Below, one piece after another: positions 1-64,000 of a stretch of 64,000 nt of DNA. The notes under the pieces are model-generated. The model saw only the letters and a list, made by a program, of their open reading frames with translations. It searched no databases and was not told the origin of the DNA. The first letter of the stretch is position 1. Every line of letters starts with the position of its first letter. This DNA comes from Cytobacillus oceanisediminis 2691. Its GTDB lineage: Bacteria; Bacillota; Bacilli; Bacillales; Cytobacillaceae. The DNA lies in the NCBI RefSeq assembly GCF_007678455.1, contig NZ_VEEP01000006.1, positions 124,001-188,000 of the forward strand. The letters run 5' to 3'. The translations under genes and the position numbers were made by a program.

Positions 1-564
1 TAAGCATTATGACCTTTGATCGCTAAAGTGACACTCTTGATGCCCGCTTCGTCACCAGGAAGGTAATCCAAAGTCTCAACCTTGAAGCCGCGCTTCTCCG
101 CCCAGCGTGTGTACATACGCAACAGCATCGAACCCCAGTCCTGTGACTCGGTTCCGCCGGCACCCGGGTGCAATTCAAGAATTGCGTTATTTTTATCGTA
201 CTCTTCACTCAACAACAATTGAAGCTCGAACTCACTCATGCGCTCTTTGAACTCGACAAGCTCCTTCTCCAGTTCTTCACGGAGATCTGCATCGTTTTCT
301 TCTTTTACAAGCTCATAAGTTAAATCAAGATTTTCGTATGTCTCGTTAAGCTCATTAAAAACATTTACCTGTTCTTTAAGCGCATTGGCTTCATTGATGA
401 CGACCTGTGCCTTCTGCTGGTCATCCCAGAAGTCAGGCGCAAGCATGCCGTCTTCTAGCTCTGCGATTCGCGCTTCCTTATTTTCGAGGTCAAAGAGACC
501 CCCTGAAGTCCGCTAATTTCTTAGCTGTTTTCTCAAGCTCATTCCTGATATCTGCTAATTCCAT
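1..564 (-). CDS. prfB: Peptide chain release factor 2 (RF2), partial, with programmed +1 frameshift
   Basis: RF2 recognises UGA and UAA stop codons on the ribosome. The start is the ATG at 564, followed by residues [16 protein letters not shown]. Codon 25 is an in-frame TGA, and the frame resumes +1 as [15 protein letters not shown], then the conserved [16 protein letters not shown] segment of the class I release-factor core. The GGQ peptidyl-hydrolysis motif lies beyond base 1, so the gene is cut by the window edge. It is downstream of secA on the same strand, as in B. subtilis, but a terminator-like hairpin sits between them. The frameshift makes RF2 autoregulated: low RF2 slows reading of the TGA and favours the shift. 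The identification is secure. Confidence 0.97.
489..504 (-). promoter_or_regulatory. prfB: prfB +1 programmed frameshift site
   Basis: On the minus strand the sequence reads AGG GGG TCT CTT TGA C. It has an internal Shine-Dalgarno-like AGGGGG (504-499), the slippery CTT codon (495-493) and the in-frame TGA stop (492-490) followed by C. This is the canonical bacterial RF2 frameshift cassette. Both the zero-frame leader and the +1 frame translate into the expected RF2 protein. Confidence 0.97.
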
Positions 565-620
565 ATCATTCACCTCATAGTATATTATAGCGTCTTGCTA
601 AATGAATTTCACATCTGGTC

Positions 621-652
621 TAAAAAAAGAAACCAGCGGGTTGCCCGCCGGC
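621..652 (-). terminator. Terminator-like hairpin between secA and prfB
   Basis: Arms 633-640 and 644-651 form a GC-rich stem with one mismatch and a 3-nt loop. On the minus strand it is followed by a run of T (complement of 622-628). It lies just after the secA stop, so it may end or attenuate secA transcription before prfB. Confidence 0.6.
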
Positions 653-665
653 CTCTTGTATCAGT

Positions 666-3179
666 TTATTCAGCTTTGCCGCAGCAGTTCTTGTATTTCT
701 TGCCGCTGCCGCAAATACATGGATCATTACGGCCTACATCCATTGTTTTGACGACTGGCTTCTTCTTCACTTTTCCGCCTTCGTCTTCCTTTGGATTCAC
801 CGCCTGGCCTTTTGCTACTTCCTGGCGCTCAAGGTTGCTGCGGATTTCAGCCTTCATGATGTATTTCGCAACATCGTCTTCGATGGAAAGAACCATGCTC
901 TCGAACATTGCGAAACCTTCATGCTGGTATTCACGCAGTGGATCGATCTGACCGTACGCACGAAGGTGGATGCCCTGGCGCAGCTGGTCCATCTGGTCGA
1001 TATGGTCCATCCACTTCGAGTCAACGGAACGAAGCACGATGACTTTTTCAAACTCACGCATCTGTTCGTCAGTCAACATTTCTTCTTTTTCATCATAGCG
1101 CTCTTTCACCTTCGCCATGATCGCTTCAATGATTTCATCCTGCTCTTTGCCGCGAAGGTCTTCAACAGTGATGTCACCTTCATGAAGCAGGCTGCCGTTC
1201 ACGTAATCGATGATGCTGTTCAGATCCCATCTTTCCATATCTTCGCCTGCTGGCGTATGGGCGGAAACATTGCGTTCCAATGAAGATCTGATCATATTTT
1301 CAACGATGCTGCGAAGGTTTTCAGATTCAAGAACCTCGTCACGCTGCTTGTAGATGATCTCACGCTGCTGGCGAAGAACATCATCGTACTGAAGCAATTG
1401 CTTACGGGCGTCGAAGTTGTTGCCCTCAACACGTTTTTGCGCAGATTCAACGGCTCTTGAAACCATCTTGCTCTGGATTGGCTGGGTATCATCCATGCCA
1501 AGGCGTTCCATCATCGTTTTCATATTGTCAGAACCGAAACGGCGCATCAGTTCATCTTCCATTGAAAGGTAGAACTGCGTGACACCAGGGTCTCCCTGAC
1601 GTCCGGAACGTCCGCGGAGCTGGTTATCGATACGACGGCTCTCATGTCGCTCAGTACCAATAACAGCAAGGCCGCCAAGCTCTTTAACGCCTTCACCAAG
1701 CTTGATGTCCGTACCACGGCCCGCCATGTTTGTGGCAATCGTAACCGAACCCTGATGACCGGCCTCAGCGATGATTTCCGCTTCACGCTCATGGTTTTTC
1801 GCGTTCAGGACATTATGCTTGATGCCTTTTTTCGATAAAAACGCAGAAATGATTTCAGACGTTTCAATAGCAACTGTACCAACAAGAACAGGTTGTCCCG
1901 CCTGGTGGCGCTCAGCGATGTCATCAGCAACTGCCTTGAACTTCCCTTGCATCGATGCGTAAATCAAATCCGGACGGTCGTCACGGGCAATCGGACGGTT
2001 CGTCGGGATGACGACAACGTTCATGTTATAGATATTGCGGAATTCCTCTTCCTCTGTCTTCGCTGTACCGGTCATACCGGACAGTTTTTCATACATACGG
2101 AAGTAGTTCTGGAATGTGATCGTCGCAAGCGTCATGCTTTCGTTCTGGATATCAAGGCCTTCCTTCGCCTCGATCGCCTGGTGCAAACCTTCGCTGTAGC
2201 GGCGGCCCTTCATCAGACGGCCAGTGAACTGGTCAACTATGACAATCTCGCCGTCCTGGACGACGTAATCAACATCCTTGTGCATGCTCGCCTGTGCTTT
2301 CATCGCCTGGTTGATATGGTGCAGCAATGTCACATGCTTGATGTCAAAAAGATTATCGATGCCGAAAGCCTTTTCTGACTTAGTGATCCCTTCCTCCGTC
2401 AGCTGGACACCCTTCGTTTTTTCATCATATGTGTAATCTTCTTCACGCTTCAATGTGCGGACGAATGCATTCGCCTGGATGTAAAGCGCAGCCGATTTTT
2501 GCGCAGAGCCGGAAATGATCAACGGCGTACGCGCTTCATCAATCAAGATTGAGTCAACTTCATCGATGACGCAGAAGTGCAGCGGGCGCTGAACCTTCTG
2601 GTCTGAGTAAAGCACCATGTTATCGCGCAGATAGTCGAAGCCAAACTCGTTGTTCGTACCATAAGTGATATCAGCACGGTAGGCTTCCTGCTTCTCTTCC
2701 TTCGTCATGCTGTTCAGGTTGAGGCCGACAGTCAATCCAAGGAATTCATACAGCTGGCCCATCTCGACGGCGTCACGGCTCGCGAGGTATTCGTTGACAG
2801 TGATGACGTGCACGCCACGGCCAGTGATGGCGTTCAGGTACACCGGCATTGTTGCTGTAAGGGTTTTACCTTCACCAGTCTTCATCTCAGAGATATTTCC
2901 CTCATGAAGAGCGATACCACCCATCAGCTGGACTTTATAAGGATACAGGCCAAGAACACGCTTGGCGCCTTCACGGACAACCGCGAATGCTTCAACAAGC
3001 AGATCATCAGTCGATTCACCATTCTGGTAGCGATTCTTGAACTCTTCCGTTTTTTCCCTAAGCTGGTCATCAGACAGCTTTTCCATATCAACTGCAAGCG
3101 CATCGATTTGATCCGCCATTTTTGTCAATTTTTTAATATCGCGTTTATTCTGGTCGAAAATTTTCGTTAAAATCCCCAT
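666..3179 (-). CDS. secA: Preprotein translocase ATPase SecA
   Basis: This is the cytosolic and membrane-associated ATPase that pushes unfolded preproteins through SecYEG. The protein has 837 residues, usual for Bacillus SecA. It starts [18 protein letters not shown] and contains the Walker A segment [11 protein letters not shown], the DEAD-like box [18 protein letters not shown], the helicase motif [13 protein letters not shown] and the arginine-finger region [11 protein letters not shown]. The zinc-binding SecB-type tail is [13 protein letters not shown]. The start at 3179 is preceded by AGGAGCG at good spacing; an upstream in-frame ATG at 3239 has no such site. The gene has its own SigA-type promoter and a leader hairpin. 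Confidence 0.98.
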
Positions 3180-3241
3180 ACAGACGCTCCTTTTATCTAT
3201 TGAATCTCGTTGAATTCGAATCGTAAAAAATAATCCCAAAG

Positions 3242-3271
3242 AAAAAAGATTCGCCCTGAATGCACCGAATC
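3242..3271 (-). promoter_or_regulatory. secA leader hairpin with U-run (possible attenuator)
   Basis: Minus-strand arms GATTCG (3271-3266) and CGAATC (3253-3248) flank a 12-nt loop and are followed directly by six T residues (3247-3242), as in an intrinsic terminator. It lies between the predicted secA promoter and the secA start. A second GATTCG (3222-3217) further down the leader could pair with the same CGAATC arm, giving a mutually exclusive structure. The regulatory role is inferred only. Confidence 0.45.
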
Positions 3272-3304
3272 CCTTTAAAAAAATTCGATTTATTGCTTCT
3301 TACT

Positions 3305-3333
3305 ATTTTACCACTTAGGACAAGGGGTGACAA
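3305..3333 (-). promoter_or_regulatory. Predicted SigA promoter of secA
   Basis: The -35 box TTGTCA (3333-3328) is separated by exactly 17 nt from the -10 box TAAAAT (3310-3305). It is located between the DUF1028-gene terminator and the secA leader hairpin, giving a leader of about 120 nt. Confidence 0.65.
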
Positions 3334-3340
3334 CCAAAGG

Positions 3341-3373
3341 GAAAAGTCCCCCTGCCGGCTGACAGGGGGACTC
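3341..3373 (-). terminator. Terminator of the DUF1028 gene
   Basis: A perfect 10-bp stem AGTCCCCCTG (3345-3354) and CAGGGGGACT (3363-3372) has an 8-nt loop. It is just downstream of the gene's stop codon, with a modest T-rich tail on the minus strand. Confidence 0.75.
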
Positions 3374-3378
3374 AAGGA

Positions 3379-4221
3379 TTATTGATTTTTCATAAACTCC
3401 AAAACTTCCAGATCGATCTTGCCTTTCTCCTGCTCCCGTTCTTCGAAGTTTTCGGTGTGGATGTAGGCTGTAAGCGCTTTGTGGAGTTCAGCATCATCTG
3501 CAGGGTCTGACTTTAGGTAATCAAGACGCTTTAGATGGTGCACGACTGTTTCCCTGACCTCTCCCTCGACTGCTACAACGTTCTCAGGTTTTGCTTTGGC
3601 AAAATAAAGCTGCTGCAGACTATAGATGCGGATCAACTCCGTGATTGGGTCCGGATGGTCATCTACTCTAAGATCGATATAGCGGTCATTGTATCCGCCG
3701 TATCCACCCTTCTCTTTAACAACTAATAATGCCGCCGACTGCTGGCCCCTGCTGTCGCCACCAGCTTGCTGGCCGGCATTGAGCGCCTGAAGCAACCGCT
3801 GTGCAAGCGAGCCTTCTGTTGTTTCAAACGTTTCGGCCATTGCTTTTACAGTATTTTCGTCCACTAAAATATTTCCCTGTGCTGCAAAGTGCTTGCCTGT
3901 TATCCCGCCTGCCCAGTCATAACAGTATGTACCCGTAAAAGTTGCTGGATTGCCCTCGGCATCAATCAAGCCGACCTGGCGCATTTCCTTGTCAGGGTCG
4001 TCCTTTGTGATCAACTCCATGGCCTCTTCAGCCGATTTCCCCTGCGCCATCAATTCGAGCGCCTGTGGCCCATACGCCGTATTCGCGTATGACTGAGTAG
4101 CCACAGCTCCCACTCCCGCTTTCGCAAAAGGTACAACTGCTCCTACGCCAAGGAATTTAGATTGTACCGCAATTCCCCATTCTTTTTCCTGAGGATCATA
4201 ACCTACGATTGAAAATGTCAT
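3379..4221 (-). CDS. DUF1028 family protein (predicted Ntn-hydrolase-like)
   Basis: The 280-residue protein starts MTFSIVGYDPQEKEWGIAVQ. The ATG at 4221 follows an ideal AGGAGG site at 4235-4230 or so. The pattern of conserved N-terminal TFSIVG, SKFLGVGAVVPFAKAG, ATQSYAN, and GNPATFTG with a downstream GNILV segment is that of DUF1028 (YlxR-unrelated) proteins, whose function is not established and which some consider Ntn-hydrolase-like. It is a single gene between two terminators, so it is probably monocistronic. It is not part of the B. subtilis secA-hpf neighbourhood as I know it. Function is unknown. Confidence 0.8.
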   Translation of the reverse strand: MTFSIVGYDPQEKEWGIAVQSKFLGVGAVVPFAKAGVGAVATQSYANTAYGPQALELMAQGKSAEEAMELITKDDPDKEMRQVGLIDAEGNPATFTGTYCYDWAGGITGKHFAAQGNILVDENTVKAMAETFETTEGSLAQRLLQALNAGQQAGGDSRGQQSAALLVVKEKGGYGGYNDRYIDLRVDDHPDPITELIRIYSLQQLYFAKAKPENVVAVEGEVRETVVHHLKRLDYLKSDPADDAELHKALTAYIHTENFEEREQEKGKIDLEVLEFMKNQ

Positions 4222-4280
4222 ATATATCGCCTCCTGGAAAATTATTTCGGCACTCGGCATAATTTTTCCTTCTAAAGAAC

Positions 4281-4316
4281 AAATTAAAACCCACAGCCAA
4301 TTTCTGACTGTGGGTT
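4281..4316 (-). terminator. Terminator of hpf
   Basis: A perfect 9-bp stem AACCCACAG (4288-4296) and CTGTGGGTT (4308-4316) has an 11-nt loop. It is followed on the minus strand by TTTTAATTT, immediately after the hpf stop. Confidence 0.85.
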
Positions 4317-4329
4317 GATTGTTAGATGA

Positions 4330-4875
4330 TTATTGAGCTTCAATCAAACCATAACGGCCGTCGTTACGCTTGTAAACAACGTTTGTTTGATTTGTTTCTG
4401 CGTTTGTGAACACGTAGAAGCTGTGGCCAAGCATGTTCATTTGCAGGATCGCCTCTTCGCTGTCCATTGGCTTCAGATCGAAGCTCTTTGTGCGGACAAC
4501 TTCAAGGTCTTCGTCTTCCTCAACCTGCTCAACATCTGTGAAAATCGGAGCGTAATCCTTTAAGCTTTCCTTTTCACGGAACTTGCGGTTGACCTTTGTT
4601 TTATGCTTGCGGATCTGGCGCTCAAGCTTATCTGTGATCAGGTCGATCGCAGCATACATATCTTCATGAACTTCCTCGGCGCGAAGCACAAGGTCCTTCA
4701 TCGGAATCGTAATTTCAACTTTTGATTTCTTATCTTGATAAACTTTCAGGTTCACGTTCACATTGGCATTGGGTGACTCGGTGAAATACCGGTCAAGCTT
4801 CGCAATCTTCTTCTCAACATACTCTCTGATTGCTGGCGTTACCTCAATGTTTTCTCCACGAATGTTGTAGTTCAT
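4330..4875 (-). CDS. hpf: Long-form ribosome hibernation promoting factor HPF
   Basis: The 181-residue protein binds the 30S decoding region and dimerises 70S ribosomes into inactive 100S particles during slow growth or stress. The N-terminal S30AE domain starts MNYNIRGENIEVTPAIREYV and runs to about residue 110. The C-terminal dimerisation domain carries MNMLGHSFYVFTNAET and YKRNDGRYGLIE. The length identifies the long form (B. subtilis YvyD). The start at 4875 follows AAAGGAGGAGT. A SigB-like promoter upstream fits the stress control known for this gene. Confidence 0.96.
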   Translation of the reverse strand: MNYNIRGENIEVTPAIREYVEKKIAKLDRYFTESPNANVNVNLKVYQDKKSKVEITIPMKDLVLRAEEVHEDMYAAIDLITDKLERQIRKHKTKVNRKFREKESLKDYAPIFTDVEQVEEDEDLEVVRTKSFDLKPMDSEEAILQMNMLGHSFYVFTNAETNQTNVVYKRNDGRYGLIEAQ

Positions 4876-4921
4876 AGTGGACTCCTCCTTTGGGATATGA
4901 CTATGTATTACTAATTCTATT

Positions 4922-4947
4922 TTACCCCAAAGAACTCCTGCAAAAAC
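4922..4947 (-). promoter_or_regulatory. Candidate SigB-type promoter of hpf
   Basis: On the minus strand GTTTTT (4947-4942), a 14-nt spacer and GGGTAA (4927-4922) resemble the general-stress consensus GTTTAA-N13-15-GGGWAW. It lies about 50 nt upstream of hpf, whose B. subtilis orthologue is known to be SigB dependent. Confidence 0.5.
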
Positions 4948-5024
4948 AGTCAGAAGATTTGACGATTTTATGTCTGTTTTTACTGTCGGAATAGTGGATA
5001 GTTTGTTGAGGGTTGTCCGACTAT

Positions 5025-5051
5025 GGAAAAACCGCCCGATTAAAGGCGGTT
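5025..5051 (-). terminator. Terminator at the end of the flaG-fliDST operon
   Basis: A perfect 7-bp stem AACCGCC (5030-5036) and GGCGGTT (5045-5051) has an 8-nt loop. The minus-strand continuation is TTTTTCC. The arm overlaps the stop codon of the 5050-5436 gene. Confidence 0.75.
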
Positions 5052-5436
5052 ATACTTGTATAAATGGTTTTAATTGTTGTTCCACAATCAGCTTCCAGGA
5101 AGAGTATGCAGGATGTATATCCTCTAGAATGATTTTTTGCTTTGCGTTCTGGTCATTAAACTTCCCATCAAGCATTTCCGCTTTTTCGACCACTGCCTCG
5201 AACCTGACAAGGCTATTCAAAACTGATGTCTGTTCCTTAAAATATTCCGCTAAAACAAAATTGGTATTAATCATCTGGGTAAACGCATGAAATATATCAC
5301 TTAAAAGCCTGTCACCTTCCGTGTAAGAAAGATTATTGAAGCTTTCTTTGATGTATTTAAATGCCTCTTCTACCGTTTCAAGCAAATCCATGTATTGCCT
5401 TGCCAGGAAGTATTGTTCTTCGCTTAATGCAATCAA
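5050..5436 (-). CDS. Small hypothetical protein at the end of the fliDST operon
   Basis: I do not recognise this protein. It has about 128 residues, is soluble and rich in predicted helix (LARQYMDLLETVEEAFKYI, then EKAEMLDGKFNDQNAKQKI), and has no signal peptide or membrane segment. The likely start is the TTG at 5436, which has AGGTG six bases upstream overlapping the fliT stop. A GTG at 5445 abuts the fliT stop but lacks a ribosome site. Tight coupling to fliT suggests a flagellar-chaperone or filament-assembly accessory role, by context only. B. subtilis has no gene that I recall between fliT and hpf. Confidence 0.65.
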   Translation of the reverse strand: MIALSEEQYFLARQYMDLLETVEEAFKYIKESFNNLSYTEGDRLLSDIFHAFTQMINTNFVLAEYFKEQTSVLNSLVRFEAVVEKAEMLDGKFNDQNAKQKIILEDIHPAYSSWKLIVEQQLKPFIQV

Positions 5437-5445
5437 TCCATTCAC

Positions 5446-5790
5446 CTATTTTCTTTTATCGTAAAACATGCCGTCCGTTGAGAGGCTTTGATATGGATTG
5501 ACATATTTCGTGTTTGATTGTTTTTTTGCCTGCAGGTTCTTGATGTCTTTCTGGATCGAGCCCTTTTCTGCTTTTAAAAGCTGTTCAAGCCTAGCGTTCA
5601 ACTGGATGATTTGCTTGCCCAATTCCGATTCCTCCAGCGTATATGGAGGCGAAATCTCTTTCACTAGCTCATCACGCCTATCCAAAAACTCTTCCACTTT
5701 TGAAATTTTCTCATCCAGCTCTCCCTGAGAATTTTGCAAAATATGAATCAACTCAGTTGTTGCCTCGTGAAACTTTTTAACTGCGCTCAC
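5446..5790 (-). CDS. fliT: Flagellar chaperone FliT (predicted)
   Basis: The 114-residue, highly helical and charged protein directly follows fliS. The GTG start at 5790 shares one base with the fliS TAG stop, so translation is coupled. Its central segment (about residues 15-95) looks coiled-coil. The C-terminus NPYQSLSTDGMFYDKRK is the type seen in Bacillus FliT (YvyE-unrelated). FliT-type proteins chaperone the filament cap FliD. The assignment rests on position after fliD-fliS, size and the tail. Sequence similarity within this family is low, so confidence is moderate. Confidence 0.75.
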   Translation of the reverse strand: MSAVKKFHEATTELIHILQNSQGELDEKISKVEEFLDRRDELVKEISPPYTLEESELGKQIIQLNARLEQLLKAEKGSIQKDIKNLQAKKQSNTKYVNPYQSLSTDGMFYDKRK

Positions 5791-6191
5791 TAAGCCATGC
5801 CACCCTTGCTATGCTGCTTCTGGCGATTCAACTGGATGACCTGCTTCCAAGTATCGCGGAAGTCAGTGACAAGCCCTTCGACTTCCTCCAGGATTGCTGT
5901 ATCATTCTTAACATTTGCCTCGATCAACCGGCGATTCATATAGTCATATAATGACATCATATTCTCCGAGACTTCAAGTTCCATGTTTAAAGTAACCATC
6001 AGCTCTTGAACTATGCTTTGAGCCTTCTGGATATTCGTATTCTTTGCTTGTATATCATTTGTTTTAATTGCGTTTTTCGCTAGGTGGATAAATTTTAAGC
6101 ATCCGTTATATAACAACAATGTCAATTCACCTGGAGAAGCGGTATTGACTGAGTTTTGCTGGTAGGACTGGTATGGATTGTTTACTGCCAT
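5790..6191 (-). CDS. fliS: Flagellin export chaperone FliS
   Basis: The 133-residue cytosolic four-helix-bundle protein binds the C-terminus of flagellin and keeps it unfolded for export. The N-terminus MAVNNPYQSYQQNSVNTASP is diagnostic, as is ELTLLLYNGCLKFI. It also plays a part with FliW and CsrA in the flagellin homeostasis switch in Bacillus. The start has AAAGGAGAG upstream. It sits 32 nt after fliD and overlaps fliT by one base. Confidence 0.95.
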   Translation of the reverse strand: MAVNNPYQSYQQNSVNTASPGELTLLLYNGCLKFIHLAKNAIKTNDIQAKNTNIQKAQSIVQELMVTLNMELEVSENMMSLYDYMNRRLIEANVKNDTAILEEVEGLVTDFRDTWKQVIQLNRQKQHSKGGMA

Positions 6192-6223
6192 TTTTTACTC
6201 TCCTTTATCGAAAGGGAATTTTG

Positions 6224-7726
6224 TTACATTCCTCCGCCGAATTGCTGCATTAAATACATTGACTGGCTGTTTGAACGCTGTATCGCTTTTTCCATTGCCG
6301 TGAATTGTCGCCAGTAGCGATCTTCTACTTGAATCAAACGATTCTGGAAACGATCAATTTGGTTATCTAAGCTTTCTAAGTTTCTTCCTAGTGTAAAGGA
6401 GTTATTTATACTAGATGCTTTGCCTGCTCGCTTTTCAATGTTCAGCATTGTTGTTTTTATCGTTTCCCTGAGCTTACGAGCGAGTCCCTGGCTTTCTCCT
6501 GTTCCTTCCTTAGAAAATAGCTCATACACACCATTGGGATTCTCTGATATAGCTGCTTTAAGCTTATCCGTATCGATGACTAGTTTTCCGCCATCCAAAT
6601 AATTGCTGGAAGTAGTGATTCCTATCTTAGAAAGCTGATTTGTTCCTGCAAGTCCTGAAACGGATGAGTAGAGATCCATTCGCATTTTATTCAATGCCCC
6701 AGATAAAATTGAGTCACCTCTAAGGGTTCCGCTCCTTGCCTTTTCCTCCCAGCGCTCGATATCCTTTTCGCTCATTGCCTCTTTTTGCTCATTAGTCAGC
6801 GGCTGGTAATCCCGATATCGTTTTTCTCCCAGCTCACCTTTAACTGTTTCAATTAAAGAATTATATTTTTCAACAAAACTGACGATTGTTTCAAGAATAG
6901 CATCAGTATCAGTTGTTGAAGAGTAGGTTACTGGACCTGTTGTTCTGTCTTTTAAAGAAATTTCAACTCCATTGATCACAAAAGTATTGCTTGACCTTTC
7001 GATCGGCATTCCATTGTAGGTTAACGAAGCATTGGTTCCCGATGCCCCAAACCCTGCTGTCTTGGCTGCCTCATTATCTGCCGCCATATTCAACGCTGAC
7101 CAAAAGTTTCCGTCGCTCAACAGGGATATTTCTGAACCGCCAGCAATATCACCCGTGTTCTTTGCAATAATCGACATGGTCCCTTTATCTTTATCAAAAT
7201 AAGCGGAGACATCTGTCTGGCTGTTTATCTTAGCTACCACAGTATCCATGGTATCGACTGCTGGGTCAATAGTGACTTCCTTTATCGAACCAAGCTTACC
7301 ATCCTTGTCGATCGCCTGAATTTTCAAAGTCTGTGCTGTAATTCCATAACTGCTTAGTTTGGTTGTGGGAACAATTGAAGCAGATGCCGTTGAATACATA
7401 CTTCCAGATTTCGCAAGGCTTCCAACTTCAATAGTCCCTGAAAAATCAGCAGTAGAATTAATATTTTTTATAGATACAGCTTCTGGATTTGAAACCGAAA
7501 TAGATTTTTTTATGTAAGAGCCTTGTTTCATGATGCCATCAAACATAAGCCTGTCCAGCTCTAGCAGTGATTTATTGATTTCCCTGTAATCATCTCTCTG
7601 CCATTCCAAATACTGCTTCTTTTGAGCAAGCTTATCCAACGGTATCCGTTCTGCTTTCATCAAATCACCTACGAGTTGGTCAATGTCCATCCCGCTGGCT
7701 AAGCCGCCTATCCTTAAATTTGCCAT
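6224..7726 (-). CDS. fliD: Flagellar filament cap protein FliD
   Basis: The 500-residue secreted protein forms the cap under which flagellin polymerises. The N-terminal domain begins MANLRIGGLASGMDIDQLVG, the classic FliD signature. The variable central region follows, and the C-terminal helical domain ends NSQSMYLMQQFGGGM. The length is typical of Bacillus FliD. The start at 7726 follows GAAGGTGATG. It lies 13 nt after flaG, in the operon flaG-fliD-fliS-fliT under a SigD promoter. Confidence 0.96.
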   Translation of the reverse strand: MANLRIGGLASGMDIDQLVGDLMKAERIPLDKLAQKKQYLEWQRDDYREINKSLLELDRLMFDGIMKQGSYIKKSISVSNPEAVSIKNINSTADFSGTIEVGSLAKSGSMYSTASASIVPTTKLSSYGITAQTLKIQAIDKDGKLGSIKEVTIDPAVDTMDTVVAKINSQTDVSAYFDKDKGTMSIIAKNTGDIAGGSEISLLSDGNFWSALNMAADNEAAKTAGFGASGTNASLTYNGMPIERSSNTFVINGVEISLKDRTTGPVTYSSTTDTDAILETIVSFVEKYNSLIETVKGELGEKRYRDYQPLTNEQKEAMSEKDIERWEEKARSGTLRGDSILSGALNKMRMDLYSSVSGLAGTNQLSKIGITTSSNYLDGGKLVIDTDKLKAAISENPNGVYELFSKEGTGESQGLARKLRETIKTTMLNIEKRAGKASSINNSFTLGRNLESLDNQIDRFQNRLIQVEDRYWRQFTAMEKAIQRSNSQSMYLMQQFGGGM

Positions 7727-7739
7727 AGTATCATCACCT

Positions 7740-8108
7740 TCAGACCTTTTTATCCATTAAAATTCCCAGAAACTCTGTCATAGCTGCGTAGAAATCCAGC
7801 ATTTTTTTAGGCGGTATTTCCCTTACAACTTCATGTGTAACATCATCCACAATCGTTACGTAATATTCATTCAGTTTTTCATGATATTCAAATTTTAGCG
7901 AAGTCGGTGAGTTCTGGATGAAAAGATTTAGATTTCCAACCATTTCCTCTACCTTTTCTTTAGGAAAAACAAAACTATCTGCCGCCCCTTGATTTATGTT
8001 TAGCGGTAAAAACTCTTTTTCTATTCCTTTTACTAAGTCTGTTTCACCCTTTTGGGTAATTCTTGGCTGTGAGGAATTGAAGTTTGATGATATCGAGTTA
8101 ATCATCAT
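7740..8108 (-). CDS. flaG: FlaG family flagellar protein (YvyC type)
   Basis: The protein has about 122 residues. The C-terminal half carries the FlaG signature: LKFEYHEKLNEYYVTIVD, then EVVREIPPKKMLDFYAAM. FlaG proteins influence filament length and are usually next to fliD, as here. The start at 8108 (ATGATG, the second at 8105) follows GGGGGAG at 4-7 nt. An upstream in-frame codon at 8129 has no ribosome site. It is the first gene of the fliDST operon and is preceded by a strong SigD promoter. Confidence 0.88.
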   Translation of the reverse strand: MMINSISSNFNSSQPRITQKGETDLVKGIEKEFLPLNINQGAADSFVFPKEKVEEMVGNLNLFIQNSPTSLKFEYHEKLNEYYVTIVDDVTHEVVREIPPKKMLDFYAAMTEFLGILMDKKV

Positions 8109-8142
8109 GTGCTCCCCCTGAAATATCAATCTTTTAATATTA

Positions 8143-8169
8143 TTATCGTCAAAAAATCCATTTTGTTTA
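8143..8169 (-). promoter_or_regulatory. SigD promoter of flaG-fliD-fliS-fliT
   Basis: On the minus strand TAAA (8169-8166), a 15-nt spacer and GACGATAA (8150-8143) match the motility sigma consensus TAAA-N15-GCCGATAA with one mismatch. It is 35 nt upstream of flaG. Confidence 0.8.
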
Positions 8170-8180
8170 AATCTTATTTA

Positions 8181-8211
8181 AAATAAAAAGGAATCTTCCT
8201 GGAAGATTCCT
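8181..8211 (-). terminator. Terminator of the Ig-repeat protein gene
   Basis: The 9-bp perfect stem AGGAATCTT (8189-8197) and AAGATTCCT (8203-8211) is followed on the minus strand by TTTTTATTTTA. A T-rich tract on the other side means it could work in both directions. Confidence 0.85.
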
Positions 8212-8221
8212 CTAAACTTTT

Positions 8222-11200
8222 TTATTTAGGAACAGTAACAGTTGTTGCGCCGCCTTTCCCTCCATAGGATCCACGTATATAAACCGTTCCTCCCGCCGAA
8301 AGAGGCAAAACATTGATCAGTCCGTTCCCATCGACTGTTGCTAAATTAGCATTGCTGGTACTGAATAGAGTAAAAGCTGTTACATCCTGGTTACTGCCGT
8401 CAGAGTAATTGGCAATTACCTGTACGTTATACATACTCCCTTTTAAAAGAGTGATAGATAAAGGTTTAAATGTAAGGCTCTGTACTGTTGGTTTAGCAGG
8501 TATTGTGATTGTTGCAGAGCTGCCCTTTCCATTAAAGCTTCCGCGAATATAGACAGTTCCAGGTGTTGCTGTTGACAGCACTGTTATTAGGCCTGCTGAA
8601 TCTACTGTTGCAAGGGACGGATTGCTGCTAGTAAATGAGACTCTTGATGTAACATCCTCAGAAGTCCCATCCGAATACTCCGCGACAACATTCAACTGTA
8701 GCGTCTCACCATTCTTTAAAGATGCGCTTGAAGGCGTGAACTTTAAATTCGAAACTGATGCCGGAGGATCAATTGTTATGGTTGAAGCCGCTCCTTTTCC
8801 TCCAAAAGTACCCCGTATATAAAGTGACCCGCCAGTAGTTGGAGAGACAGCGGTGACAAGTCCGGCCGGATTTACCGTCGCAAGATTTACGTTGCTAGTT
8901 GTAAAGGCTGTTTGAGATGTAACATCCTGAGCAGAACCATCGGAATAGATTGCAGTAACGCCTATTTGAATAGTTTCCCCAGCTTTTAGTGTTGCCTTAT
9001 CAGGATTAAAGGATAAACCAACAATGTATGGCTTACTAACTGTAAGTGAAGTTGAACCTCCCTTCCCTCCAAACGAACCTTGGATATTGACAATTCCATT
9101 CGGAGCTGTCGCTGGAATGCTCACCAAGCCTGTAGTTTTATCCACCGAGGCAAGAGTAGCATTTGAGCTTATCAGAGATGCTTGATTAGTTACATCTACA
9201 CTTGTTCCATCTGTATAATTTGCCATGACATTAATCTGTACAGAGTCCCCTGGTTTGACTGTTTTTGCGGCTGGTGTAAAGGTCAGACTTGATACAGTGG
9301 GGGCAGCAGGTATGGTAAAAGAAGCTGCTCCTCCCTTTCCTCCATAACTTCCTCGAATGTAAACCGTCCCTCCTGTTGCAGAATCGAGGACAGTGACCTG
9401 TCCAGTAGCAGGGTCAACAAAAGCTTGGCCAGGAAGGCTGCTTGTCAGCCCTGCATTTGCAGTAACATCTTCACTTGTACCATCTGAATATTTAGCGATC
9501 ACTGTTACCTGTGCCTTTTCACCTGTAAGTAAGGTCTGTTTATCAATAGTAAATTTCAGTTCAGTTACTATTGGAGGATTAGGAACTGTTACAGTAGCAG
9601 CTGTTCCTTTACCCCCAAAAGAACCTCTAATATATAAAGACCCGCCAGAAGCATCCCCCGCTACAGTAGCTAAACCTGAAGAATTTACCATAGCCAGACT
9701 CTCATTGCTGCTTTGATAAGCAACCTGGGAGGTGACATCAACACTTGTTCCATCTGAGTATTCTGCGATGACTTGGAATTGCTGAGTCTCATTTCTTTTT
9801 AAAGTCACTGTGGAAGGGGTGATTTTCAACGAGTTTAATACAGGCAGTGCAGGTACAGTTATTTTAGAAGAAACTGTTTGGTTATTATATACTCCTGTAA
9901 TTGTCACTGTTCCACCTGTAGATGAAGATGGGATTGTTACTACTCCATGATGATCGACAACTGCTAAACTCTCGTTTCCGCTTTTATACGCTGTTGCACT
10001 TGTAACATCTTCCATTGTGCCATCAGAATAATTTGCAATAACCTTAAGCCCCTGACTGCTTCCCTGTTTTAATGTTATTTGTTCAGGTGAAATTTGAATG
10101 CCGGTAAATTCCCTGATTGAAGATACATCAATAATAGTTGCAGATGATATACCTGCATACTTGATATTGATTGATACCTGGCCATCCCGTGCAGTTTTCG
10201 GGATGGTAATTAGGCCGCTGTTGCTTACAATTGCAAGACTTGTGCTTCCGCTTAAATATGATGCACTCTTTGTCACGTCTTTTTTTGATCCATCAGCAAA
10301 TATGGCTGAAACCGTCAATTGCTGTGATTGTCCACTTTTTAACTGCATCGTTTCTGGTGTCACGAGAAGGGATACAGGTGGCTCGCTGATCTTAATGTTT
10401 ACTACAGCCGTTTTATCCTGATTTTTCACAATAATTGGAACAGCCTCTCCTGACACTGCTCCATCAGTAACCAAGATCATTCCATTCGGACTTACAAGAA
10501 CGGATGCAGGATCACTACTCTCATATGTGGTGCCCATTGAAGCATAGGTAACATCCTTTCTAGCACCATCAGAGTAAAGAGCACTCACTGATAATTGATG
10601 TTTCTCCCCAGATCCCAGCAGAACCTCTTGTCCAGCATTGAGTTGTAAAAGCTGAACTGAATTGACAGGCTCGTCCACTTTTACGTTAACAGTTGTGGTA
10701 TATGTTTGATGTGTTACTGTTATGACAGCCGTATCTCCAATCTGTGCGGCAGGCTGCAATGAAATAATCCCGTCCGCATTTACCAAAACGTTTTCTGAAC
10801 TGCTGCTGTATTTCGTACCCGAAGAAGCCTTCGAAACTTCGGAAATTGTTACACCATCATCCATCGTAATTTTTAAAGGAAGATTTTGTCCTTGGGCAAT
10901 AGAAACAGTACTCGGAGTCGCGGTCAATTTTGAAGGCACGCTTATATCCAATCCACCAATAACCGCTGGATTGCCTGAAGGAGACGTTGCCAAGACTGAC
11001 AAAAAATCAGGATATGTATTATATTCATCATGCCAGCAGCAGATATCCAAATCGTCTGTAATACCAATCGCTTGTCCTTCTGCATTCGGTGTAACATCTG
11101 AATACCCTAGATTAATATTAGCTGAGATATTCCCTACAGCACCAAGATAGGCATAAGGATTAGTAAAATCAGATGCAAAGCCGATCAATCCACCGCCATT

Positions 11201-11671
11201 ATTAATGAAAGATGCAATATCATTCTGACGGACCACAAGTTTGTTATGCTGTATCTGCGTTAGTCCACCATAGGTATTATGTTCATCACTGGATACTGCC
11301 AGCATGGCATATCCAGTGAAACCTTGAGTATCAATCGATGCTTCATCAACAAATTGGACTTTTTGGCCAGTTCCACTTCCTATGGCATTCCAGAAATCCG
11401 TTACATATTGTGAATTTGCACCAAAAACGAGAATGCCAGATCCCCCATTGGTCACTTTCGCACGAATGGAGTTAATAATATTTTGATAGACTGAGATAGG
11501 TCCGTGTCCGCCCGGGCCTCCATCTTCAGCATCAATCCCCATTAGGATAATCGGTCCACCCGAGGACTGGGCAACAGCGAGTGCCCTTGTCGGGACATTA
11601 GTAATAACGATTGAAAGCAATAAGACTATGCTGAGCAGAACCGATAAATTTTTTCTTATTTTGCCATTCAT
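8222..11671 (-). CDS. Giant secreted protein with about ten Ig-like (BIG2-type) repeats
   Basis: The 1149-residue protein has a signal peptide (residues 1 to about 33, hydrophobic core LLSIVLLLSIVIT, cleavage near TRALA-VAQ). An N-terminal domain of about 205 residues that I cannot name follows; it carries MGIDAEDGGPGGHGP and a Cys-Cys pair in DLDICCWHDEY. About ten repeats of 88-90 residues run to the C-terminus, each with the pattern L..TP...L..G....V.A.YSDG...DVT; the last six share YIRGSFGGKG. There is no LPxTG or membrane anchor, so it is probably released or wall-bound. The start at 11671 follows AAGGGGGAAG. A surface adhesin or matrix role is likely. Its position inside the flagellar cluster is unusual. 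Confidence 0.88.
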   Translation of the reverse strand: MNGKIRKNLSVLLSIVLLLSIVITNVPTRALAVAQSSGGPIILMGIDAEDGGPGGHGPISVYQNIINSIRAKVTNGGSGILVFGANSQYVTDFWNAIGSGTGQKVQFVDEASIDTQGFTGYAMLAVSSDEHNTYGGLTQIQHNKLVVRQNDIASFINNGGGLIGFASDFTNPYAYLGAVGNISANINLGYSDVTPNAEGQAIGITDDLDICCWHDEYNTYPDFLSVLATSPSGNPAVIGGLDISVPSKLTATPSTVSIAQGQNLPLKITMDDGVTISEVSKASSGTKYSSSSENVLVNADGIISLQPAAQIGDTAVITVTHQTYTTTVNVKVDEPVNSVQLLQLNAGQEVLLGSGEKHQLSVSALYSDGARKDVTYASMGTTYESSDPASVLVSPNGMILVTDGAVSGEAVPIIVKNQDKTAVVNIKISEPPVSLLVTPETMQLKSGQSQQLTVSAIFADGSKKDVTKSASYLSGSTSLAIVSNSGLITIPKTARDGQVSINIKYAGISSATIIDVSSIREFTGIQISPEQITLKQGSSQGLKVIANYSDGTMEDVTSATAYKSGNESLAVVDHHGVVTIPSSSTGGTVTITGVYNNQTVSSKITVPALPVLNSLKITPSTVTLKRNETQQFQVIAEYSDGTSVDVTSQVAYQSSNESLAMVNSSGLATVAGDASGGSLYIRGSFGGKGTAATVTVPNPPIVTELKFTIDKQTLLTGEKAQVTVIAKYSDGTSEDVTANAGLTSSLPGQAFVDPATGQVTVLDSATGGTVYIRGSYGGKGGAASFTIPAAPTVSSLTFTPAAKTVKPGDSVQINVMANYTDGTSVDVTNQASLISSNATLASVDKTTGLVSIPATAPNGIVNIQGSFGGKGGSTSLTVSKPYIVGLSFNPDKATLKAGETIQIGVTAIYSDGSAQDVTSQTAFTTSNVNLATVNPAGLVTAVSPTTGGSLYIRGTFGGKGAASTITIDPPASVSNLKFTPSSASLKNGETLQLNVVAEYSDGTSEDVTSRVSFTSSNPSLATVDSAGLITVLSTATPGTVYIRGSFNGKGSSATITIPAKPTVQSLTFKPLSITLLKGSMYNVQVIANYSDGSNQDVTAFTLFSTSNANLATVDGNGLINVLPLSAGGTVYIRGSYGGKGGATTVTVPK

Positions 11672-11700
11672 GTTGTCTTCCCCCTTTATTGTATAAATTC

Positions 11701-11709
11701 ATTATATCA
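11701..11709 (-). promoter_or_regulatory. Extended -10 promoter of the Ig-repeat gene
   Basis: The minus strand reads TGATATAAT, an extended -10 (TGn-TATAAT) about 30 nt before the start codon. The -35 region is poor (TTCAAT at 16 nt spacing), which fits an extended -10 promoter. Confidence 0.5.
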
Positions 11710-11750
11710 AATTACCTACTATATTGAATTATTTTCCATCAAAATGTGAT

Positions 11751-11790
11751 AAAAAACCTACCGTTGTCTTTAAGACAATGATAGGTTTTT
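11751..11790 (-). terminator. Terminator of the FN3/OmpL47 repeat gene
   Basis: The outer stem is AAAAACCTA (11752-11760) with TAGGTTTTT (11782-11790), and the inner stem is TTGTCTT with AAGACAA. The run of A before and T after lets it act in either direction. It is placed right after the stop of the upstream gene. Confidence 0.8.
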
Positions 11791-11809
11791 AAATGAGCTA
11801 TAAATCTGG

Positions 11810-14800
11810 TTATTTTACCAGGACTTTAACATACGTACTGCCTTTTACAAGCTTTCCATCTACTAGGGCTTTAAATTCAACAAAGACATAGTCTTGATTC
11901 CAATCGAAGTCTGGTCGGTCAAATTTGAATTGTCCCTGTTTAGCTTGTTGGAACAGTCCCTTTTGATCACTCAGAGCCGGGACTCCATTTAAAGTCGCAG
12001 TCAAAAGATCAAAGCTGCCTTTCATACCTTGAGGAAGTGATGCTTTAACAGTAAAGGTACCCTTATTGCCAAGCATGACTCTAGGTAAAACTTCCAGATT
12101 GACCGGAATATAAACATCTATAGTTTTTTGCACGGTTGTAGACCATCCTGCATTATCAGTTACGATAATCTGAATTTGGTATTTTCCTGCCTGGTCAAAA
12201 GTAAGAGTATCTCCTTTTTTGAATGGCATACCGTTTACAAAAACCTCTTCTGAAGCAATACCAGACAGGTTGTCAAAAGCCTGGTAATCAAGGAGGATAG
12301 AATCACTTAGCTTGTATTCTTCACTTGATTCAAAGTTTACAGTCGGAGCTGTTTTATCAATCATAACTTCTTCAGTTTTGACTGCTTCCTTATTTCCAGC
12401 CTTATCTACACTATAGTAAGATACTTCATGAATTCCTTCTTCAGTAAGCTTGAACAATGTTCCTTCCTGATACTCAGACCCATCGACAGAGTAGAAGGTA
12501 TTCTCAACGCCGCTCAGATTGTCAGTGACAGAAAGACTTACCTCGACTTCTCCCTTATACCAGCTATCCTCAATGTTGGATTTTGTTTCAGGCGCTTGCG
12601 TATCTATGCTTACAGTTTCTGTCTTAACCTCTTCAACATTACCTGCATTGTCCACGCTATAGTACGAAACTTCATAAACACCTTGTTCAGATAACTCGAA
12701 GCTGGACCCCTCAGCAAATGACGAGCCATCAACAGAGTAATAAGTCTTTGAAACACCAGACAAATTATCCGTTGCACTCAAGGTGACGGTTACTTGGTCC
12801 TGATACCAGCCATCCGTAATATCAGATATTGTTACAGGTGCTGTTTTGTCAACCAGGACTGTTTTGATTTTTGCTTCTTCAATGTTCCCGGCATTATCTA
12901 CACTATAGTAACGAATTAAATGTAAACCTTCGTTCTTCAATTGGAAGTCAGTGCCCTCAAAATAGCTGCTACCATTGACAGAGTAAAAGGTTTTGCCAAC
13001 ACCGCTAAGATTGTCATCAGCGTTTAACTTTACTGTAAAATCAGCCTCATTTACTGCTGCCTCAGTTTCTGGAGCAGTAGTATCCAACTTTACTAATGCC
13101 GTTTTAATTTCCTCTTCATTCCCAGCCTTATCAATGCTGTAGAAAGAGATCACATGGATTCCTTCTTCAGATAGTGAAACACTTTCTCCCTCAATAAAGT
13201 CTGATCCATTTACAGAATAGAAGGTCTTTTCAACTCCGCAAAGGTTGTCGCTGGCAGTGAGGTTTAAAACAGCTTCTTTATTGGTCCATTTTCCGGTTGC
13301 GTCTGACACCGTTTCAGGAGCTGTTTTATCAATATGCACTTCCTGTGTTACTGCTTCTTCCTCATTTCCAGCTTTATCAATACTGTAAAATGAAACAAGG
13401 TACTCCCCTTCTTCAATCAAGGAAATGCTTGTTCCCTCAACATATTCAGAGCCATTTATTGAATAAAAGGTTTTATCTACTCCAGAATCAGCATCCTCAG
13501 CAGTCAGTGTCAGAGTAACTGCTTCTTTCGAACATGCCTCTGCAAAGTCAGAAACTGTTACAGGAGCCGCAGTATCTGTTTCCTCAACGACAACTTTAAC
13601 CGAAGTGTAGGCATCTCCTTCGGTACCAGATTCAGACACTGGAACGATCCAATATTCGTGTTCTCCTGGCTGAGGGTTGTTTATTGTAACTGTGGTATCC
13701 GAGGTGTTGCCAATAAATACGGGTTCACCATTAACGATTTCATAAAGATTGTAGGAATCCCCATTAGAAACAGGGTCCCAGCTGATTATTACATTATCCT
13801 TCGTCTGTGCCGGATTGTTCACAACAGGTGCAGTCAATTCAGGCTCAATGTAAAGAGAAACCTGGTTTGAATAATCTGATTCGCCAAAACGGGAATTATA
13901 AGATGTTACCTCATAAAGATGCTGGCCTGGATTTGCGTTAAATTTAAACTGCAGACTTGTTGTAGTACCTATGAATTTTCTGACCCCATCAACTAGTTCA
14001 TAAATTCTGTATCCTGATACATACTCTTGCTTTGTCCAATCCAGAATGACAACATTTCTATTTTCAACTGTTCCAGTCAGAGTTGGCGCTTTTAACTCCG
14101 GGAAACCTAAAAAATATTCAAGTCTGGACGCATCCTGAGATTCGCCGAATCGGTCACTATATGATGTAACTTCATAAATGTACTCACCCTCCGGCATATT
14201 GTAGAAGGTTGCTGCATTGCCAGTCTTGGTACTTACGAGCACACGCTCTCCATCCTTGATTTGATAAATCTTGTATGCAGTTGCATTCTCTGCTGCGTCC
14301 CATCGAAGAACAAAATCACTGCCATTCTGAACAGTTAAATTCAGATTTTCAGGCGCTTTCATCACCGGATGCACAAGATCGAACTCTACTCTCGAAACGG
14401 TAGCAGATTCACCAAAACGGTCAGACACCGTTGACAATTCATAGATATAATGTCCTTCTGGCATGTTTCTGTATGTCGTATTCAACGCAGAAGTAGACAG
14501 AATTAATTTCTTCTCACCGTCAATAATCTGGTAAAGCTTATAAGAGTTCGCAAATTCAGCTTGCGCCCACCTCAAATTAATGTCGTTTACATTTGTAAAA
14601 GAGTAAGTGAAGTTTCCTGGTGATTTCATTTCTGGATGAACCATATCCAGTTCTATCCGGAATGGCACTTCTGATTCACCAAAACGGTCACTTTGAGCAG
14701 TAACTTCATATACATGTCTGCCTTGTGACACATTTGAAATCAATTGGTTGGCAAGCTTAGTAGTTGCCAGAAGCTCCCTTTGTCCATTAATAATCTCATA

Positions 14801-15514
14801 GACTTTATAATTGGTCGCATAAGGAACTTTCACCCAGGAAAATACCAGGTCATTTCCGTTTTGGACTGCATATGAGACGATTGGCGATTGCAGTTCCGGG
14901 TGAACAACGGTAAAATCCAGCCTCGCTCCCTCAGCAGATTCACCAAAACGGGCTACATAGGAGGTAATTTCATACGTATAGCTGCCTTCAGGGTGATTCA
15001 CAAGAGTGTATGTCAGGTTCTTGGTTGTCCCTGCCAGTTCCCTTTTCCCGTCACTTACCCGATAGATATAGTAATCTGTTGCATACGCTGCCTTGTCCCA
15101 AGTTAATACATAGTCATTACCATTGGTTATAGAATATTTTGGATTCAACGGCTTTTGCATTTCGGGATAAATAACTTCTACAGTAACGGTGTTGGAAAGT
15201 GAGGTTTCTTGAGTCTGCCTGAATGCTGTCACCGCATAGTTAAAAGTCCCTTCCGGAACATTAAAAACCGTCGTTTCGATATCTGTGTAGCTTACCTGTT
15301 TAACGAGGGTCTGCTGTCCGTTACTGACCTCATAGATTTTGTAGCCGCTTGCCCCCGTTACCTTATCCCATGTCAGGATGATGTTACCTGGGTATGCCTG
15401 GTTTGCCCTTAGGTTTGTTGGAGTCAATATATCATATGCAAATACATTCGCTAAAGGGGAGAGCAGATTAAAAGTCATGATAAAAATCATGACTATCGAT
15501 AATTTTTTTAGCAT
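11810..15514 (-). CDS. Giant secreted protein: seven FN3 domains plus OmpL47-like repeats
   Basis: The protein has 1234 residues from the ATG at 15514, which has AGGAG upstream; the in-frame ATG at 15589 falls inside the riboswitch leader. The signal peptide is MLKKLSIVMIFIMTFNLLSP with cleavage near NVFA-YD. Seven fibronectin type III units of about 88 residues (about 30-640) share W....A..YKIY..., then YEVTSYSDRFGES and a PEM/PEL linker. About five to six OmpL47-like repeats (about 645-1140) carry TDNLSGV.KTFYSVDGS and YYSVDNAGN, with Asp pairs suggestive of Ca binding. A unique C-terminal domain follows. No sortase motif is present. It is probably an adhesin or matrix protein controlled by cyclic di-GMP. 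Confidence 0.9.
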   Translation of the reverse strand: MLKKLSIVMIFIMTFNLLSPLANVFAYDILTPTNLRANQAYPGNIILTWDKVTGASGYKIYEVSNGQQTLVKQVSYTDIETTVFNVPEGTFNYAVTAFRQTQETSLSNTVTVEVIYPEMQKPLNPKYSITNGNDYVLTWDKAAYATDYYIYRVSDGKRELAGTTKNLTYTLVNHPEGSYTYEITSYVARFGESAEGARLDFTVVHPELQSPIVSYAVQNGNDLVFSWVKVPYATNYKVYEIINGQRELLATTKLANQLISNVSQGRHVYEVTAQSDRFGESEVPFRIELDMVHPEMKSPGNFTYSFTNVNDINLRWAQAEFANSYKLYQIIDGEKKLILSTSALNTTYRNMPEGHYIYELSTVSDRFGESATVSRVEFDLVHPVMKAPENLNLTVQNGSDFVLRWDAAENATAYKIYQIKDGERVLVSTKTGNAATFYNMPEGEYIYEVTSYSDRFGESQDASRLEYFLGFPELKAPTLTGTVENRNVVILDWTKQEYVSGYRIYELVDGVRKFIGTTTSLQFKFNANPGQHLYEVTSYNSRFGESDYSNQVSLYIEPELTAPVVNNPAQTKDNVIISWDPVSNGDSYNLYEIVNGEPVFIGNTSDTTVTINNPQPGEHEYWIVPVSESGTEGDAYTSVKVVVEETDTAAPVTVSDFAEACSKEAVTLTLTAEDADSGVDKTFYSINGSEYVEGTSISLIEEGEYLVSFYSIDKAGNEEEAVTQEVHIDKTAPETVSDATGKWTNKEAVLNLTASDNLCGVEKTFYSVNGSDFIEGESVSLSEEGIHVISFYSIDKAGNEEEIKTALVKLDTTAPETEAAVNEADFTVKLNADDNLSGVGKTFYSVNGSSYFEGTDFQLKNEGLHLIRYYSVDNAGNIEEAKIKTVLVDKTAPVTISDITDGWYQDQVTVTLSATDNLSGVSKTYYSVDGSSFAEGSSFELSEQGVYEVSYYSVDNAGNVEEVKTETVSIDTQAPETKSNIEDSWYKGEVEVSLSVTDNLSGVENTFYSVDGSEYQEGTLFKLTEEGIHEVSYYSVDKAGNKEAVKTEEVMIDKTAPTVNFESSEEYKLSDSILLDYQAFDNLSGIASEEVFVNGMPFKKGDTLTFDQAGKYQIQIIVTDNAGWSTTVQKTIDVYIPVNLEVLPRVMLGNKGTFTVKASLPQGMKGSFDLLTATLNGVPALSDQKGLFQQAKQGQFKFDRPDFDWNQDYVFVEFKALVDGKLVKGSTYVKVLVK

Positions 15515-15573
15515 ATTTTTTCTCCTTTTTCTAATGAAAAAGGCCATCCGAAATTCAGGTTGAAATTTCAAGT

Positions 15574-15655
15574 GGTATCCGGCTGCCATCCAATATTAGA
15601 TTGGTTCAGGCCCATGGCTTTGCGTCTCATAGTTTCCTATGATTTGCCTTTTTCA
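15574..15655 (-). ncRNA. Cyclic-di-GMP class I (GEMM-I) riboswitch aptamer
   Basis: On the minus strand the leader has GGCAAA (15648-15643). Next is a 6-bp stem capped by a GAAA tetraloop (TCATAG-GAAA-CTATGA, 15642-15627), then GACGCAAAGCC (15626-15616), GGGCCTGAACC, and a second helix with a tetraloop-receptor-like GGATGGCAGCC ending GGATACC. These are the conserved features of GEMM-I in the right order. The start codon is about 60 nt downstream. The expression platform is unclear: a GGATGGCC followed by TTTTTC (15548-15536 region) could be the 3' arm of a terminator pairing with the GCCAT of the aptamer. Confidence 0.9.
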
Positions 15656-15656
15656 C

Positions 15657-15685
15657 AATTTAATAGTTATTTAATACGGCATCAA
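15657..15685 (-). promoter_or_regulatory. Candidate promoter of the riboswitch-controlled gene
   Basis: TTGATG (15685-15680), a 17-nt spacer and TAAATT (15662-15657) lie just upstream of the aptamer and after the hag terminator. Transcription would begin close to the 5' end of the aptamer, which is tight, so this is tentative. Confidence 0.35.
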
Positions 15686-15704
15686 AAGTCCTATGTTGAG
15701 ATAG

Positions 15705-15737
15705 TAAAGAGAGAGATCTTATAAATAAGATCTCTCT
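15705..15737 (-). terminator. Terminator of hag
   Basis: A 12-bp perfect stem AGAGAGATCTTA (15710-15721) and TAAGATCTCTCT (15726-15737) has a 4-nt loop and is followed on the minus strand by CTCTTTAC. It starts 14 nt after the flagellin stop. Confidence 0.8.
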
Positions 15738-15751
15738 TTATTTCATGCTGA

Positions 15752-16921
15752 TTAACGAAGAAGCTGAAGTACGCCTTGCGGCTGTTGGTTAGCTTGAGCA
15801 AGCATTGCTTGGGCAGCTTGAGAAAGGATAGAGTTCTTAGTCTGCTCCATCATTTCCTTCGCCATATCAACGTCACGGATACGAGACTCAGCAGCTGTCA
15901 AGTTTTCTTGAGATGTTCCAAGGTTGTTGATTGTGTGCTCCAAACGGTTTTGGAATGCACCAAGCTTAGAACGCTGAGCAGATACATCTTCGACTGCTTT
16001 GTTGATTGCAGAGATAGAAGCTTCGGCAGCTGATGCAGAAGAAACATCAATTTTGTCAACATGAAGTGCAGATGCTCTCATATCATTGATATCTACGTTC
16101 ATAGTTTGAGAAGAGTTAGCTCCAATCTGGAAGCTTAAAGTGTTATTAGCATATTCTTCAACTGAAGCACGTGAAGTGAAAGTAGCTTCTTTTCCGATAT
16201 CTTCTACTCCTACTGCACCAAGAGTTAAAACGTATGATCCATCAGCTGTAGCAATTGTCTGATCTCCACCAGCAGCAGCCACACCAGCAACAGTATTAGT
16301 TTGTCCATCCTGCGTAGTCCACTCTAATGTATAAGTAGCTGCAGCTGCATCGTAATCAGTGATTTTCACATTGATTGTTTCATCAGCTTCGGTACCAGGA
16401 GTTCCAGCTACTGCAGCAGTAGTAGCTTTAACAGCTGTGAATAGTGCTGTTTCACCTTGGTTATCAAAATTAACTTTACCAAGCTGTTCAGTTACACCGC
16501 TCTTAGAGCCGTCGATAAGCTTCTTTGTGTTGAACTCAGTAGTGTTACCGATACGATCGATCTCTTCAACTAGCTGATCCATTTCTTTTTGTAGCTCAGT
16601 ACGATCAGCATCAGTGTTTGAATCGTTTGAAGATTGTACTGCAAGCTCACGCATACGCTGTAGGATAGAGTGAGTTTCATTCAGTGCACCTTCAGCAGTC
16701 TGGATTAGAGAAATGCCGTCTTGAGCATTTTTTGCTCCCATTTCGAGACCGCGAATCTGGCCACGCATTTTTTCAGAGATTGCAAGACCTGCAGCATCAT
16801 CACCAGCGCGGTTGATGCGAAGACCTGAAGATAACTTTTCCATTGACTTGCTCTGTGCATTAGCAGCACCAGAGAACTGACGGTAAGTGTTTAAAGCAGC
16901 GATATTGTGATTAATTCTCAT
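15752..16921 (-). CDS. hag: Flagellin
   Basis: The 389-residue filament subunit starts MRINHNIAALNTYRQFSGAA, with the conserved N-terminal D0/D1 segment SSGLRINRAGDDAAGLAISE. The C-terminal D1/D0 ends QPQGVLQLLR, the export and polymerisation helix. The middle (about residues 160-280) is an Ala/Thr-rich variable surface domain, making it longer than the 304-residue B. subtilis Hag. The start at 16921 has AAGGAGG at 16937-16931. The long leader contains CsrA-type sites, and a SigD promoter lies upstream, as in B. subtilis where CsrA, FliW and FliS control flagellin translation. Confidence 0.98.
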   Translation of the reverse strand: MRINHNIAALNTYRQFSGAANAQSKSMEKLSSGLRINRAGDDAAGLAISEKMRGQIRGLEMGAKNAQDGISLIQTAEGALNETHSILQRMRELAVQSSNDSNTDADRTELQKEMDQLVEEIDRIGNTTEFNTKKLIDGSKSGVTEQLGKVNFDNQGETALFTAVKATTAAVAGTPGTEADETINVKITDYDAAAATYTLEWTTQDGQTNTVAGVAAAGGDQTIATADGSYVLTLGAVGVEDIGKEATFTSRASVEEYANNTLSFQIGANSSQTMNVDINDMRASALHVDKIDVSSASAAEASISAINKAVEDVSAQRSKLGAFQNRLEHTINNLGTSQENLTAAESRIRDVDMAKEMMEQTKNSILSQAAQAMLAQANQQPQGVLQLLR

Positions 16922-16930
16922 TTTGAATTT

Positions 16931-16961
16931 CCTCCTTGAAATTTGAGTCCACATCCATGTG
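16931..16961 (-). promoter_or_regulatory. CsrA binding sites in the hag leader
   Basis: Site 1 (16961-16950) reads CACATGGATGTG, a small hairpin presenting GGA in the loop, close to the CsrA consensus ACANGGANGU. Site 2 is the Shine-Dalgarno itself, CAAGGAGG (16938-16931). The two-site arrangement matches the known B. subtilis hag leader, where CsrA occludes the ribosome until FliW titrates it. Confidence 0.75.
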
Positions 16962-17012
16962 AACATTAGTTTGAAAGAATAGGTCGGCCGCACCATTCTC
17001 TTTACACTTATT

Positions 17013-17038
17013 TTATCGTCTGTAAAAAAACTCTTTTA
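17013..17038 (-). promoter_or_regulatory. SigD promoter of hag
   Basis: TAAA (17038-17035), a 14-nt spacer and GACGATAA (17020-17013) give a SigD-type motif with the same -10 variant as the flaG promoter. The resulting leader is about 85 nt. The region is also an A/T-only inverted repeat (AAAAAAACT, AGTTTTTTT; 17023-17049) that might serve as a weak csrA terminator. Confidence 0.7.
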
Positions 17039-17072
17039 ATAGTTTTTTTAGAAAAAAATATAATTTATTTTT

Positions 17073-17291
17073 TTATTCTTTTTTAAAGAAACTAATCATC
17101 CCGCCGATATCTCTGGTCGCTTCCTCGTTCTCCGTCTGGATTTGATCAAATACTTCTTTTCTTAGTATCTCTATATCCTCCGGGGCCTTTATTCCTATTT
17201 TGACTTTATCGTTTTTGGCAGAAATGATGGTGATCTCAATATCATCCCCAATTTTAATTGTTTCCCCGTTCTTTCGAGTCAGTACAAGCAT
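17073..17291 (-). CDS. csrA: Carbon storage / translational regulator CsrA
   Basis: The 72-residue homodimeric RNA-binding protein represses flagellin translation. It starts MLVLTRKNGETIKIGDDIEI, with the family features LTRK, GIKAPEDIEILRKEV and a charged tail. The ATG at 17291 follows AAAAGGGGTGATATC; an in-frame start 18 nt upstream is inside that ribosome site and is unlikely. It is placed 4 nt after fliW, its antagonist, and just upstream of its target hag. Confidence 0.97.
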   Translation of the reverse strand: MLVLTRKNGETIKIGDDIEITIISAKNDKVKIGIKAPEDIEILRKEVFDQIQTENEEATRDIGGMISFFKKE

Positions 17292-17295
17292 GATA

Positions 17296-17739
17296 TCACC
17301 CCTTTTCACTTACATCTTCAGGAAAAATACGATGTTTAGTATGGAATTTTGAGTCATTCAATATAACCTGTTTCGCTTTATTATTTTTGCGGTTCATGAC
17401 CAGTGGAGCCTGAAGGTTGGCAGTTGTTTTTTTAAACGGCTCCTCTACTGTAAGGATGGAGTAAACGGAAACATCGTCCGCTGTTACCAACTCAAGTCCT
17501 TTTTGGATAGAATCGTCTAGGACAAAGTCATAATCCTTGAAAAAATGAAAAGGATTAGCAATGATAAATGCAATGGAAGAGGAAACAGCTGATTGTAAAA
17601 TCAAAAAAATACCGTCCTCAGACAAAGGTAACACATAAAAGCTTTTTTCTTCCGGAAATCCCGGAATACCTCTTTCGAAGTAAAGAGCTTCTGATTCTTG
17701 GACTTCTACTTCTCCGTGGTACTTAGTTTGTATTATCAT
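17296..17739 (-). CDS. fliW: Flagellar assembly factor FliW
   Basis: The 147-residue cytosolic protein binds either flagellin or CsrA. When flagellin is exported, freed FliW sequesters CsrA allosterically. The conserved core is ALYFERGIPGFPEEKSFYVL followed by FLILQSAVSSSIAFIIANP. It precedes csrA by 4 nt, the usual coupled arrangement in Bacillus. Confidence 0.95.
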   Translation of the reverse strand: MIIQTKYHGEVEVQESEALYFERGIPGFPEEKSFYVLPLSEDGIFLILQSAVSSSIAFIIANPFHFFKDYDFVLDDSIQKGLELVTADDVSVYSILTVEEPFKKTTANLQAPLVMNRKNNKAKQVILNDSKFHTKHRIFPEDVSEKG

Positions 17740-17753
17740 TTTTATTCATTCCC

Positions 17754-18344
17754 TTAAATAGTTTGTTCGTAATTGATTCCAACAAAACGGAGATTATCAA
17801 AATCTATTTTTAATGAAGGCTGCTGCTGCAAAAAGACTCTTGTTTTATCTGGTGTATAATGGATCATCGGTTTATTGATTTTAACGTCTATATTTGGTTT
17901 ATGGGTTTGCCATTGGATATTTACTTCACCAGGATCATAGGATATTTCAACACTTCCAGGTGATGGTATCCAACCAATATTAAACTCATAAACCGGCGGT
18001 TCACTGTTTCTTTTAGCGATATCTGGAATTGCATTGAAGCCATTTTCAATTTTCATCAATTCGTCTCCATCCTGAGACACTCTCGCAAGTCCGTCAAGCC
18101 AATCCTGATAACCTTGTTCCGCAAATTCCTCTATTCGTTTAGAAATATTCTTTAAATCCATATCTTCCCGTGCCTTTGTCTGGTCTATGGTCAGCTTAGA
18201 TGGCCTTCTTTCAATAAACATTTCCGCCTTTGGCTGCTGAATGCTAATATCCGCCGGCTTCTGTTGAATCTCTAGCTTAGACCTTTCAGTTTCCATCCCT
18301 ATCTTTGCCATCCTGGATTCGATGCGAATTTGCGGAAGTTCCAT
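17754..18344 (-). CDS. yviE: YviE / DUF6470 family flagellar-region protein
   Basis: The protein has about 196 residues, no signal peptide, and an N-terminal half with short repeats of the type MRIES...I.Q.KA (for example ISIQQPKAEMFIERRPSKLT) and a C-terminal half rich in short beta-like segments (VEISYDPGEVNIQWQTHKPN). It corresponds in position and type to B. subtilis YviE, found between flgL and fliW; its function is not known. The ATG at 18344 is preceded by GGGAG at 10 nt; the GTG at 18353 is too close to that site. Confidence 0.8.
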   Translation of the reverse strand: MELPQIRIESRMAKIGMETERSKLEIQQKPADISIQQPKAEMFIERRPSKLTIDQTKAREDMDLKNISKRIEEFAEQGYQDWLDGLARVSQDGDELMKIENGFNAIPDIAKRNSEPPVYEFNIGWIPSPGSVEISYDPGEVNIQWQTHKPNIDVKINKPMIHYTPDKTRVFLQQQPSLKIDFDNLRFVGINYEQTI

Positions 18345-18370
18345 TGTTATCACACTCCCAAAGGTTTTTA

Positions 18371-18406
18371 TCTATAAAAAAAGCTATTCTTTAATAGAAT
18401 AGCTTT
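18371..18406 (-). terminator. Internal terminator overlapping the flgL stop
   Basis: A perfect 11-bp stem AAAGCTATTCT (18380-18390) and AGAATAGCTTT (18396-18406) has a 5-nt loop. Its first arm includes two bases of the flgL TAA stop, and TTTTTTATAG follows on the minus strand. It would separate flgM-flgN-flgK-flgL from yviE-fliW-csrA, allowing only partial read-through. Confidence 0.8.
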
Positions 18407-19295
18407 ATCTTAAAAAGTCTAATAGAGTAGGCTGAATAATTCTAGCCCCAACTCCAAGTGCAGCCCGATGAACACTTTCCTGCGTCTTCAAATCAGTTAT
18501 GACTCTTTCAATATCAGCATCTTCATTATCAGACAGAACTCTTGTGGCCAGTACTTCCTGCTGTCCAATTCGTGAATCAAGCATTTCAAGACGATTATAG
18601 CGGGCACCAAGGTCCGAACGTTCCCCTGATACTGTTTCCATCACTGAATCCAGCTGATCGAGCAAGTCATCCAAGTCGGCACCAGAGGTTCCCTCGAGAC
18701 TTTCCTGAATAGAGTTAACAACATTAAAGAGGTCCTGACTGAAAACATTTGCCGGATTGACATTAGCCTTCATCGAAACTCCTCTAGAGACTTCTACCCT
18801 GTAATTATCAATGGCGGGGTCTGTCATATTTCCTGCTACAACTGGCGGATTTCCATCTGTGACTGGCGGGTTCGTTACATCCGTCCCATGGAATATATAC
18901 CTTCCAGCCACCTTAGTATTAGCAGTTTCAACCAGACCTTCTTTTAATTGCGCAACCTCACGGGCAATAGCCCTTTTATCTTCATCGCTGTTCGTTCCAT
19001 TTTTCCCTTGGAGAGTGAGTTCTCTCAATCTCTGCATTGCACTGGTAGCCTGTTCAATGCCCGCCTCCGAGTTGTCCAGCCAAACATAAAGTTCCGATAG
19101 ATTTCGCTTATATTGCTCAACCTCTGTCAAGTTAGATCGGTAGAACATCCCCTTCATGGCAACAACCGGATCATCTGACGGCTTCGTTATCTTTTTACCG
19201 GTTGAAAGCATATCCTGTGACTTTCCCATCTTCCGGTAACTTTCACTTAAATTTCTCAAAGAGTTAGCTGAGATCATTGATTGTGTTACCCGCAT
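18405..19295 (-). CDS. flgL: Flagellar hook-filament junction protein FlgL (HAP3)
   Basis: The 296-residue flagellin-like protein joins the hook to the filament. The N-terminus MRVTQSMISANSLRNLSESY and SQDMLSTGKKITKPSDDPV are HAP3 signatures. The C-terminus DLKTQESVHRAALGVGARII, ending in LLDFLR, mirrors flagellin. It starts 10 nt after flgK, with GGTGAACG upstream. Confidence 0.96.
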   Translation of the reverse strand: MRVTQSMISANSLRNLSESYRKMGKSQDMLSTGKKITKPSDDPVVAMKGMFYRSNLTEVEQYKRNLSELYVWLDNSEAGIEQATSAMQRLRELTLQGKNGTNSDEDKRAIAREVAQLKEGLVETANTKVAGRYIFHGTDVTNPPVTDGNPPVVAGNMTDPAIDNYRVEVSRGVSMKANVNPANVFSQDLFNVVNSIQESLEGTSGADLDDLLDQLDSVMETVSGERSDLGARYNRLEMLDSRIGQQEVLATRVLSDNEDADIERVITDLKTQESVHRAALGVGARIIQPTLLDFLR

Positions 19296-19305
19296 TTACG
19301 TTCAC

Positions 19306-20856
19306 CTACCTTCCAACGACGCCCATGCCGTTTATAATTTTATCCAACATTTCATCAGTTACAGTAATCATTCTGGCAGAAGCATTATATGCATGCTGAA
19401 ACTGTATCATATTGCTCATTTCTTCATCCAGGGAGACCGAATGGACTGACTGTCTCTTATTTTCCACAGCCTGTTTCAACGTCGAGCTGTTTTGGACGAA
19501 ACGTACTGACTCCTGTGACAGTACAGCCATTCCGCCTATCACACCTTCATAGTAATTTCGGAAGTCAGACTGTTCATTTTTAAGTCCGAAATCAAACTTC
19601 TGATTAATGACGTTCGCAAGTTTCAAGGCATTAGATGAATCACCAATAGTAGCTTTCAAAGGATCGGATCCATCAGCAGTCGCAATATTGTCAAAGCTAT
19701 CACGGATGTCTGCTGAGATATCAATTCTGCCGGCGAAGCCTTTACGATCAGATATAGCGGTAAATTCCGAGTCACTGAAAAATGGAATCTTCAAATCTGT
19801 TCCATCTTTGATTTCATTCGGGCTCATTCCTGCTTCGTGCACCTTATTGAATTCCACAGCGAAAGTGTAGGCCAGGTTATCTAATTCAGCCAGCATATTA
19901 GGGTAAATACCTTTAACGGTTCCTCCCTGTTCATATCCATATGAATCTATAAGGCTTCTCAGTTTACCGCTTGATTTAAACTCTGAAACATCTAGGTCCG
20001 TCTTCCCGACTGAGAGGGATTTAACAGACTGATCCGTCCCATCAAATTTGATTGAGACTTCACTGTACCCGCCTGCACTCAGCAAATGAGCCAATTCCTT
20101 GCCTGAATCATCAATAAGCTTCACTATTAATTTCCCTTCTGCAATAGGGAGGGCATTTCCTCCAGAAGGAACATAATCCGTCTTGATGTTAACTAAAGTT
20201 GATAGTTCATCAAGCAGTCTGTCCCTTTCATCATATAAATCATTGGGCAGATAGCCATTTGGCTCCACTCTGCCGATTTGATTGTTCACTTCGTTCAGCT
20301 GACTTAACAAGGAGTTGATTTGTTTCTCGCCAATAGACACTTCATTTTGCAAATCCTTCTGGACGGCTGACAGGGAATTATGAAGGTAGTTGAATGTGTC
20401 AGCAACGGCAATTCCCCTTTGACGAACTACCGCTCTCGCTCCTGCATTCATCGGGTTTACCGCCAAGTCTTGCATGGATTGCCAGAATTGATCCATAGCA
20501 GCAGACAATCCTTCCTCCGAAGGCTCATTCAATATTTCTTCCATTTTCCTAAGTGCTTCAGCACGATTTTCCCAATATCCTAATTTGTTATTCTCACTTC
20601 TATATTGTGTATCCAAGAAACCTTCTCTGACCCTTTGAACGGACTCAGCTTTCACACCAGTTCCTACTTGTCCGGGGATCAGCGGCCGGTTTAGAGAAGC
20701 TGAAGGATACGGTTCAGTTTGAGCGAAGTTTACACGCTGGCGAGAATAACCTGGAGTATTGGCATTCGCGATATTATGTCCTGTTGTATGCAATGCGCTC
20801 TGCTGCGTGAACATTCCGCGGCGCGCTGTTTCTAGTCCCATAAAGGTTGAACGCAT
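19306..20856 (-). CDS. flgK: Flagellar hook-associated protein FlgK (HAP1)
   Basis: The 516-residue junction protein on the hook is required for filament attachment. The N-terminus MRSTFMGLETARRGMFTQQS and the rod/hook signature GHNIANANTPGYSRQRVNF are clear. The C-terminal segment is NMIQFQHAYNASARMITVTD. The ATG at 20856 has GGAGG at 8 nt. The TTG at 20871 overlaps that site and is unlikely. It follows flgN, its export chaperone. Confidence 0.97.
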   Translation of the reverse strand: MRSTFMGLETARRGMFTQQSALHTTGHNIANANTPGYSRQRVNFAQTEPYPSASLNRPLIPGQVGTGVKAESVQRVREGFLDTQYRSENNKLGYWENRAEALRKMEEILNEPSEEGLSAAMDQFWQSMQDLAVNPMNAGARAVVRQRGIAVADTFNYLHNSLSAVQKDLQNEVSIGEKQINSLLSQLNEVNNQIGRVEPNGYLPNDLYDERDRLLDELSTLVNIKTDYVPSGGNALPIAEGKLIVKLIDDSGKELAHLLSAGGYSEVSIKFDGTDQSVKSLSVGKTDLDVSEFKSSGKLRSLIDSYGYEQGGTVKGIYPNMLAELDNLAYTFAVEFNKVHEAGMSPNEIKDGTDLKIPFFSDSEFTAISDRKGFAGRIDISADIRDSFDNIATADGSDPLKATIGDSSNALKLANVINQKFDFGLKNEQSDFRNYYEGVIGGMAVLSQESVRFVQNSSTLKQAVENKRQSVHSVSLDEEMSNMIQFQHAYNASARMITVTDEMLDKIINGMGVVGR

Positions 20857-20874
20857 GTTTCGTTCCTCCAATTA

Positions 20875-21345
20875 TTATGCTTTTGAGTTAAACATTCCCG
20901 GCGATTGGCCAGGCCTTGCTTTTTTGCCGGCTGGCGGTCCGTAATTAATCTCTTTTTCCTGGGGCATCACAAGGCTTTTGGAAAAATTAAGGAATTGCAG
21001 TGATTGATGAATCAACTGCTGATTCAGTTCATTTCGGGTCTTGATTTCAGCAATAACACTTAGCAGCTCTTCTTTTAACTGCAAAAGCTGCTCTTTTCCT
21101 GCATGATTTGCCTCAGCTATTTTTTGTAAAGATGCTCCTGGTAAAATTAAATTTGATACGGAAGCCCGTTCTTGCTCCAGTTTATTGATTGCCGCCATAT
21201 GGGCTTGTTCATCCTTAAGCAGCTGATCGAGAGCAGCCATATCTCCTTTTTTCACAATGTCGGTCTTTTTTACGGTCAATTCGTAAAGGCTCTTATGCAT
21301 TTTGTTCAATTTATTCATGATGCTAATCATTGATTCAACAGACAT
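20875..21345 (-). CDS. flgN: FlgN family flagellar chaperone (YvyG)
   Basis: The 156-residue helical cytosolic protein chaperones FlgK and FlgL. It has long helices (MNKLNKMHKSLYELTVKKTD, LVMPQEKEINYGP) and a Gly/Pro/Lys-rich tail ending NYGPPAGKKARPGQSPGMF, seen in Bacillus YvyG-type proteins. The start at 21345 follows AAGGAGGGCAG. It is positioned between flgM and flgK, as in B. subtilis. Confidence 0.88.
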   Translation of the reverse strand: MSVESMISIMNKLNKMHKSLYELTVKKTDIVKKGDMAALDQLLKDEQAHMAAINKLEQERASVSNLILPGASLQKIAEANHAGKEQLLQLKEELLSVIAEIKTRNELNQQLIHQSLQFLNFSKSLVMPQEKEINYGPPAGKKARPGQSPGMFNSKA

Positions 21346-21370
21346 GGGCTGCCCTCCTTATTAAGCATAA

Positions 21371-21395
21371 AGAAACACTCGTCACTAAGACGAGT
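21371..21395 (-). terminator. Weak terminator after flgM
   Basis: A 7-bp perfect stem ACTCGTC (21377-21383) and GACGAGT (21389-21395) is followed on the minus strand by GTTTCTTTATG. The tail is poor, so it is more likely an attenuator between flgM and flgN. Confidence 0.45.
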
Positions 21396-21401
21396 ATTTA
21401 C

Positions 21402-21671
21402 CTATTTATTACGATAGAAATTGATGATACTTTTGGCTGTTTCTTTTGAATCCAGTTTATACGTACCGTTCTCCACCTGGATTTTTAATTCATCAACCTT
21501 TTGGTTGCGTTCCACAGATACCTGGGAAAGCTGCTGCATTTCCTTTGCAGTTGAAGAAATTTCAACTTTATCAGCCTTTTTATTTTGGACAGCAGCTGCC
21601 GCATCTAGTTTATTCATTTGGCGTTTATATGGATTGATTCCTGTTGGTCCAAAATTATTGTTTATTTTCAT
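21402..21671 (-). CDS. flgM: Anti-sigma-D factor FlgM
   Basis: The 89-residue protein binds SigD until it is inactivated or exported at hook completion. The N-terminus MKINNNFGPTGINPYKRQM and the C-terminal SigD-binding helices QVSVERNQKVDELKIQV and KSIINFYRNK are typical of Bacillus FlgM. The start follows GTGAGG. A near-perfect SigD promoter upstream gives the known negative feedback loop. Confidence 0.95.
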   Translation of the reverse strand: MKINNNFGPTGINPYKRQMNKLDAAAAVQNKKADKVEISSTAKEMQQLSQVSVERNQKVDELKIQVENGTYKLDSKETAKSIINFYRNK

Positions 21672-21708
21672 CGTCTAAACCTCACTTTCAGAACGATTTC
21701 TACTTCTA

Positions 21709-21735
21709 TTATCGGCATGTATTCACCGATATTTA
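21709..21735 (-). promoter_or_regulatory. SigD promoter of flgM
   Basis: On the minus strand TAAA (21735-21732), exactly 15 nt, then GCCGATAA (21716-21709) is a perfect match to the SigD consensus. It lies 38 nt upstream of flgM. Confidence 0.92.
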
Positions 21736-21749
21736 ATGATTCTTTTCAC

Positions 21750-22151
21750 CTAATCTCGATGCGTGAAAAAAGTCGCGCGTTTTGCCAGTTCTTTCTTCCG
21801 TTGTTCCTCATATTCAACAGTTTTCAAATCCGCCTTTAAAAGGCTTGCACAGGCAGCACAGAGTCTGCCTTCACGTATAATACTTCCACATTTGTCACAT
21901 GGGTAACCGAAGTTTGGGAATTGGGTCAGCTGGAATTTGCCGGCTTTAATAAATTTTAAGATTAACTCTTCGGAAACGCCTGTTGCTTCTACAACCTGCA
22001 GGATTGTTGCCGCTCTATTTTCCCGTTTTCTCATGAACTTGGAAACCAGATCATAAGCTTGTTCTTCCTCTTTCCAGCATTTTTCACAAATATCGCGGAA
22101 TTTATTTTTTACAAAAATCGAATCACATCTTGGGCAATTTTGAAGGTCCAA
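21750..22151 (-). CDS. yvyF: YvyF / flagellar operon protein with zinc-ribbon motifs
   Basis: The 133-residue protein, from a TTG start at 22151 preceded by GAAGGAGGAAGG, has two Cys pairs typical of zinc ribbons: CPRCDSIFVK with CEKCWKEEE at the N-terminus, and CDKCGSIIREGRLCAAC near the C-terminus, flanking a helix-turn-helix-like segment (VVEATGVSEELILKFI). It matches the TIGR03826-type 'flagellar operon protein' of Bacillus, between comFC and flgM. A regulatory or nucleic-acid-binding role is plausible, but the function is not established. An upstream ATG reading would extend into comFC and lacks a ribosome site. Confidence 0.85.
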   Translation of the reverse strand: MDLQNCPRCDSIFVKNKFRDICEKCWKEEEQAYDLVSKFMRKRENRAATILQVVEATGVSEELILKFIKAGKFQLTQFPNFGYPCDKCGSIIREGRLCAACASLLKADLKTVEYEEQRKKELAKRATFFTHRD

Positions 22152-22180
22152 TGTCCCTTCCTCCTTCAATAATATCTCAT

Positions 22181-22882
22181 CTAGCGAGCCAAAGTGAATG
22201 AATACACCCTCGCAGCTCCGTTTTCTTTTAATAATTTGGCCGCACGCCACAGCGTTGACCCTGTAGTATATATATCGTCAATCAACATGATTGTTTTACT
22301 GTGGATATCAATGTCAGCTTGAAGTTTAAATATTTGTTCTATATGAATTCTTTCTGCACGTGATTTTTTCGATTGTTTTTCGGTATGCATCCTTGAGAGT
22401 AGATGGGTTGGAGTGAGCCCAACTGCCTTGATAATGGCTTCAGCCTGATTGAATCCTCGTTCGTAGAGTCGTTCTTCACTGAGCGGAACGGGGACAATAT
22501 AATCATATTGAAAATCTTGCAAAGACAGCCGGAGATCTGCAGCAAACACCTTCGACAGAACATAGTCTCCACGAAATTTAAATCTGGCGACTACCTCTTT
22601 TGTAAAATCGGTATAGCGGTACAGGGACCGATTCTGATCAAGGCTGCCACTCCAATACTCATCTTCCTCCCAGCGCTTGCAATCCAAGCACATATCCCCT
22701 GCACGAAAACCCTCTTCAAAATAGGCAAATGGCCTGCCACATTTGATACAAACTTCACCTGTTATCGCAGCAAAGTTTCCCCTGCAATCCTCACAAATAT
22801 TAGGGGTTTCTTTTTTACCAAAAAGGTATTGCCACGATAAGTCTGGCTCCATTTTGTCATGGCATAATAAACAATGATTCAT
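22181..22882 (-). CDS. comFC: Competence protein ComFC (phosphoribosyltransferase fold)
   Basis: The 233-residue cytosolic protein has an N-terminal Cys-rich zinc region (CLLCHDKME, CEDCRGNFAAI, CIKCGRPF, CLDCKRW) and a C-terminal type I phosphoribosyltransferase domain with the PRPP-loop IMLIDDIYTTGST. It works with ComFA in uptake and integration of transforming ssDNA. The ATG at 22882 overlaps the comFA TGA by the ATGA tetranucleotide, so the two are translationally coupled. comFB, present between them in B. subtilis, is missing. Confidence 0.95.
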   Translation of the reverse strand: MNHCLLCHDKMEPDLSWQYLFGKKETPNICEDCRGNFAAITGEVCIKCGRPFAYFEEGFRAGDMCLDCKRWEEDEYWSGSLDQNRSLYRYTDFTKEVVARFKFRGDYVLSKVFAADLRLSLQDFQYDYIVPVPLSEERLYERGFNQAEAIIKAVGLTPTHLLSRMHTEKQSKKSRAERIHIEQIFKLQADIDIHSKTIMLIDDIYTTGSTLWRAAKLLKENGAARVYSFTLAR

Positions 22883-24351
22883 ACATCAATCAGCCCCTTC
22901 TCGATCCCTGCCTTGTTCATCATCACAATCTGCCTTCGGGCACTGAGCATCGCTTCTGTTTTACCATAATGAAAAAAGGTCACGTCGCCCTTCGGATATT
23001 CCGCACTCCTCCCTGCCCGGCCAGCAATCTGAACAAGGGCGCTCTCGGTAAAAATCCTGTTTTCTGTGCCAATGACCGCGACATCAATATTTGGGATGGT
23101 AACACCCCGCTCCAGGATTGTTGTCGTCAGCAAAATAGGAATTTCTTTATTTCGGAACCTCAATACTTTTTCTTTTCTGTCTGGGTCTTCAGCATGGACG
23201 GATTCAATAAGAGGAGTCAGTGCGCGAAGAATGATGAGGATTTTGTCCATAAGGTCTATTTTGGGAGCGAAGATCATCACCTGCTTCCTGCTGGCAATTC
23301 TGGATTCCACCCATTTTTTTAACGAGGTGTTTAGCTTCCCTTTTTTCAGCTGCCTCTCCCAATTACCGCTCCAGACAAAATGAGGAACTGGCAATGGATG
23401 ACGATGGAAGCGGGCAGGAATCGTGACGCAATCTCTTATTCCTGAACGGCACTCTCTTTGCCATTGTTTATTAGGTGTTGCCGTTAAGTATATTAACGAG
23501 GATTCTGGCTTCCTTGATTGCTGGACTGCATATCGAAGGGTTTCATCAATTGAATATGGAAAGGCATCGACTTCATCGACAATCATGACATCGAACGCTT
23601 TGTAAAAGCGGAGTAGCTGATGAGTGGTAGCAATGGTGATTTGTGCAAATTCATGACGGTCTTCACTGCCGCCAAAGAGTGCGGCAACTTTAATGTCCGG
23701 GAATACTTTTTGCAGGCGAGGAGCCAGTTCCAGGACCACGTCCGTCCTTGGCGTAGCCACGCAAACCCGCTTGCCTGTGGATAAAGCATTTGCTATGCCG
23801 GCGAATAACACTTCCGTTTTACCAGCTCCCGCTACTGCCCAGACCAGGAGTTCTGCTGAGTTTTGCACAGCCTCCAGCACTCGTTGAGAAGCAGCTGCCT
23901 GCCCAGCAGATAATTGTCCATCCCAAAGTAGTGGTATATCCACAACTCTAAATTTCAGATCTGGTCCTGTCCAACTGATCAGGGTTGTACATTCACTAAT
24001 CCTCCCCATCATCAGACACTTCCGGCAATACAATTCCACTTTTCCACATCGTGCACACGGTAACTCCGCAAACCAGGATGAATCTGTCGTACCGCATCTT
24101 GTACACGAAAGCGGCTTTCGAATGATTCCGTTCCTGTAAGCTAGATAACCATGTGCATGGTACTGTTGGATTTGGTCTATGGGAATAGATAATTCCTCTG
24201 ACAGCAGTTGTTTGCCAGTCAACAATCTCTGAAGTTCATAGTAAGTTGGACTTGTGGATAGCGTTGAAAAACGAGGGATATTCTCGATCATAAGTTCCTG
24301 TTCATCAACATAATTTTTAGAATTGGGGATATCCTTAATTGAGTGATTCAA
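22879..24351 (-). CDS. comFA: Competence DNA-translocation helicase ComFA
   Basis: The ComFA ATPase is a membrane-associated SF2-type helicase that drives ssDNA import. It has a zinc-finger region (CTRCGTTD, CARCGKVELYCRKC) near residues 80-120, Walker A AVAGAGKTEVLF, DEVD box IVDEVDAFPY, motif III LIYLTATP, and the C-terminal QIAGRAGRSAEYPKGD arginine-finger motif. The 490-residue reading uses TTG at 24351 with AAGG...GTGAT upstream; an ATG at 24291 with CAGGAAC upstream would give 470 residues, closer to the 463 of B. subtilis. The choice is open. The upstream leader is a DnaA-box cluster. Confidence 0.93.
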   Translation of the reverse strand: MNHSIKDIPNSKNYVDEQELMIENIPRFSTLSTSPTYYELQRLLTGKQLLSEELSIPIDQIQQYHAHGYLAYRNGIIRKPLSCTRCGTTDSSWFAELPCARCGKVELYCRKCLMMGRISECTTLISWTGPDLKFRVVDIPLLWDGQLSAGQAAASQRVLEAVQNSAELLVWAVAGAGKTEVLFAGIANALSTGKRVCVATPRTDVVLELAPRLQKVFPDIKVAALFGGSEDRHEFAQITIATTHQLLRFYKAFDVMIVDEVDAFPYSIDETLRYAVQQSRKPESSLIYLTATPNKQWQRECRSGIRDCVTIPARFHRHPLPVPHFVWSGNWERQLKKGKLNTSLKKWVESRIASRKQVMIFAPKIDLMDKILIILRALTPLIESVHAEDPDRKEKVLRFRNKEIPILLTTTILERGVTIPNIDVAVIGTENRIFTESALVQIAGRAGRSAEYPKGDVTFFHYGKTEAMLSARRQIVMMNKAGIEKGLIDV

Positions 24352-24368
24352 AGTTAATCACAACCTTT

Positions 24369-24544
24369 TGTGGATTAATATGTGGATAATAGTGTTTTTC
24401 TGTGGGTAATGTGGGTTAATTTGTTGGTAACTATATGGTTAATTAGATGAAAGCGTTTTTGTTGTGGATAATTATAGTTGAGGAGTAAAAGCGTTGTTGG
24501 TAAGTGAATCGTTTTGTTGATAACTACCATTATTATGTGGATAA
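24369..24544 (-). repeat. Cluster of DnaA-box-like sites upstream of comFA
   Basis: All sites face the same way (TTATCCACA on the minus strand). Three perfect TGTGGATAA copies on + lie at 24381-24389, 24463-24471 and 24536-24544. One-mismatch copies are at 24369-24377, 24401-24409 and 24515-24523. Two-mismatch copies are at 24410-24418, 24422-24430 and 24495-24503. The rest of this 260-base gap is AT-rich, with short AAAGCGTT-type repeats at 24451 and 24489, and no gene. Confidence 0.8.
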
Positions 24545-24584
24545 TGAATAAAAGCGCCACCTCCTATTACGGAAATGGCGCTTT
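24541..24584 (-). terminator. Terminator of degV
   Basis: A perfect 9-bp stem AAAGCGCCA (24551-24559) and TGGCGCTTT (24576-24584) is followed on the minus strand by TTTATTC. It lies just downstream of degV. Confidence 0.8.
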
Positions 24585-24611
24585 GACATAGTTGCAATAA
24601 CTTCTCCGAGT

Positions 24612-25451
24612 TTATTTCTTATACCAGCCCATCCCCATGGCACCTTCACCAAGATGGGTGCCGATGACCGGGCCGAAATAACTTAACATGAATTCCACAT
24701 TCGGAAACTGGGCCTCTAGCTCGCTTTTCCATTCAAGGGCTTCTTCCTCACGATTGGCATGGATCACAGCCGCGCGGTACTCTCCGCCGCTGTTCGCATC
24801 TTCAGCTAGCAGTTCGACAACACGGTTCATCGCCTTTTTACGCGTACGTACCTTTTCAAATGGGACGATTTTTTTATCTTCAAAATGGAGCAGCGGCTTC
24901 ACCTGCAACAGGCTTCCAATCAACGCCTGGGCACTGGACAACCGTCCGCCGCGCTGAAGATGGCTTAAATCATCCACAATGAAGTAAGCTCGAATTGACT
25001 CTTTCATCTTATTCAATCGCTCGATGATTTTCACTGGCTCAACATCTTCCTCTGCCAGTTCAGCGGCTTCCAGTGCATAAAACCCCTGCACCATCGCACT
25101 GATCTCAGAATCAAAGGGGTATACATCAATTCCCTCAACCATCTCGCCCGCAGTCACTGCACCCTGATAGGTTCCACTGATTCCGCTGGATAAATGGATG
25201 CTGATTACCGAATCGTAGTCTTTGGCCAGTTTTTCAAAAAGCTCGACAAACTCGCCAATTGGAGGCATGGAAGTCGTCGGTAGTTCACGCTGCTTGACTT
25301 CCTCATAAAAGTCTTCCGCATTGATATCTATTTCTTCTCTATATGTTTCATGATCGAATATCACGCTTAACGGAATCATGTGGATATTCCATTTCTCCCG
25401 CAACTCTTTCGGGATGTACGCAGTACTATCCGTTACAACTGCCGTTTTCAT
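24612..25451 (-). CDS. degV: DegV family fatty-acid-binding protein
   Basis: The 279-residue cytosolic protein starts MKTAVVTDSTAYIPKELREK. DegV proteins bind fatty acids and serve FakA-type kinases as FakB subunits. Characteristic segments are TTSMPPIGEFVELFEKL, SSGISGTYQGAV, VDDLSHLQRGGRLSSAQ and GPVIGTHLGEGAMGMGW. It lies between comFA and degU, as in B. subtilis, where it is also called yviA. A start ATG with GGATGG-like upstream is acceptable. Confidence 0.92.
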   Translation of the reverse strand: MKTAVVTDSTAYIPKELREKWNIHMIPLSVIFDHETYREEIDINAEDFYEEVKQRELPTTSMPPIGEFVELFEKLAKDYDSVISIHLSSGISGTYQGAVTAGEMVEGIDVYPFDSEISAMVQGFYALEAAELAEEDVEPVKIIERLNKMKESIRAYFIVDDLSHLQRGGRLSSAQALIGSLLQVKPLLHFEDKKIVPFEKVRTRKKAMNRVVELLAEDANSGGEYRAAVIHANREEEALEWKSELEAQFPNVEFMLSYFGPVIGTHLGEGAMGMGWYKK

Positions 25452-25687
25452 TATTATATTACCATCCTTATGTTATTCTCTACAGTCAGTACAATCCCAT
25501 TTTATATGAACTTCTTGTAAAATGCATTCTTTCAGGAAAACTATTTTGATAAAGAGAATAGAAATGAAAAAAACTCGAGTCGATTGTTTTTTATCGGATT
25601 CCCTTTTAGAACTTTTCACGATTTTTTTGGGACAACCAGTGAGTGTAAAGAAAAAACACTGGCAATCGCTTGCGCAGTGTCACATAA

Positions 25688-25849
25688 TTAAGAAACATAT
25701 TCAATTTTAAAGCTCTCTATTCCTCGGTTATCAATTTCTTCTATTAGCATTTCAATGAAATTTTCATCTAAGTTTAATAGAGTAGCCTTATGATAAGCTT
25801 CTATTAACTTTTCATCTGTCAGTTCCCATAGAGAAGATATTTTGACCAC
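25688..25849 (-). CDS. sda: Sda-family sporulation histidine kinase inhibitor-like small protein
   Basis: The frame encodes 53 residues from a GTG at 25849 to TAA. Its body matches the Sda helical hairpin: LTDEKLIEAYHKATLLNL, then DENFIEMLIEEI, compared with [20 protein letters not shown] and DFIELIENEI in B. subtilis Sda. Sda inhibits KinA/KinB in response to replication status. The start is odd. GTG is the only standard start in frame and has AAGG just one base away, while the AAGGGG(TGGTC) would be well spaced for an ATA codon at 25840. The gene is absent from this position in B. subtilis, where sda lies elsewhere; here it may be a paralogue. Confidence 0.7.
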   Translation of the reverse strand: MVKISSLWELTDEKLIEAYHKATLLNLDENFIEMLIEEIDNRGIESFKIEYVS

Positions 25850-25953
25850 CCCTTAGATTTACTGTTCCTTAATTATATCGGATAATATTATATTTTTGTA
25901 AATCTCTGGCGGTTTTTTTGTCGTATTTTTCCAACACCAAACTGCAGTAATCG

Positions 25954-25991
25954 ACAAAAAACCACATCTGCCGATTCGACAAATGTGGTTT
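25954..25991 (-). terminator. Terminator of degU
   Basis: A 9-bp perfect stem AAACCACAT (25959-25967) and ATGTGGTTT (25983-25991), with the T-run TTTTTTGTCG on the minus strand, lies right after the degU stop. Confidence 0.8.
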
Positions 25992-25999
25992 GTGAAAAA

Positions 26000-26683
26000 T
26001 TATCTTACTTCTACCCAGCCATTCTTGATCGCTACAACAACTGCCTGAGTACGGTCATTTACATTCATTTTCTGCAATATATTACTTACATGGTTCTTGA
26101 CTGTCTTCTCACTGATGAACAGTGCTTCGCCAATTCCCCTATTACTCTTTCCATCTGCAAGAAGCTGAAGTACTTCGCACTCACGACGTGTCAGCAAATG
26201 TAATGGACGACGGATTTCAACCTGCGATATGTACTTGTCACCACCGTTTTCATCAGCTGACAGTCGACGGTATTCTTTTACAAGGTTATGAGTGACTCTT
26301 GGGTGCAAATAAGATCCACCGTCTGCAACTACTTTCACTGCCTCAACTAAAGCATCAGCATCCATTTCTTTCAATAGATACCCAGTTGCTCCTGTCTTAA
26401 GAGCATGTGTGACATAATTTTCATCATCATGAATCGATAAAATAATGACCTTAGAAGCAGGATACTTCTCAATCAATTCAGCTGTTGCCTCAACACCATT
26501 CATATTTGGCATATTGATATCCATTATGACAACATCTGGCTGGTATTGATCCACTAACGTAGTTGCTTCGCTGCCGTCGTCTCCTTCAGCAACGACTTCA
26601 AATGTCGGTTCAAAGTCCAGAATCCGTTTTACCCCTTCTCTGAAAAGTTGATGGTCGTCAATAATGACAATCTTTGTTGTCAT
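26000..26683 (-). CDS. degU: Two-component response regulator DegU
   Basis: The 227-residue LuxR/NarL-type regulator has a receiver domain (residues 1-120, [20 protein letters not shown], phosphoacceptor Asp in [11 protein letters not shown]) and a C-terminal HTH ([15 protein letters not shown], then [19 protein letters not shown]). DegU controls exoenzymes, motility, competence and biofilm genes in Bacillus. It is downstream of degS. Confidence 0.98.
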
Positions 26684-26753
26684 AGCATTCGCCTCCCTTA
26701 TGGCTTCTGTCTCTATTTTTCTCTATACCGGCAGATCGACTGCCTCTATCTTT

Positions 26754-27896
26754 TTATAAGATCATCGGAACCTGGATAATGACCAGTGTCCCAGTGCCAA
26801 TTTTTGAATGGATGGTAAGCTCTCCCTCAAGAAGTTCGACTCTTTCCTTGATACCAAGAAGACCAAATGACTCAGGTTTCTTCTCATTTATATCAAAGCC
26901 TTTGCCATCATCCTTTATGACTGTCATTACGTGATCTCTCTTTATCTCCAGCTTTACATGAATTGAGGTTGCTTCCGCGTGCTTTAAAGCATTTTGGACA
27001 GATTCCTGAATCATCCGAAAAAGTGCTACTTCATACTTAGATGGCAGCCTTTTATCCTCACCGATATTAGTGAATTCGATTCTGGTTGTCCTATGATACT
27101 CTTCGATTGTCTGCAAATACTTTTTGAGGGTAGGAACCAATCCAAGATCATCAAGAGCCATTGGCCTCAAATCATAAATGATTCTTCTGACCTCATACAA
27201 AGCTGATCGGACCATTTTTTTCATACTTCGAATTTCACGAATTGCCTCGTCTGCACCACGCTCTTTATAAACCCTCTCAATCAAATCAGAACGCATCATC
27301 ACATTTGCCATCATCTGGGCAGGTCCATCGTGAATCTCACGGGAGAGCCTTTTTCGCTCATCTTCCTGTGCTTCAATGATTTTCAGCCCGAAATCCTGTT
27401 TTTCTTTAGCGGTCTCGAGTGCTTCTCCCATTTGTCTAATATCACTCATCATATAGTTCATAACAACTGAGATTTGAGATACAAGATGATCCGCTCGTTC
27501 AATCGTCTCATTCAAGCCCACCAGCCTGCGCTCCAGGTCATCCCGTTTTTCACGCAGTTGCTTTTCAGTTTGCCTGTTCATTGTCAGGTCCATTTGCAGC
27601 TTATGAGCAACTTCGTAAGCTTCACGCACCTGTGCTTCAGAATAGTCCTTAAAATGCTTGCTTACCTCTGAAAGCCTTAACCTGGCTCTTCTTACTTGGG
27701 AGTCAAGTTTGTCGCCATCATTTACGATTTGCGCGACCTTCCTTTTAATCTCTTTCAATTCGCCAGTAATAGACTCATAATCCGTCCGGCACTGTTCACC
27801 TATACGGAAGATTTCGTCCTTGCTGTCTCCAACAGTTTCGATCATCTTTTCTAATATCAGATCGAGGGCTTTCGTGTCGAATTTTTTAATCGCCAT
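26754..27896 (-). CDS. degS: Sensor histidine kinase DegS
   Basis: The 380-residue cytosolic kinase lacks membrane helices, as in B. subtilis. It has an N-terminal coiled-coil sensor domain (about 1-175), a HisKA_3 phosphoacceptor box LSREIHDGPAQMMANV around residue 190, and an HATPase domain with VIKDDGKGFDI and GLLGIKERVEL. It phosphorylates DegU. The start at 27896 has GGGGGAG. The upstream intergenic region is shared with the divergent yvyE. Confidence 0.98.
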   Translation of the reverse strand: MAIKKFDTKALDLILEKMIETVGDSKDEIFRIGEQCRTDYESITGELKEIKRKVAQIVNDGDKLDSQVRRARLRLSEVSKHFKDYSEAQVREAYEVAHKLQMDLTMNRQTEKQLREKRDDLERRLVGLNETIERADHLVSQISVVMNYMMSDIRQMGEALETAKEKQDFGLKIIEAQEDERKRLSREIHDGPAQMMANVMMRSDLIERVYKERGADEAIREIRSMKKMVRSALYEVRRIIYDLRPMALDDLGLVPTLKKYLQTIEEYHRTTRIEFTNIGEDKRLPSKYEVALFRMIQESVQNALKHAEATSIHVKLEIKRDHVMTVIKDDGKGFDINEKKPESFGLLGIKERVELLEGELTIHSKIGTGTLVIIQVPMIL

Positions 27897-28292
27897 GTAA
27901 ACTCCCCCAAGGGTGGCACTAAAGATATTTTAACTTGAAAACTAATTTGTTACTAATTTTCAACAAGAAAATCATGCCATTTTTGCCGAAAATCGATACA
28001 AAGACACAGAATTGATTTTTCAGCCTAAGTCTTATATCCTATTATTCTAGGCACTAAACTCCAATTTAAAAACAAAATTATTTTTCCAAAAGTAAAATCT
28101 ACCTTGTCAGACCACTAACTATTATAACATTCCCATACATTTACTGTATTAAAGTTATATTACAATCATAAGACACCATTGTTCCTCGATTGCCGTCAAC
28201 TTATAATGAATTGTAGCACTAAGTACCCGTGTCGAACATACAAACGATGTCGATTATAGGGTTGGGAAATTTTCGAGAGAGGTGAGCCAGAT
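27897..28292. other. Divergent intergenic region between degS and yvyE
   Basis: This gene-free 396 bases holds the degS leader on the minus strand and the yvyE leader on the plus strand. I see an inverted repeat TTGAAAA (27935-27941) and TTTTCAA (27957-27963) about 40 bases upstream of degS. A direct TTAGT repeat lies between its arms, which could be a regulator site. No RNA gene or further open frame is recognisable. Confidence 0.4.
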
Positions 28293-28931
28293 TTGCTTGT
28301 TAGTTACTATACGGTAAAAGGATACGGAGAACATGAAATCGAGATTCAAAGATCCCGGTTCATCGCATATATACAAAGAGCCGAGAAAGAGGAAGAAGCT
28401 CAGGAGTTCATCCAGAGAATCAAAAAACAGAATTGGAACGCAACCCATAATTGCTCGGCTTATATGATTGGTGAAAACGACCAAATCCAAAAAGCAAATG
28501 ATGATGGAGAACCAAGCGGGACAGCTGGGGTGCCGATTCTTGAAGTACTGAAAAAGAAGCACTTAAAGAATACTGTTGTGGTCATTACCCGCTACTTTGG
28601 CGGTATTAAGTTAGGAGCTGGCGGCCTGATACGAGCATACGGTAAAGCGACATCCGAGGGACTTGCTGCTACAGGTATTGTGGAACGAAAACTCATGATA
28701 ATAATGCATACCACCATCGAATATACTTTGCTTGGAAAAGTGGAAAACGAACTCAGGTCCTCCGTTTATCAGCTGAAGGACATTCACTACATGGATAAAG
28801 TGGAAATTGAAGCCTATGTTGAGGAAGCACAAAAAGAAGTTTTTAAAGAGTGGATGGTTGAAATGACGAATGGGCAAAGCATTACAACCGAAGGTGAAGT
28901 TGTTTATATGGAAGCTGATATTCCCATGTAA
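28293..28931 (+). CDS. yvyE: YigZ/IMPACT family protein (YvyE)
   Basis: The 212-residue protein of the IMPACT N-terminal plus C-terminal UPF0029-like architecture carries the family signature NWNATHNCSAYMIGEN, DDGEPSGTAGVPIL, VVVITRYFGGIKLGAGGLIR, AYGKA. It is a conserved protein whose function in bacteria is not clear. The TTG start at 28293 follows GAGGTGA at good spacing. It is divergent from degS, the conserved Bacillus arrangement. Confidence 0.9.
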   Translation: MLVSYYTVKGYGEHEIEIQRSRFIAYIQRAEKEEEAQEFIQRIKKQNWNATHNCSAYMIGENDQIQKANDDGEPSGTAGVPILEVLKKKHLKNTVVVITRYFGGIKLGAGGLIRAYGKATSEGLAATGIVERKLMIIMHTTIEYTLLGKVENELRSSVYQLKDIHYMDKVEIEAYVEEAQKEVFKEWMVEMTNGQSITTEGEVVYMEADIPM

Positions 28932-29027
28932 TATTTGTCTTTTTCTAAAAACTTATTAAAAAACCGAGTATCATATATTATAATTAAATATTGCAGGATT
29001 ATTCGATTTATATAAAGGATGTTATTT

Positions 29028-30053
29028 ATGAAATCCCAAAATCAACCTCCAACAAACCGGAGTGCTAAAACCTATAAAAAGAAAAAGCGAAGAAGACGAA
29101 ACCTTTTGCTTTTTCTTATATTGATATTTATTTCTTTGGTCAGCTTTTCTGGCTACCTGTTGTTCCAGACATACGCAGTTGCAAAAGATTCATATGAAGA
29201 GCTTGAAGGCCGTGAAGAGAAATCTGTTCTTCGTGAGGAACCGGTGTATATATCAACCGACCCTGTTTCTGTCCTTCTATTAGGAATTGAAAATTATACC
29301 GATGAAAATGATCATGGCCGTTCAGATACAATTATGGTAGCAACCTTCAATCCGGACAAACAAACAATGAAGCTCGTGAGTATACCACGGGATACATTAG
29401 TAAATATCCCAGGATATAAGGAAGATAAAATTAATCACTCCTATTCGATAGGCGGAAAAGAAAAGGTAATTGAAACAGTCGAAGAGTTCCTTGATATTCC
29501 GATCGATTATTACGCTACCGTTAACTTTAAAGGATTTACCAATATTGTCGATGCTGTAGGCGGAGTAACCGTAGATGTCCCTTTTGATTTTAACGATATT
29601 AACCGTAACTGGGAAAGGTTTTATTTCCATGAAGGAACCCAAAAACTGAGTGGAGAAGAAGCACTTGTATACGCAAGAATGAGAAAGCAAGATCCACGAG
29701 GGGATTTTGGCCGAAATGACCGCCAGAGACAAATCGTTACAGGTGTCATTGATCGTTTATCCTCACCAAAGACACTCTTGAAAATCGACGATATTGCATC
29801 CGAAATTGGTGGCAATATAGAAACAAATATGCGGGTAAAAGAGGCACTTGCCTTCCGAAAGAAATACCCTAACTTCAATTCCTCTTCCATAGAACAGCTG
29901 GAATTAAAGGGCTATGATAATTATATTAATAATATTTATTATTTCGGTGTCGATCCAGACAATTTGGAGGAAGTAACAACAGAGCTTAAAAACCATTTAG
30001 AACTGTCTACGACATCAGAAGAAGAGACACCGTCCGAGGATATCGAATATTAA
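29028..30053 (+). CDS. LCP family (LytR-CpsA-Psr) wall glycopolymer ligase
   Basis: The 341-residue membrane-anchored enzyme transfers lipid-linked teichoic-type polymers to peptidoglycan. It has a basic cytoplasmic start (KTYKKKKRRRRN), one transmembrane helix (residues about 22-45), then an extracellular LCP domain with VLLLGIE, HGRSDTIMVATFN, SIPRDTLVNIPG, KINHSYSIGG, VYARMRKQDPRGDFGRN and RQRQIVTGV. The start at 29028 has AAAGGA; the ATG at 29019 overlaps that site. Position next to yvyE suggests the tagU/lytR orthologue, and the neighbouring glycan operon provides candidate substrates. Confidence 0.94.
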   Translation: MKSQNQPPTNRSAKTYKKKKRRRRNLLLFLILIFISLVSFSGYLLFQTYAVAKDSYEELEGREEKSVLREEPVYISTDPVSVLLLGIENYTDENDHGRSDTIMVATFNPDKQTMKLVSIPRDTLVNIPGYKEDKINHSYSIGGKEKVIETVEEFLDIPIDYYATVNFKGFTNIVDAVGGVTVDVPFDFNDINRNWERFYFHEGTQKLSGEEALVYARMRKQDPRGDFGRNDRQRQIVTGVIDRLSSPKTLLKIDDIASEIGGNIETNMRVKEALAFRKKYPNFNSSSIEQLELKGYDNYINNIYYFGVDPDNLEEVTTELKNHLELSTTSEEETPSEDIEY

Positions 30054-30056
30054 AAC

Positions 30057-30088
30057 AGCTGCCCTAAATGGGCAGCTTAATTTTTTTC
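30057..30088 (+). terminator. Bidirectional terminator between LCP gene and tuaF-like gene
   Basis: An 8-bp stem AGCTGCCC (30057-30064) and GGGCAGCT (30070-30077) with T7 downstream on the plus strand ends the LCP gene. On the minus strand it overlaps the stop of the chain-length gene and is followed by GTTTTAAT. Confidence 0.85.
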
Positions 30089-30754
30089 CTCTTCACGAAA
30101 TAGTATAGGGAGCAGTAAAATCAATGAACTTAAAATGATCCCAATCAGAAATCCTAATACAGCTCGCTGAACCGGGGAGGCACCATTATTTGTTGCTACA
30201 GTTACTTCCTCAGTGATGAATGAGTTTTGCAGGTTATCATAATCAACTTGCAAATCATGAAGGTCGGATTCTCTCTTAACTGCTTCCTCTTGCGTTTCAA
30301 TAGCTTCAATTGTTTTCATTCGGGTTTCAATTTCTGTTTTCTTCTCTTCAATTCTCTCTGTGCTTTCGTTTAAAATGCCTTCTACTAATTTATTCAATAC
30401 ATCTTTGGAATTTTCATGGTCAGTTCCCCTGTAACTTAACTCTATAACACCCTCTGAAGCAAGTGCATTGACTGAGAACCTTGGCTTCACCTGTCCCACA
30501 TCCAACCCTAAGTCGTAATCTTCATTGATTTTTTTTAGAAACTTAGTTGATTGCACGTACTTTTTCATGACATTAGGATTTGTTCGAAACGTATTCTCGA
30601 AGTTCCCCAACATAATTTCTGCTTTAGCTGTATACGTTGCCGGAATTTGTGATGCCATAAAATATGCCGCTCCGGCTGTAAGGATTGGAATCAACAAGAG
30701 CAAAATAGCTAGTTTCTTTGCACGATTGATAATTCTTTTTAATAGGTCATTCAT
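30077..30754 (-). CDS. Wzz-type chain-length determinant / TuaF-like protein
   Basis: The 225-residue membrane protein has helices at residues about 15-36 (LAILLLLIPILTAGAAYFMA) and about 198-220, around an extracytoplasmic coiled-coil segment (STERIEEKKTEIETRMKTIE). This is the Wzz/KpsE topology. TuaF in B. subtilis teichuronic acid synthesis has the same type. It overlaps the polymerase gene upstream by 4 nt (ATGA), so they work together: polymerase plus chain-length control. Confidence 0.85.
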   Translation of the reverse strand: MNDLLKRIINRAKKLAILLLLIPILTAGAAYFMASQIPATYTAKAEIMLGNFENTFRTNPNVMKKYVQSTKFLKKINEDYDLGLDVGQVKPRFSVNALASEGVIELSYRGTDHENSKDVLNKLVEGILNESTERIEEKKTEIETRMKTIEAIETQEEAVKRESDLHDLQVDYDNLQNSFITEEVTVATNNGASPVQRAVLGFLIGIILSSLILLLPILFREEEKN

Positions 30755-32256
30755 TCTTTTATCTCCTTTAGTTGATCCTTGGTTTTAAAACGAAAATTGA
30801 TATAACTAATAGTGAAAGCAATCAAAATCCAAGAATAGTTAAGGGTCATAAATGAACTTGGACTAATACTTGCTAAAGAAAAAGCGACCAGGCTGGTATT
30901 CAATGCCTGTGTAACCATTTTATCCTTCCAGGTCTCGGAAATACGATAAAGCTTCATTAAGCTGAAAATTAGCCATAAATACAAAATTACATAACCTATA
31001 AAAATAAAAATTCCATAGTGTACAAAAATTTCAGCCCACCAGTTATGAATATTCACTATTCCTGCAGTTGGAAATTCAGCATAATGTGCCATATAGTATT
31101 CCACATTACCTGCTCCAATCCCCATCCCAAAGGATCCCGTTATAAAGATCAGAGCATTCTTTAATAAATTAATTCGTATATCCGTTGAAGCTTCTTCGTT
31201 ATTGGAAGGAACAAGCGCACTAAAGACTTGATTACCAACAGTATCTAAAATACTTATAAGCTTATCAGGAAATATTGCCATAACGCTTATTCCGGCTATT
31301 ATTCCAAGCACTACCAAATATCTTTTTTCCTTTAAACTTGTATAAAAGAGGAACCAGAATGCCAGTCCAACAATTAAAGAAAGCAGATTTGCACGGGACT
31401 CGCTTACATATATTTGGAATATGGCCGAAAGTCCTAAAAACCCTGCTGTCAGCCTTATTATTATAGGTTTAACCTTTAGCTTGCCCGGCTTGTACCTGTG
31501 AAAGACTGCGAAGGCGAAGAAGAAACTTAATGCCAGGTAACTCGCATAATCGTTTTCATTTGCAAATACAGCAGTAGGTCTATGCTTCACGTAGTCACCC
31601 ATACTATTAAGGCGAGAAACTGGCAGCTGATAATGTGTTAAGTAATTCAAGTATCCAATCGCAAGCATCAGAATCATTACTAATACCCATATATAAAGTA
31701 AAGCCTGGTAGTCTTCCTTCTTTTTAAAAGCTGTGACAAAAAGAAAGATAAAGAAAATGCCTGATACCAGAAAAAATATATCCTTAACACCATCATTAAT
31801 GGATTGGGCCCATAGCAAGGATAATAATGCAAAGGAAATCCAAGAAAGCATGTATACTAATACTGGTTTTAATGGTTCCTTACCGTATAAAGACATGCTC
31901 CTGCTTTTTAGCCAGATCTGAAGAAAAATCACTATAGCAAAAGGCAGAAAAAAACGGTATGGAAATAATGATAAGGGGCCAACTTTGAGGGAAATAAGGC
32001 CTGGTCCAATAAAAGACGAGACAATAAATGCATAGAGCAGTAATTGTCTAAGTCCAAATTTTTGCAACAAACTACGTAGAACAGTAAAAACGACTGGAAT
32101 GATGAACGAAGTAAGAACTGCTGCTCCTAATATGATCAGAGGACTAATTGAAGATAAAGGATTGACTATGCTCCAAGCCAATAGGATTGAAATCAAAAAG
32201 GCCGCTATTATTTGCTGGATAAGTTTAAGATTATGTAAGTTCTGCATCCTTTTCAC
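30751..32256 (-). CDS. O-antigen-polymerase-like protein (TuaE-like)
   Basis: This is a 501-residue integral membrane protein with about twelve helices. It has the Wzy/ligase-type extracellular loop: RPTAVFANENDYASYLA and SESRANLLSLIVGLAF, then GMGIGAGNVEYYMAHYAE with HNWWAEIFVHYG. The combination with a Wzz partner suggests polymerisation of the repeat unit made by this operon. The best-known Gram-positive relative by context is TuaE. The start uses ATG at 32256 with GAAAGGT. Confidence 0.85.
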   Translation of the reverse strand: MKRMQNLHNLKLIQQIIAAFLISILLAWSIVNPLSSISPLIILGAAVLTSFIIPVVFTVLRSLLQKFGLRQLLLYAFIVSSFIGPGLISLKVGPLSLFPYRFFLPFAIVIFLQIWLKSRSMSLYGKEPLKPVLVYMLSWISFALLSLLWAQSINDGVKDIFFLVSGIFFIFLFVTAFKKKEDYQALLYIWVLVMILMLAIGYLNYLTHYQLPVSRLNSMGDYVKHRPTAVFANENDYASYLALSFFFAFAVFHRYKPGKLKVKPIIIRLTAGFLGLSAIFQIYVSESRANLLSLIVGLAFWFLFYTSLKEKRYLVVLGIIAGISVMAIFPDKLISILDTVGNQVFSALVPSNNEEASTDIRINLLKNALIFITGSFGMGIGAGNVEYYMAHYAEFPTAGIVNIHNWWAEIFVHYGIFIFIGYVILYLWLIFSLMKLYRISETWKDKMVTQALNTSLVAFSLASISPSSFMTLNYSWILIAFTISYINFRFKTKDQLKEIKE

Positions 32257-32330
32257 CTTTCAACCTTGATTTATATCCCATTACATTGTACAGGAGGCAG
32301 GTGTAAAACACCAACCCCCTGTATGAATTG

Positions 32331-33041
32331 TTATTGATTTCTAAGTAGCTGGTTGTCTGGAACTTTACGGATAACTTTTGCAGGCGTACCTACAACAAGT
32401 TCTTCCTGTTTAACATCTTTTGTTACGATGCTTCCAGCACCAACAGCTCCATCTTCTTCGATGGTGATACCAGGAAGTGTAGTCGTATTCGCACCAATAC
32501 GGCCGCCATTTTTAATTGTAATGCCCTTGAATTTATCATATCTTTCGGCTGAACGGGCCATATAATTATCGTTAGTAGTTATTACTCCCGGAGCCACGAA
32601 AACATAATCACCAAGTTCAGAATAAGCAGTGATATAGCAATTTGTTTCAAGCTTGCACTTCACGCCAACTCTACAATCATTTTCAACGGCTACTCCGCGT
32701 CCAACGATTGTCTTTTCGCCAATTGTAACTCTTTCACGGATGGTAGCTAGATCCGCTACAAACACATCATCTGCTAATTCTGCATTAGCGTAGATGATTG
32801 AGGATGTACCAATTGTACATCCTGAGCCAATAACGGTTGGCGGAAGCTGTTTAACATCAGGCAAGATAGAATTCTTTGCCCTGCTAGGCTGCTTGCCAAT
32901 GACGACATTATCCTGGATCAGGACATTGTCGCCAATTTTAGCACCATCATAAATGATGACGTTGTGGCCAATGGAGATATTCTCTCCAAATGTTACATTT
33001 TCTCCGATTACTACGTTATTTCCCATTCTTGGAGTATTCAT
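32331..33041 (-). CDS. wbpD: WbpD/WlbB-like hexapeptide N-acetyltransferase
   Basis: The 236-residue left-handed beta-helix acetyltransferase has many hexapeptide repeats (IGENVTFGENISIGHNVIIY, VIGSGCTIGTSSIIYANAEL). It would acetylate the C3 amino group of UDP-GlcNAc3NA using acetyl-CoA, giving UDP-GlcNAc(3NAc)A. The assignment follows from position directly after the WbpE-like aminotransferase and the other Wbp genes; by sequence alone it is only a hexapeptide acetyltransferase. It is 18 nt downstream of wbpE. Confidence 0.8.
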   Translation of the reverse strand: MNTPRMGNNVVIGENVTFGENISIGHNVIIYDGAKIGDNVLIQDNVVIGKQPSRAKNSILPDVKQLPPTVIGSGCTIGTSSIIYANAELADDVFVADLATIRERVTIGEKTIVGRGVAVENDCRVGVKCKLETNCYITAYSELGDYVFVAPGVITTNDNYMARSAERYDKFKGITIKNGGRIGANTTTLPGITIEEDGAVGAGSIVTKDVKQEELVVGTPAKVIRKVPDNQLLRNQ

Positions 33042-33059
33042 ATAAACCCTCCCTATCCC

Positions 33060-34169
33060 TTATTTTGAATAAAATTCAGCAATCTTGCTTACTACATATT
33101 CCTGCTGTTCCAGCTTCAATTCTGGGAACATTGGCAGTGATAATGCTTCTGCACATGCTTTTTCTGTTTCTGGAAGGTCTCCTTCTTTATAACCCAACTC
33201 AGCAAATACAGGCTGAAGGTGCAATGGCTTTGGATAGTAAATCATTGTGCTGACACCATTTTCTTTCAAGAAGGCCTGAAGCTCATCCCTTCTTTGAACG
33301 CGAAGAGTATACTGGTGGAATACATGGTGGTTATGTTCTTCGATAAAAGGAGTGACAATATCTTTTACACTCTCATTCAATAATTTTGTATAGTTTTCTG
33401 CCTTTTCACGACGAAGATTGCTCCATTCGTCCAAATGCGGGAATTTAACATTAAGAATTGCCGCTTGGAGCTCGTCAAGACGGCTGTTGTAGCCAAGGAC
33501 GTGATGGTAGTATTTCGGCTTGCTGCCGTGCACACGAATAACACGCATTCTTTCTGCGATTTCATCGTCTTTTGTGACGATCATGCCAGCATCTCCATAC
33601 GCACCAAGGTTTTTAGTCGGGAAGAAGCTATAGCAAGCTGTTGTTCCCAGTTCACCAACCTTTTTGCCCTTATATAGAGAACCTATTGCCTGTGCAGCAT
33701 CTTCAATAACTGCAAGATTATGTTTCTCTGCAATTTCTACAATTGCATCCATATCAGCCATTTGACCATACAGGTGAACAGGAACAATAGCCTTGGTCTT
33801 TTCAGTGATAGCAGCTTCAATTTTCTTAGGGTCGATATTGAAGGTTTTTGGGTCAATATCAACAAATACAGGAGTGCCACCAGCTCTTGCAACCGCACCA
33901 GCCGTTGCAAAGAATGTAAATGATGGGACAATTACTTCATCCCCCTGTGTAACTCCACAAGCCTGCAAGGAGATATGCAATGCGTCACTGCCGTTCGCTA
34001 CACCGATACCGTGTGAAACGCCACTGTACGCCGCTACATCACTTTCTAATTTCTTTACATTGGCTCCAAGAATGAAATGTGATTTTGACATCACATCGTC
34101 CAAAGCCTCCATTATTTCACCTTTAAGTGTTTGGTATTGTTCTGATAAATCAAGCATTGGTACGTTCAT
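33060..34169 (-). CDS. wbpE: WbpE/WlbC-like PLP-dependent aminotransferase
   Basis: The DegT/DnrJ/EryC1-family enzyme of 369 residues has the PLP lysine in SFFPTKNLGAYGDAGM, cofactor-site residues in HLYGQMADMDAI and EDAAQAIGS. It should transaminate the 3-keto-uronic acid nucleotide to UDP-GlcNAc3NA with glutamate. The ATG at 34169 has AGAGGT upstream at 9 nt; the ATG at 34190 lacks a site. It is in the Wbp-type gene set. Confidence 0.88.
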   Translation of the reverse strand: MNVPMLDLSEQYQTLKGEIMEALDDVMSKSHFILGANVKKLESDVAAYSGVSHGIGVANGSDALHISLQACGVTQGDEVIVPSFTFFATAGAVARAGGTPVFVDIDPKTFNIDPKKIEAAITEKTKAIVPVHLYGQMADMDAIVEIAEKHNLAVIEDAAQAIGSLYKGKKVGELGTTACYSFFPTKNLGAYGDAGMIVTKDDEIAERMRVIRVHGSKPKYYHHVLGYNSRLDELQAAILNVKFPHLDEWSNLRREKAENYTKLLNESVKDIVTPFIEEHNHHVFHQYTLRVQRRDELQAFLKENGVSTMIYYPKPLHLQPVFAELGYKEGDLPETEKACAEALSLPMFPELKLEQQEYVVSKIAEFYSK

Positions 34170-34190
34170 CTTATTTTTACCTCTTTTCAT

Positions 34191-35324
34191 TTAATATGAA
34201 GCAGATAAACTGCCTTCAAGCTTTTCATATACTTCCACGAGCTTTTTGCTTTCTGCTTCCCAATTATAGATAGTTTCAACAGCATGACGGCCATTTCGTC
34301 CCATTTGGGCAGCTTCTTCTTGATTTTCCAAAATCCACTTCATTGCGTCAGCAATCTGGTTGACATTCAATGGATCAACGCAAATACCGCAGTTGTTGTT
34401 TTCCACTATTTCCTGCCAGATAGGAAAATTTGAAGCAATCACAGGTACGCCAGCTGACATGTATTCAAACATCTTGATTGGCAAAGACACGACAAATCGC
34501 GGTTCAGGGTGCAATAGGACAAGTCCCATATCTGCTTCCGCCAATGTTTTTTTCACTCCATCCCTATCAAGAAAACCTTTAAAGTCGGTATATTTGAATC
34601 CGTCCATGCTTCTGACTTCATTTTCAAGTGCTGGAGGTGCAAAAGATCCAGCAAGCACGAAGGTGCATGGTACAGTTTCATTAAGCCTCTCAACAGCCTG
34701 TACCATTTCCTTGATTCCTCTTAAAACATAGATACCTCCGATGTAGAGTGCGGTATTTTTTGACTGGTCCACTTTGTCATTATAATCCGCAGAAAGCTCA
34801 TGTAAAAGAGGATAATTGTGAATGGTTATTGTATTTTCGTTGTAGGTCTTGAACCTCTCAGAAATGGTTGGTGTCGCTGTTGAAATCGCATCAAATTTCT
34901 TCGAAGCATACCTCTCGTAACTTTTTACCATCACTGAAATGAACTTCCGCAGTGGCCTTGGGATCCATTGCTTTGACAAAACCTGTTCAGGCACATCTTC
35001 ATGAACATCATAAATGACTTTTTTTCCTTTTGCCTTTAGTTTTAATCCAATTGGCATCAGTTCTGGGTCATGGAAATGATAAACATCTGCATCGATCTCA
35101 AGGGCTTTTATATACACTTGTTTTGTTGTATTCCGCATTCGGTCTAATTGACCCCTTGCAGTGGATTGAATTCCGCGGATCTTCACTCCTGCCTGCTCGT
35201 AATCCTCTACATTGGGAACCACGTAATAAACTTCATGACCTGCCTTTTGCAGCGACTGGCATTCTTTTATAAAAATACGCGTATCATTTGCAGAGTGTAC
35301 TGATGTTAAATGGCAAACCTTCAT
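34191..35324 (-). CDS. Glycosyltransferase family 4 (retaining)
   Basis: The 377-residue GT-B enzyme starts MKVCHLTSVHSANDTRIFIK and has a C-terminal donor-binding segment with MSAGVPVIASNFPIWQEIVE, preceded by SLPIKMFEYM (the EX7E region). There is no signal peptide. It probably adds one of the sugars of the repeat unit. The donor cannot be predicted from sequence. It lies between wbpE and another GT4. Confidence 0.85.
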   Translation of the reverse strand: MKVCHLTSVHSANDTRIFIKECQSLQKAGHEVYYVVPNVEDYEQAGVKIRGIQSTARGQLDRMRNTTKQVYIKALEIDADVYHFHDPELMPIGLKLKAKGKKVIYDVHEDVPEQVLSKQWIPRPLRKFISVMVKSYERYASKKFDAISTATPTISERFKTYNENTITIHNYPLLHELSADYNDKVDQSKNTALYIGGIYVLRGIKEMVQAVERLNETVPCTFVLAGSFAPPALENEVRSMDGFKYTDFKGFLDRDGVKKTLAEADMGLVLLHPEPRFVVSLPIKMFEYMSAGVPVIASNFPIWQEIVENNNCGICVDPLNVNQIADAMKWILENQEEAAQMGRNGRHAVETIYNWEAESKKLVEVYEKLEGSLSASY

Positions 35325-35340
35325 TTTTTCACTACCTTAG

Positions 35341-36558
35341 TTAATCCTGAATATTTTTTAACAAATCATCCACAATGAACTTCCAGGAATAAAACTCTTC
35401 TACAAATTTTCTTCCCGACTGCGAATATTGCTTATACTCCTGAGAATCCATCGCTGCACAGTCCAAAATCTTATTGGCAATATCATCCGGGTTTTCAGGT
35501 TCAGCAATAATGCCACAATGGTTATTCGCAATCAATTCTGCACTTTCCCCGACTCCGCAATATAATACAGGGACACCGCTGGCTAGTGCCGGAAAGATTT
35601 TAGACGGACGTGCTCCTTTAAATAACTCAATATTCCTCAGAGAAACAATCGAAAAATCGGTGATTGAAAAAACATTGGGCATTTCTGTTACTGGCACAGA
35701 ATCATGGAAGACAAGGTTGGTAAGTTTCAAATCATCCTTCAGCTTGATAAGCGTCTCTTTTTCGGGTCCATCACCAATGATTAGAAATCTCACATCAGGA
35801 TTTAATCCTTCAACAATCTTTGCGGCTTTTAAGACTGAGTCAAGTCCCTGGGCATAACCAACCCTTCCTGCAAAGGTAAAGACTTTCTTGCCTTCGAATC
35901 CAAGTGTCTCGAGCCAATCTTTGTTTGCTTCCCTCGGCGAAAATGTCTCTGTGTTAACGCCATTCGGCAGGAGGAATACATTTTCCCGTTTCTTCCCCTT
36001 TTTCACCATATACTCAAGAATTCCTTCAGTCGCTGTTGCGATCTTCCAGGATTTTTTATATAGCCAGTTCTCAAGTACTTCAGCCATCCTGATAAATGTC
36101 TTATTTTTCAGTATACCCAGTTCGACTGCAGATTCGGGCCAAATATCAGCCACATTGAAAACAAATTTGGCTCTTTTGATTTTTGATGCAAAGTAGCCAG
36201 TAATCCCTAAAAACAATGGTGGTGATGTACAGATAATCACGTCAGTTTTCTGTGATTTAAACACCGAGTAGAAAGCACTGAAAGTAAATGAAAAATAAGA
36301 AATTAACCTCAGCCAGAAACTCCCTTTTGGACTTGGATAGATCCAGCTCCGATGTACCGGGATTCCATCAAGATGTTCAAATTGATAAAACTTCCCCTTA
36401 TACTCATCAGGAATGATGCCGTCTGGATGATGAGGAAATGCAGTCAGCACTTCAACTTCATGACCACGCTTAATCAGTTCCCTGCTCACCTCATAAAGCC
36501 TGATTTGAGGAGCACCTGTTTCAGGAGGGAAATTTTCACTTAAAAATGTAATTCTCAT
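35341..36558 (-). CDS. Glycosyltransferase family 4 (WbuB-like)
   Basis: The 405-residue GT-B enzyme starts MRITFLSENFPPETGAPQIR, a start typical of WbuB-like GT4 enzymes that act on UDP-FucNAc or related N-acetyl sugars. A donor-site segment FKGARPSKIFPALASGVPVL and NVADIWPESAVELGILKN are visible. It may transfer the di-N-acetylated uronic acid made here. It precedes the other GT4 by 16 nt. Confidence 0.85.
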   Translation of the reverse strand: MRITFLSENFPPETGAPQIRLYEVSRELIKRGHEVEVLTAFPHHPDGIIPDEYKGKFYQFEHLDGIPVHRSWIYPSPKGSFWLRLISYFSFTFSAFYSVFKSQKTDVIICTSPPLFLGITGYFASKIKRAKFVFNVADIWPESAVELGILKNKTFIRMAEVLENWLYKKSWKIATATEGILEYMVKKGKKRENVFLLPNGVNTETFSPREANKDWLETLGFEGKKVFTFAGRVGYAQGLDSVLKAAKIVEGLNPDVRFLIIGDGPEKETLIKLKDDLKLTNLVFHDSVPVTEMPNVFSITDFSIVSLRNIELFKGARPSKIFPALASGVPVLYCGVGESAELIANNHCGIIAEPENPDDIANKILDCAAMDSQEYKQYSQSGRKFVEEFYSWKFIVDDLLKNIQD

Positions 36559-36561
36559 ATG

Positions 36562-37623
36562 TTAAACCTCTTTGTTGAAATGCTGAACTATTTTAGCTGA
36601 AGCTTGTCCATCGCCAAAATAGTCTTTATACGATGGCCGAACGTCTTTTTGGATTGCCTCCAATATTTTTCCCACATCTGTACCTGTAAGAATATTAGCT
36701 TCATCCTCAAGTGTTTCAACCCACTCTGTCTGTTCACGTAATGTGACACATGGAATTTCAAGGAAGTAAGCTTCCTTTTGCATCCCACCCGAATCAGTTA
36801 TGATTTTCTTCGCATTGCTTACAAGCGAAAGGATATCAAGGTACCCAACAGGGTCAATTACCTGTAGATCAGGCACCAAACTCAGGTCTAATCCCATTCC
36901 GCTTAAGATATTTCTTGTGCGCGGATGGATTGGCCACACCTTTTTCCCTTCAATTTTTGAAAATGCTTCGATGATATTTTTAATGTTGGCAGGGTCGTCA
37001 GTGTTTTCCGCACGATGGACAGTAATTAGGTAATATTCGCCTTTTTCCAGCCTATGATCAGTCAATATAGTTGACTTTTCTTTAGAAAGATTACGGTTAT
37101 AAAGGACAGCGTCATACATAACATCGCCGACATTAAAAACATTCCTGGTCACATTCTCGTTTTTTAGGTTTTGAACTGCTGTATCTGTTGGACAGAATAG
37201 GTATTCAGAAATATGATCAGTCATGATTCGATTAATTTCTTCCGGCATCCTCTTATTGAAGCTTCTTAAGCCAGCTTCGATATGGATGACAGGGATATGC
37301 AATTTAGCTGCTGCCATTGCGCCCGCAATCGTGGAGTTCGTATCTCCATATACAAGCAGGTAATCAGGCTTTTCATCAAAGATAATTTGCTCAATACCTT
37401 CAAGCATGTTAGCTGTTTGTTTTCCGTGAGTAGACGATCCCACATTTAAATGATAATCCGGCTTAGGAATATTCAATTCATCAAAGAAGATATCACTCAT
37501 ATTTTTATCATAATGCTGTCCTGTATGGACATATATTTCTGTATGTAATTTCCTAAGTTCTCTAGATACAGGAGCTGCTTTGATAAATTGAGGCCGTGCT
37601 CCAATCACAGTCAGAAACTTCAT
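36562..37623 (-). CDS. wbpI: WbpI/WlbD-like UDP-GlcNAc(3NAc)A 2-epimerase
   Basis: The 353-residue non-hydrolysing 2-epimerase starts MKFLTVIGARPQFIKAAPVS. Catalytic-site motifs are YGDTNSTIAGAMAA, HIEAGLRSFNKRMPEEINRI and DSGGMQKEAYFLEIPCVTLR. The variant segment REQTEWVETLEDEANILTG is typical of WbpI/WlbD rather than the RPETERPE form of WecB/MnaA, so it most likely converts UDP-GlcNAc(3NAc)A to UDP-ManNAc(3NAc)A. Whether it also acts as the MnaA of the cell cannot be judged. It is 3 nt from the neighbouring GT gene. Confidence 0.85.
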   Translation of the reverse strand: MKFLTVIGARPQFIKAAPVSRELRKLHTEIYVHTGQHYDKNMSDIFFDELNIPKPDYHLNVGSSTHGKQTANMLEGIEQIIFDEKPDYLLVYGDTNSTIAGAMAAAKLHIPVIHIEAGLRSFNKRMPEEINRIMTDHISEYLFCPTDTAVQNLKNENVTRNVFNVGDVMYDAVLYNRNLSKEKSTILTDHRLEKGEYYLITVHRAENTDDPANIKNIIEAFSKIEGKKVWPIHPRTRNILSGMGLDLSLVPDLQVIDPVGYLDILSLVSNAKKIITDSGGMQKEAYFLEIPCVTLREQTEWVETLEDEANILTGTDVGKILEAIQKDVRPSYKDYFGDGQASAKIVQHFNKEV

Positions 37624-37697
37624 AAAAGAATCCCCTTTGTTTAAGACATATGAAGAAGTAGCATAGAATACTCTCTATGCTACTTATCCAATTTTGT

Positions 37698-39032
37698 TTA
37701 TAGCTTAACGTATTTTTCTGGTTTTTGATAATTTTTCATTGCGTTTCTTGTATCGAACAGTACTTTACTGTATTTGCCGATCATCTCGTAATCAAATGCA
37801 GTGTGATCTGTAGTGATGACCACAAGATCCGCTTCTTCAAGAACCTGTTGAGATAACTCGACTGTTTCTACAAAGATGTCACATGAACGGAATGATTTAA
37901 CATGCGGATCGCATACCATCAGTTCTGCCCCTTCATCCCTTAAAGTTTCAACGATTGGAAGAACTGGAGATTCACGAACATCATCGATATCCTTCTTGTA
38001 AGCAACACCAAGAATGGCAATTTTTGATCCTCTTAATGCCTTTCCTTCGCCATTAAGTGCATACATTGCCTTATTCACAACAAATTCAGGCATGCCATTG
38101 TTGATTTCGCCGGCAAGCTCGATCAGACGGGTATGATAGTTATATTCCCTTGCTTTCCAAGTGAGGTAGAATGGGTCGATAGGAATGCAATGGCCTCCTA
38201 ATCCAGGTCCAGGATAGAACGGCATGAAACCATATGGCTTTGTAGCAGCCGCATCAATTACTTCCCAAACATCGATGCCCATCTTATTGCATAGAATCGC
38301 CATTTCATTAGCTAATGCAATATTGATATGACGGAATGTATTTTCAAGAATCTTCTCCATTTCAGCAACTGCCGGGCTGGAGACCTGGTGCACATCCCCT
38401 TCAAGAACACTCTTGTACATTTCAGAAGCGATTACAGTACAAGCAGGTGTGATCCCGCCAACAACCTTTGGAGTATTTTTCGTATTATAGTGCTTGTTAC
38501 CCGGGTCAACACGTTCAGGTGAGTAAGCAAGGAAGAAATCTTCTCCGCACTTTAAGCCGCTGCTTTCAAGAATTGGCTTTAATACTTCTTCTGTTGTTCC
38601 TGGATAGGTTGTACTTTCCAGAACAATCAGCATGCCCTTATGCAGATATTTTGCAATTTCCTTACCAGAGCTCTCAACATAGGAAGTATCCGGCTGCTGA
38701 TAAGTATCAAGCGGAGTTGGAACACAGATGGCTACTGCATCAACTTCCTGGATTTTTGAGTAATCAATTGTAGCAAACAATTTCTTTTCCTGGACAATCT
38801 CTTTCAATTCCTCGTCCACTACATCCCCAATATAGTTAATTCCCTGATTAACCATATCAGCTCTCTTTTGCTGTACATCAAAGCCGATTACCTGGTATCC
38901 AGCCTTCGCTTTTTCTACTGCAAGCGGAAGTCCCACATAACCAAGTCCGACTACACCAATGGTAGCGGTTCTGTTCGTAATCTTTTCAAGAAGTTCCTGG
39001 CCGATTTGGCTTAATTGTACTTGTTCGTTCAT
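37698..39032 (-). CDS. wbpA: WbpA-like UDP-N-acetylglucosamine 6-dehydrogenase
   Basis: The 444-residue NAD-dependent four-electron oxidase converts UDP-GlcNAc to UDP-GlcNAcA. The Rossmann motif is TIGVVGLGYVGLPLAVEKAK, the catalytic region is SPERVDPGN, the active Cys is in GLGGHCIPIDPFYLTWKARE, and the C-terminal domain has ILGVAYKKDIDDVRESP. The ATG at 39032 has GAGGG at 7 nt; the ATG at 39056 has no ribosome site. WbpA and UDP-ManNAc dehydrogenase differ subtly, so the assignment uses the operon context. Confidence 0.9.
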   Translation of the reverse strand: MNEQVQLSQIGQELLEKITNRTATIGVVGLGYVGLPLAVEKAKAGYQVIGFDVQQKRADMVNQGINYIGDVVDEELKEIVQEKKLFATIDYSKIQEVDAVAICVPTPLDTYQQPDTSYVESSGKEIAKYLHKGMLIVLESTTYPGTTEEVLKPILESSGLKCGEDFFLAYSPERVDPGNKHYNTKNTPKVVGGITPACTVIASEMYKSVLEGDVHQVSSPAVAEMEKILENTFRHINIALANEMAILCNKMGIDVWEVIDAAATKPYGFMPFYPGPGLGGHCIPIDPFYLTWKAREYNYHTRLIELAGEINNGMPEFVVNKAMYALNGEGKALRGSKIAILGVAYKKDIDDVRESPVLPIVETLRDEGAELMVCDPHVKSFRSCDIFVETVELSQQVLEEADLVVITTDHTAFDYEMIGKYSKVLFDTRNAMKNYQKPEKYVKL

Positions 39033-39055
39033 CTTTAATCCCTCATTCTCTTTCA

Positions 39056-40072
39056 TTAATTTATTTTAACAGGTTTATTAGAACTTGCTGACTCATAAAA
39101 TGCCCTTACCAACTCAAGCGCTTTTCTTCCGTCAAGGCCGGTTACTATAGGCTCTCGATCCTCTTTAATCGCCTCAACCATGTCCTCAATTATGCACTGA
39201 TGTCCAGGCTTCCCTATAGGGTCATTTTTTACAGTTTCTACAATATCATTCACAGCTTCTGCTGTCATGTCCTGAACATTCCAATGTTCAACCAGACTGG
39301 CTGTTTTGCCGCCAACCTTAATGGTGCCAGTTTCGCCGAAAACACTGATCGTTTCTTCAAGATTGGATGGATAAATCGTTGTGGCTGCCTCTACTATACC
39401 CAAAGCGCCATTTTTAAAACGGATTACGCCTGTCGATACATCCTCTGATTCAATATTGCGAAGCCTTGTAGCTTCCATACTGTAGACTTCCTCAACATCC
39501 CCCATTAGCCAAAGGATCAAATCGAGATTGTGGATGGCCTGGTTCATTAACACTCCGCCATCGAACTCCTTTGTGCCGCGCCAAGGGGCCTGGTTATAAT
39601 ACTCATCATTCCTATTCCATCTTACCGTTGCATTCGCATGGCTAAGTTTGCCTAGCTTTTGCTCATCCATTGCCTTTTTAAGCTCTATCATTACTGGACG
39701 GAAGCGATTTGGATGGACAACCGACAATTTCACATCATTTTCCTTGCATGCATGAATAATTGCATCTGTATCTTCAAGAGTCATAGCAATCGGCTTTTCT
39801 ACGACGATATGCTTCTTGGCATTCGCAGATTCTACCGCTATATTTGCATGGAATCCACTTGGAGTACAAATGTTGATCACATGTATTTCATCATTTTTCA
39901 ACATTTCAGTTAACTGCGTATAGCCTTGCACATTATATTGCTCAATAAATGGCTCCATCTTTGATTGGTCTGTATCACAAACAGCAACAAGGTTCGCACC
40001 TTCAGCCTTAGTAATTGCTTCTGCATGTTTTTTAGCAATATGGCCGCAGCCGACAATAGCAAAATTCACCAT
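39056..40072 (-). CDS. wbpB: WbpB/WlbA-like Gfo/Idh/MocA oxidoreductase
   Basis: The 338-residue NAD-binding oxidoreductase starts MVNFAIVGCGHIAKKHAEAI, with the family EKPIAMTL motif and HPNRFRPVM. It would oxidise C3 of UDP-GlcNAcA to the 3-keto sugar. Together with WbpA and WbpE it forms the three-gene core. It is upstream of wbpA with a few-base spacing. Confidence 0.87.
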   Translation of the reverse strand: MVNFAIVGCGHIAKKHAEAITKAEGANLVAVCDTDQSKMEPFIEQYNVQGYTQLTEMLKNDEIHVINICTPSGFHANIAVESANAKKHIVVEKPIAMTLEDTDAIIHACKENDVKLSVVHPNRFRPVMIELKKAMDEQKLGKLSHANATVRWNRNDEYYNQAPWRGTKEFDGGVLMNQAIHNLDLILWLMGDVEEVYSMEATRLRNIESEDVSTGVIRFKNGALGIVEAATTIYPSNLEETISVFGETGTIKVGGKTASLVEHWNVQDMTAEAVNDIVETVKNDPIGKPGHQCIIEDMVEAIKEDREPIVTGLDGRKALELVRAFYESASSNKPVKIN

Positions 40073-40123
40073 CAGATTATCTCCTTCACGAATTATTTAG
40101 GCACCAAAGTTGAATCAGTCCTG

Positions 40124-41464
40124 TTAACTCCTAATTAGCCTTTTGAAAAATTTTTGTCTTAATAACATCTTTTTAACTAAAGAAAAATCTTCCCTTTTAA
40201 ATAAAAGAAACTTATTAAAAGCTTCTCCTGTCACCCGCTTAAAGAAAACCGCCTTGATTATAAAGCTAAGGCTATATGAAATAGATGTAGCAATCGCTGC
40301 ACCTGTTGCCCCATACATAGGAATAAGGAAAACGTTTAGAATGGTGCTGAAAATAACATTAAAGATTGAAACATACATATTGATTTCTGGCTTCCCTCTG
40401 GCTGCAATATCGTTGGATAATATTTTTTCCACCGCGAGCAGCGCAATCCCGGGAAGAAGGATTTTCAAAAAGAACGGTGTCTCTTTATATTCATGCCCTA
40501 AAACCGGAGCCAGGAAATCAATAGTGAAAAAAATAACCACTGATAGAACAAGCATGAACACAAGCGTGAACCTGCTGACGATGGAAGTCAAATGATTGCG
40601 TTCTTCCTCCGTTCCCATAGCAGCGATTCTAGGCAATAAGACAGAGGAGATGGACTGGGTAAAGACTGAAAGCTTTTCACCCAGGGTCAACGCTGTAAAA
40701 TAAAGACCTACTGCTCCATTGCCAACAAAAAAGCCAAGCAAATATATATTAATCCGGTAATTCATAAAGGTTACCAGGTTGCTCATATAAGATTTAAACC
40801 CGTAATGAAAGGACTTTCTTAAGTACGGAATATTCAATCTCAAGTTTTTCCGGGTCAAGTTAAATCTTTTGACGCTAAATACGAGAATGAAAAGAAGTGT
40901 TAAAGCATGACCGCTTATAAAAGCAATCAATGCCCCCATCAATCCAAAATCGAATAATACGATCAAGACCACTACAAGTAAAAGGTTCGTAATTTGAGTA
41001 ATCACTAAGATGGTATTGAATACTTTAAAATCCTGGATCCCCTGAAATATAGTTTGAAAAAACGTGTTCAGCAACATGAAGGGAATCGCAATCAGGATAA
41101 AGTATACATAGGAATAATCGTCTAAATCCTTGAATAACTTATCTCCAAAAAAATAGATGGAAATAAAGCCTGCAATAATTCCAATTAAGCTTAAAACTAC
41201 ACCAATAATTAAATTATTGAAAAAGCTCTCGCCTGGGTCAATTTCCTGCCGGCTTACATAGTAAACAGTCGAAATGTTTATCCCTAAGTTGATAAACATC
41301 ATCAAAATTGCTGGAAAGTTTGTGATTAGAGCGTAATTACCTTGCAATTCTGGTCCCAGCATTCGAGCAATAATGATTATTAAGAGAGTTCCAATAACAA
41401 TGCTTGTAAACTGCCGGACCAAAGTTATATAGCTGTTTTTTAGAAAGCTGTTTGGTTTTGTCAT
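40124..41464 (-). CDS. Polysaccharide flippase (Wzx/MATE-like)
   Basis: The 446-residue membrane protein of about 14 helices begins with KPNSFLKNSYITLVRQFTSI followed by ARMLGPELQGNYAL, and has a charged central stretch. It is of the MOP flippase superfamily (TuaB/Wzx group). It is expected to flip undecaprenyl-linked repeat units across the membrane. Its start overlaps the upstream glycosyltransferase stop by 4 nt. Confidence 0.9.
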   Translation of the reverse strand: MTKPNSFLKNSYITLVRQFTSIVIGTLLIIIIARMLGPELQGNYALITNFPAILMMFINLGINISTVYYVSRQEIDPGESFFNNLIIGVVLSLIGIIAGFISIYFFGDKLFKDLDDYSYVYFILIAIPFMLLNTFFQTIFQGIQDFKVFNTILVITQITNLLLVVVLIVLFDFGLMGALIAFISGHALTLLFILVFSVKRFNLTRKNLRLNIPYLRKSFHYGFKSYMSNLVTFMNYRINIYLLGFFVGNGAVGLYFTALTLGEKLSVFTQSISSVLLPRIAAMGTEEERNHLTSIVSRFTLVFMLVLSVVIFFTIDFLAPVLGHEYKETPFFLKILLPGIALLAVEKILSNDIAARGKPEINMYVSIFNVIFSTILNVFLIPMYGATGAAIATSISYSLSFIIKAVFFKRVTGEAFNKFLLFKREDFSLVKKMLLRQKFFKRLIRS

Positions 41465-42699
41465 GAACCAGTACCACCATATCCGGAAATTTCCCCTGCA
41501 AAATCAGAATAGTTCTTTTCAGCATTGTACATACCATTCCAGGTCTGATAAGCGGATTTCCTAAGATGCTCCTTCTCACTAAAAGAAAGACGCGATAGAT
41601 GATCAAGTAGTTTCGCCAGCTCAGTAACTTCGAAATCCTTCGGGATCAACTTTCCATTGGTTTCATCCACAAGCTCCCCAGTCCCGCCAACATCTGTCGC
41701 TACTGAAGGAATTCCGCAGCTAAAGGCTTCCATTATTGCGACAGGTATGCCTTCACTGGAACTGACATTAATGAAAAGGTCTATAGGGTTCTTCAGGTAA
41801 AAAGGAACAATTTCATCATTTGCCATATTTCCAGTGAATTCAGTTGTAATATTAGCAGGAAGTTCTTTTGCAAGGCCCTCTAATTCATTTAGTCCTGGCC
41901 CTCCTCCAATATGAGTCCAGTGGATTCTCGACTGACACTCAGCAAGACTTTTCACAAGGAGTTCCAGACGTTTAACAGGAACTACATAAGAACAGCTGAC
42001 AATTCGGAAAATACCATCAGAAGAACCATGTGACAAACCTTCCGGCTTCTGAGTTCCCAACCGAGCAACTTCCAGACTCGAAGCGCTCCCGCCAGTCTGT
42101 TCCGCCAGATATTCAGCACCATTCTGGGAAATAAGATATATTTTATCCAACTGATGAATTAAAGTCTGCTTATATGGCAAATAAGGAGGACTGTGGCGGT
42201 AATCGTAGATATCTCCGCCATGCCCTCTTGAAATAGCATAGAGATCAGAGTACTTCTCCTTAAGGAACGCAATTCCTGGTGCTAGCGATAACCAGTACGA
42301 ATAAGCCACAAATTTTGACGGGTTTTGTTCCTTAAATATTATATTTTCTATATAATTCCGAAGATGAATAGCATTTGCAGTCCATGATACAAGTTTGCCG
42401 AACCCCTTAAGGCCAAAGTTGCCTGCTCTTTTTCTTTCTTCCAGAAGCCATCTGCGTCCCTGCGCATCTTGAAATGCACTCATCTTAAAAGAGACAGCAT
42501 TCTTTTTTTGAAAAGCAGGTACCAAATGGACCGAAGCATTGTGGGGCAGTTCTCTTTGTTTGGTATGGTCTGCGCTATTAACCGGTATGATATGTACTTT
42601 GCGAAACTTTTCACATAAAAAATCCAACTCGAGCTTTAAAAACTCCTCACCCGGATAAAATGGATACCGATTCGTTATTAATACCAATTCTTTTTCCAT
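41461..42699 (-). CDS. Glycosyltransferase family 4
   Basis: The GT-B enzyme of about 413 residues starts MEKELVLITNRYPFYPGEEF, with a donor segment SSSEGIPVAIMEAFSCGIPS and GGTGELVDETNGKL. It is the first gene of the polysaccharide operon. Three in-frame starts are close together (GTG 42708, ATG 42705, ATG 42699); the last is best spaced from a GTGAG site. The donor is unknown. Confidence 0.87.
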   Translation of the reverse strand: MEKELVLITNRYPFYPGEEFLKLELDFLCEKFRKVHIIPVNSADHTKQRELPHNASVHLVPAFQKKNAVSFKMSAFQDAQGRRWLLEERKRAGNFGLKGFGKLVSWTANAIHLRNYIENIIFKEQNPSKFVAYSYWLSLAPGIAFLKEKYSDLYAISRGHGGDIYDYRHSPPYLPYKQTLIHQLDKIYLISQNGAEYLAEQTGGSASSLEVARLGTQKPEGLSHGSSDGIFRIVSCSYVVPVKRLELLVKSLAECQSRIHWTHIGGGPGLNELEGLAKELPANITTEFTGNMANDEIVPFYLKNPIDLFINVSSSEGIPVAIMEAFSCGIPSVATDVGGTGELVDETNGKLIPKDFEVTELAKLLDHLSRLSFSEKEHLRKSAYQTWNGMYNAEKNYSDFAGEISGYGGTGS

Positions 42700-42727
42700 T
42701 GTCATCACTCACATCAAAAGTATATTT

Positions 42728-42765
42728 GAAAAACCGTTTGTCAGCTTTGCCACAAACGGTTTTTC
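42728..42765 (-). terminator. Terminator between tagO and the polysaccharide operon
   Basis: A perfect 14-bp stem GAAAAACCGTTTGT (42728-42741) and ACAAACGGTTTTTC (42752-42765) with a 10-nt loop directly follows the tagO stop. A TATACT hexamer at 42726-42721 or so just beyond may serve as -10 for the operon. Confidence 0.88.
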
Positions 42766-42767
42766 AC

Positions 42768-43826
42768 TTAATGTTTACCGGTTACTTTTCGGTACATCTT
42801 AATTAATGGTTTATGACGTTCATTCACTAGACCAATCACTTCTGCAATGATCTGGAAAAGCAAGAGCAAGCCAAAAACAATCAGCAGTGATCCCCATAAT
42901 GTCGAGGTTTCAAATACAACTGCCGCTACACTAAAAAGAATGCCTAAAGCATAAATGACTAAAACCGTGTTACGATGTGAAAGTCCGATTGCCAAAATAC
43001 GGTGATGCAAATGGCTTTTATCGGGAGCGCCAATCGGTTTCTTGTTGACCACTCTTCGAATAATTGCATAAGTAGTGTCAAATATTGGGACACCCAATAT
43101 TATTATTGGCACAATAAAGCTAAATAATGTAACACTCTTGTATAAACCAAGCAACGAAAGGATACCAATAGAATATCCTAAAAATAAAGCCCCAGTATCA
43201 CCCATGAAAATTTTGGCCGGATGAAAGTTATAAAATAGAAATGCAAGCGTGCTGCCCAGTAATATTAGGGCCAGTGCTAAAATTAGCGGTTTGCCGGCTG
43301 CTCCCGCCATGAAAGCAACAGTCGCTATACCGATTGAAGATATCCCCGCAGCCAGGCCATCAAGGCCATCGATCAGGTTAATGGCATTTGTGATTGCAAC
43401 AATCCAAAAAATCGTAACAGGGATTGCCCATATGCCAAGATTAAATTTTTCCATAAAAGGTATACTTATGAAGTCAATTGTTAATCCTGTACTTACAACG
43501 ATTCCTGCGGCTGCAATCTGGCCAAGCAACTTCACCTTTGCCGATAGTTCATATTTATCATCAAGAATCCCAAGAACGATGATAATGATCGCACCTATTG
43601 TTATGCCGGTTAACTTTTCATTTTGGAGCCCTGCAGTAAAGAATCCAGCAACCACTCCGAGGAAAATGGCCAGCCCTCCAAGGCGTGGCATAACTTTAGC
43701 ATGTACTTTTCTATGGTTTGGTTTATCAGTAGCGCCAATTTTGTGCGCAAATTTTATAACAAATGGTGTCAAGATTAAAACAGTAAGGAACGAGACGAAA
43801 AAAGCTAGTATCAATTGTGCAGTCAT
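42768..43826 (-). CDS. tagO: Undecaprenyl-phosphate GlcNAc-1-phosphate transferase TagO
   Basis: The 352-residue protein of about 11 helices belongs to the MraY/WecA group. It begins MTAQLILAFFVSFLTVLIL and has the Asp-Asp motif VLGILDDKYE, the NAINLIDGLDGLAAG catalytic loop, FMGDTGALFLG and HLHHR carbohydrate-recognition histidines. It starts wall teichoic and probably teichuronic or other Und-PP-GlcNAc-linked polymers. The ATG at 43826 has AGGGGAAG; the upstream ATG at 43886 does not. Confidence 0.96.
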   Translation of the reverse strand: MTAQLILAFFVSFLTVLILTPFVIKFAHKIGATDKPNHRKVHAKVMPRLGGLAIFLGVVAGFFTAGLQNEKLTGITIGAIIIIVLGILDDKYELSAKVKLLGQIAAAGIVVSTGLTIDFISIPFMEKFNLGIWAIPVTIFWIVAITNAINLIDGLDGLAAGISSIGIATVAFMAGAAGKPLILALALILLGSTLAFLFYNFHPAKIFMGDTGALFLGYSIGILSLLGLYKSVTLFSFIVPIIILGVPIFDTTYAIIRRVVNKKPIGAPDKSHLHHRILAIGLSHRNTVLVIYALGILFSVAAVVFETSTLWGSLLIVFGLLLLFQIIAEVIGLVNERHKPLIKMYRKVTGKH

Positions 43827-44003
43827 ATAGACTTCCCCTCTGTAAAAAGGTAATTTCAAACCCTCACTAAGTGTATCACAATCCAAGCTATATTCAATTT
43901 TTAATCCATTAATTTTTAGTTACATTTATTTCAGGGCTTGTCATATCCTTGTTAATGTTTTTCCTTTTTTATACCCGATGAAACCTTTTATATTTCTTCT
44001 TTA

Positions 44004-44031
44004 TTTTTATCCTGCAAGGCCTTCTTGTCAA
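44004..44031 (-). promoter_or_regulatory. Predicted SigA promoter of tagO
   Basis: TTGACA (44031-44026), 16 nt, then TAAAAA (44009-44004). It gives a leader of about 175 nt before the tagO ATG. No other clear promoter lies in this gap. Confidence 0.5.
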
Positions 44032-44080
44032 TTATTTTTATTTTCCATTAAAACAGGCGATAAAAACCGTTGTAATAAAA

Positions 44081-44113
44081 GGAAACCCCTATCGGATAAT
44101 AAATCCAATAGGG
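44081..44113 (-). terminator. Terminator after the 44.1-45.6 kb amidase gene
   Basis: An imperfect stem CCCTATcGGAT (44087-44097) and ATCCaATAGGG (44103-44113) with a 5-nt loop lies downstream of the amidase stop and is followed by GGTTTCCTTTTATT on the minus strand. Confidence 0.65.
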
Positions 44114-44119
44114 ATATTT

Positions 44120-45631
44120 TTATTGTTTATTGAAATAATTAATAATGCCTCTGTACACAGCATCAGCTGCTTTTTGCCTGAACGTTGAATTTGCTAAAAG
44201 ATCTGCATCATCTTTATTAGACACAAAGGCAACTTCGACTAATACGCTTGGAATTTTCGTATCCTTTATAACCCTAAAATCTCCATGTTTGACACCGCGG
44301 TTATAGGTTCCAAGTGTTGCGATAAGTTCCTTTTGGATTTCTTCTGCCAATAACTGACTGTCGGCGGATTCGTATGTGCTGTTCCACCATGTTTCTGTTC
44401 CGTGTGGTGAAGATGTCGAATAAGAATTAACGTGCATACTGACAAAGATATCAGCCCCAGAACTATTAGCTTTTGCTACACGCTCATTTAACGTAGGATA
44501 GGTATCTCCTGTCCTCGTCATCAAAACCTTCGACATGGAGCTTGTCAACCTTGATTGAATTCTTTTTGACATATCAAGTACTAAATCTTTTTCAACCAAC
44601 TTTGTGCCACCACTTGTATACCCGCTTGCACCAGGGTCAGTACCACCATGACCTGCGTCAATCATAATTGTCTTGCCAACAACAGAAATGGCCAAAGAAT
44701 TGAAAATCCCCTCAGAAACGGAACCCGGACCTCCATAAACAAAGAAACTTTGGTATCCGTTGTTGATAATAGCGCTTCTTGTTTCCGTCGGCACCGAGGT
44801 AGCTGTTGTTAATAAAATAGGCTCATTTCTTTTTGCTGCAAAAACAGCTCCAGTTAATGCATCGGCGAACGTCATTCCAGTTGCAATAGAAGACTGAGAC
44901 CGAGTGCTGAAATACTTATTAGCAATATTAGCAGCGACTTCAAAACGGTTTCGGCCATCAATTCGGTATGGATTAGGAACGCTATTATATACATTTCTTG
45001 AAATACTGCCTTCACCACCGACGATAATCGTCTGGCTTACTCCCCATTGATCGATAATCGCTTTAGTAGAACCAGGTAATGTGTTTGTATTCGTTAATAA
45101 AATTGGATATCCATTTCTTGCTGCATATGGAGCAATTGCAAGAGCATCCGGAAAATTCAAGCCATAGGCAAGAACTACTTTACTGCTTTTTCCTACACGG
45201 AGTGCGATATTGTTTGCAACCTCAAAACGATTGGCTCCTGAGATTCTTTCAGTTTTCAATCCCATCTTTCTGACTTCAGACAATACACTGTCAGAAATAC
45301 TGGCTGAACCTCCCACAGCAATAACATTTGTTGCATTTAATCTATCAATCTCTGCTTTTGTTGCTGCAGTCAATACTCCTGGCTGTGTTAATAAAATTGG
45401 CGCATTATATTTATATGCCAAAGGCGCCGCAGCCAATGCATCTGCATAAGCATCATAATTAGCAAGGATGACTGTATTTGCAGATGTCCATCCCTTTTTA
45501 GAAACATTTACTGCAACCTCAAACCGATCCTGTCCGCCCAACCTGATTGTGTAGCCCTCTGCCGATGCCGGTAAAACAGCTATAAAACAAAAAGCAGCAG
45601 CGAACAGAAAAGCCACAAAAACTTTTTTCAT
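44120..45631 (-). CDS. N-acetylmuramoyl-L-alanine amidase with three CWB2 repeats (LytC-like)
   Basis: The 503-residue secreted autolysin has signal peptide MKKVFVAFLFAAAFCFIAVL with Ala-X-Ala cleavage near PASA-EG. Three cell-wall-binding type 2 repeats (about 28-320), with RLGGQDRFEVAVNVS, GNRFEVANN and GRNRFEVAANIA, precede an Amidase_3 domain (about 325-503). Its zinc ligands are visible in MIDAGHGGTDPGA, EKDLVLD and SMHVNS, with glutamate in VEVAFVSN. It cleaves the amide between muramic acid and stem peptide. A SigD-like promoter and TAGGGAGGC site upstream are in keeping with motility-linked LytC. Confidence 0.95.
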   Translation of the reverse strand: MKKVFVAFLFAAAFCFIAVLPASAEGYTIRLGGQDRFEVAVNVSKKGWTSANTVILANYDAYADALAAAPLAYKYNAPILLTQPGVLTAATKAEIDRLNATNVIAVGGSASISDSVLSEVRKMGLKTERISGANRFEVANNIALRVGKSSKVVLAYGLNFPDALAIAPYAARNGYPILLTNTNTLPGSTKAIIDQWGVSQTIIVGGEGSISRNVYNSVPNPYRIDGRNRFEVAANIANKYFSTRSQSSIATGMTFADALTGAVFAAKRNEPILLTTATSVPTETRSAIINNGYQSFFVYGGPGSVSEGIFNSLAISVVGKTIMIDAGHGGTDPGASGYTSGGTKLVEKDLVLDMSKRIQSRLTSSMSKVLMTRTGDTYPTLNERVAKANSSGADIFVSMHVNSYSTSSPHGTETWWNSTYESADSQLLAEEIQKELIATLGTYNRGVKHGDFRVIKDTKIPSVLVEVAFVSNKDDADLLANSTFRQKAADAVYRGIINYFNKQ

Positions 45632-45664
45632 TATCTTGCCTCCCTAGTTGTTATCTCTCTTATT

Positions 45665-45691
45665 TTATCGGACCGAATCGACAAATTTCTA
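45665..45691 (-). promoter_or_regulatory. SigD-like promoter of the LytC-like amidase
   Basis: TAGA (45691-45688), 15 nt, TCCGATAA (45672-45665): one mismatch in each box from TAAA-N15-GCCGATAA. B. subtilis lytC is known to be SigD dependent. Confidence 0.5.
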
Positions 45692-45951
45692 TAAAATTTC
45701 CAAAAAAAATGAAAATTGGTAGATTGGCCTTATGGTATTGGAAAATAAGTTTAATAGAGGAATTATATAGAATATTTTTGTTGTGAATCCACTCCAAAAG
45801 ATACTTTAAAATTGACTGTTATATAAGAAATGTGTACTAAAACACTAATACCTCCTTAGTATAAGGATTGGTGATCAAACTAACCCTTTAAAAATTCATG
45901 TCCCTGAAGTGTCGAAATTTGAGATCCACGATAGTGTGAACATACCAAAAA
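45692..45951. other. AT-rich intergenic stretch without recognisable gene
   Basis: This segment of about 260 bases lies between the amidase promoter region and the terminator of the LytB-like gene. I see no open frame with a ribosome site, RNA gene or repeat. A short AAGGAGG (45858-45852 region, minus strand) precedes only a two-codon frame. Confidence 0.4.
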
Positions 45952-45976
45952 GGACAGACTTTGGAAAAGTCTGTCC
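45946..45976 (-). terminator. Terminator of the LytB-like gene
   Basis: A 10-bp stem GGACAGACTT (45952-45961) and AAGTCTGTCC (45967-45976) with a 5-nt loop is followed on the minus strand by TTTTTGGTATG. It lies directly after the stop of the SpoIID/LytB gene. Confidence 0.85.
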
Positions 45977-45992
45977 CTTAAATAATAGTAAA

Positions 45993-48173
45993 TTAATTTC
46001 CTAGGGTTGCCCCTGGATAGTAATGTTTCAAAATTTCTACATATGACTTTCCGGACGAAGCCATGTTTTTAGCGCCATACTGGCTCATTCCTACGCCATG
46101 TCCGTATCCTTTTCCTCTGATCGTCATAATATCTGTGTCTTTATTATAAGTCACAGGATCTAAGAGATGGCTTTTAAACACGCTGCCGCCAAACATAGAG
46201 CGGAATGCACCAATGCTTAAAGTGCGTTTAAGGTTAATTCTATCAATCTCTTTTTCTGAATTCAGCTTATAAGTGTTTGTTGAAGGATAACGAACAAAGA
46301 AATCAATATCCAACGTGGCACTTACACTTCGGTTTCCTGATGTCTTTTCAGGCGATAACGAATATCCATTAATCGATACAATTTTTATTTCCGTGTTTGC
46401 ATAGCCATTTTTGTACAGCCAATTCTTGATGCTGTTAGCAACACTTGTATCGGACTCCTTAATAGAACTCCACCAGTGACCTGGATTTTTCAGATTATCT
46501 TTATAAGGCTCCATGTTAATCTGTGTCTTTTTCATAGGTATGGACCATGGAATTTCAGGATCATAAGAATCAGCTTTCGCAGATAAATATGGAACAAGAG
46601 TCGTCCCCCAGGCGTTGGCATTCGATTCTATATATCCGCCATTGCTTGACGAGAATACAGCAGAAATTGGATTGCCATTGTATCTTAATACTTTACCTGC
46701 AGTCCCTTCAACAGCCTGATTGGTACGCTGCTGATAATAATCATCAACCCATGTAACACCACCATATACCTGAAAGCCCTGTGTATCTGCAACAACTTTC
46801 CCTACAGAATTGATTGAATAGGTACGGGCAGCCACCGCCTGTGCTTTGAGAGCTTCAACTCCCCAACTCGCAGGCATTTCATGAGGTACTACACCCTTTA
46901 GATAGTCCTCAAATGGGATTTCTCTGTTGATCGGTCTAACATATCCGTTTTCGAGGAAGAATTCCATTTTGCCCATATATGGCTTATTGTTTAATTTGAT
47001 CTGGTTACTAGTGTTATAACGAGATGGAATCAATGCAAACTCAGAATTGCCAAAATCCTTTAATTTTTGAGAGCCCTTGTATAAAACCAGTCTGCTATTC
47101 TCATTTTTTACTGAATACGCTGAACCGGCAGCGAGCCGAACTTCATTCGGAAGACTGGCAACCACTGACTCATTAACAGAAGCCGGTCCGCCTAAAATGG
47201 TAAAGCTTGATATTTTTTTCTCGGAAATAATCGTTTTAATTGAATCCGGCAATCTTTCTGGTCTTGTCAATAATAACGGTGCATCTTGTTTGGCAGCCAA
47301 AACTGATCCGGTCAATGCATCAGCAAATGATAAGCCAGTAGAAATGAATGCTGTGTCTGCAGGCAGATTCAATTCTCTTACTATGTTAGCAGATACCTCG
47401 AAGCGGTCTGCGCCGCCTATTCGGGTTGCTGAAGGCAATTTGCTTCCAACTGTAGTACTTACACTGCCTGTACCTCCAACAATCAGTGTGCTGCTTTTTC
47501 CAGCCAAGGCGTCCTGAGTGTATTCCGGAAGAAAATCTTTCGCGGTTAACAAAATAGGATAACCGTTTTTAGCAGCATAAGGAGCAATGGAAAGTGCGTC
47601 GGCGAATACCAGCCCGTTTGCCACTACTGCTTTCCCGTTGTTAGGTATCTGAGCAGCAAGTTTTTGAGCTACTTCAAATCGATCCCGGCCAGAAATCCTT
47701 TTCACATCAGGTACAAAACTTTGAAGTTGGCTACCTACATTTGTAGATACACTTCCAGTTCCACCGACAATATAAACAGTTTTTGGATTCAATTCTTTTA
47801 ACTTTTTCAATGTTTGACTTTCTAATTCATTGGGTAATGTTAAAAGTATAGGTGCATTTTTGTAATAGGCGAATGGTGTTGCAGCCAAGGCATCGGCAAA
47901 TGCCTTGTAGTTAACCAGGATGACTGTATCAGCTTGACTCCAGCCACTGGAAGCTACATTGTTGGCAACAGCAAATCGGTCATTTCCTGACATTCTAATG
48001 TTTCCATTCGCAAGCTTATAATCACCAACAGTTGTAATATTGATCGCACGAGTATTTCCAATATAATTGCTTAATTTGACGGAAATATTCGCAGCCTGGG
48101 CATAAGAAGTAAACGGCATCAACGTGACACAAATGGCTAAAATTAGAATGAAGGAAATCTTTTTCTTTATCAA
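45993..48173 (-). CDS. SpoIID/LytB domain protein with CWB2 repeats (LytB-like amidase enhancer)
   Basis: The 726-residue secreted wall protein has signal peptide MIKKKISFILILAICVTLMP, cleavage near SYAQA-AN. Three CWB2 repeats (about 55-345: RMSGNDRFAVANNV, GRDRFEVAQ, GADRFEVSAN) precede a SpoIID/LytB domain with MPASWGVEALKAQAVAARTY, VFSSSNGGYIESNANAWG and GYGHGVGMSQYGAKNMASSG. LytB in B. subtilis enhances LytC amidase; the SpoIID fold is a lytic transglycosylase acting on denuded glycan. It lies between the two amidase genes, the same shared leader sequence being present. Confidence 0.93.
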   Translation of the reverse strand: MIKKKISFILILAICVTLMPFTSYAQAANISVKLSNYIGNTRAINITTVGDYKLANGNIRMSGNDRFAVANNVASSGWSQADTVILVNYKAFADALAATPFAYYKNAPILLTLPNELESQTLKKLKELNPKTVYIVGGTGSVSTNVGSQLQSFVPDVKRISGRDRFEVAQKLAAQIPNNGKAVVANGLVFADALSIAPYAAKNGYPILLTAKDFLPEYTQDALAGKSSTLIVGGTGSVSTTVGSKLPSATRIGGADRFEVSANIVRELNLPADTAFISTGLSFADALTGSVLAAKQDAPLLLTRPERLPDSIKTIISEKKISSFTILGGPASVNESVVASLPNEVRLAAGSAYSVKNENSRLVLYKGSQKLKDFGNSEFALIPSRYNTSNQIKLNNKPYMGKMEFFLENGYVRPINREIPFEDYLKGVVPHEMPASWGVEALKAQAVAARTYSINSVGKVVADTQGFQVYGGVTWVDDYYQQRTNQAVEGTAGKVLRYNGNPISAVFSSSNGGYIESNANAWGTTLVPYLSAKADSYDPEIPWSIPMKKTQINMEPYKDNLKNPGHWWSSIKESDTSVANSIKNWLYKNGYANTEIKIVSINGYSLSPEKTSGNRSVSATLDIDFFVRYPSTNTYKLNSEKEIDRINLKRTLSIGAFRSMFGGSVFKSHLLDPVTYNKDTDIMTIRGKGYGHGVGMSQYGAKNMASSGKSYVEILKHYYPGATLGN

Positions 48174-48311
48174 TTTTTACCCTCCCTAGTTGTTAAAACA
48201 AGCAAAATATGACAATAACCCTCCCTTTTTCTACTAATATACGAACCTATCACTAAATTTATCAAATATTGTCAAATGAGTAAATGGAATTTTTAATATA
48301 AATTTAATGTA

Positions 48312-48350
48312 AATGAAAAGAGCCGGGTGCGTTGCAAGCATACCGGCTCT
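48312..48350 (-). terminator. Terminator overlapping the sortase stop codon
   Basis: A perfect 8-bp stem AGAGCCGG (48319-48326) and CCGGCTCT (48343-48350) with a 16-nt loop. The 5' arm on the minus strand includes two bases of the TAG stop, and CTTTTCATTT follows. Confidence 0.75.
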
Positions 48351-48987
48351 ACATTTTCTCGCTTTTAATTAAATCCGCTACCAAAATATACCTATCTGGA
48401 GCATCCCCGATAAAGTCAAATGGATAGCAGGTGGTAACGGTTAAAGTGGCACGTGGTTTAGGTACTATCACGGTTCGGTCATCGGCATCTACAATTCGGA
48501 CCTTCCTTACCTTATAGGTAAACTCCCCAGCAGATGTGGAAACAACCAGCAAGTCCCCTTTACCGACTTCCCCGAGCTTCCTGAACACTGTGTCTCTATG
48601 TCCCGATAGTACCGAGTTATCCTTTTCTCCAGGAAGAACACTTCCGGAAAAATGTCCAACGCCTTTTTCAAGCTCGTCCTCATCTGTCCCATGGTAGATT
48701 GGCAGATTGGCCTTAAGCTTGGGGATATGAAGATTGCCAATCTCTTCGCCTTTTTTTGGTCTCTCTGGATAAAGAATGTTTTTTCTGACAGGGTTCTTCG
48801 TTATATTAGCAGCGCTTGCAGTAAAAGTTTCTTCATCTGACTGATGAGTCTGATAAAGCCAATAGCCTTTAAGAAGTTTATAACCATTGGTACTGCTAAA
48901 CCATAAACCAAATATGACTATACTAACTGATAGAGAAAGAAGAACCAGGTAACCGGCTCTTCTCTTTTTTTTCAATTTCCTAAACAC
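48349..48987 (-). CDS. Class D sortase
   Basis: This 212-residue membrane transpeptidase has an N-terminal signal-anchor helix (residues about 12-32), then a sortase domain with the catalytic His in SVLSGHRDTVF, the active-site Cys in TLTVTTCYPFDFIG and the Arg in DRYILVADLI. The class D features fit the LPxTA-type substrate encoded just upstream. It overlaps the substrate gene by 8 nt, so the two are co-translated. Cys attack on the LPNTA signal and wall anchoring are expected. Confidence 0.93.
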   Translation of the reverse strand: MFRKLKKKRRAGYLVLLSLSVSIVIFGLWFSSTNGYKLLKGYWLYQTHQSDEETFTASAANITKNPVRKNILYPERPKKGEEIGNLHIPKLKANLPIYHGTDEDELEKGVGHFSGSVLPGEKDNSVLSGHRDTVFRKLGEVGKGDLLVVSTSAGEFTYKVRKVRIVDADDRTVIVPKPRATLTVTTCYPFDFIGDAPDRYILVADLIKSEKM

Positions 48988-50167
48988 CTTTAACTCTCAC
49001 TTTTCTGATTGCAAAGATTCCAAATAGGAACATGGCAAAACCAGCCAAAGCGTTCGGAAGATAGTCAGATGCCGTGTTTGGCAGCTTTCCGCCTTTTACC
49101 GTTTTAGCAACCTTCACAGCAGGTACTTTCTCGGCTGCCTTTGTTACTTCTTCTGCAGTTTCTTTTGTTTTTTCAATCGTTTTCCCTGTTTCCTGAAGAA
49201 AATCCGATCCAAACATTTCTTTTGTTATTTTCATATCCGCTAATAACTTGCCATCTTTGGATAGAATCTTAATGATCAGGTCTGCTCCATTTGTTGAATC
49301 CATTTTTAAAAGGGACTCAAAAGAGATGGCGGTTTCCTTACCATCTTTGGACAGATAGTACTCCACCTTTAAATCAAAAAGGTTAAGTAAATCATTCCAT
49401 ACATCAATGAATTCAGCGATATCTTCAGCAGATAAGTCTTCTGCGCTTTCGAACTCAGGGAAGTTCATTAAACGCTGTCCGATTTCTTCCATTTTGACCA
49501 GGAACTGTTCCTGATCCAAATCAGGGTTTTCAAGGATTGCGAGTAAATGGTTTGCTAAATTATTGGCTTCAGCCAATGAAAGACCAAAACTATCAAGCGT
49601 GTTAATCAGCTCATCTTTGGATTCCATGAAAATATGTTCGGCCACGGTCATGTACAAGTCTTCCATATTGTCATAGTTTTCAAGTGAATCATCATATTTA
49701 TTCAAGAAAGCTTCAAGCTCTTCTTTAGATTTAAAATCAAATTCATTAAGCAGTTCCTGGAGATTTTCATCTGTAATTGGAGTCAATTCAGCAGTATACA
49801 GGTAATCAGACACTTCCCAGTAAAGGTCTTCATAAAAAATAAATTGGTCAAGTGATTTTTCGTTTTCCTCAAGCAACTTTATGAGTTCTTCTTCCGTCAT
49901 TACGAATTCTTTAAGCAGTTCTTGAAGGTTAGTTTCATTCACAAGAGGTCCCAGGTAATCTTTCAGTTCCGTTAAATCTTCAAACTCTTCAAGACTGTAA
50001 TCGTGAGTTTCTGATAAATAGGAAGTAAACTCTTCTTCAGACATACCTATTTCCTGTAAAAAACTCTTAAACTCCTCACTCTGCGGATTAACTTCCGCAA
50101 AGGCCGAATAAGGCAGCAAACCAAATGCCAGGACAACCGATAATAAAGCTGAAAGTAAACGCTTCAA
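48980..50167 (-). CDS. Acidic surface protein with LPNTA sortase signal
   Basis: The 395-residue secreted protein has signal peptide MKRLLSALLSVVLAFGLLPY (cleavage near AFA-EV) and a very acidic helical body with three or four diverged repeats of about 50 residues (EEEFTSYLSETHDYSLEEFE; EEELIKLLEENEKSLDQF; KEELEAFLNKYDDSLENY). A cell-wall sorting signal follows: LPNTAS, hydrophobic segment and basic tail KVRVKGV. This matches the 'processed acidic surface protein' type partnered with class D sortase. Function is unknown. It is the dedicated neighbour and presumed substrate of the sortase. Confidence 0.9.
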   Translation of the reverse strand: MKRLLSALLSVVLAFGLLPYSAFAEVNPQSEEFKSFLQEIGMSEEEFTSYLSETHDYSLEEFEDLTELKDYLGPLVNETNLQELLKEFVMTEEELIKLLEENEKSLDQFIFYEDLYWEVSDYLYTAELTPITDENLQELLNEFDFKSKEELEAFLNKYDDSLENYDNMEDLYMTVAEHIFMESKDELINTLDSFGLSLAEANNLANHLLAILENPDLDQEQFLVKMEEIGQRLMNFPEFESAEDLSAEDIAEFIDVWNDLLNLFDLKVEYYLSKDGKETAISFESLLKMDSTNGADLIIKILSKDGKLLADMKITKEMFGSDFLQETGKTIEKTKETAEEVTKAAEKVPAVKVAKTVKGGKLPNTASDYLPNALAGFAMFLFGIFAIRKVRVKGV

Positions 50168-50277
50168 AAATAATTCCCCCTAAATATTATATGTCTACCA
50201 AATTAGTATATATGGAATAAGGATTTTCCGGTAGAGGGTTTTTTTGGAATTTTTGAAAGACTATTCTCCTGGTAATT

Positions 50278-50304
50278 TAAAAAGACCTTCCTATAACAGG
50301 AAGG
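50278..50304 (-). terminator. Terminator of the second amidase gene
   Basis: A 7-bp stem CCTTCCT (50286-50292) and AGGAAGG (50298-50304) with a 5-nt loop is followed on the minus strand by TCTTTTTAAA. Confidence 0.75.
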
Positions 50305-50322
50305 CGGGAAACTTGGTTTATA

Positions 50323-52026
50323 TTAATTTGAATAAAAGCTTTTAATACTATTTGCCAATGCCTGTGCTCTTTTATCCTGCACAGATTGGCTAGCCAAAAG
50401 TTTTACTTCCGTTGGATTGGAAATGAATCCAAGTTCTATTAAAACGGATGGCATTTTAGTCCATCGTGTAACAAAAAGGTTATGATCTTTAGTGCCAGTA
50501 GAGGAATATGTCGTTGTTATTCCTATTCCCGGGTATACAAGTGCCTTTGCAAAATTTTGAGCCAACACTTTACTATCTTGAGCTTGAAGAGAAGGAGTAG
50601 GATCATATGCTACATTGTTCCCTTGATAACTCAAAGATTTATATGTGGAGCCGCTTTTCACAATAAATACTTTTCGTTCAGTATCTTCTCGTACAAAAGG
50701 ATATTTCACTCCACCTGATAAAACATACACATCTTTCGTTTCAATAGCAGGACGATAAGAACTATAATGAGTGCTTAAACCTCTTGGGCTTGTAGAAACA
50801 TTCGAATCGTGATGGATACTGATGAATAAGTTTGCAGTCGTTTTATTAGCAATAGATGTTCTGTCTGCCAGATCCAAGAATATGTCCTGGCCAGGCGGTC
50901 TGGTAAACAGCACCTTCGCTCCCATAGCCTTAAGTTTAGCTGCAAGCTTTTCAGTAAATTGATTGTTTAACGTTTTTTCATAATAACCATTTTTAACTGC
51001 ACCCGGATCCTTACCGCCATGGCCGGGATCAAGCATTATGGTCTTTCCTTCTAGAGGAAGCAATGGCATTTGTCCAGTCAATTTTAGGAAAGTGTCATTA
51101 GGGACCGAAGCAGTTCCCCCTAAAATAACAAAATCATTTATGTTTTGGTTTTTAATAACGGTATAAACGGAATTCGGGATCATTGTTGAATGTGTCAACA
51201 ACAAAGGGGCTCCCTGTTTTGCTGCAAGAACAGAGCCAGTCAGAGCATCGGCAAAACTCATCCCAGTCGCCAGAAAGGCCTTGGCAGGACTCGGGCTCAG
51301 TTGGGTAACTATATTAGCAGAAACCTCAAAGCGATCCTTCCCGCCAATTCTTTTCACACCTGGGAGCTGCCCAGCAACAACTTTCCCTACACTGGCTTCT
51401 CCACCTGATATAATCGTAGATTTAATGCCAAGCTGGCTAATAGCTTCCTTCATCTTTACAGGCAATTCATTGCTCTTTGTCAGCAAGATTGGGTAGCCTT
51501 TTTTCGCTGCATATGGCGCAATCGCCAAAGCATCAGGGAAATTCAGGCCATTCGCTACTACTGCTGTTGAAGTAGACTTCAATTTCTTTGAGATATTATA
51601 GGCAACCTCAAAACGGTCCTTCCCGGCAATTCTTTCAATATTACTAAAGCCATTTGCCTTCAATGCTGAAGAAATCTTGGTAGAAACACTGCCAGTACCA
51701 CCAATTAAAATAATTTTTTGCGGTTTTAATCTTTTAATCTCTGTCAACACCCTTGAATCCAGTGAATCAGGAGCTGTTAACAAGATGGGTGCATTTTGCT
51801 GATAGGCGAATGGAGAACCAGCCAGTGCATCCGCAAATGCCTTGTAGTTAGCCAATACAACAACTGGTGCTCCGGCAGGCCACCCCTCTTTGGATACATT
51901 AATCGCAACCTGAAATCGGTCTTTCCCATCCATCCGTTTAGCAGTTACTTCTGCTGAACCTTCTAGGGATGGGAAAATTAAAAGCAACAATAAACTTACA
52001 AGAATGATAGATAAATATTTCTTCAT
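50323..52026 (-). CDS. Second CWB2-repeat N-acetylmuramoyl-L-alanine amidase
   Basis: The 567-residue secreted autolysin has signal peptide MKKYLSIILVSLLLLLIFPS, three CWB2 repeats (about 28-340: RMDGKDRFQVAINVS, GKDRFEVAYNIS, GGKDRFEVSANIV) and an Amidase_3 domain (about 345-567). Zinc-site pieces are MLDPGHGGKDPGA and SIHHDSN, with VLIELGFISN. Relative to the 503-residue paralogue, it has an insertion of about 60 residues between SIHHDSN and the C-terminal catalytic glutamate, with YVLSGGVKYPFVREDTERKV. The ribosome site is AAAGGGAG. Confidence 0.93.
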   Translation of the reverse strand: MKKYLSIILVSLLLLLIFPSLEGSAEVTAKRMDGKDRFQVAINVSKEGWPAGAPVVVLANYKAFADALAGSPFAYQQNAPILLTAPDSLDSRVLTEIKRLKPQKIILIGGTGSVSTKISSALKANGFSNIERIAGKDRFEVAYNISKKLKSTSTAVVANGLNFPDALAIAPYAAKKGYPILLTKSNELPVKMKEAISQLGIKSTIISGGEASVGKVVAGQLPGVKRIGGKDRFEVSANIVTQLSPSPAKAFLATGMSFADALTGSVLAAKQGAPLLLTHSTMIPNSVYTVIKNQNINDFVILGGTASVPNDTFLKLTGQMPLLPLEGKTIMLDPGHGGKDPGAVKNGYYEKTLNNQFTEKLAAKLKAMGAKVLFTRPPGQDIFLDLADRTSIANKTTANLFISIHHDSNVSTSPRGLSTHYSSYRPAIETKDVYVLSGGVKYPFVREDTERKVFIVKSGSTYKSLSYQGNNVAYDPTPSLQAQDSKVLAQNFAKALVYPGIGITTTYSSTGTKDHNLFVTRWTKMPSVLIELGFISNPTEVKLLASQSVQDKRAQALANSIKSFYSN

Positions 52027-52124
52027 GTCTAGCTCCCTTTATGTATTTTAAATCTATTTTCCTATTTGTTCGAAATATACCAAATTATTGTAACATAGTT
52101 AGAACTGGATTTTTCATAAATATC

Positions 52125-52155
52125 CAAAAAAATACACTCTAGTCCAGAGTGTATT
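52125..52155 (-). terminator. Bidirectional terminator after the small membrane protein gene
   Basis: A perfect 10-bp stem AATACACTCT (52131-52140) and AGAGTGTATT (52146-52155) with a 5-nt loop and T-runs on both sides (TTTTTTTGG on minus, TTTTTAGG on plus). Confidence 0.8.
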
Positions 52156-52182
52156 TTTAGGTTAGAAAACAAATCAATAACT

Positions 52183-52584
52183 TTATCCATTAGTTCTGTT
52201 TTTTATCAGATTCTTAATGAGCAAGTAACTCCCCTTGAGAACGAGAAAAATTGCGAAGAAGAGTATAAAACCCCATAGGCTTACAACAGCATCATCAAAC
52301 TCCATCTGTCCCCTGCCAGTGATTTTTTGCTGAATTTCGATTGCAAAAACAAGGACTAGCATTACTGTAAAAGTATATATAAAAGAAATGGCTGTAATAC
52401 TATATTGTGCTAGTAATTTAAAAATGAGATGTACTGAAAAAAATGAAACGATGCCAATAAACCCAAATACCCATAAATGGAGGTCTTTATCTGAGAAGTT
52501 AAGCCCAGCATTGGCTGCCATTTCCATAATAATATCATGTATGGAATTGACAATCTCAGCTAATACTTTTATAAATTCTTTCAT
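52183..52584 (-). CDS. Small integral membrane protein, function unknown
   Basis: The protein has about 133 residues and starts MKEFIKVLAEIVNSIHDIIM at 52584 with GGGAG upstream. Three hydrophobic segments are visible: LWVFGFIGIVSFFSVHLIFK, ISFIYTFTVMLVLVFAIEI and VSLWGFILFFAIFLVLKGSY, ending in a basic tail. I do not recognise the family. It stands between an amidase and a divergent LCP gene, so wall or membrane maintenance is a guess. Confidence 0.65.
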   Translation of the reverse strand: MKEFIKVLAEIVNSIHDIIMEMAANAGLNFSDKDLHLWVFGFIGIVSFFSVHLIFKLLAQYSITAISFIYTFTVMLVLVFAIEIQQKITGRGQMEFDDAVVSLWGFILFFAIFLVLKGSYLLIKNLIKNRTNG

Positions 52585-52741
52585 TATGATTAACTCCCTT
52601 TCTAACAAGTAATACCATTATATTAAATTTGTGGCATCGAATGTCGAAAAATCGTATATTCTGGTAAAAAATTATATTTTTTTTATTGTTTATTTTTGGT
52701 ATTCTATATATGTTGTTCATTTTTAATTGGAGGAAACACAT

Positions 52742-53683
52742 ATGAGTTCAAGAATAGACAAAAATACCACAAAGAAGAAAAAGCGAAAATGGCTTAAGAT
52801 ATTAATCTTCACTTTTGTATTTTTATTTTTAATAGTTGGAGGTTATGTATATTCCGTATATAACTCTCTTTCTACAGCAGTAGATACAATGCATGAGCCA
52901 TTAGAAAGAGGAAAATCAGAAAAAAGAACGAAAGAATTATCATTTAAGAAAGCAGAGCCATTTTCAGTTTTGCTCATGGGAGTGGATGAAAGAAAAGGAG
53001 ACAGAGGTCGGTCTGACTCACTGATTGTTCTTACTATAAATCCTAATAGTAACTCTGTAAAAATGTTGAGTATACCTCGAGATACAAGAACTGAAATCGT
53101 TGGTAAAGGATATGAAGATAAAATAAACCATGCTTATGCATTTGGTGGAGTCGATATGTCTATAGCGACTGTTGAAAACTTTTTGGATATTCCAATTGAC
53201 CATTATGTTCAAATTAACATGGAAGGTTTCAAGGACATTGTGGATGCTGTTGGCGGTGTAACTGTAAATAATGATTTAAACTTCACTTATGAAGGTACTC
53301 ACTTTCCGAAAGGGCAGCTTAACCTAAACGGGGAGAAAGCATTGAAATATTCAAGAATGCGTTATGAAGACCCTAGAGGAGATTTTGGCAGACAGGCACG
53401 CCAGAGACAAATCATCCAAGCGGTAATTAAGGAAGGTGCTAGCCTTAGTACATTAACTAATTATGGCGACATCTTCAAGGCTCTTGGAAGCAATGTTAAA
53501 ACAAGCTTAAAATTCGACGATATGGTAACAATCCAAAGCAAGTACAAAGCCGCAAGTAAGGATATGACACAGGAACAAGTTAAAGGTAAAGGATCAAAGA
53601 TAGACGGAGTTTATTATTATATTGTACCTGAAGAAGAAAAAAGCAGACTTCAATCTATGTTAAAAAAACAGCTAGAAATTTAG
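52742..53683 (+). CDS. LCP family (LytR-CpsA-Psr) wall glycopolymer ligase, second copy
   Basis: The 313-residue membrane-anchored ligase has basic N-terminus KKKKRKWLK, one TM helix (about residues 18-40), then an LCP domain with VLLMGVDERKGDRGRSDSL, SIPRDTRTEIVG, KINHAYAFGG, YSRMRYEDPRGDFGRQ and RQRQIIQAV. The start at 52742 follows GGAGG at 8 nt. It is divergent from the membrane-protein gene. It is a paralogue of the 29-kb LCP gene (shared SIPRDT and MRxxDPRGDFGR), and lies beside the acidic-sugar cluster. Confidence 0.94.
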   Translation: MSSRIDKNTTKKKKRKWLKILIFTFVFLFLIVGGYVYSVYNSLSTAVDTMHEPLERGKSEKRTKELSFKKAEPFSVLLMGVDERKGDRGRSDSLIVLTINPNSNSVKMLSIPRDTRTEIVGKGYEDKINHAYAFGGVDMSIATVENFLDIPIDHYVQINMEGFKDIVDAVGGVTVNNDLNFTYEGTHFPKGQLNLNGEKALKYSRMRYEDPRGDFGRQARQRQIIQAVIKEGASLSTLTNYGDIFKALGSNVKTSLKFDDMVTIQSKYKAASKDMTQEQVKGKGSKIDGVYYYIVPEEEKSRLQSMLKKQLEI

Positions 53684-53696
53684 TTTAAAATATAAT

Positions 53697-53732
53697 GCAC
53701 CCCTTTTTAGAAAAAAAGGGGTGCATTTCTTG
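53697..53732 (+). terminator. Terminator of the second LCP gene
   Basis: A 12-bp perfect stem GCACCCCTTTTT (53697-53708) and AAAAAGGGGTGC (53713-53724) is followed on the plus strand by ATTTCTTGTATTTTT. Confidence 0.85.
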
Positions 53733-53787
53733 TATTTTTAAATGAAATACATCTAAAGAGAGATTGAAACTTCAATGACCTTTTAAG

Positions 53788-54564
53788 CTATTTAAAGCTT
53801 TTATTTAAGAATTCTTTAATCTTTTCATCATTGTAAAGCCTCATGTTATTTGATGAATGTCCCCCTTTGACTATATTAAGATACACTTCACCATCATTCT
53901 TGACTAATTCATTCTTAAGTCTAATAGAATGGTTTACTGGAACAACTTCATCATCTTTACCATGGAATATAAGGTATGGTTTCTTTGCTAGTTTTTTGGG
54001 AAACTGTGCAGGGTTTATTCTTTCTACTTTTTGTTTTGACTTCCATCTCTCTCTTGTTGGTTGATTGTTTATAAACATATCTTCTAAATCATAAACAGGA
54101 AATGTTCCTATCACGCTTTTCACCCTATTGGGATATTCAATTACCATTCTGTTCATCGAAACCCCCCCTTCAGATGTTCCCCAGATAGTCCACTTTTTTT
54201 CAACAGGAAATTTAGCCTGAACAAAGTCATATGTCTTTATAAGATTTTGCAACTCTTTGTTACTGCCCCATGGTTCTGAGGTATTTGAAACGACCACAAA
54301 AATAGCCCCGCTTTGCATTGCTAAATCCCTTTGACGAGTGTAAAAGTCTAAACCTTTTTTGTTATCTTTATAATAGTTGCGTGCATCTCTCCCGTTTCCG
54401 GGAATCGCCATGACTACTGGATATCTCTTTAATGGTACTAACTGATATGGCCTACTGATATAAACTTCTTGACCATTCACAACCTTTAAAATGTCCTTTG
54501 GCTGAGAGTTAAAATACAAAAAAGCAAGGAACAGTGTTATTACTATTAATACGATTTTTTTCAT
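53788..54564 (-). CDS. Alpha/beta hydrolase, secreted or membrane-tethered
   Basis: The 258-residue protein begins with a hydrophobic helix (MKKIVLIVITLFLAFLYFNS) acting as signal peptide or anchor. Nucleophile Ser lies in IWGTSEGGVSMNR; the acid is probably Asp of HGKDDEVVP and the base His in VKGGHSSNNM. The oxyanion segment is VVMAIPGNGRDARNYY. Family resembles PHB-depolymerase/feruloyl-esterase-like hydrolases. The substrate is unknown. A monocistronic unit between two terminators. Confidence 0.82.
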   Translation of the reverse strand: MKKIVLIVITLFLAFLYFNSQPKDILKVVNGQEVYISRPYQLVPLKRYPVVMAIPGNGRDARNYYKDNKKGLDFYTRQRDLAMQSGAIFVVVSNTSEPWGSNKELQNLIKTYDFVQAKFPVEKKWTIWGTSEGGVSMNRMVIEYPNRVKSVIGTFPVYDLEDMFINNQPTRERWKSKQKVERINPAQFPKKLAKKPYLIFHGKDDEVVPVNHSIRLKNELVKNDGEVYLNIVKGGHSSNNMRLYNDEKIKEFLNKSFK

Positions 54565-54744
54565 TATTACTCCTTTATAAATATACTTAATTACTTGAAG
54601 TAATTATTGTTTAGTCTTTTATTTCACTAAATGATGTACTTCATAGGTTACTTTAATATAGGGTGGACTTCTAGAACAATGGCAAACGCGACAGAGAAAA
54701 GCAAGCAGATGGAATGGAAACCACCAGTTTAGCAAAACATTAGA

Positions 54745-54774
54745 AATAAAAAAGTGCTCTAAAAAAGAGCACTT
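54745..54774 (-). terminator. Terminator at the end of the nonulosonic acid cluster
   Basis: A perfect 9-bp stem AAGTGCTCT (54752-54760) and AGAGCACTT (54766-54774) is followed on the minus strand by TTTTTTATTTCTA. It follows the neuB stop by a few bases. Confidence 0.85.
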
Positions 54775-54782
54775 CTATTTTA

Positions 54783-55838
54783 TTAAATCATTTCCCAAAC
54801 GAGAATATCATCTTCCTGTATATTCTTCCTAGCCTTTCTTCCTACAACCATCTCCATATGTTTAGGAGAGATTCCTGTTCCTGGTCTCTTCCAGGTTAAC
54901 ATTTCCTCAGTAATCACTGTACCTTCATTTATATCACAATTTGCAACTAGACTTCTCCTTGCAAATTTTATCGCTTGTTTTTCTGCTTCTAACGGCTCTT
55001 TTTCTTTTTGTCCTAACACAGCCTCGAAAATCTTCATATTGTTTTTAAAGACCTTAATATCTTCAGCATCCATTGCATGATAATGGTCATTACCTTCTAG
55101 AGTTTTATCATAAGTAAAATGCTTTTCGATGATTCTGGCTCCTAAAAAAGCAGACGTGTTTAATGCCATCATTGATGGGTCAGGTACAGTATGATCTGAA
55201 TAGCCAATCACATATTTAGGAAAGACTTCCTTTAAATGTGTAATCATTGCTAGATGAGCATCTTCATCTTTGGTTGGATATGATAATACACAGTGCAATA
55301 AAGCAATATTTTTATTTCCTTCTTCTTCAATCACACGAACCGCCTCATCAATTTCACCAATTGTTGATGCTCCAGTGGACAAAATAATTGGCTTTCCGTA
55401 TCTTGCAATTTGTTTTAAAAATGGATGATTCGTTAAATCAGCAGAAGCAATTTTGTATGCCGGCATAAGTTCGTTAAGAAACTCTGCAGATTCAGAATCA
55501 AATGGAGTCGACATAAAGTCAATCCCACATTCTTTACAGTAATCAGCAAGGATTTTATATTCATCCACCCAAAACGTATCATACTTTTTAAATAACTGAT
55601 ACTGAGAATCAGATTTTTCTTTTGTTTGGTCCCAATAAGCAGGCGAATTTTTAGAAGCAAGTTTTCCTGCCTTATATGTTTGGAATTTAATTGCATCTGC
55701 TCCAGCCTCTGCAGCATCTTTAATCATTCTTTTTGCAAGCTCCAGATCTCCTCCGTGGTTAACACCAGCTTCAGCGATTAAATAAATATTAGAACCATCT
55801 CTACTAATTAATGTATTGTTTATTTTCATTATACTCAT
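54783..55838 (-). CDS. neuB: Nonulosonic (sialic) acid synthase NeuB-type
   Basis: The 351-residue enzyme condenses phosphoenolpyruvate with an acylated hexosamine to make a C9 sialic-type sugar. The TIM-barrel carries LIAEAGVNHGGDLELAKRMI, DAIKFQTYKAGKLASK, MSTPFDSESAEFLNE, YKIASADLTNHPFL, LSTGAST and IGYSDHT. The C-terminal antifreeze/SAF domain contains RRSLVANCDINEGTV. Specificity (neuraminate, legionaminate or pseudaminate) cannot be told from the sequence. The ATG overlaps the stop of the upstream fusion gene (ATGA) and has a GGAG site. Confidence 0.93.
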   Translation of the reverse strand: MSIMKINNTLISRDGSNIYLIAEAGVNHGGDLELAKRMIKDAAEAGADAIKFQTYKAGKLASKNSPAYWDQTKEKSDSQYQLFKKYDTFWVDEYKILADYCKECGIDFMSTPFDSESAEFLNELMPAYKIASADLTNHPFLKQIARYGKPIILSTGASTIGEIDEAVRVIEEEGNKNIALLHCVLSYPTKDEDAHLAMITHLKEVFPKYVIGYSDHTVPDPSMMALNTSAFLGARIIEKHFTYDKTLEGNDHYHAMDAEDIKVFKNNMKIFEAVLGQKEKEPLEAEKQAIKFARRSLVANCDINEGTVITEEMLTWKRPGTGISPKHMEMVVGRKARKNIQEDDILVWEMI

Positions 55839-57472
55839 TTTTCCAGCTCCATTCCTTCACTCATAATAATAGAATAAACTCTCTCAATACCTTTACGCAA
55901 ATCATGCTTTAGCATTCTCCTGCTCATCAAATCCCTTAAGTCTTTGTCACTTAATAAGCGGGCAAATGTACTAACAATTTCCTCCCTAGATACATTGCTA
56001 TGCAAACCTAAATTAATAAAACCGTTGTAATTATGGCCGAATAGATGAGTCATCTCTCTATGGTTTTGAGATATAATCACTGCGGGTGTACCCACCATAG
56101 CAATTTCATACATTGTTCTTCCTGCCGATGAAAAAATGATATCTGCATTTGCCATATGTTCCGCCATGTTCTTTACGTGTTGCAGTACATTAATTTTCTT
56201 TCTAAAGTTCGTAACTATTTCCTTCAGTTCATGAGAGTGTTCATAGCCGGGCCCCACGATAACAGTAATTTCAAAATGTTCTTGGTTGTTCCCAATTGCT
56301 TCTAAAGTTTTCTTTGTCAGATTATTAGGATCCGTACCTCCAAATGTAATAAGAACATTGGTAACTTTATCACGTATGGGATTTGTTTTAGCATCTAAGA
56401 ACTCTGCTCTGGCACAATAATACTTTTCTCCAGTATAAAAATTTTCGGCTGGTACACTTCCTGGATATAGTGCATTAAAGACTCCATCTGCAAATTCAGC
56501 ACCATCACCGAGATCCTCAAAATTGAAAACAGTTATACCGTTATTTTTCAATTTCAGTATATATTCCTTAGTAGTATTTAAAATATCATTAATAATGATA
56601 TCAGGATTAATTTCAGAAATCTTTTCAAATAAATTCTCATGATTTATAAGTTCAATTTTAAAATTTTGAGACCTAATAACATCTATTCCAAGTTGATATC
56701 TTTCATCCATCAAGAATATTACCTTATGGTCAATAATATGATTCGCAATTGTTAATGCTCTATAAATATGTCCAAGACCAATTTCATTGTAGCCATCCAC
56801 CCGGATTGCTATTAACTTTTGCTTTAACAGTTTTTCGGCTACCCACCAGTCGGTAGGATTATCTATATCGATACTTTCCTCTTTCTTAACCTCAAATAAG
56901 GATACACTTTTTCCTATCCTGTTATATTCAGAAATTACATTACGCCTTGAAACTAACACTGCCCCTGTCTCTCTATACTCACTCGGTAAGTATTGACGAT
57001 TCTTTCTTTCAGTATATCTTGGATAAAATCCTTCTGCATTTTTCCCCCAGGATAAATGACGGTCATCTACCGCTGTTAACACAGTATCATATTCATTATC
57101 AATCAATGTTTTAAACACCTGGTTAATTGTTTCTGTTTTAATCAATGGAGAGGTTGGCTGTATGGTTGCAATATAATTTAGGTCATAGCCTTCTGATTCG
57201 AGCTTTAAGATTACATTAAATATTACCGGATCAAGTGGAACTTCATCGGTTGCAAGACTTTCTGGCCTGCGTATTACACGCGCTCCATACTTCAAGGCTA
57301 CAGATTCTATTTCTTCATCATCTGTACTTACAATAACCTCATCAATGTAATCCGAACCAAGTGCAGCAGTTATAGAATAGCTAATTAACGGCTTCCCGTT
57401 CAATAGTCTGATATTCTTTCTTGGTATTCCTTTTGAACCGCCACGTGCAGGAATAATGGCAATATTTTTCAT
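55835..57472 (-). CDS. NeuA-PseG fusion: CMP-sugar synthetase plus UDP-sugar hydrolase
   Basis: The 545-residue cytosolic protein contains two enzymes. Residues 1 to about 220 form a CMP-nonulosonate cytidylyltransferase with IIPARGGSKGIPRKNIRLL, EVIVSTDDEEIESVALKYGA, RRPESLATDEVPLD, QPTSPL and ESIDIDNPTDW. Residues about 222-545 are PseG/SpsG-like (GT-B fold), with IRVDGYNEIGLGHIYRALTI, FEDLGDGAEFADG, TFGGTDPNNLTKKTLEA and SSAGRTMYEIAMVGTPAVII. The PseG half would release the UDP from the C6 precursor sugar and the NeuA half activates the C9 product. Both reading frames are continuous, so it is a true fusion. Confidence 0.92.
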   Translation of the reverse strand: MKNIAIIPARGGSKGIPRKNIRLLNGKPLISYSITAALGSDYIDEVIVSTDDEEIESVALKYGARVIRRPESLATDEVPLDPVIFNVILKLESEGYDLNYIATIQPTSPLIKTETINQVFKTLIDNEYDTVLTAVDDRHLSWGKNAEGFYPRYTERKNRQYLPSEYRETGAVLVSRRNVISEYNRIGKSVSLFEVKKEESIDIDNPTDWWVAEKLLKQKLIAIRVDGYNEIGLGHIYRALTIANHIIDHKVIFLMDERYQLGIDVIRSQNFKIELINHENLFEKISEINPDIIINDILNTTKEYILKLKNNGITVFNFEDLGDGAEFADGVFNALYPGSVPAENFYTGEKYYCARAEFLDAKTNPIRDKVTNVLITFGGTDPNNLTKKTLEAIGNNQEHFEITVIVGPGYEHSHELKEIVTNFRKKINVLQHVKNMAEHMANADIIFSSAGRTMYEIAMVGTPAVIISQNHREMTHLFGHNYNGFINLGLHSNVSREEIVSTFARLLSDKDLRDLMSRRMLKHDLRKGIERVYSIIMSEGMELEK

Positions 57473-57484
57473 TTTACACCTTCC

Positions 57485-57982
57485 TTAAATATTATTCATT
57501 AAGCTATCTGTTATCTCATCTAGTCTTTTAATAAAAGAAGGTAAGTTTGAATCCAAGGCAACATTATTACCTTTATATTTATCATAATTAAAAATATACT
57601 CTTCAATATCCTCTATATCAATAACTGCAAGAATTTTATTCTCTTCCTCCAACCTTTTTGAAAAAAGCACTTGATGATCATCTACATGTTCACCAAACTT
57701 ATGTTGCCGTGGAACCACGATTGGCTTTTTATTCATTGACATGGGGAGCATAATGCTACCAGGCCCACCGTGTGTAATAACTATATCAGCTTCAGAAGTC
57801 ATGTGATACATTTCATCAAAGCCTATCATGTTTTTATATTCACAAAAACGGGGCGTATAATCAGAGTAACCGGTTTGAATAAATACATCGTCTTTTAGCT
57901 TTCCGCTTTCTTTTAATTCATCCATCTTTTTTAAGAGACGATCAAAAGCCTGCTCATGAGTGCCAACAGTCACAAAAATCAT
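57485..57982 (-). CDS. Alg13-like/PssE glycosyltransferase subunit
   Basis: The 165-residue protein of the GT28 C-terminal type starts MIFVTVGTHEQAFDRLLKKM. The donor-binding segment is ADIVITHGGPGSIMLPMSMN followed by KKPIVVPRQHKFGEHVDDHQ. Alg13-type proteins need an Alg14/PssD membrane partner, which is the C-terminal half of the neighbouring 57979-59781 gene. It overlaps that gene by 4 nt. Confidence 0.92.
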   Translation of the reverse strand: MIFVTVGTHEQAFDRLLKKMDELKESGKLKDDVFIQTGYSDYTPRFCEYKNMIGFDEMYHMTSEADIVITHGGPGSIMLPMSMNKKPIVVPRQHKFGEHVDDHQVLFSKRLEEENKILAVIDIEDIEEYIFNYDKYKGNNVALDSNLPSFIKRLDEITDSLMNNI

Positions 57983-59781
57983 AACACCCCTCCTAATACT
58001 TCCCCCTTAGGGTAATGCTTCTTTTGTTCTTCCCACTGCAAAATAAACTTATCAGTAATCGGATAAACGATCTTCCCAGTTAGAGTCGGTAAATCTATCC
58101 GATCGTAAACCTCAACGTAAATTAACTTTGACCCAAACAGCTTCCCTAAATAGAAAAAAGGAATAGCTGGGGCGGCACCAGTAGATATTATAATATCAGG
58201 CCTTTCTTTAACTAAAATCTTGATTGCTAAGAATGTGTTTTTAATTAGATTTTTGATATTTCTATTGGTTGGATGATAGCACCAATACTTTTGTTCATCC
58301 TTAAGAAGCGATCTGCTATCTTGTTTATCAAACGTAACCCAAAATCGGTTGTGCTTTTCCCACCAGGGTCTTAGTTGATACAACTGAGTTAAGTGACCTC
58401 CACTCGAACCGACGAGACAAATATTTAAGTTTTTCTTGTTTTCTTCCTGTAAATTATATTTAAACATTGATGGTTGTACCTTCCTTTTTTCTTGTAGCAC
58501 ACTTGTTAACACTTGAGCTATAATTGCAAGTCCTAAAAAAACAACAACTGTTGGAATTGTATCTCCCGCTAAGACTGGAAAAATCCCCATAGAAACAAAT
58601 CCCATCATTGATGTGTTTAATATTACTAACAACAATAAGTGATCAACTCTCTCTTTTTTTGTCAATAATTTAAATACCAAGTAAAAAAGAATGGCAGCCA
58701 AAACAGGGTAAACCACTAAACCAAATAATCCAAAGTTAAGATACCCTTCTCCAATTAAAGTAACTGTTATGCCTCCACCTTGGAATTTTGCATGTGTCAT
58801 TCCTTTTAAAATTGTACCCAAATTCGGTTGACTACCAGGGAGGTAAACTCCAAAGTCATATATGATTGACTTGCCATACCAAAATTCATTTGTTTTAAAT
58901 AATTCCACAATTCGCTGAAGATTTATCGGATTCATATATAAGCGGTTCATTAAATGAAAAAAGCCTTCTGTTAAACCTTCCTTGCCGCCTCTTAATGCAC
59001 CTAGTACTCCAGTGAGGGATAAAAGCACAAAGCTTAATAAAGCAAACAGCTTTAAATTAATTCTTCCTTTTTTAAGAACCATGTAGAACAGAAACATTTG
59101 AACTAATACTTTTAAACTCTGAGACCTAGGACCAGTCAGAGAATTAAACAATACTAGTAACACAACTATTAAAATAGTAGATAGTCTCACTTTTCTATAT
59201 TTTATATAATCATATGCCGTTAAAGCTAAAGCACCAATTGATAAGGATATATAGCTTATTCTATGAATAAAGCCATTTCCCTGCATAGCAGCAACACGTG
59301 CGATTTCAGGATTTTCAGCAAAAATAGGAATATTTCCTGCTCTAATAAAAAATAAAGTGGTGAAAATTATCGAAGTTAACAAACCGATTTTTCCTAAAAC
59401 GCCTAAATAAGTATTGTCTCCTCTAAAATTACCTATAAACACTTTCTTATTTTGCAAAAAAGAAAAAACAAAAATTAGCGCTGTATATCCGATGACAGTA
59501 TAGTCATAAATATAATTAGCAATTTCGAAGGTGCTAAACCATTTAATTAAAATAAAAGGTAAGAACCAAAGTAAGAAAGAATACATCATAAATAAATTTA
59601 TTGGATTGGTTATCTGCTCGTAATCATACTCAATATGAACGTATAACATTATTAATATCGAATATAGTATAAAAAGATAAAAATTTGAATTAGATACTAG
59701 AAATACAACTGAAATTAATAGAATCATTACTAACCATAACAATTTCTTATATTTTAATAAATACTTACCTATTGAAGACAC
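57979..59781 (-). CDS. Wzy-like polymerase fused to Alg14/PssD-like subunit
   Basis: The 600-residue protein has an N-terminal membrane part (about 1-430, about twelve helices, with RVAAMQGNGFIHRISYIS and LNSLTGPRSQSLKVLVQM and a GEGYLNFGLFGLVVYPVL loop) resembling O-antigen polymerases. The cytoplasmic C-terminal Alg14/PssD-like part (about 448-600) begins LNICLVGSSGGHLTQLYQLR and has RPDIIISTGAAPAIPFFYLG and YVEVYDRIDLPTLTGKIVYP. No ribosome site precedes the inner ATG near residue 443, so a single fused protein is likely. It works with the overlapping Alg13-like gene. Confidence 0.87.
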   Translation of the reverse strand: MSSIGKYLLKYKKLLWLVMILLISVVFLVSNSNFYLFILYSILIMLYVHIEYDYEQITNPINLFMMYSFLLWFLPFILIKWFSTFEIANYIYDYTVIGYTALIFVFSFLQNKKVFIGNFRGDNTYLGVLGKIGLLTSIIFTTLFFIRAGNIPIFAENPEIARVAAMQGNGFIHRISYISLSIGALALTAYDYIKYRKVRLSTILIVVLLVLFNSLTGPRSQSLKVLVQMFLFYMVLKKGRINLKLFALLSFVLLSLTGVLGALRGGKEGLTEGFFHLMNRLYMNPINLQRIVELFKTNEFWYGKSIIYDFGVYLPGSQPNLGTILKGMTHAKFQGGGITVTLIGEGYLNFGLFGLVVYPVLAAILFYLVFKLLTKKERVDHLLLLVILNTSMMGFVSMGIFPVLAGDTIPTVVVFLGLAIIAQVLTSVLQEKRKVQPSMFKYNLQEENKKNLNICLVGSSGGHLTQLYQLRPWWEKHNRFWVTFDKQDSRSLLKDEQKYWCYHPTNRNIKNLIKNTFLAIKILVKERPDIIISTGAAPAIPFFYLGKLFGSKLIYVEVYDRIDLPTLTGKIVYPITDKFILQWEEQKKHYPKGEVLGGVL

Positions 59782-59803
59782 ATGATCGACTCCTTAAGTC
59801 TTT

Positions 59804-60895
59804 TTATTTTGGCATTAAGTTGTCAATATTCTTAAACGACTCAGGTTGTAAAACCTTCGTTTGTTTGAAATTATGGTTGAAAGCAATTAAAAACTGATCC
59901 AAAGGATCATCAATGAATCCATACATTCTCTTGAGAAGCACAATGTCGTGATTTATTCCAAATATTATTCGAGGTGTAAATACAGCAGATGAATTTATAG
60001 AAATAAGTGTTTTTCCATGAAGATTCTCATTGAGATAAATCAATTCCCATGGATAGTTAGAATTATTAACGTTACTTAATTTGAACTTTTCATATTTATT
60101 AATTGAATCTCTCGGATGTAGTTTTATTAATAAATCATTAATATTAAAATTCTTAATTAAGTCTTCAATTACCTTATACTCATTTAATTGTTCGTTTCCA
60201 TCAATCGAAAAACTTTGATCAAAGAATATAAACTTTGTTTTTCCAAAATCCGGTTGAGGAATATAATCAAAAATTTTGTTAATCAAACCCTTAATTTCAC
60301 TATTTTTATTAATAGAAGGAATTTTCACTATCCCTCCATTAAAATCTCCTACGTATAAACTAGGTTGAAATAAAAAAAGTTTACTCCCAAGAGATATGTT
60401 AAAAATCCTAAAACCGAATGGACTAATAACTTTATTGATTATATTCTTAATACGATTTTTAGTTTCATGACTACTTATTACGTAGGACATCCTGCCTTCT
60501 TCAACAAAATTTATACTTAGCTTTTTATTTTTTTTGAAAGAATGGTTTACAAGCAAGTTTGTGAAAAAGCTATGAGTAAACAAATTCAAACTATCATAAT
60601 CTAATGTGAGTTGTTCTCCAATGAAATTTTCAGGTTTATCAAATGCAAAACTTCTTATTTTTTTATGTTTTAGAAAAGACTTATCATAACTTATTTCTTT
60701 ATCCTTGACGAAAAAAACATTTGCTATGTTGCTGATGTTTTTTGATTCTTTTTTCAAGTTTCGAAAGACTTTTTCAGCTGAAGCAAAATGATTTGAAATA
60801 AAAATATCATTCTTTTCATCTTTAAAAAGCGTATTAATCAATTGAAGAGTAACTATTACATGAAAGGGAGTGCAACAAACAAAAGCATTTTTCAA
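59804..60895 (-). CDS. Sialyltransferase-like protein (GT52/GT38-type motifs)
   Basis: The 363-residue soluble protein starts MKNAFVCCTPFHVIVTLQLI. It has three motifs of bacterial GT-B sialyltransferases: an acidic-acidic-Gly site FVEEGRMSYVI, the His-Pro motif in LLIKLHPRDSI, and a Ser-Ser element in LISINSSAVFTP. With neuA, neuB and PseG next to it, transfer of a CMP-nonulosonate to the glycan is the best guess. Overall similarity to named families is not strong enough to pick one. It is AT-rich. Confidence 0.75.
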   Translation of the reverse strand: MKNAFVCCTPFHVIVTLQLINTLFKDEKNDIFISNHFASAEKVFRNLKKESKNISNIANVFFVKDKEISYDKSFLKHKKIRSFAFDKPENFIGEQLTLDYDSLNLFTHSFFTNLLVNHSFKKNKKLSINFVEEGRMSYVISSHETKNRIKNIINKVISPFGFRIFNISLGSKLFLFQPSLYVGDFNGGIVKIPSINKNSEIKGLINKIFDYIPQPDFGKTKFIFFDQSFSIDGNEQLNEYKVIEDLIKNFNINDLLIKLHPRDSINKYEKFKLSNVNNSNYPWELIYLNENLHGKTLISINSSAVFTPRIIFGINHDIVLLKRMYGFIDDPLDQFLIAFNHNFKQTKVLQPESFKNIDNLMPK

Positions 60896-60901
60896 TGGGA
60901 T

Positions 60902-62362
60902 TTATCCTTTCTTTTTTAAAAGAACTGATACTTTATTTTTAAGTACAGCTAAATCTCCTTTAGGCACAAACAGGGTCATAACAAGAAGGAAAGCTAAATT
61001 AAGGAAAATTTTCACTAAAAGAAGATTATTTAATTGCTGGTATAAGTATAAAAAAGTCAGTAATAGTGTAAACATTCCATACATCATTAACATCTCTTTT
61101 TTATAGTAAGGTATATAAAAGATTTTTTGCCCATTCTGATAAGAAACTACACTCATTACAATAAAAGATATAATTGATGCAAAGGCAGCTCCGTACATCC
61201 CCCAATTAAAAGTAATGATAAATAAGTAATTTAAGATTAGATTCAGAATGGCTGATATACCCGTTGACATTAATAATAAGTTAGTTTTTTCTTTAAAGAT
61301 TAACTGTTGATTACTTAGGTAGTATACATTCTTAAATGCATAACCTGCGACAACTAAAGGTATTATCTTCACAGCCTCTTTATATTTGTCATCAAAGAAC
61401 AAATCTATCAGCTCTTTTGCGAAGAGCGAGAAAGTCACAGAAATAGAAAGAGTTAGCATAACATAATAGAGTGAGAACTTAGAAATGAATAAACTATATT
61501 CTTTCATTTTATTGGCGTATCTCATAAAGTAAGAAGACCATGCTTCAATAAATGCTAACGATATGATATCTATTATTTGTCCTATTTGATAACCAAGACT
61601 ATAAATGCCTACAGTTTCTAAATTAAGAGCTTTGTTCAAAAATATTCTATCAGATAAATTTATAACGAACCCAGAAAGACTGTGTGGAATGATTGGAAGT
61701 CCAATCAATAATGTCTTTCTGTAAGTTTTCTTTTCAAATGAAGGTTTTATTTCTTTCTTTATAAGGACTATTGCAATTAATGTAATTATAATTGTAGATC
61801 CAAATATACCAACTACTCTTCCGGCCGTACCCATAGTAAGAAAAATGATCAGGGCCAGACTTATAATTGAATCTAAAGACATATATAGTATCTCTAATAA
61901 TGAATATTTAACTGATTGATTTCTAGTTTGATACAGCTTGAGCAATAGCTGATATGGAATAATCAGCAATGAAGAAACAAGGACATATATACCAAATTGC
62001 CAAAAACTTACTCCATCAAGGAACCATTTAAATAATTCTTCACCAAAACTAGTGAATATTATAACAAGAAGTAAATCTATAACGAAAGTGCCAATAAGTA
62101 ATGTCGAAAAAAAGGTACGAAAATCCCTTCCGGCACTCTCGTACTCATAATAAGTTTTTTTAATTGTCACGACCTGACCAAGACCAAGAATACTTATCAT
62201 AATCGACTTAAATAAAAGCAACAGTGAAACAGCGCCAAATTGCTCTACAGTCAAATAATTTGCATAGACAGGGAGCAAAGCAACATTTAAGCCTTTAGAT
62301 AACAAGGCGGCAATAATATAAATTATTCCATTGATACCAATACTTCTTATATCCTTATTCAC
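60902..62362 (-). CDS. Polysaccharide flippase (Wzx-like)
   Basis: The 486-residue protein of about 14 helices starts MNKDIRSIGINGIIYIIAAL; it belongs to the MOP flippase group (Wzx). Cytoplasmic charged loops with KKEIKPSFEKKTYRKTLLIG and DRIFLNKALNLETVGIYSLG are typical. It would flip the sialic-type repeat unit. This is the second flippase in the window, consistent with two separate glycans. It overlaps the acetyltransferase stop by 8 nt. Confidence 0.9.
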   Translation of the reverse strand: MNKDIRSIGINGIIYIIAALLSKGLNVALLPVYANYLTVEQFGAVSLLLLFKSIMISILGLGQVVTIKKTYYEYESAGRDFRTFFSTLLIGTFVIDLLLVIIFTSFGEELFKWFLDGVSFWQFGIYVLVSSLLIIPYQLLLKLYQTRNQSVKYSLLEILYMSLDSIISLALIIFLTMGTAGRVVGIFGSTIIITLIAIVLIKKEIKPSFEKKTYRKTLLIGLPIIPHSLSGFVINLSDRIFLNKALNLETVGIYSLGYQIGQIIDIISLAFIEAWSSYFMRYANKMKEYSLFISKFSLYYVMLTLSISVTFSLFAKELIDLFFDDKYKEAVKIIPLVVAGYAFKNVYYLSNQQLIFKEKTNLLLMSTGISAILNLILNYLFIITFNWGMYGAAFASIISFIVMSVVSYQNGQKIFYIPYYKKEMLMMYGMFTLLLTFLYLYQQLNNLLLVKIFLNLAFLLVMTLFVPKGDLAVLKNKVSVLLKKKG

Positions 62363-63023
62363 TGTGTTTACTTAACCCTCTTTTTTTAATTTCATCTAGA
62401 ATACTTGCATTCAATTCAGTTTGAAATAAATCTATATTATTTTTAATTTGCTCCCTTGGCCAATCCCACCAAGAGAGCTTTTCTAACAACCCAATTTCAC
62501 TCTCAGTAAAACGGTACCTAATAATTTTCGCAGGGACACCAGCTACGATCGCGTATGGCGGAACATCTTTTGTTACTACTGACCCTGCCCCTATTATGGC
62601 ACCATTTCCGATATCTATTCCAGGAACTACGACACTGTTACAACCAATCCATACATCATTTCCAACTTTCGTGCGTACTTTATGTTGAGTATTTTCATTT
62701 ACAAAATAACCGGCATATGGAACGTAAGGGAAAGCATGAGTAGTAATATTTTTGACAGGGTGATTCGTAGCTCCTATAGTAACATCCCAAGATATTGAGC
62801 AAAATTTCCCTATATCGCAATAATTCACTTTAGAATATCTGCCAATAGAGGTATACTCTCCTACTGAAGAATGGACTAAAGAAGCATGATGGGATATGAT
62901 AGCCCCTAAATCAATTTTTGATTCAGAAACATCAGCTTTCCAATTTAATTGTACGCCTTTTTTTCTATAAGACAGAAATGTTTTAATTTTATAGAATTGA
63001 TGTTTGATTTTTTTAAATAACAC
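62355..63023 (-). CDS. CatB-like hexapeptide O- or N-acetyltransferase
   Basis: The 222-residue enzyme has hexapeptide repeats forming a left-handed beta helix: LGAIISHHASLVHSSVGEYT, IGRYSKVNYCDIGKFCSIS, VGNDVWIGCNSVVVPGIDIG, NGAIIGAGSVVTKDVPPYAI and AGVPAKIIRYRF. The core and the NHPVKNITTHAFPY segment fit the xenobiotic (CatB) acyltransferase type. Likely it acetylates a sugar of the glycan. The start follows GGGATGTTGACT. Confidence 0.87.
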   Translation of the reverse strand: MLFKKIKHQFYKIKTFLSYRKKGVQLNWKADVSESKIDLGAIISHHASLVHSSVGEYTSIGRYSKVNYCDIGKFCSISWDVTIGATNHPVKNITTHAFPYVPYAGYFVNENTQHKVRTKVGNDVWIGCNSVVVPGIDIGNGAIIGAGSVVTKDVPPYAIVAGVPAKIIRYRFTESEIGLLEKLSWWDWPREQIKNNIDLFQTELNASILDEIKKRGLSKHSE

Positions 63024-63044
63024 TAGTCAACATCCCTTTAATAA

Positions 63045-64000
63045 CTAAATCGATTCAATAAACTGCTTCATATTTTTGTAATACCCATCAATCACTTCGT
63101 CAATTCCATTAAAACGGTTAAATCCATTGTGGATTTCTTCCTTCATATAGGAAATGACTTCATCGCTAATATCATTTTTCGCTTTGAAATTACCGATTGA
63201 TTTATTAATGCCTTTTTTAATCCATTTATTCTGGAACTTAACAGAAGCATTTCCGATTGAATTACTCTTATATGCATTAATTCCGCTTAAATTGAGTAAA
63301 TTGCAAAAACCAGTACCGCGTCCATCTTCATTGATTAAGAAACTTGGTTTTCTTTCGCTTAAGAAATAGAGATGTGCATGAACTCTATACCCAATATGAA
63401 GGTCAGTTTCACTGTAAAAATCAATTTTGGATAGATCACTTGAAGTATCCATTACTTCTAATCCAAGTCTTTCTGCCTCTTGTGCCATCTTTTCAAGGTG
63501 GATTCCCTCGAGCAATCCAGTGCCCTCTTCCCTACCGGTACCTCTATGGAAAGAAGCATAGATTTTTGCATCTGGAAATTCTTTCTTTAATGATTCCATT
63601 AGGCGAATGCTCTGATTTGCATACAGAGGATCCTGTGGCGTAGTGAATACAATCGTTTTAATTTCAGAAGGTTTACGTACACCCGTATTCAAGTATTCAA
63701 GATTATACAACACTGGACATCCAGTCATATTAATAGGATTAATCCCATTCATTTCAACTACTCTTTTTGTGAAATAATCACGGCAGCTAAGACCATTGTT
63801 TTGGGCTGCTTTGTTAAGTAATGCTTTTGCACTCTCGGTAAATTTGTAATTATTCATAACCTCCTGGTCACCAGTTACACCGTACCACCCTGCGCCAAGG
63901 ATATATATAGGGACCTTAATATCATCAAGGTTCTTTGTTAAGGGGTACACATTCGGATACATATCTTGTTTATATCCTGGCCCACCACAAATGATGATAC
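63045..64000 (-). CDS. Polysaccharide pyruvyl transferase family protein, partial
   Basis: The frame is open to the end of the window: before the ATG at 63962 it continues in frame with IIICGGPGYKQDMYP, which is the conserved GGxG region of this family, so the true start is outside. The visible 318 or so residues include IYILGAGWYGVTGDQE, DLHIGYRVHAHLYFLSERKP and NEDGRGTGFCNL. It would add a ketal pyruvate to the glycan, or be a related sugar-modifying enzyme. Direction and spacing place it at the head of the visible part of the nonulosonic-acid operon. Confidence 0.8.
   Translation of the reverse strand, partial: IIICGGPGYKQDMYPNVYPLTKNLDDIKVPIYILGAGWYGVTGDQEVMNNYKFTESAKALLNKAAQNNGLSCRDYFTKRVVEMNGINPINMTGCPVLYNLEYLNTGVRKPSEIKTIVFTTPQDPLYANQSIRLMESLKKEFPDAKIYASFHRGTGREEGTGLLEGIHLEKMAQEAERLGLEVMDTSSDLSKIDFYSETDLHIGYRVHAHLYFLSERKPSFLINEDGRGTGFCNLLNLSGINAYKSNSIGNASVKFQNKWIKKGINKSIGNFKAKNDISDEVISYMKEEIHNGFNRFNGIDEVIDGYYKNMKQFIESI

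Follow-up and report, generated by a model that had tools for sequence, protein, structure and literature searches.

I propose that a class I c-di-GMP riboswitch, lying in the gene's own monocistronic leader, controls translation of the giant secreted repeat protein P0001 with an OFF sign, i.e. that c-di-GMP would shut the gene down. I put the probability of this reading at about 0.58. The mechanism and its sign are what I infer; that there is an aptamer, where it lies and that it is conserved along with the gene family are observations, as are the terminator structures around the unit, and these come first.

The aptamer lies at the following position in the window, by which I mean the whole 64-kb stretch of DNA that was analyzed.

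15571..15658, minus strand: class I c-di-GMP riboswitch aptamer (RF01051, c-di-GMP-I), by cmscan, E 5.5e-12

It is the only Rfam match at gathering threshold across the window. The match spans positions 1-87 of the 87 in the model and scores 71.3 bits against a gathering threshold of 35, which places it in the family by covariance score. The initial annotation had read a class I aptamer at 15574-15655 from its motifs and had offered the Rfam GEMM-I covariance model as a check. The interval falls inside the match, the motifs are all present, and the hit is significant. The aptamer ends 56 nt from the ATG of P0001, a 5'-leader location with a candidate expression platform; a promoter scan of the leader region found no promoter. 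Surface protein genes preceded by class I switches are already known, and this predicted riboswitch in the P0001 leader is a new instance.

The surroundings of the aptamer bear on which gene it serves.

15752..16996, minus strand: hag (flagellin; NF009446, 382 bits), the upstream neighbor
15710..15737, minus strand: intrinsic-terminator-like 12-bp hairpin plus T run after hag (1/200 shuffles as good)
11810..15514, minus strand: P0001, a 1234-residue secreted FN3-like/OmpL47 repeat protein, with its ATG at 15514
11752..11790, minus strand: intrinsic terminator directly after P0001 (-18.0 kcal/mol, z -9.08, 0/200 shuffles as good)
8222..11671, minus strand: P0002, a 1149-residue secreted Big_2 repeat protein, by domain matches
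8213-8187: terminator-like hairpin after P0002, by terminator scan
7740-8129: flaG, on the far flank of the region

The placement between hag and flaG, claimed from the start, is right, in that both genes flank the region; downstream of P0001 come P0002 and then flaG, fliD and fliS. The further claim, that the riboswitch lies inside the flagellar operon, fails at the level of the transcript. One terminator structure (15737-15710) stands between hag and the riboswitch, and another (11790-11752) follows P0001. Given these and the hairpin after P0002, the riboswitch most likely serves P0001 alone, and P0001 most likely forms its own unit in the flagellar region, outside any flagellar transcript. 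P0002 is a second giant secreted gene within the hag-flaG interval and apparently a separate unit; cmscan of the window gave no Rfam match ahead of it.

The location between hag and flaG would also suit a riboswitch that regulates flagellar genes, either the 3' end of hag or flaG-fliD-fliS, and not P0001. I consider this very improbable, in view of the terminator structures after hag, P0001 and P0002 and of relatives, described below, that lack a flagellar reference gene next to the riboswitch.

The initial annotation called P0001 an FN3/OmpL47 protein of 1234 residues. The length stands, as do the OmpL47-type repeats, which are strong (NF047446, 340 bits against a cut-off of 40, E 9.1e-104), even though the protein falls below the cut-off of the Leptospira OmpL47 equivalog (NF047441, 185.1 vs 250 bits). 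FN3 (PF00041), tested over residues 1-638, misses by a narrow margin (24.6 vs 25 bits), and the protein is best called FN3-like only. A Sec-type signal peptide is judged present by eye. A motif search found neither LPxTG nor NPxTG, and there is no anchor domain among the Pfam and NCBIfam matches listed, which is not what a cell-wall-anchored adhesin would show. The label "adhesin" is a guess from the repeats.

Within the genus, gene and riboswitch go together. RF01051 sites occur in all 21 genomes searched, 3 to 12 in each and 6 in the window's own, which also has 12 GGDEF and 9 EAL matches over cut-off. P0001 is matched at E<=0.001 in 16 of the 21, and 9 of them, the window's included, have a strong homologue (E below 1e-100; the next best is 8.8e-30). 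In 9/9 of these genomes the strand of the gene carries RF01051 immediately ahead of it, with 56 to 83 nt left to the start codon. Upstream of the riboswitch, hag follows at about 0.1 to 5.3 kb in 8 of the 9; the contig of the remaining one (G014) stops before hag would be reached. In a tenth genome (G005), what lies between flaG and hag is another protein, of 886 residues and encoded on the opposite strand, which has a riboswitch of its own.

A search of genome contigs with P0001 itself returned no relatives. Those outside the genus were obtained with an alignment of the C-terminal region (A1), which gave 31 loci labelled Neobacillus, Robertmurraya, Niallia, Peribacillus, Fredinandcohnia, Mesobacillus and Bacillus, plus one Bacillota MAG and one "Clostridium pascui" contig. 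Thirty of them reach the 5' side of the gene and are usable (L127, truncated, was left out). RF01051 lies directly upstream of the family gene in 20 of the 30, where four (L104, L105, L115 and L120) are counted as riboswitch-bearing from the RF01051 search of the genus genomes, to which they are tied by contigs of equal length. The comparison of homologous loci recommended at the outset thus bears out the assignment of the riboswitch to the P0001 gene, the pairing being kept across genera.

A flagellar reference gene, meaning only hag, flaG, fliD, fliS, fliW or flgL, stands beside the family gene in 11 of the 20 riboswitch-bearing loci. Of the other 9, 8 have no such gene in the available stretch, and in L112 the only one is a fliD match at a distance of 6.6 kb. 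The gene and its riboswitch therefore stay together away from those flagellar genes. (A Rfam scan also places a group I intron in L112, at 311-661.) In all 10 loci that have no RF01051, the family gene stands directly behind hag. By eye, the gaps between the two contain hairpin-plus-T stretches, and I make no claim that the gene is co-transcribed with hag there. A look for shared motifs upstream of the leaders, covering 10 of 24 upstream stretches, gave nothing firm.

The proposed mechanism depends on a strand that can pair in two ways.

15646..15656, minus strand: 5' arm of the aptamer, GUGAAAAAGGC, which can form 11 pairs with the anti-SD element
15534..15544, minus strand: anti-SD element GCCUUUUUCAU, able to pair with either the aptamer arm or the Shine-Dalgarno (SD) region
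15522..15531, minus strand: SD region GAAAAAGGAG, the first 8 bases of which form a hairpin with CCUUUUUC (15543-15536)
15544..15575, minus strand: hairpin CCAC...UGG that uses the 3' edge of the aptamer (z -2.21, 5/200 shuffles as good)

When c-di-GMP is low, the arm GUGAAAAAGGC would pair with the anti-SD element GCCUUUUUCAU as the latter leaves the polymerase, the SD would be open and P0001 would be made. With c-di-GMP bound, the arm would be locked within the aptamer, the anti-SD element would fold onto the SD and translation would be shut. P0001 would be produced in the low-c-di-GMP, swimming state.

Both pairings of the window leader are better than chance. The duplex of arm and anti-SD element comes to -15.6 kcal/mol (p = 0.001 with 1000 shuffles, p = 0.006 with 500), and the SD hairpin to -8.6 kcal/mol (3/200 shuffles as good); the two have bases in common (GAAAAAGG), so these shuffle tests are not independent. 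In 14 of 24 family leaders, arm and platform are more complementary than shuffles at p<0.05; in L107, for one, the arm duplex has p 0.006. In many members the platform complements the conserved arm and core of the aptamer (e.g. UUUGCCUUUUUUUACA), and in many leaders the complement extends through the pocket sequence GCAAA. As a control, the arm duplex reaches p<0.05 in 3 of 40 other RF01051 leaders of the genus. These are 40 of 46 candidate loci, the rest being unparsed or duplicates, and as a set they too are slightly more complementary than expected (Fisher 116.8 on 80 df).

The 24 family leaders exclude L110, whose platform is different, and G005, whose protein is different; alignment A2, of 23 rows, also excludes L107. 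The start of L119 (ATA) was assigned by eye. Between aptamer and SD, A2 holds a terminator helix, with letters in 21 of the 23 rows, 99% of cells paired and 6 double-change cells. Support for the antiterminator is poorer: 93.6% of its cells are paired and 2 show a double change, and shifting it by 3 columns gives a covariation score that is no lower. The window leader has no counterpart of the terminator that is aligned in most of its relatives. Reading the sign of the switch from terminator and antiterminator was set aside, as modelled termination differs among leader groups on blocking of the core. With the U-tract complete, it goes from free to blocked as 0.22 to 0.77, 0.01 to 0.40, 0.52 to 0.99 and 0.01 to 0.47 in four group A leaders, is 0-0.06 in four group B leaders, and is 1.0 in both states in G005.

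The sign was approached instead through the folding of the SD, with bound ligand mimicked by keeping the aptamer core from pairing with anything outside it, a crude device that is uncalibrated on validated riboswitches. In the free transcript of the window, prefix folding gives the arm:anti-SD pairing a probability of 0.99-1.00 just before the SD emerges, and then from 0.94 down to 0.61 at the AUG. Once the core is blocked, the anti-SD element is paired with the SD at 1.00. When the leader is folded with 27 further coding bases, the SD is closed in the free form as well (0.98), which speaks against a switch that lasts to equilibrium.

Across the family, there are 18 leaders of the 24 in which blocking the core takes more than 0.1 off SD opening, and none in which it adds as much. 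The mean fall is 0.297, compared with 0.037 (sd 0.031) for shuffled platforms, and 0 of 60 shuffled sets reach so high a value; the family leaders are related, and such tallies are not independent. By origin, the change exceeds 0.1 in 15/15 leaders from outside the genus and in 3/9 from within it (the window's G000, G008 and G019); the 6 genus leaders that stay below this value count against an OFF sign. The method does not always answer OFF: among 15 further class I leaders from the genus, hand-picked because their start codon could be read, SD opening falls in 1 and rises in 4 (mean -0.079). In the case of L110, the free arm holds the 5' half of the terminator (0.98-1.00, against 0.01-0.03 when blocked) until the 3' half emerges. 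The finished terminator wins in both states, and the earlier prefix folding is the same logic acting on a terminator. The initial annotation had the motile-to-sessile messenger directly setting the level of an adhesin; as the comparative folding leans to repression, that motile-to-sessile logic is probably reversed, and c-di-GMP probably represses P0001.

An alternative view is that the leader is an ON switch, as in Bc2-cap. A hairpin at 15575-15544 that forms in the free state would, with the U5 run, terminate transcription, and c-di-GMP would keep the GGAUACC edge within the aptamer and allow read-through. The hairpin does take bases from the aptamer (-7.9 kcal/mol). The U5 run (15541-15537) starts 2 nt past it, and with GG:CC added the helix abuts UUUUU (-8.8), making a weak terminator possible. 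Bc2 itself is described as an ON switch ahead of an adhesin gene in B. thuringiensis (PMC4933901). However, the main 9 pairs of the hairpin form whether the transcript is free (0.85-0.99) or blocked (0.93-0.98). It is rich in AU and GU, was not flagged by the terminator scan and is not the terminator aligned in the relatives, and the family leaders lean OFF in folding. I regard the ON reading as unlikely.

Another view is that the window leader is a decayed or unresponsive copy, in which the aptamer is kept and switching has been lost. Its own switching is not significant (57/400 shuffles reach its change at the SD and 54/400 at the AUG, and its p is 0.10 within the 24-leader test of SD opening), and the terminator of its aligned relatives is missing. 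Its RF01051 alignment contains 2 non-standard pairs, one of which puts a G opposite the A of GGATACC, at a position where the other 22 rows of A2 carry T or C. This G.A mismatch, absent from those rows, may weaken the binding of c-di-GMP. There is precedent of a kind in Bc1, described as interacting with c-di-GMP with expression unchanged (PMC11218506). L106 may offer another: between hag and the family gene (L106:5005-5075) lies a hairpin like the arm plus the anti-SD element (-12.7 kcal/mol), possibly a riboswitch remnant, with no aptamer and no RF01051 match in the locus. Against decay stand the covariance score of the window aptamer and the fact that its SD hairpin and its 11-bp arm complement each beat shuffles, and I find the idea quite unlikely. 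The OFF switch acting on translation is the reading I carry forward.

Other class I riboswitches turned up in the genus. In the window's own genome, one (L002; G000:C221:215833-215919, minus strand) precedes a SinI-like anti-repressor (PF08671, 50.6 bits) and leans ON in folding, with SD opening of 0.18 free and 0.68 blocked; in Bacillus methanolicus, sinI has already been listed with a c-di-GMP riboswitch in front of it (PMC4342826). A second (L003; G000:C466:6678-6767, minus strand) precedes a giant RHS/YD-repeat protein of at least 2197 aa, and its arm also complements its own platform (p 0.005). Nine genus loci (L079-L085, L089 and L090) have one before a conserved membrane protein of ~45 residues (MSN...TPE..., by eye), a hand-typed member of which had no confident Pfam match. 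Weak RF01051 matches in L086 and L087 (38.3 and 46.5 bits) stand ahead of a membrane protein that, judged by eye, ends in what resembles a GGDEF cyclase, and feedback on c-di-GMP synthesis is possible there. In L073 and L075, stops separate the matched pieces of hag (from G006 and G011, respectively), as in several other genus genomes, perhaps owing to an inserted intron; between hag and the riboswitch of L073 is a 317-aa opposite-strand frame that resembles a LAGLIDADG endonuclease by eye.

Four known systems come closest to the one proposed. Bc2, before cap/cbpA in B. thuringiensis and the B. cereus group, is reported as a class I riboswitch that turns ON by antitermination, with CbpA predicted to be cell-wall-anchored and collagen-binding (PMC4933901, PMC7423583). 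It shares with the P0001 switch its class, a surface protein gene and a host among the Bacillaceae. It differs in that Bc2 is ON and CbpA anchored, whereas P0001 is predicted to be OFF at translation, lies in the flagellar region and had no anchor found. The sign predicted here is shared by two class I switches of C. difficile (PMC6200980). Cdi-1-2, before CD630_27970, is described as OFF ahead of a putative calcium-binding adhesin (-7.15 fold at high c-di-GMP); it is Clostridial, and the likeness noted here is that of the switch. Cdi-1-3, before the flgB operon, is described as OFF by termination and is likewise at a flagellar locus, but it controls flagellar genes, whereas P0001 is a separate surface protein. 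Bc1 of B. thuringiensis is described as combining control of transcription and of translation, with two terminators and no reported expression response to c-di-GMP (PMC11218506). Such combined control is what the platforms of most P0001-family relatives suggest. Among open-licence full texts (titles and abstract openings), I found no description of the P0001 family or of the genus in connection with c-di-GMP riboswitches.

A wider proposal, more tentative than that for the window, is that a giant secreted repeat family found across the Bacillaceae, and often in the flagellar region, consists of surface or filament-associated proteins of the swimming state that c-di-GMP directly switches off. 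In many members the ligand pocket and the ribosome site would compete for one strand, and the loci that have no riboswitch would keep the gene behind hag. The pairing ties c-di-GMP directly to a conserved, uncharacterized protein that many Bacillaceae encode in the flagellar region and secrete, and its relatives supply about two dozen natural leaders on which one switching rule could be tried. The predicted OFF sign is the opposite of that in the well-studied Bacillus case, Bc2-cap. If it is true, then "sessile-state adhesin" would be the wrong name for P0001.
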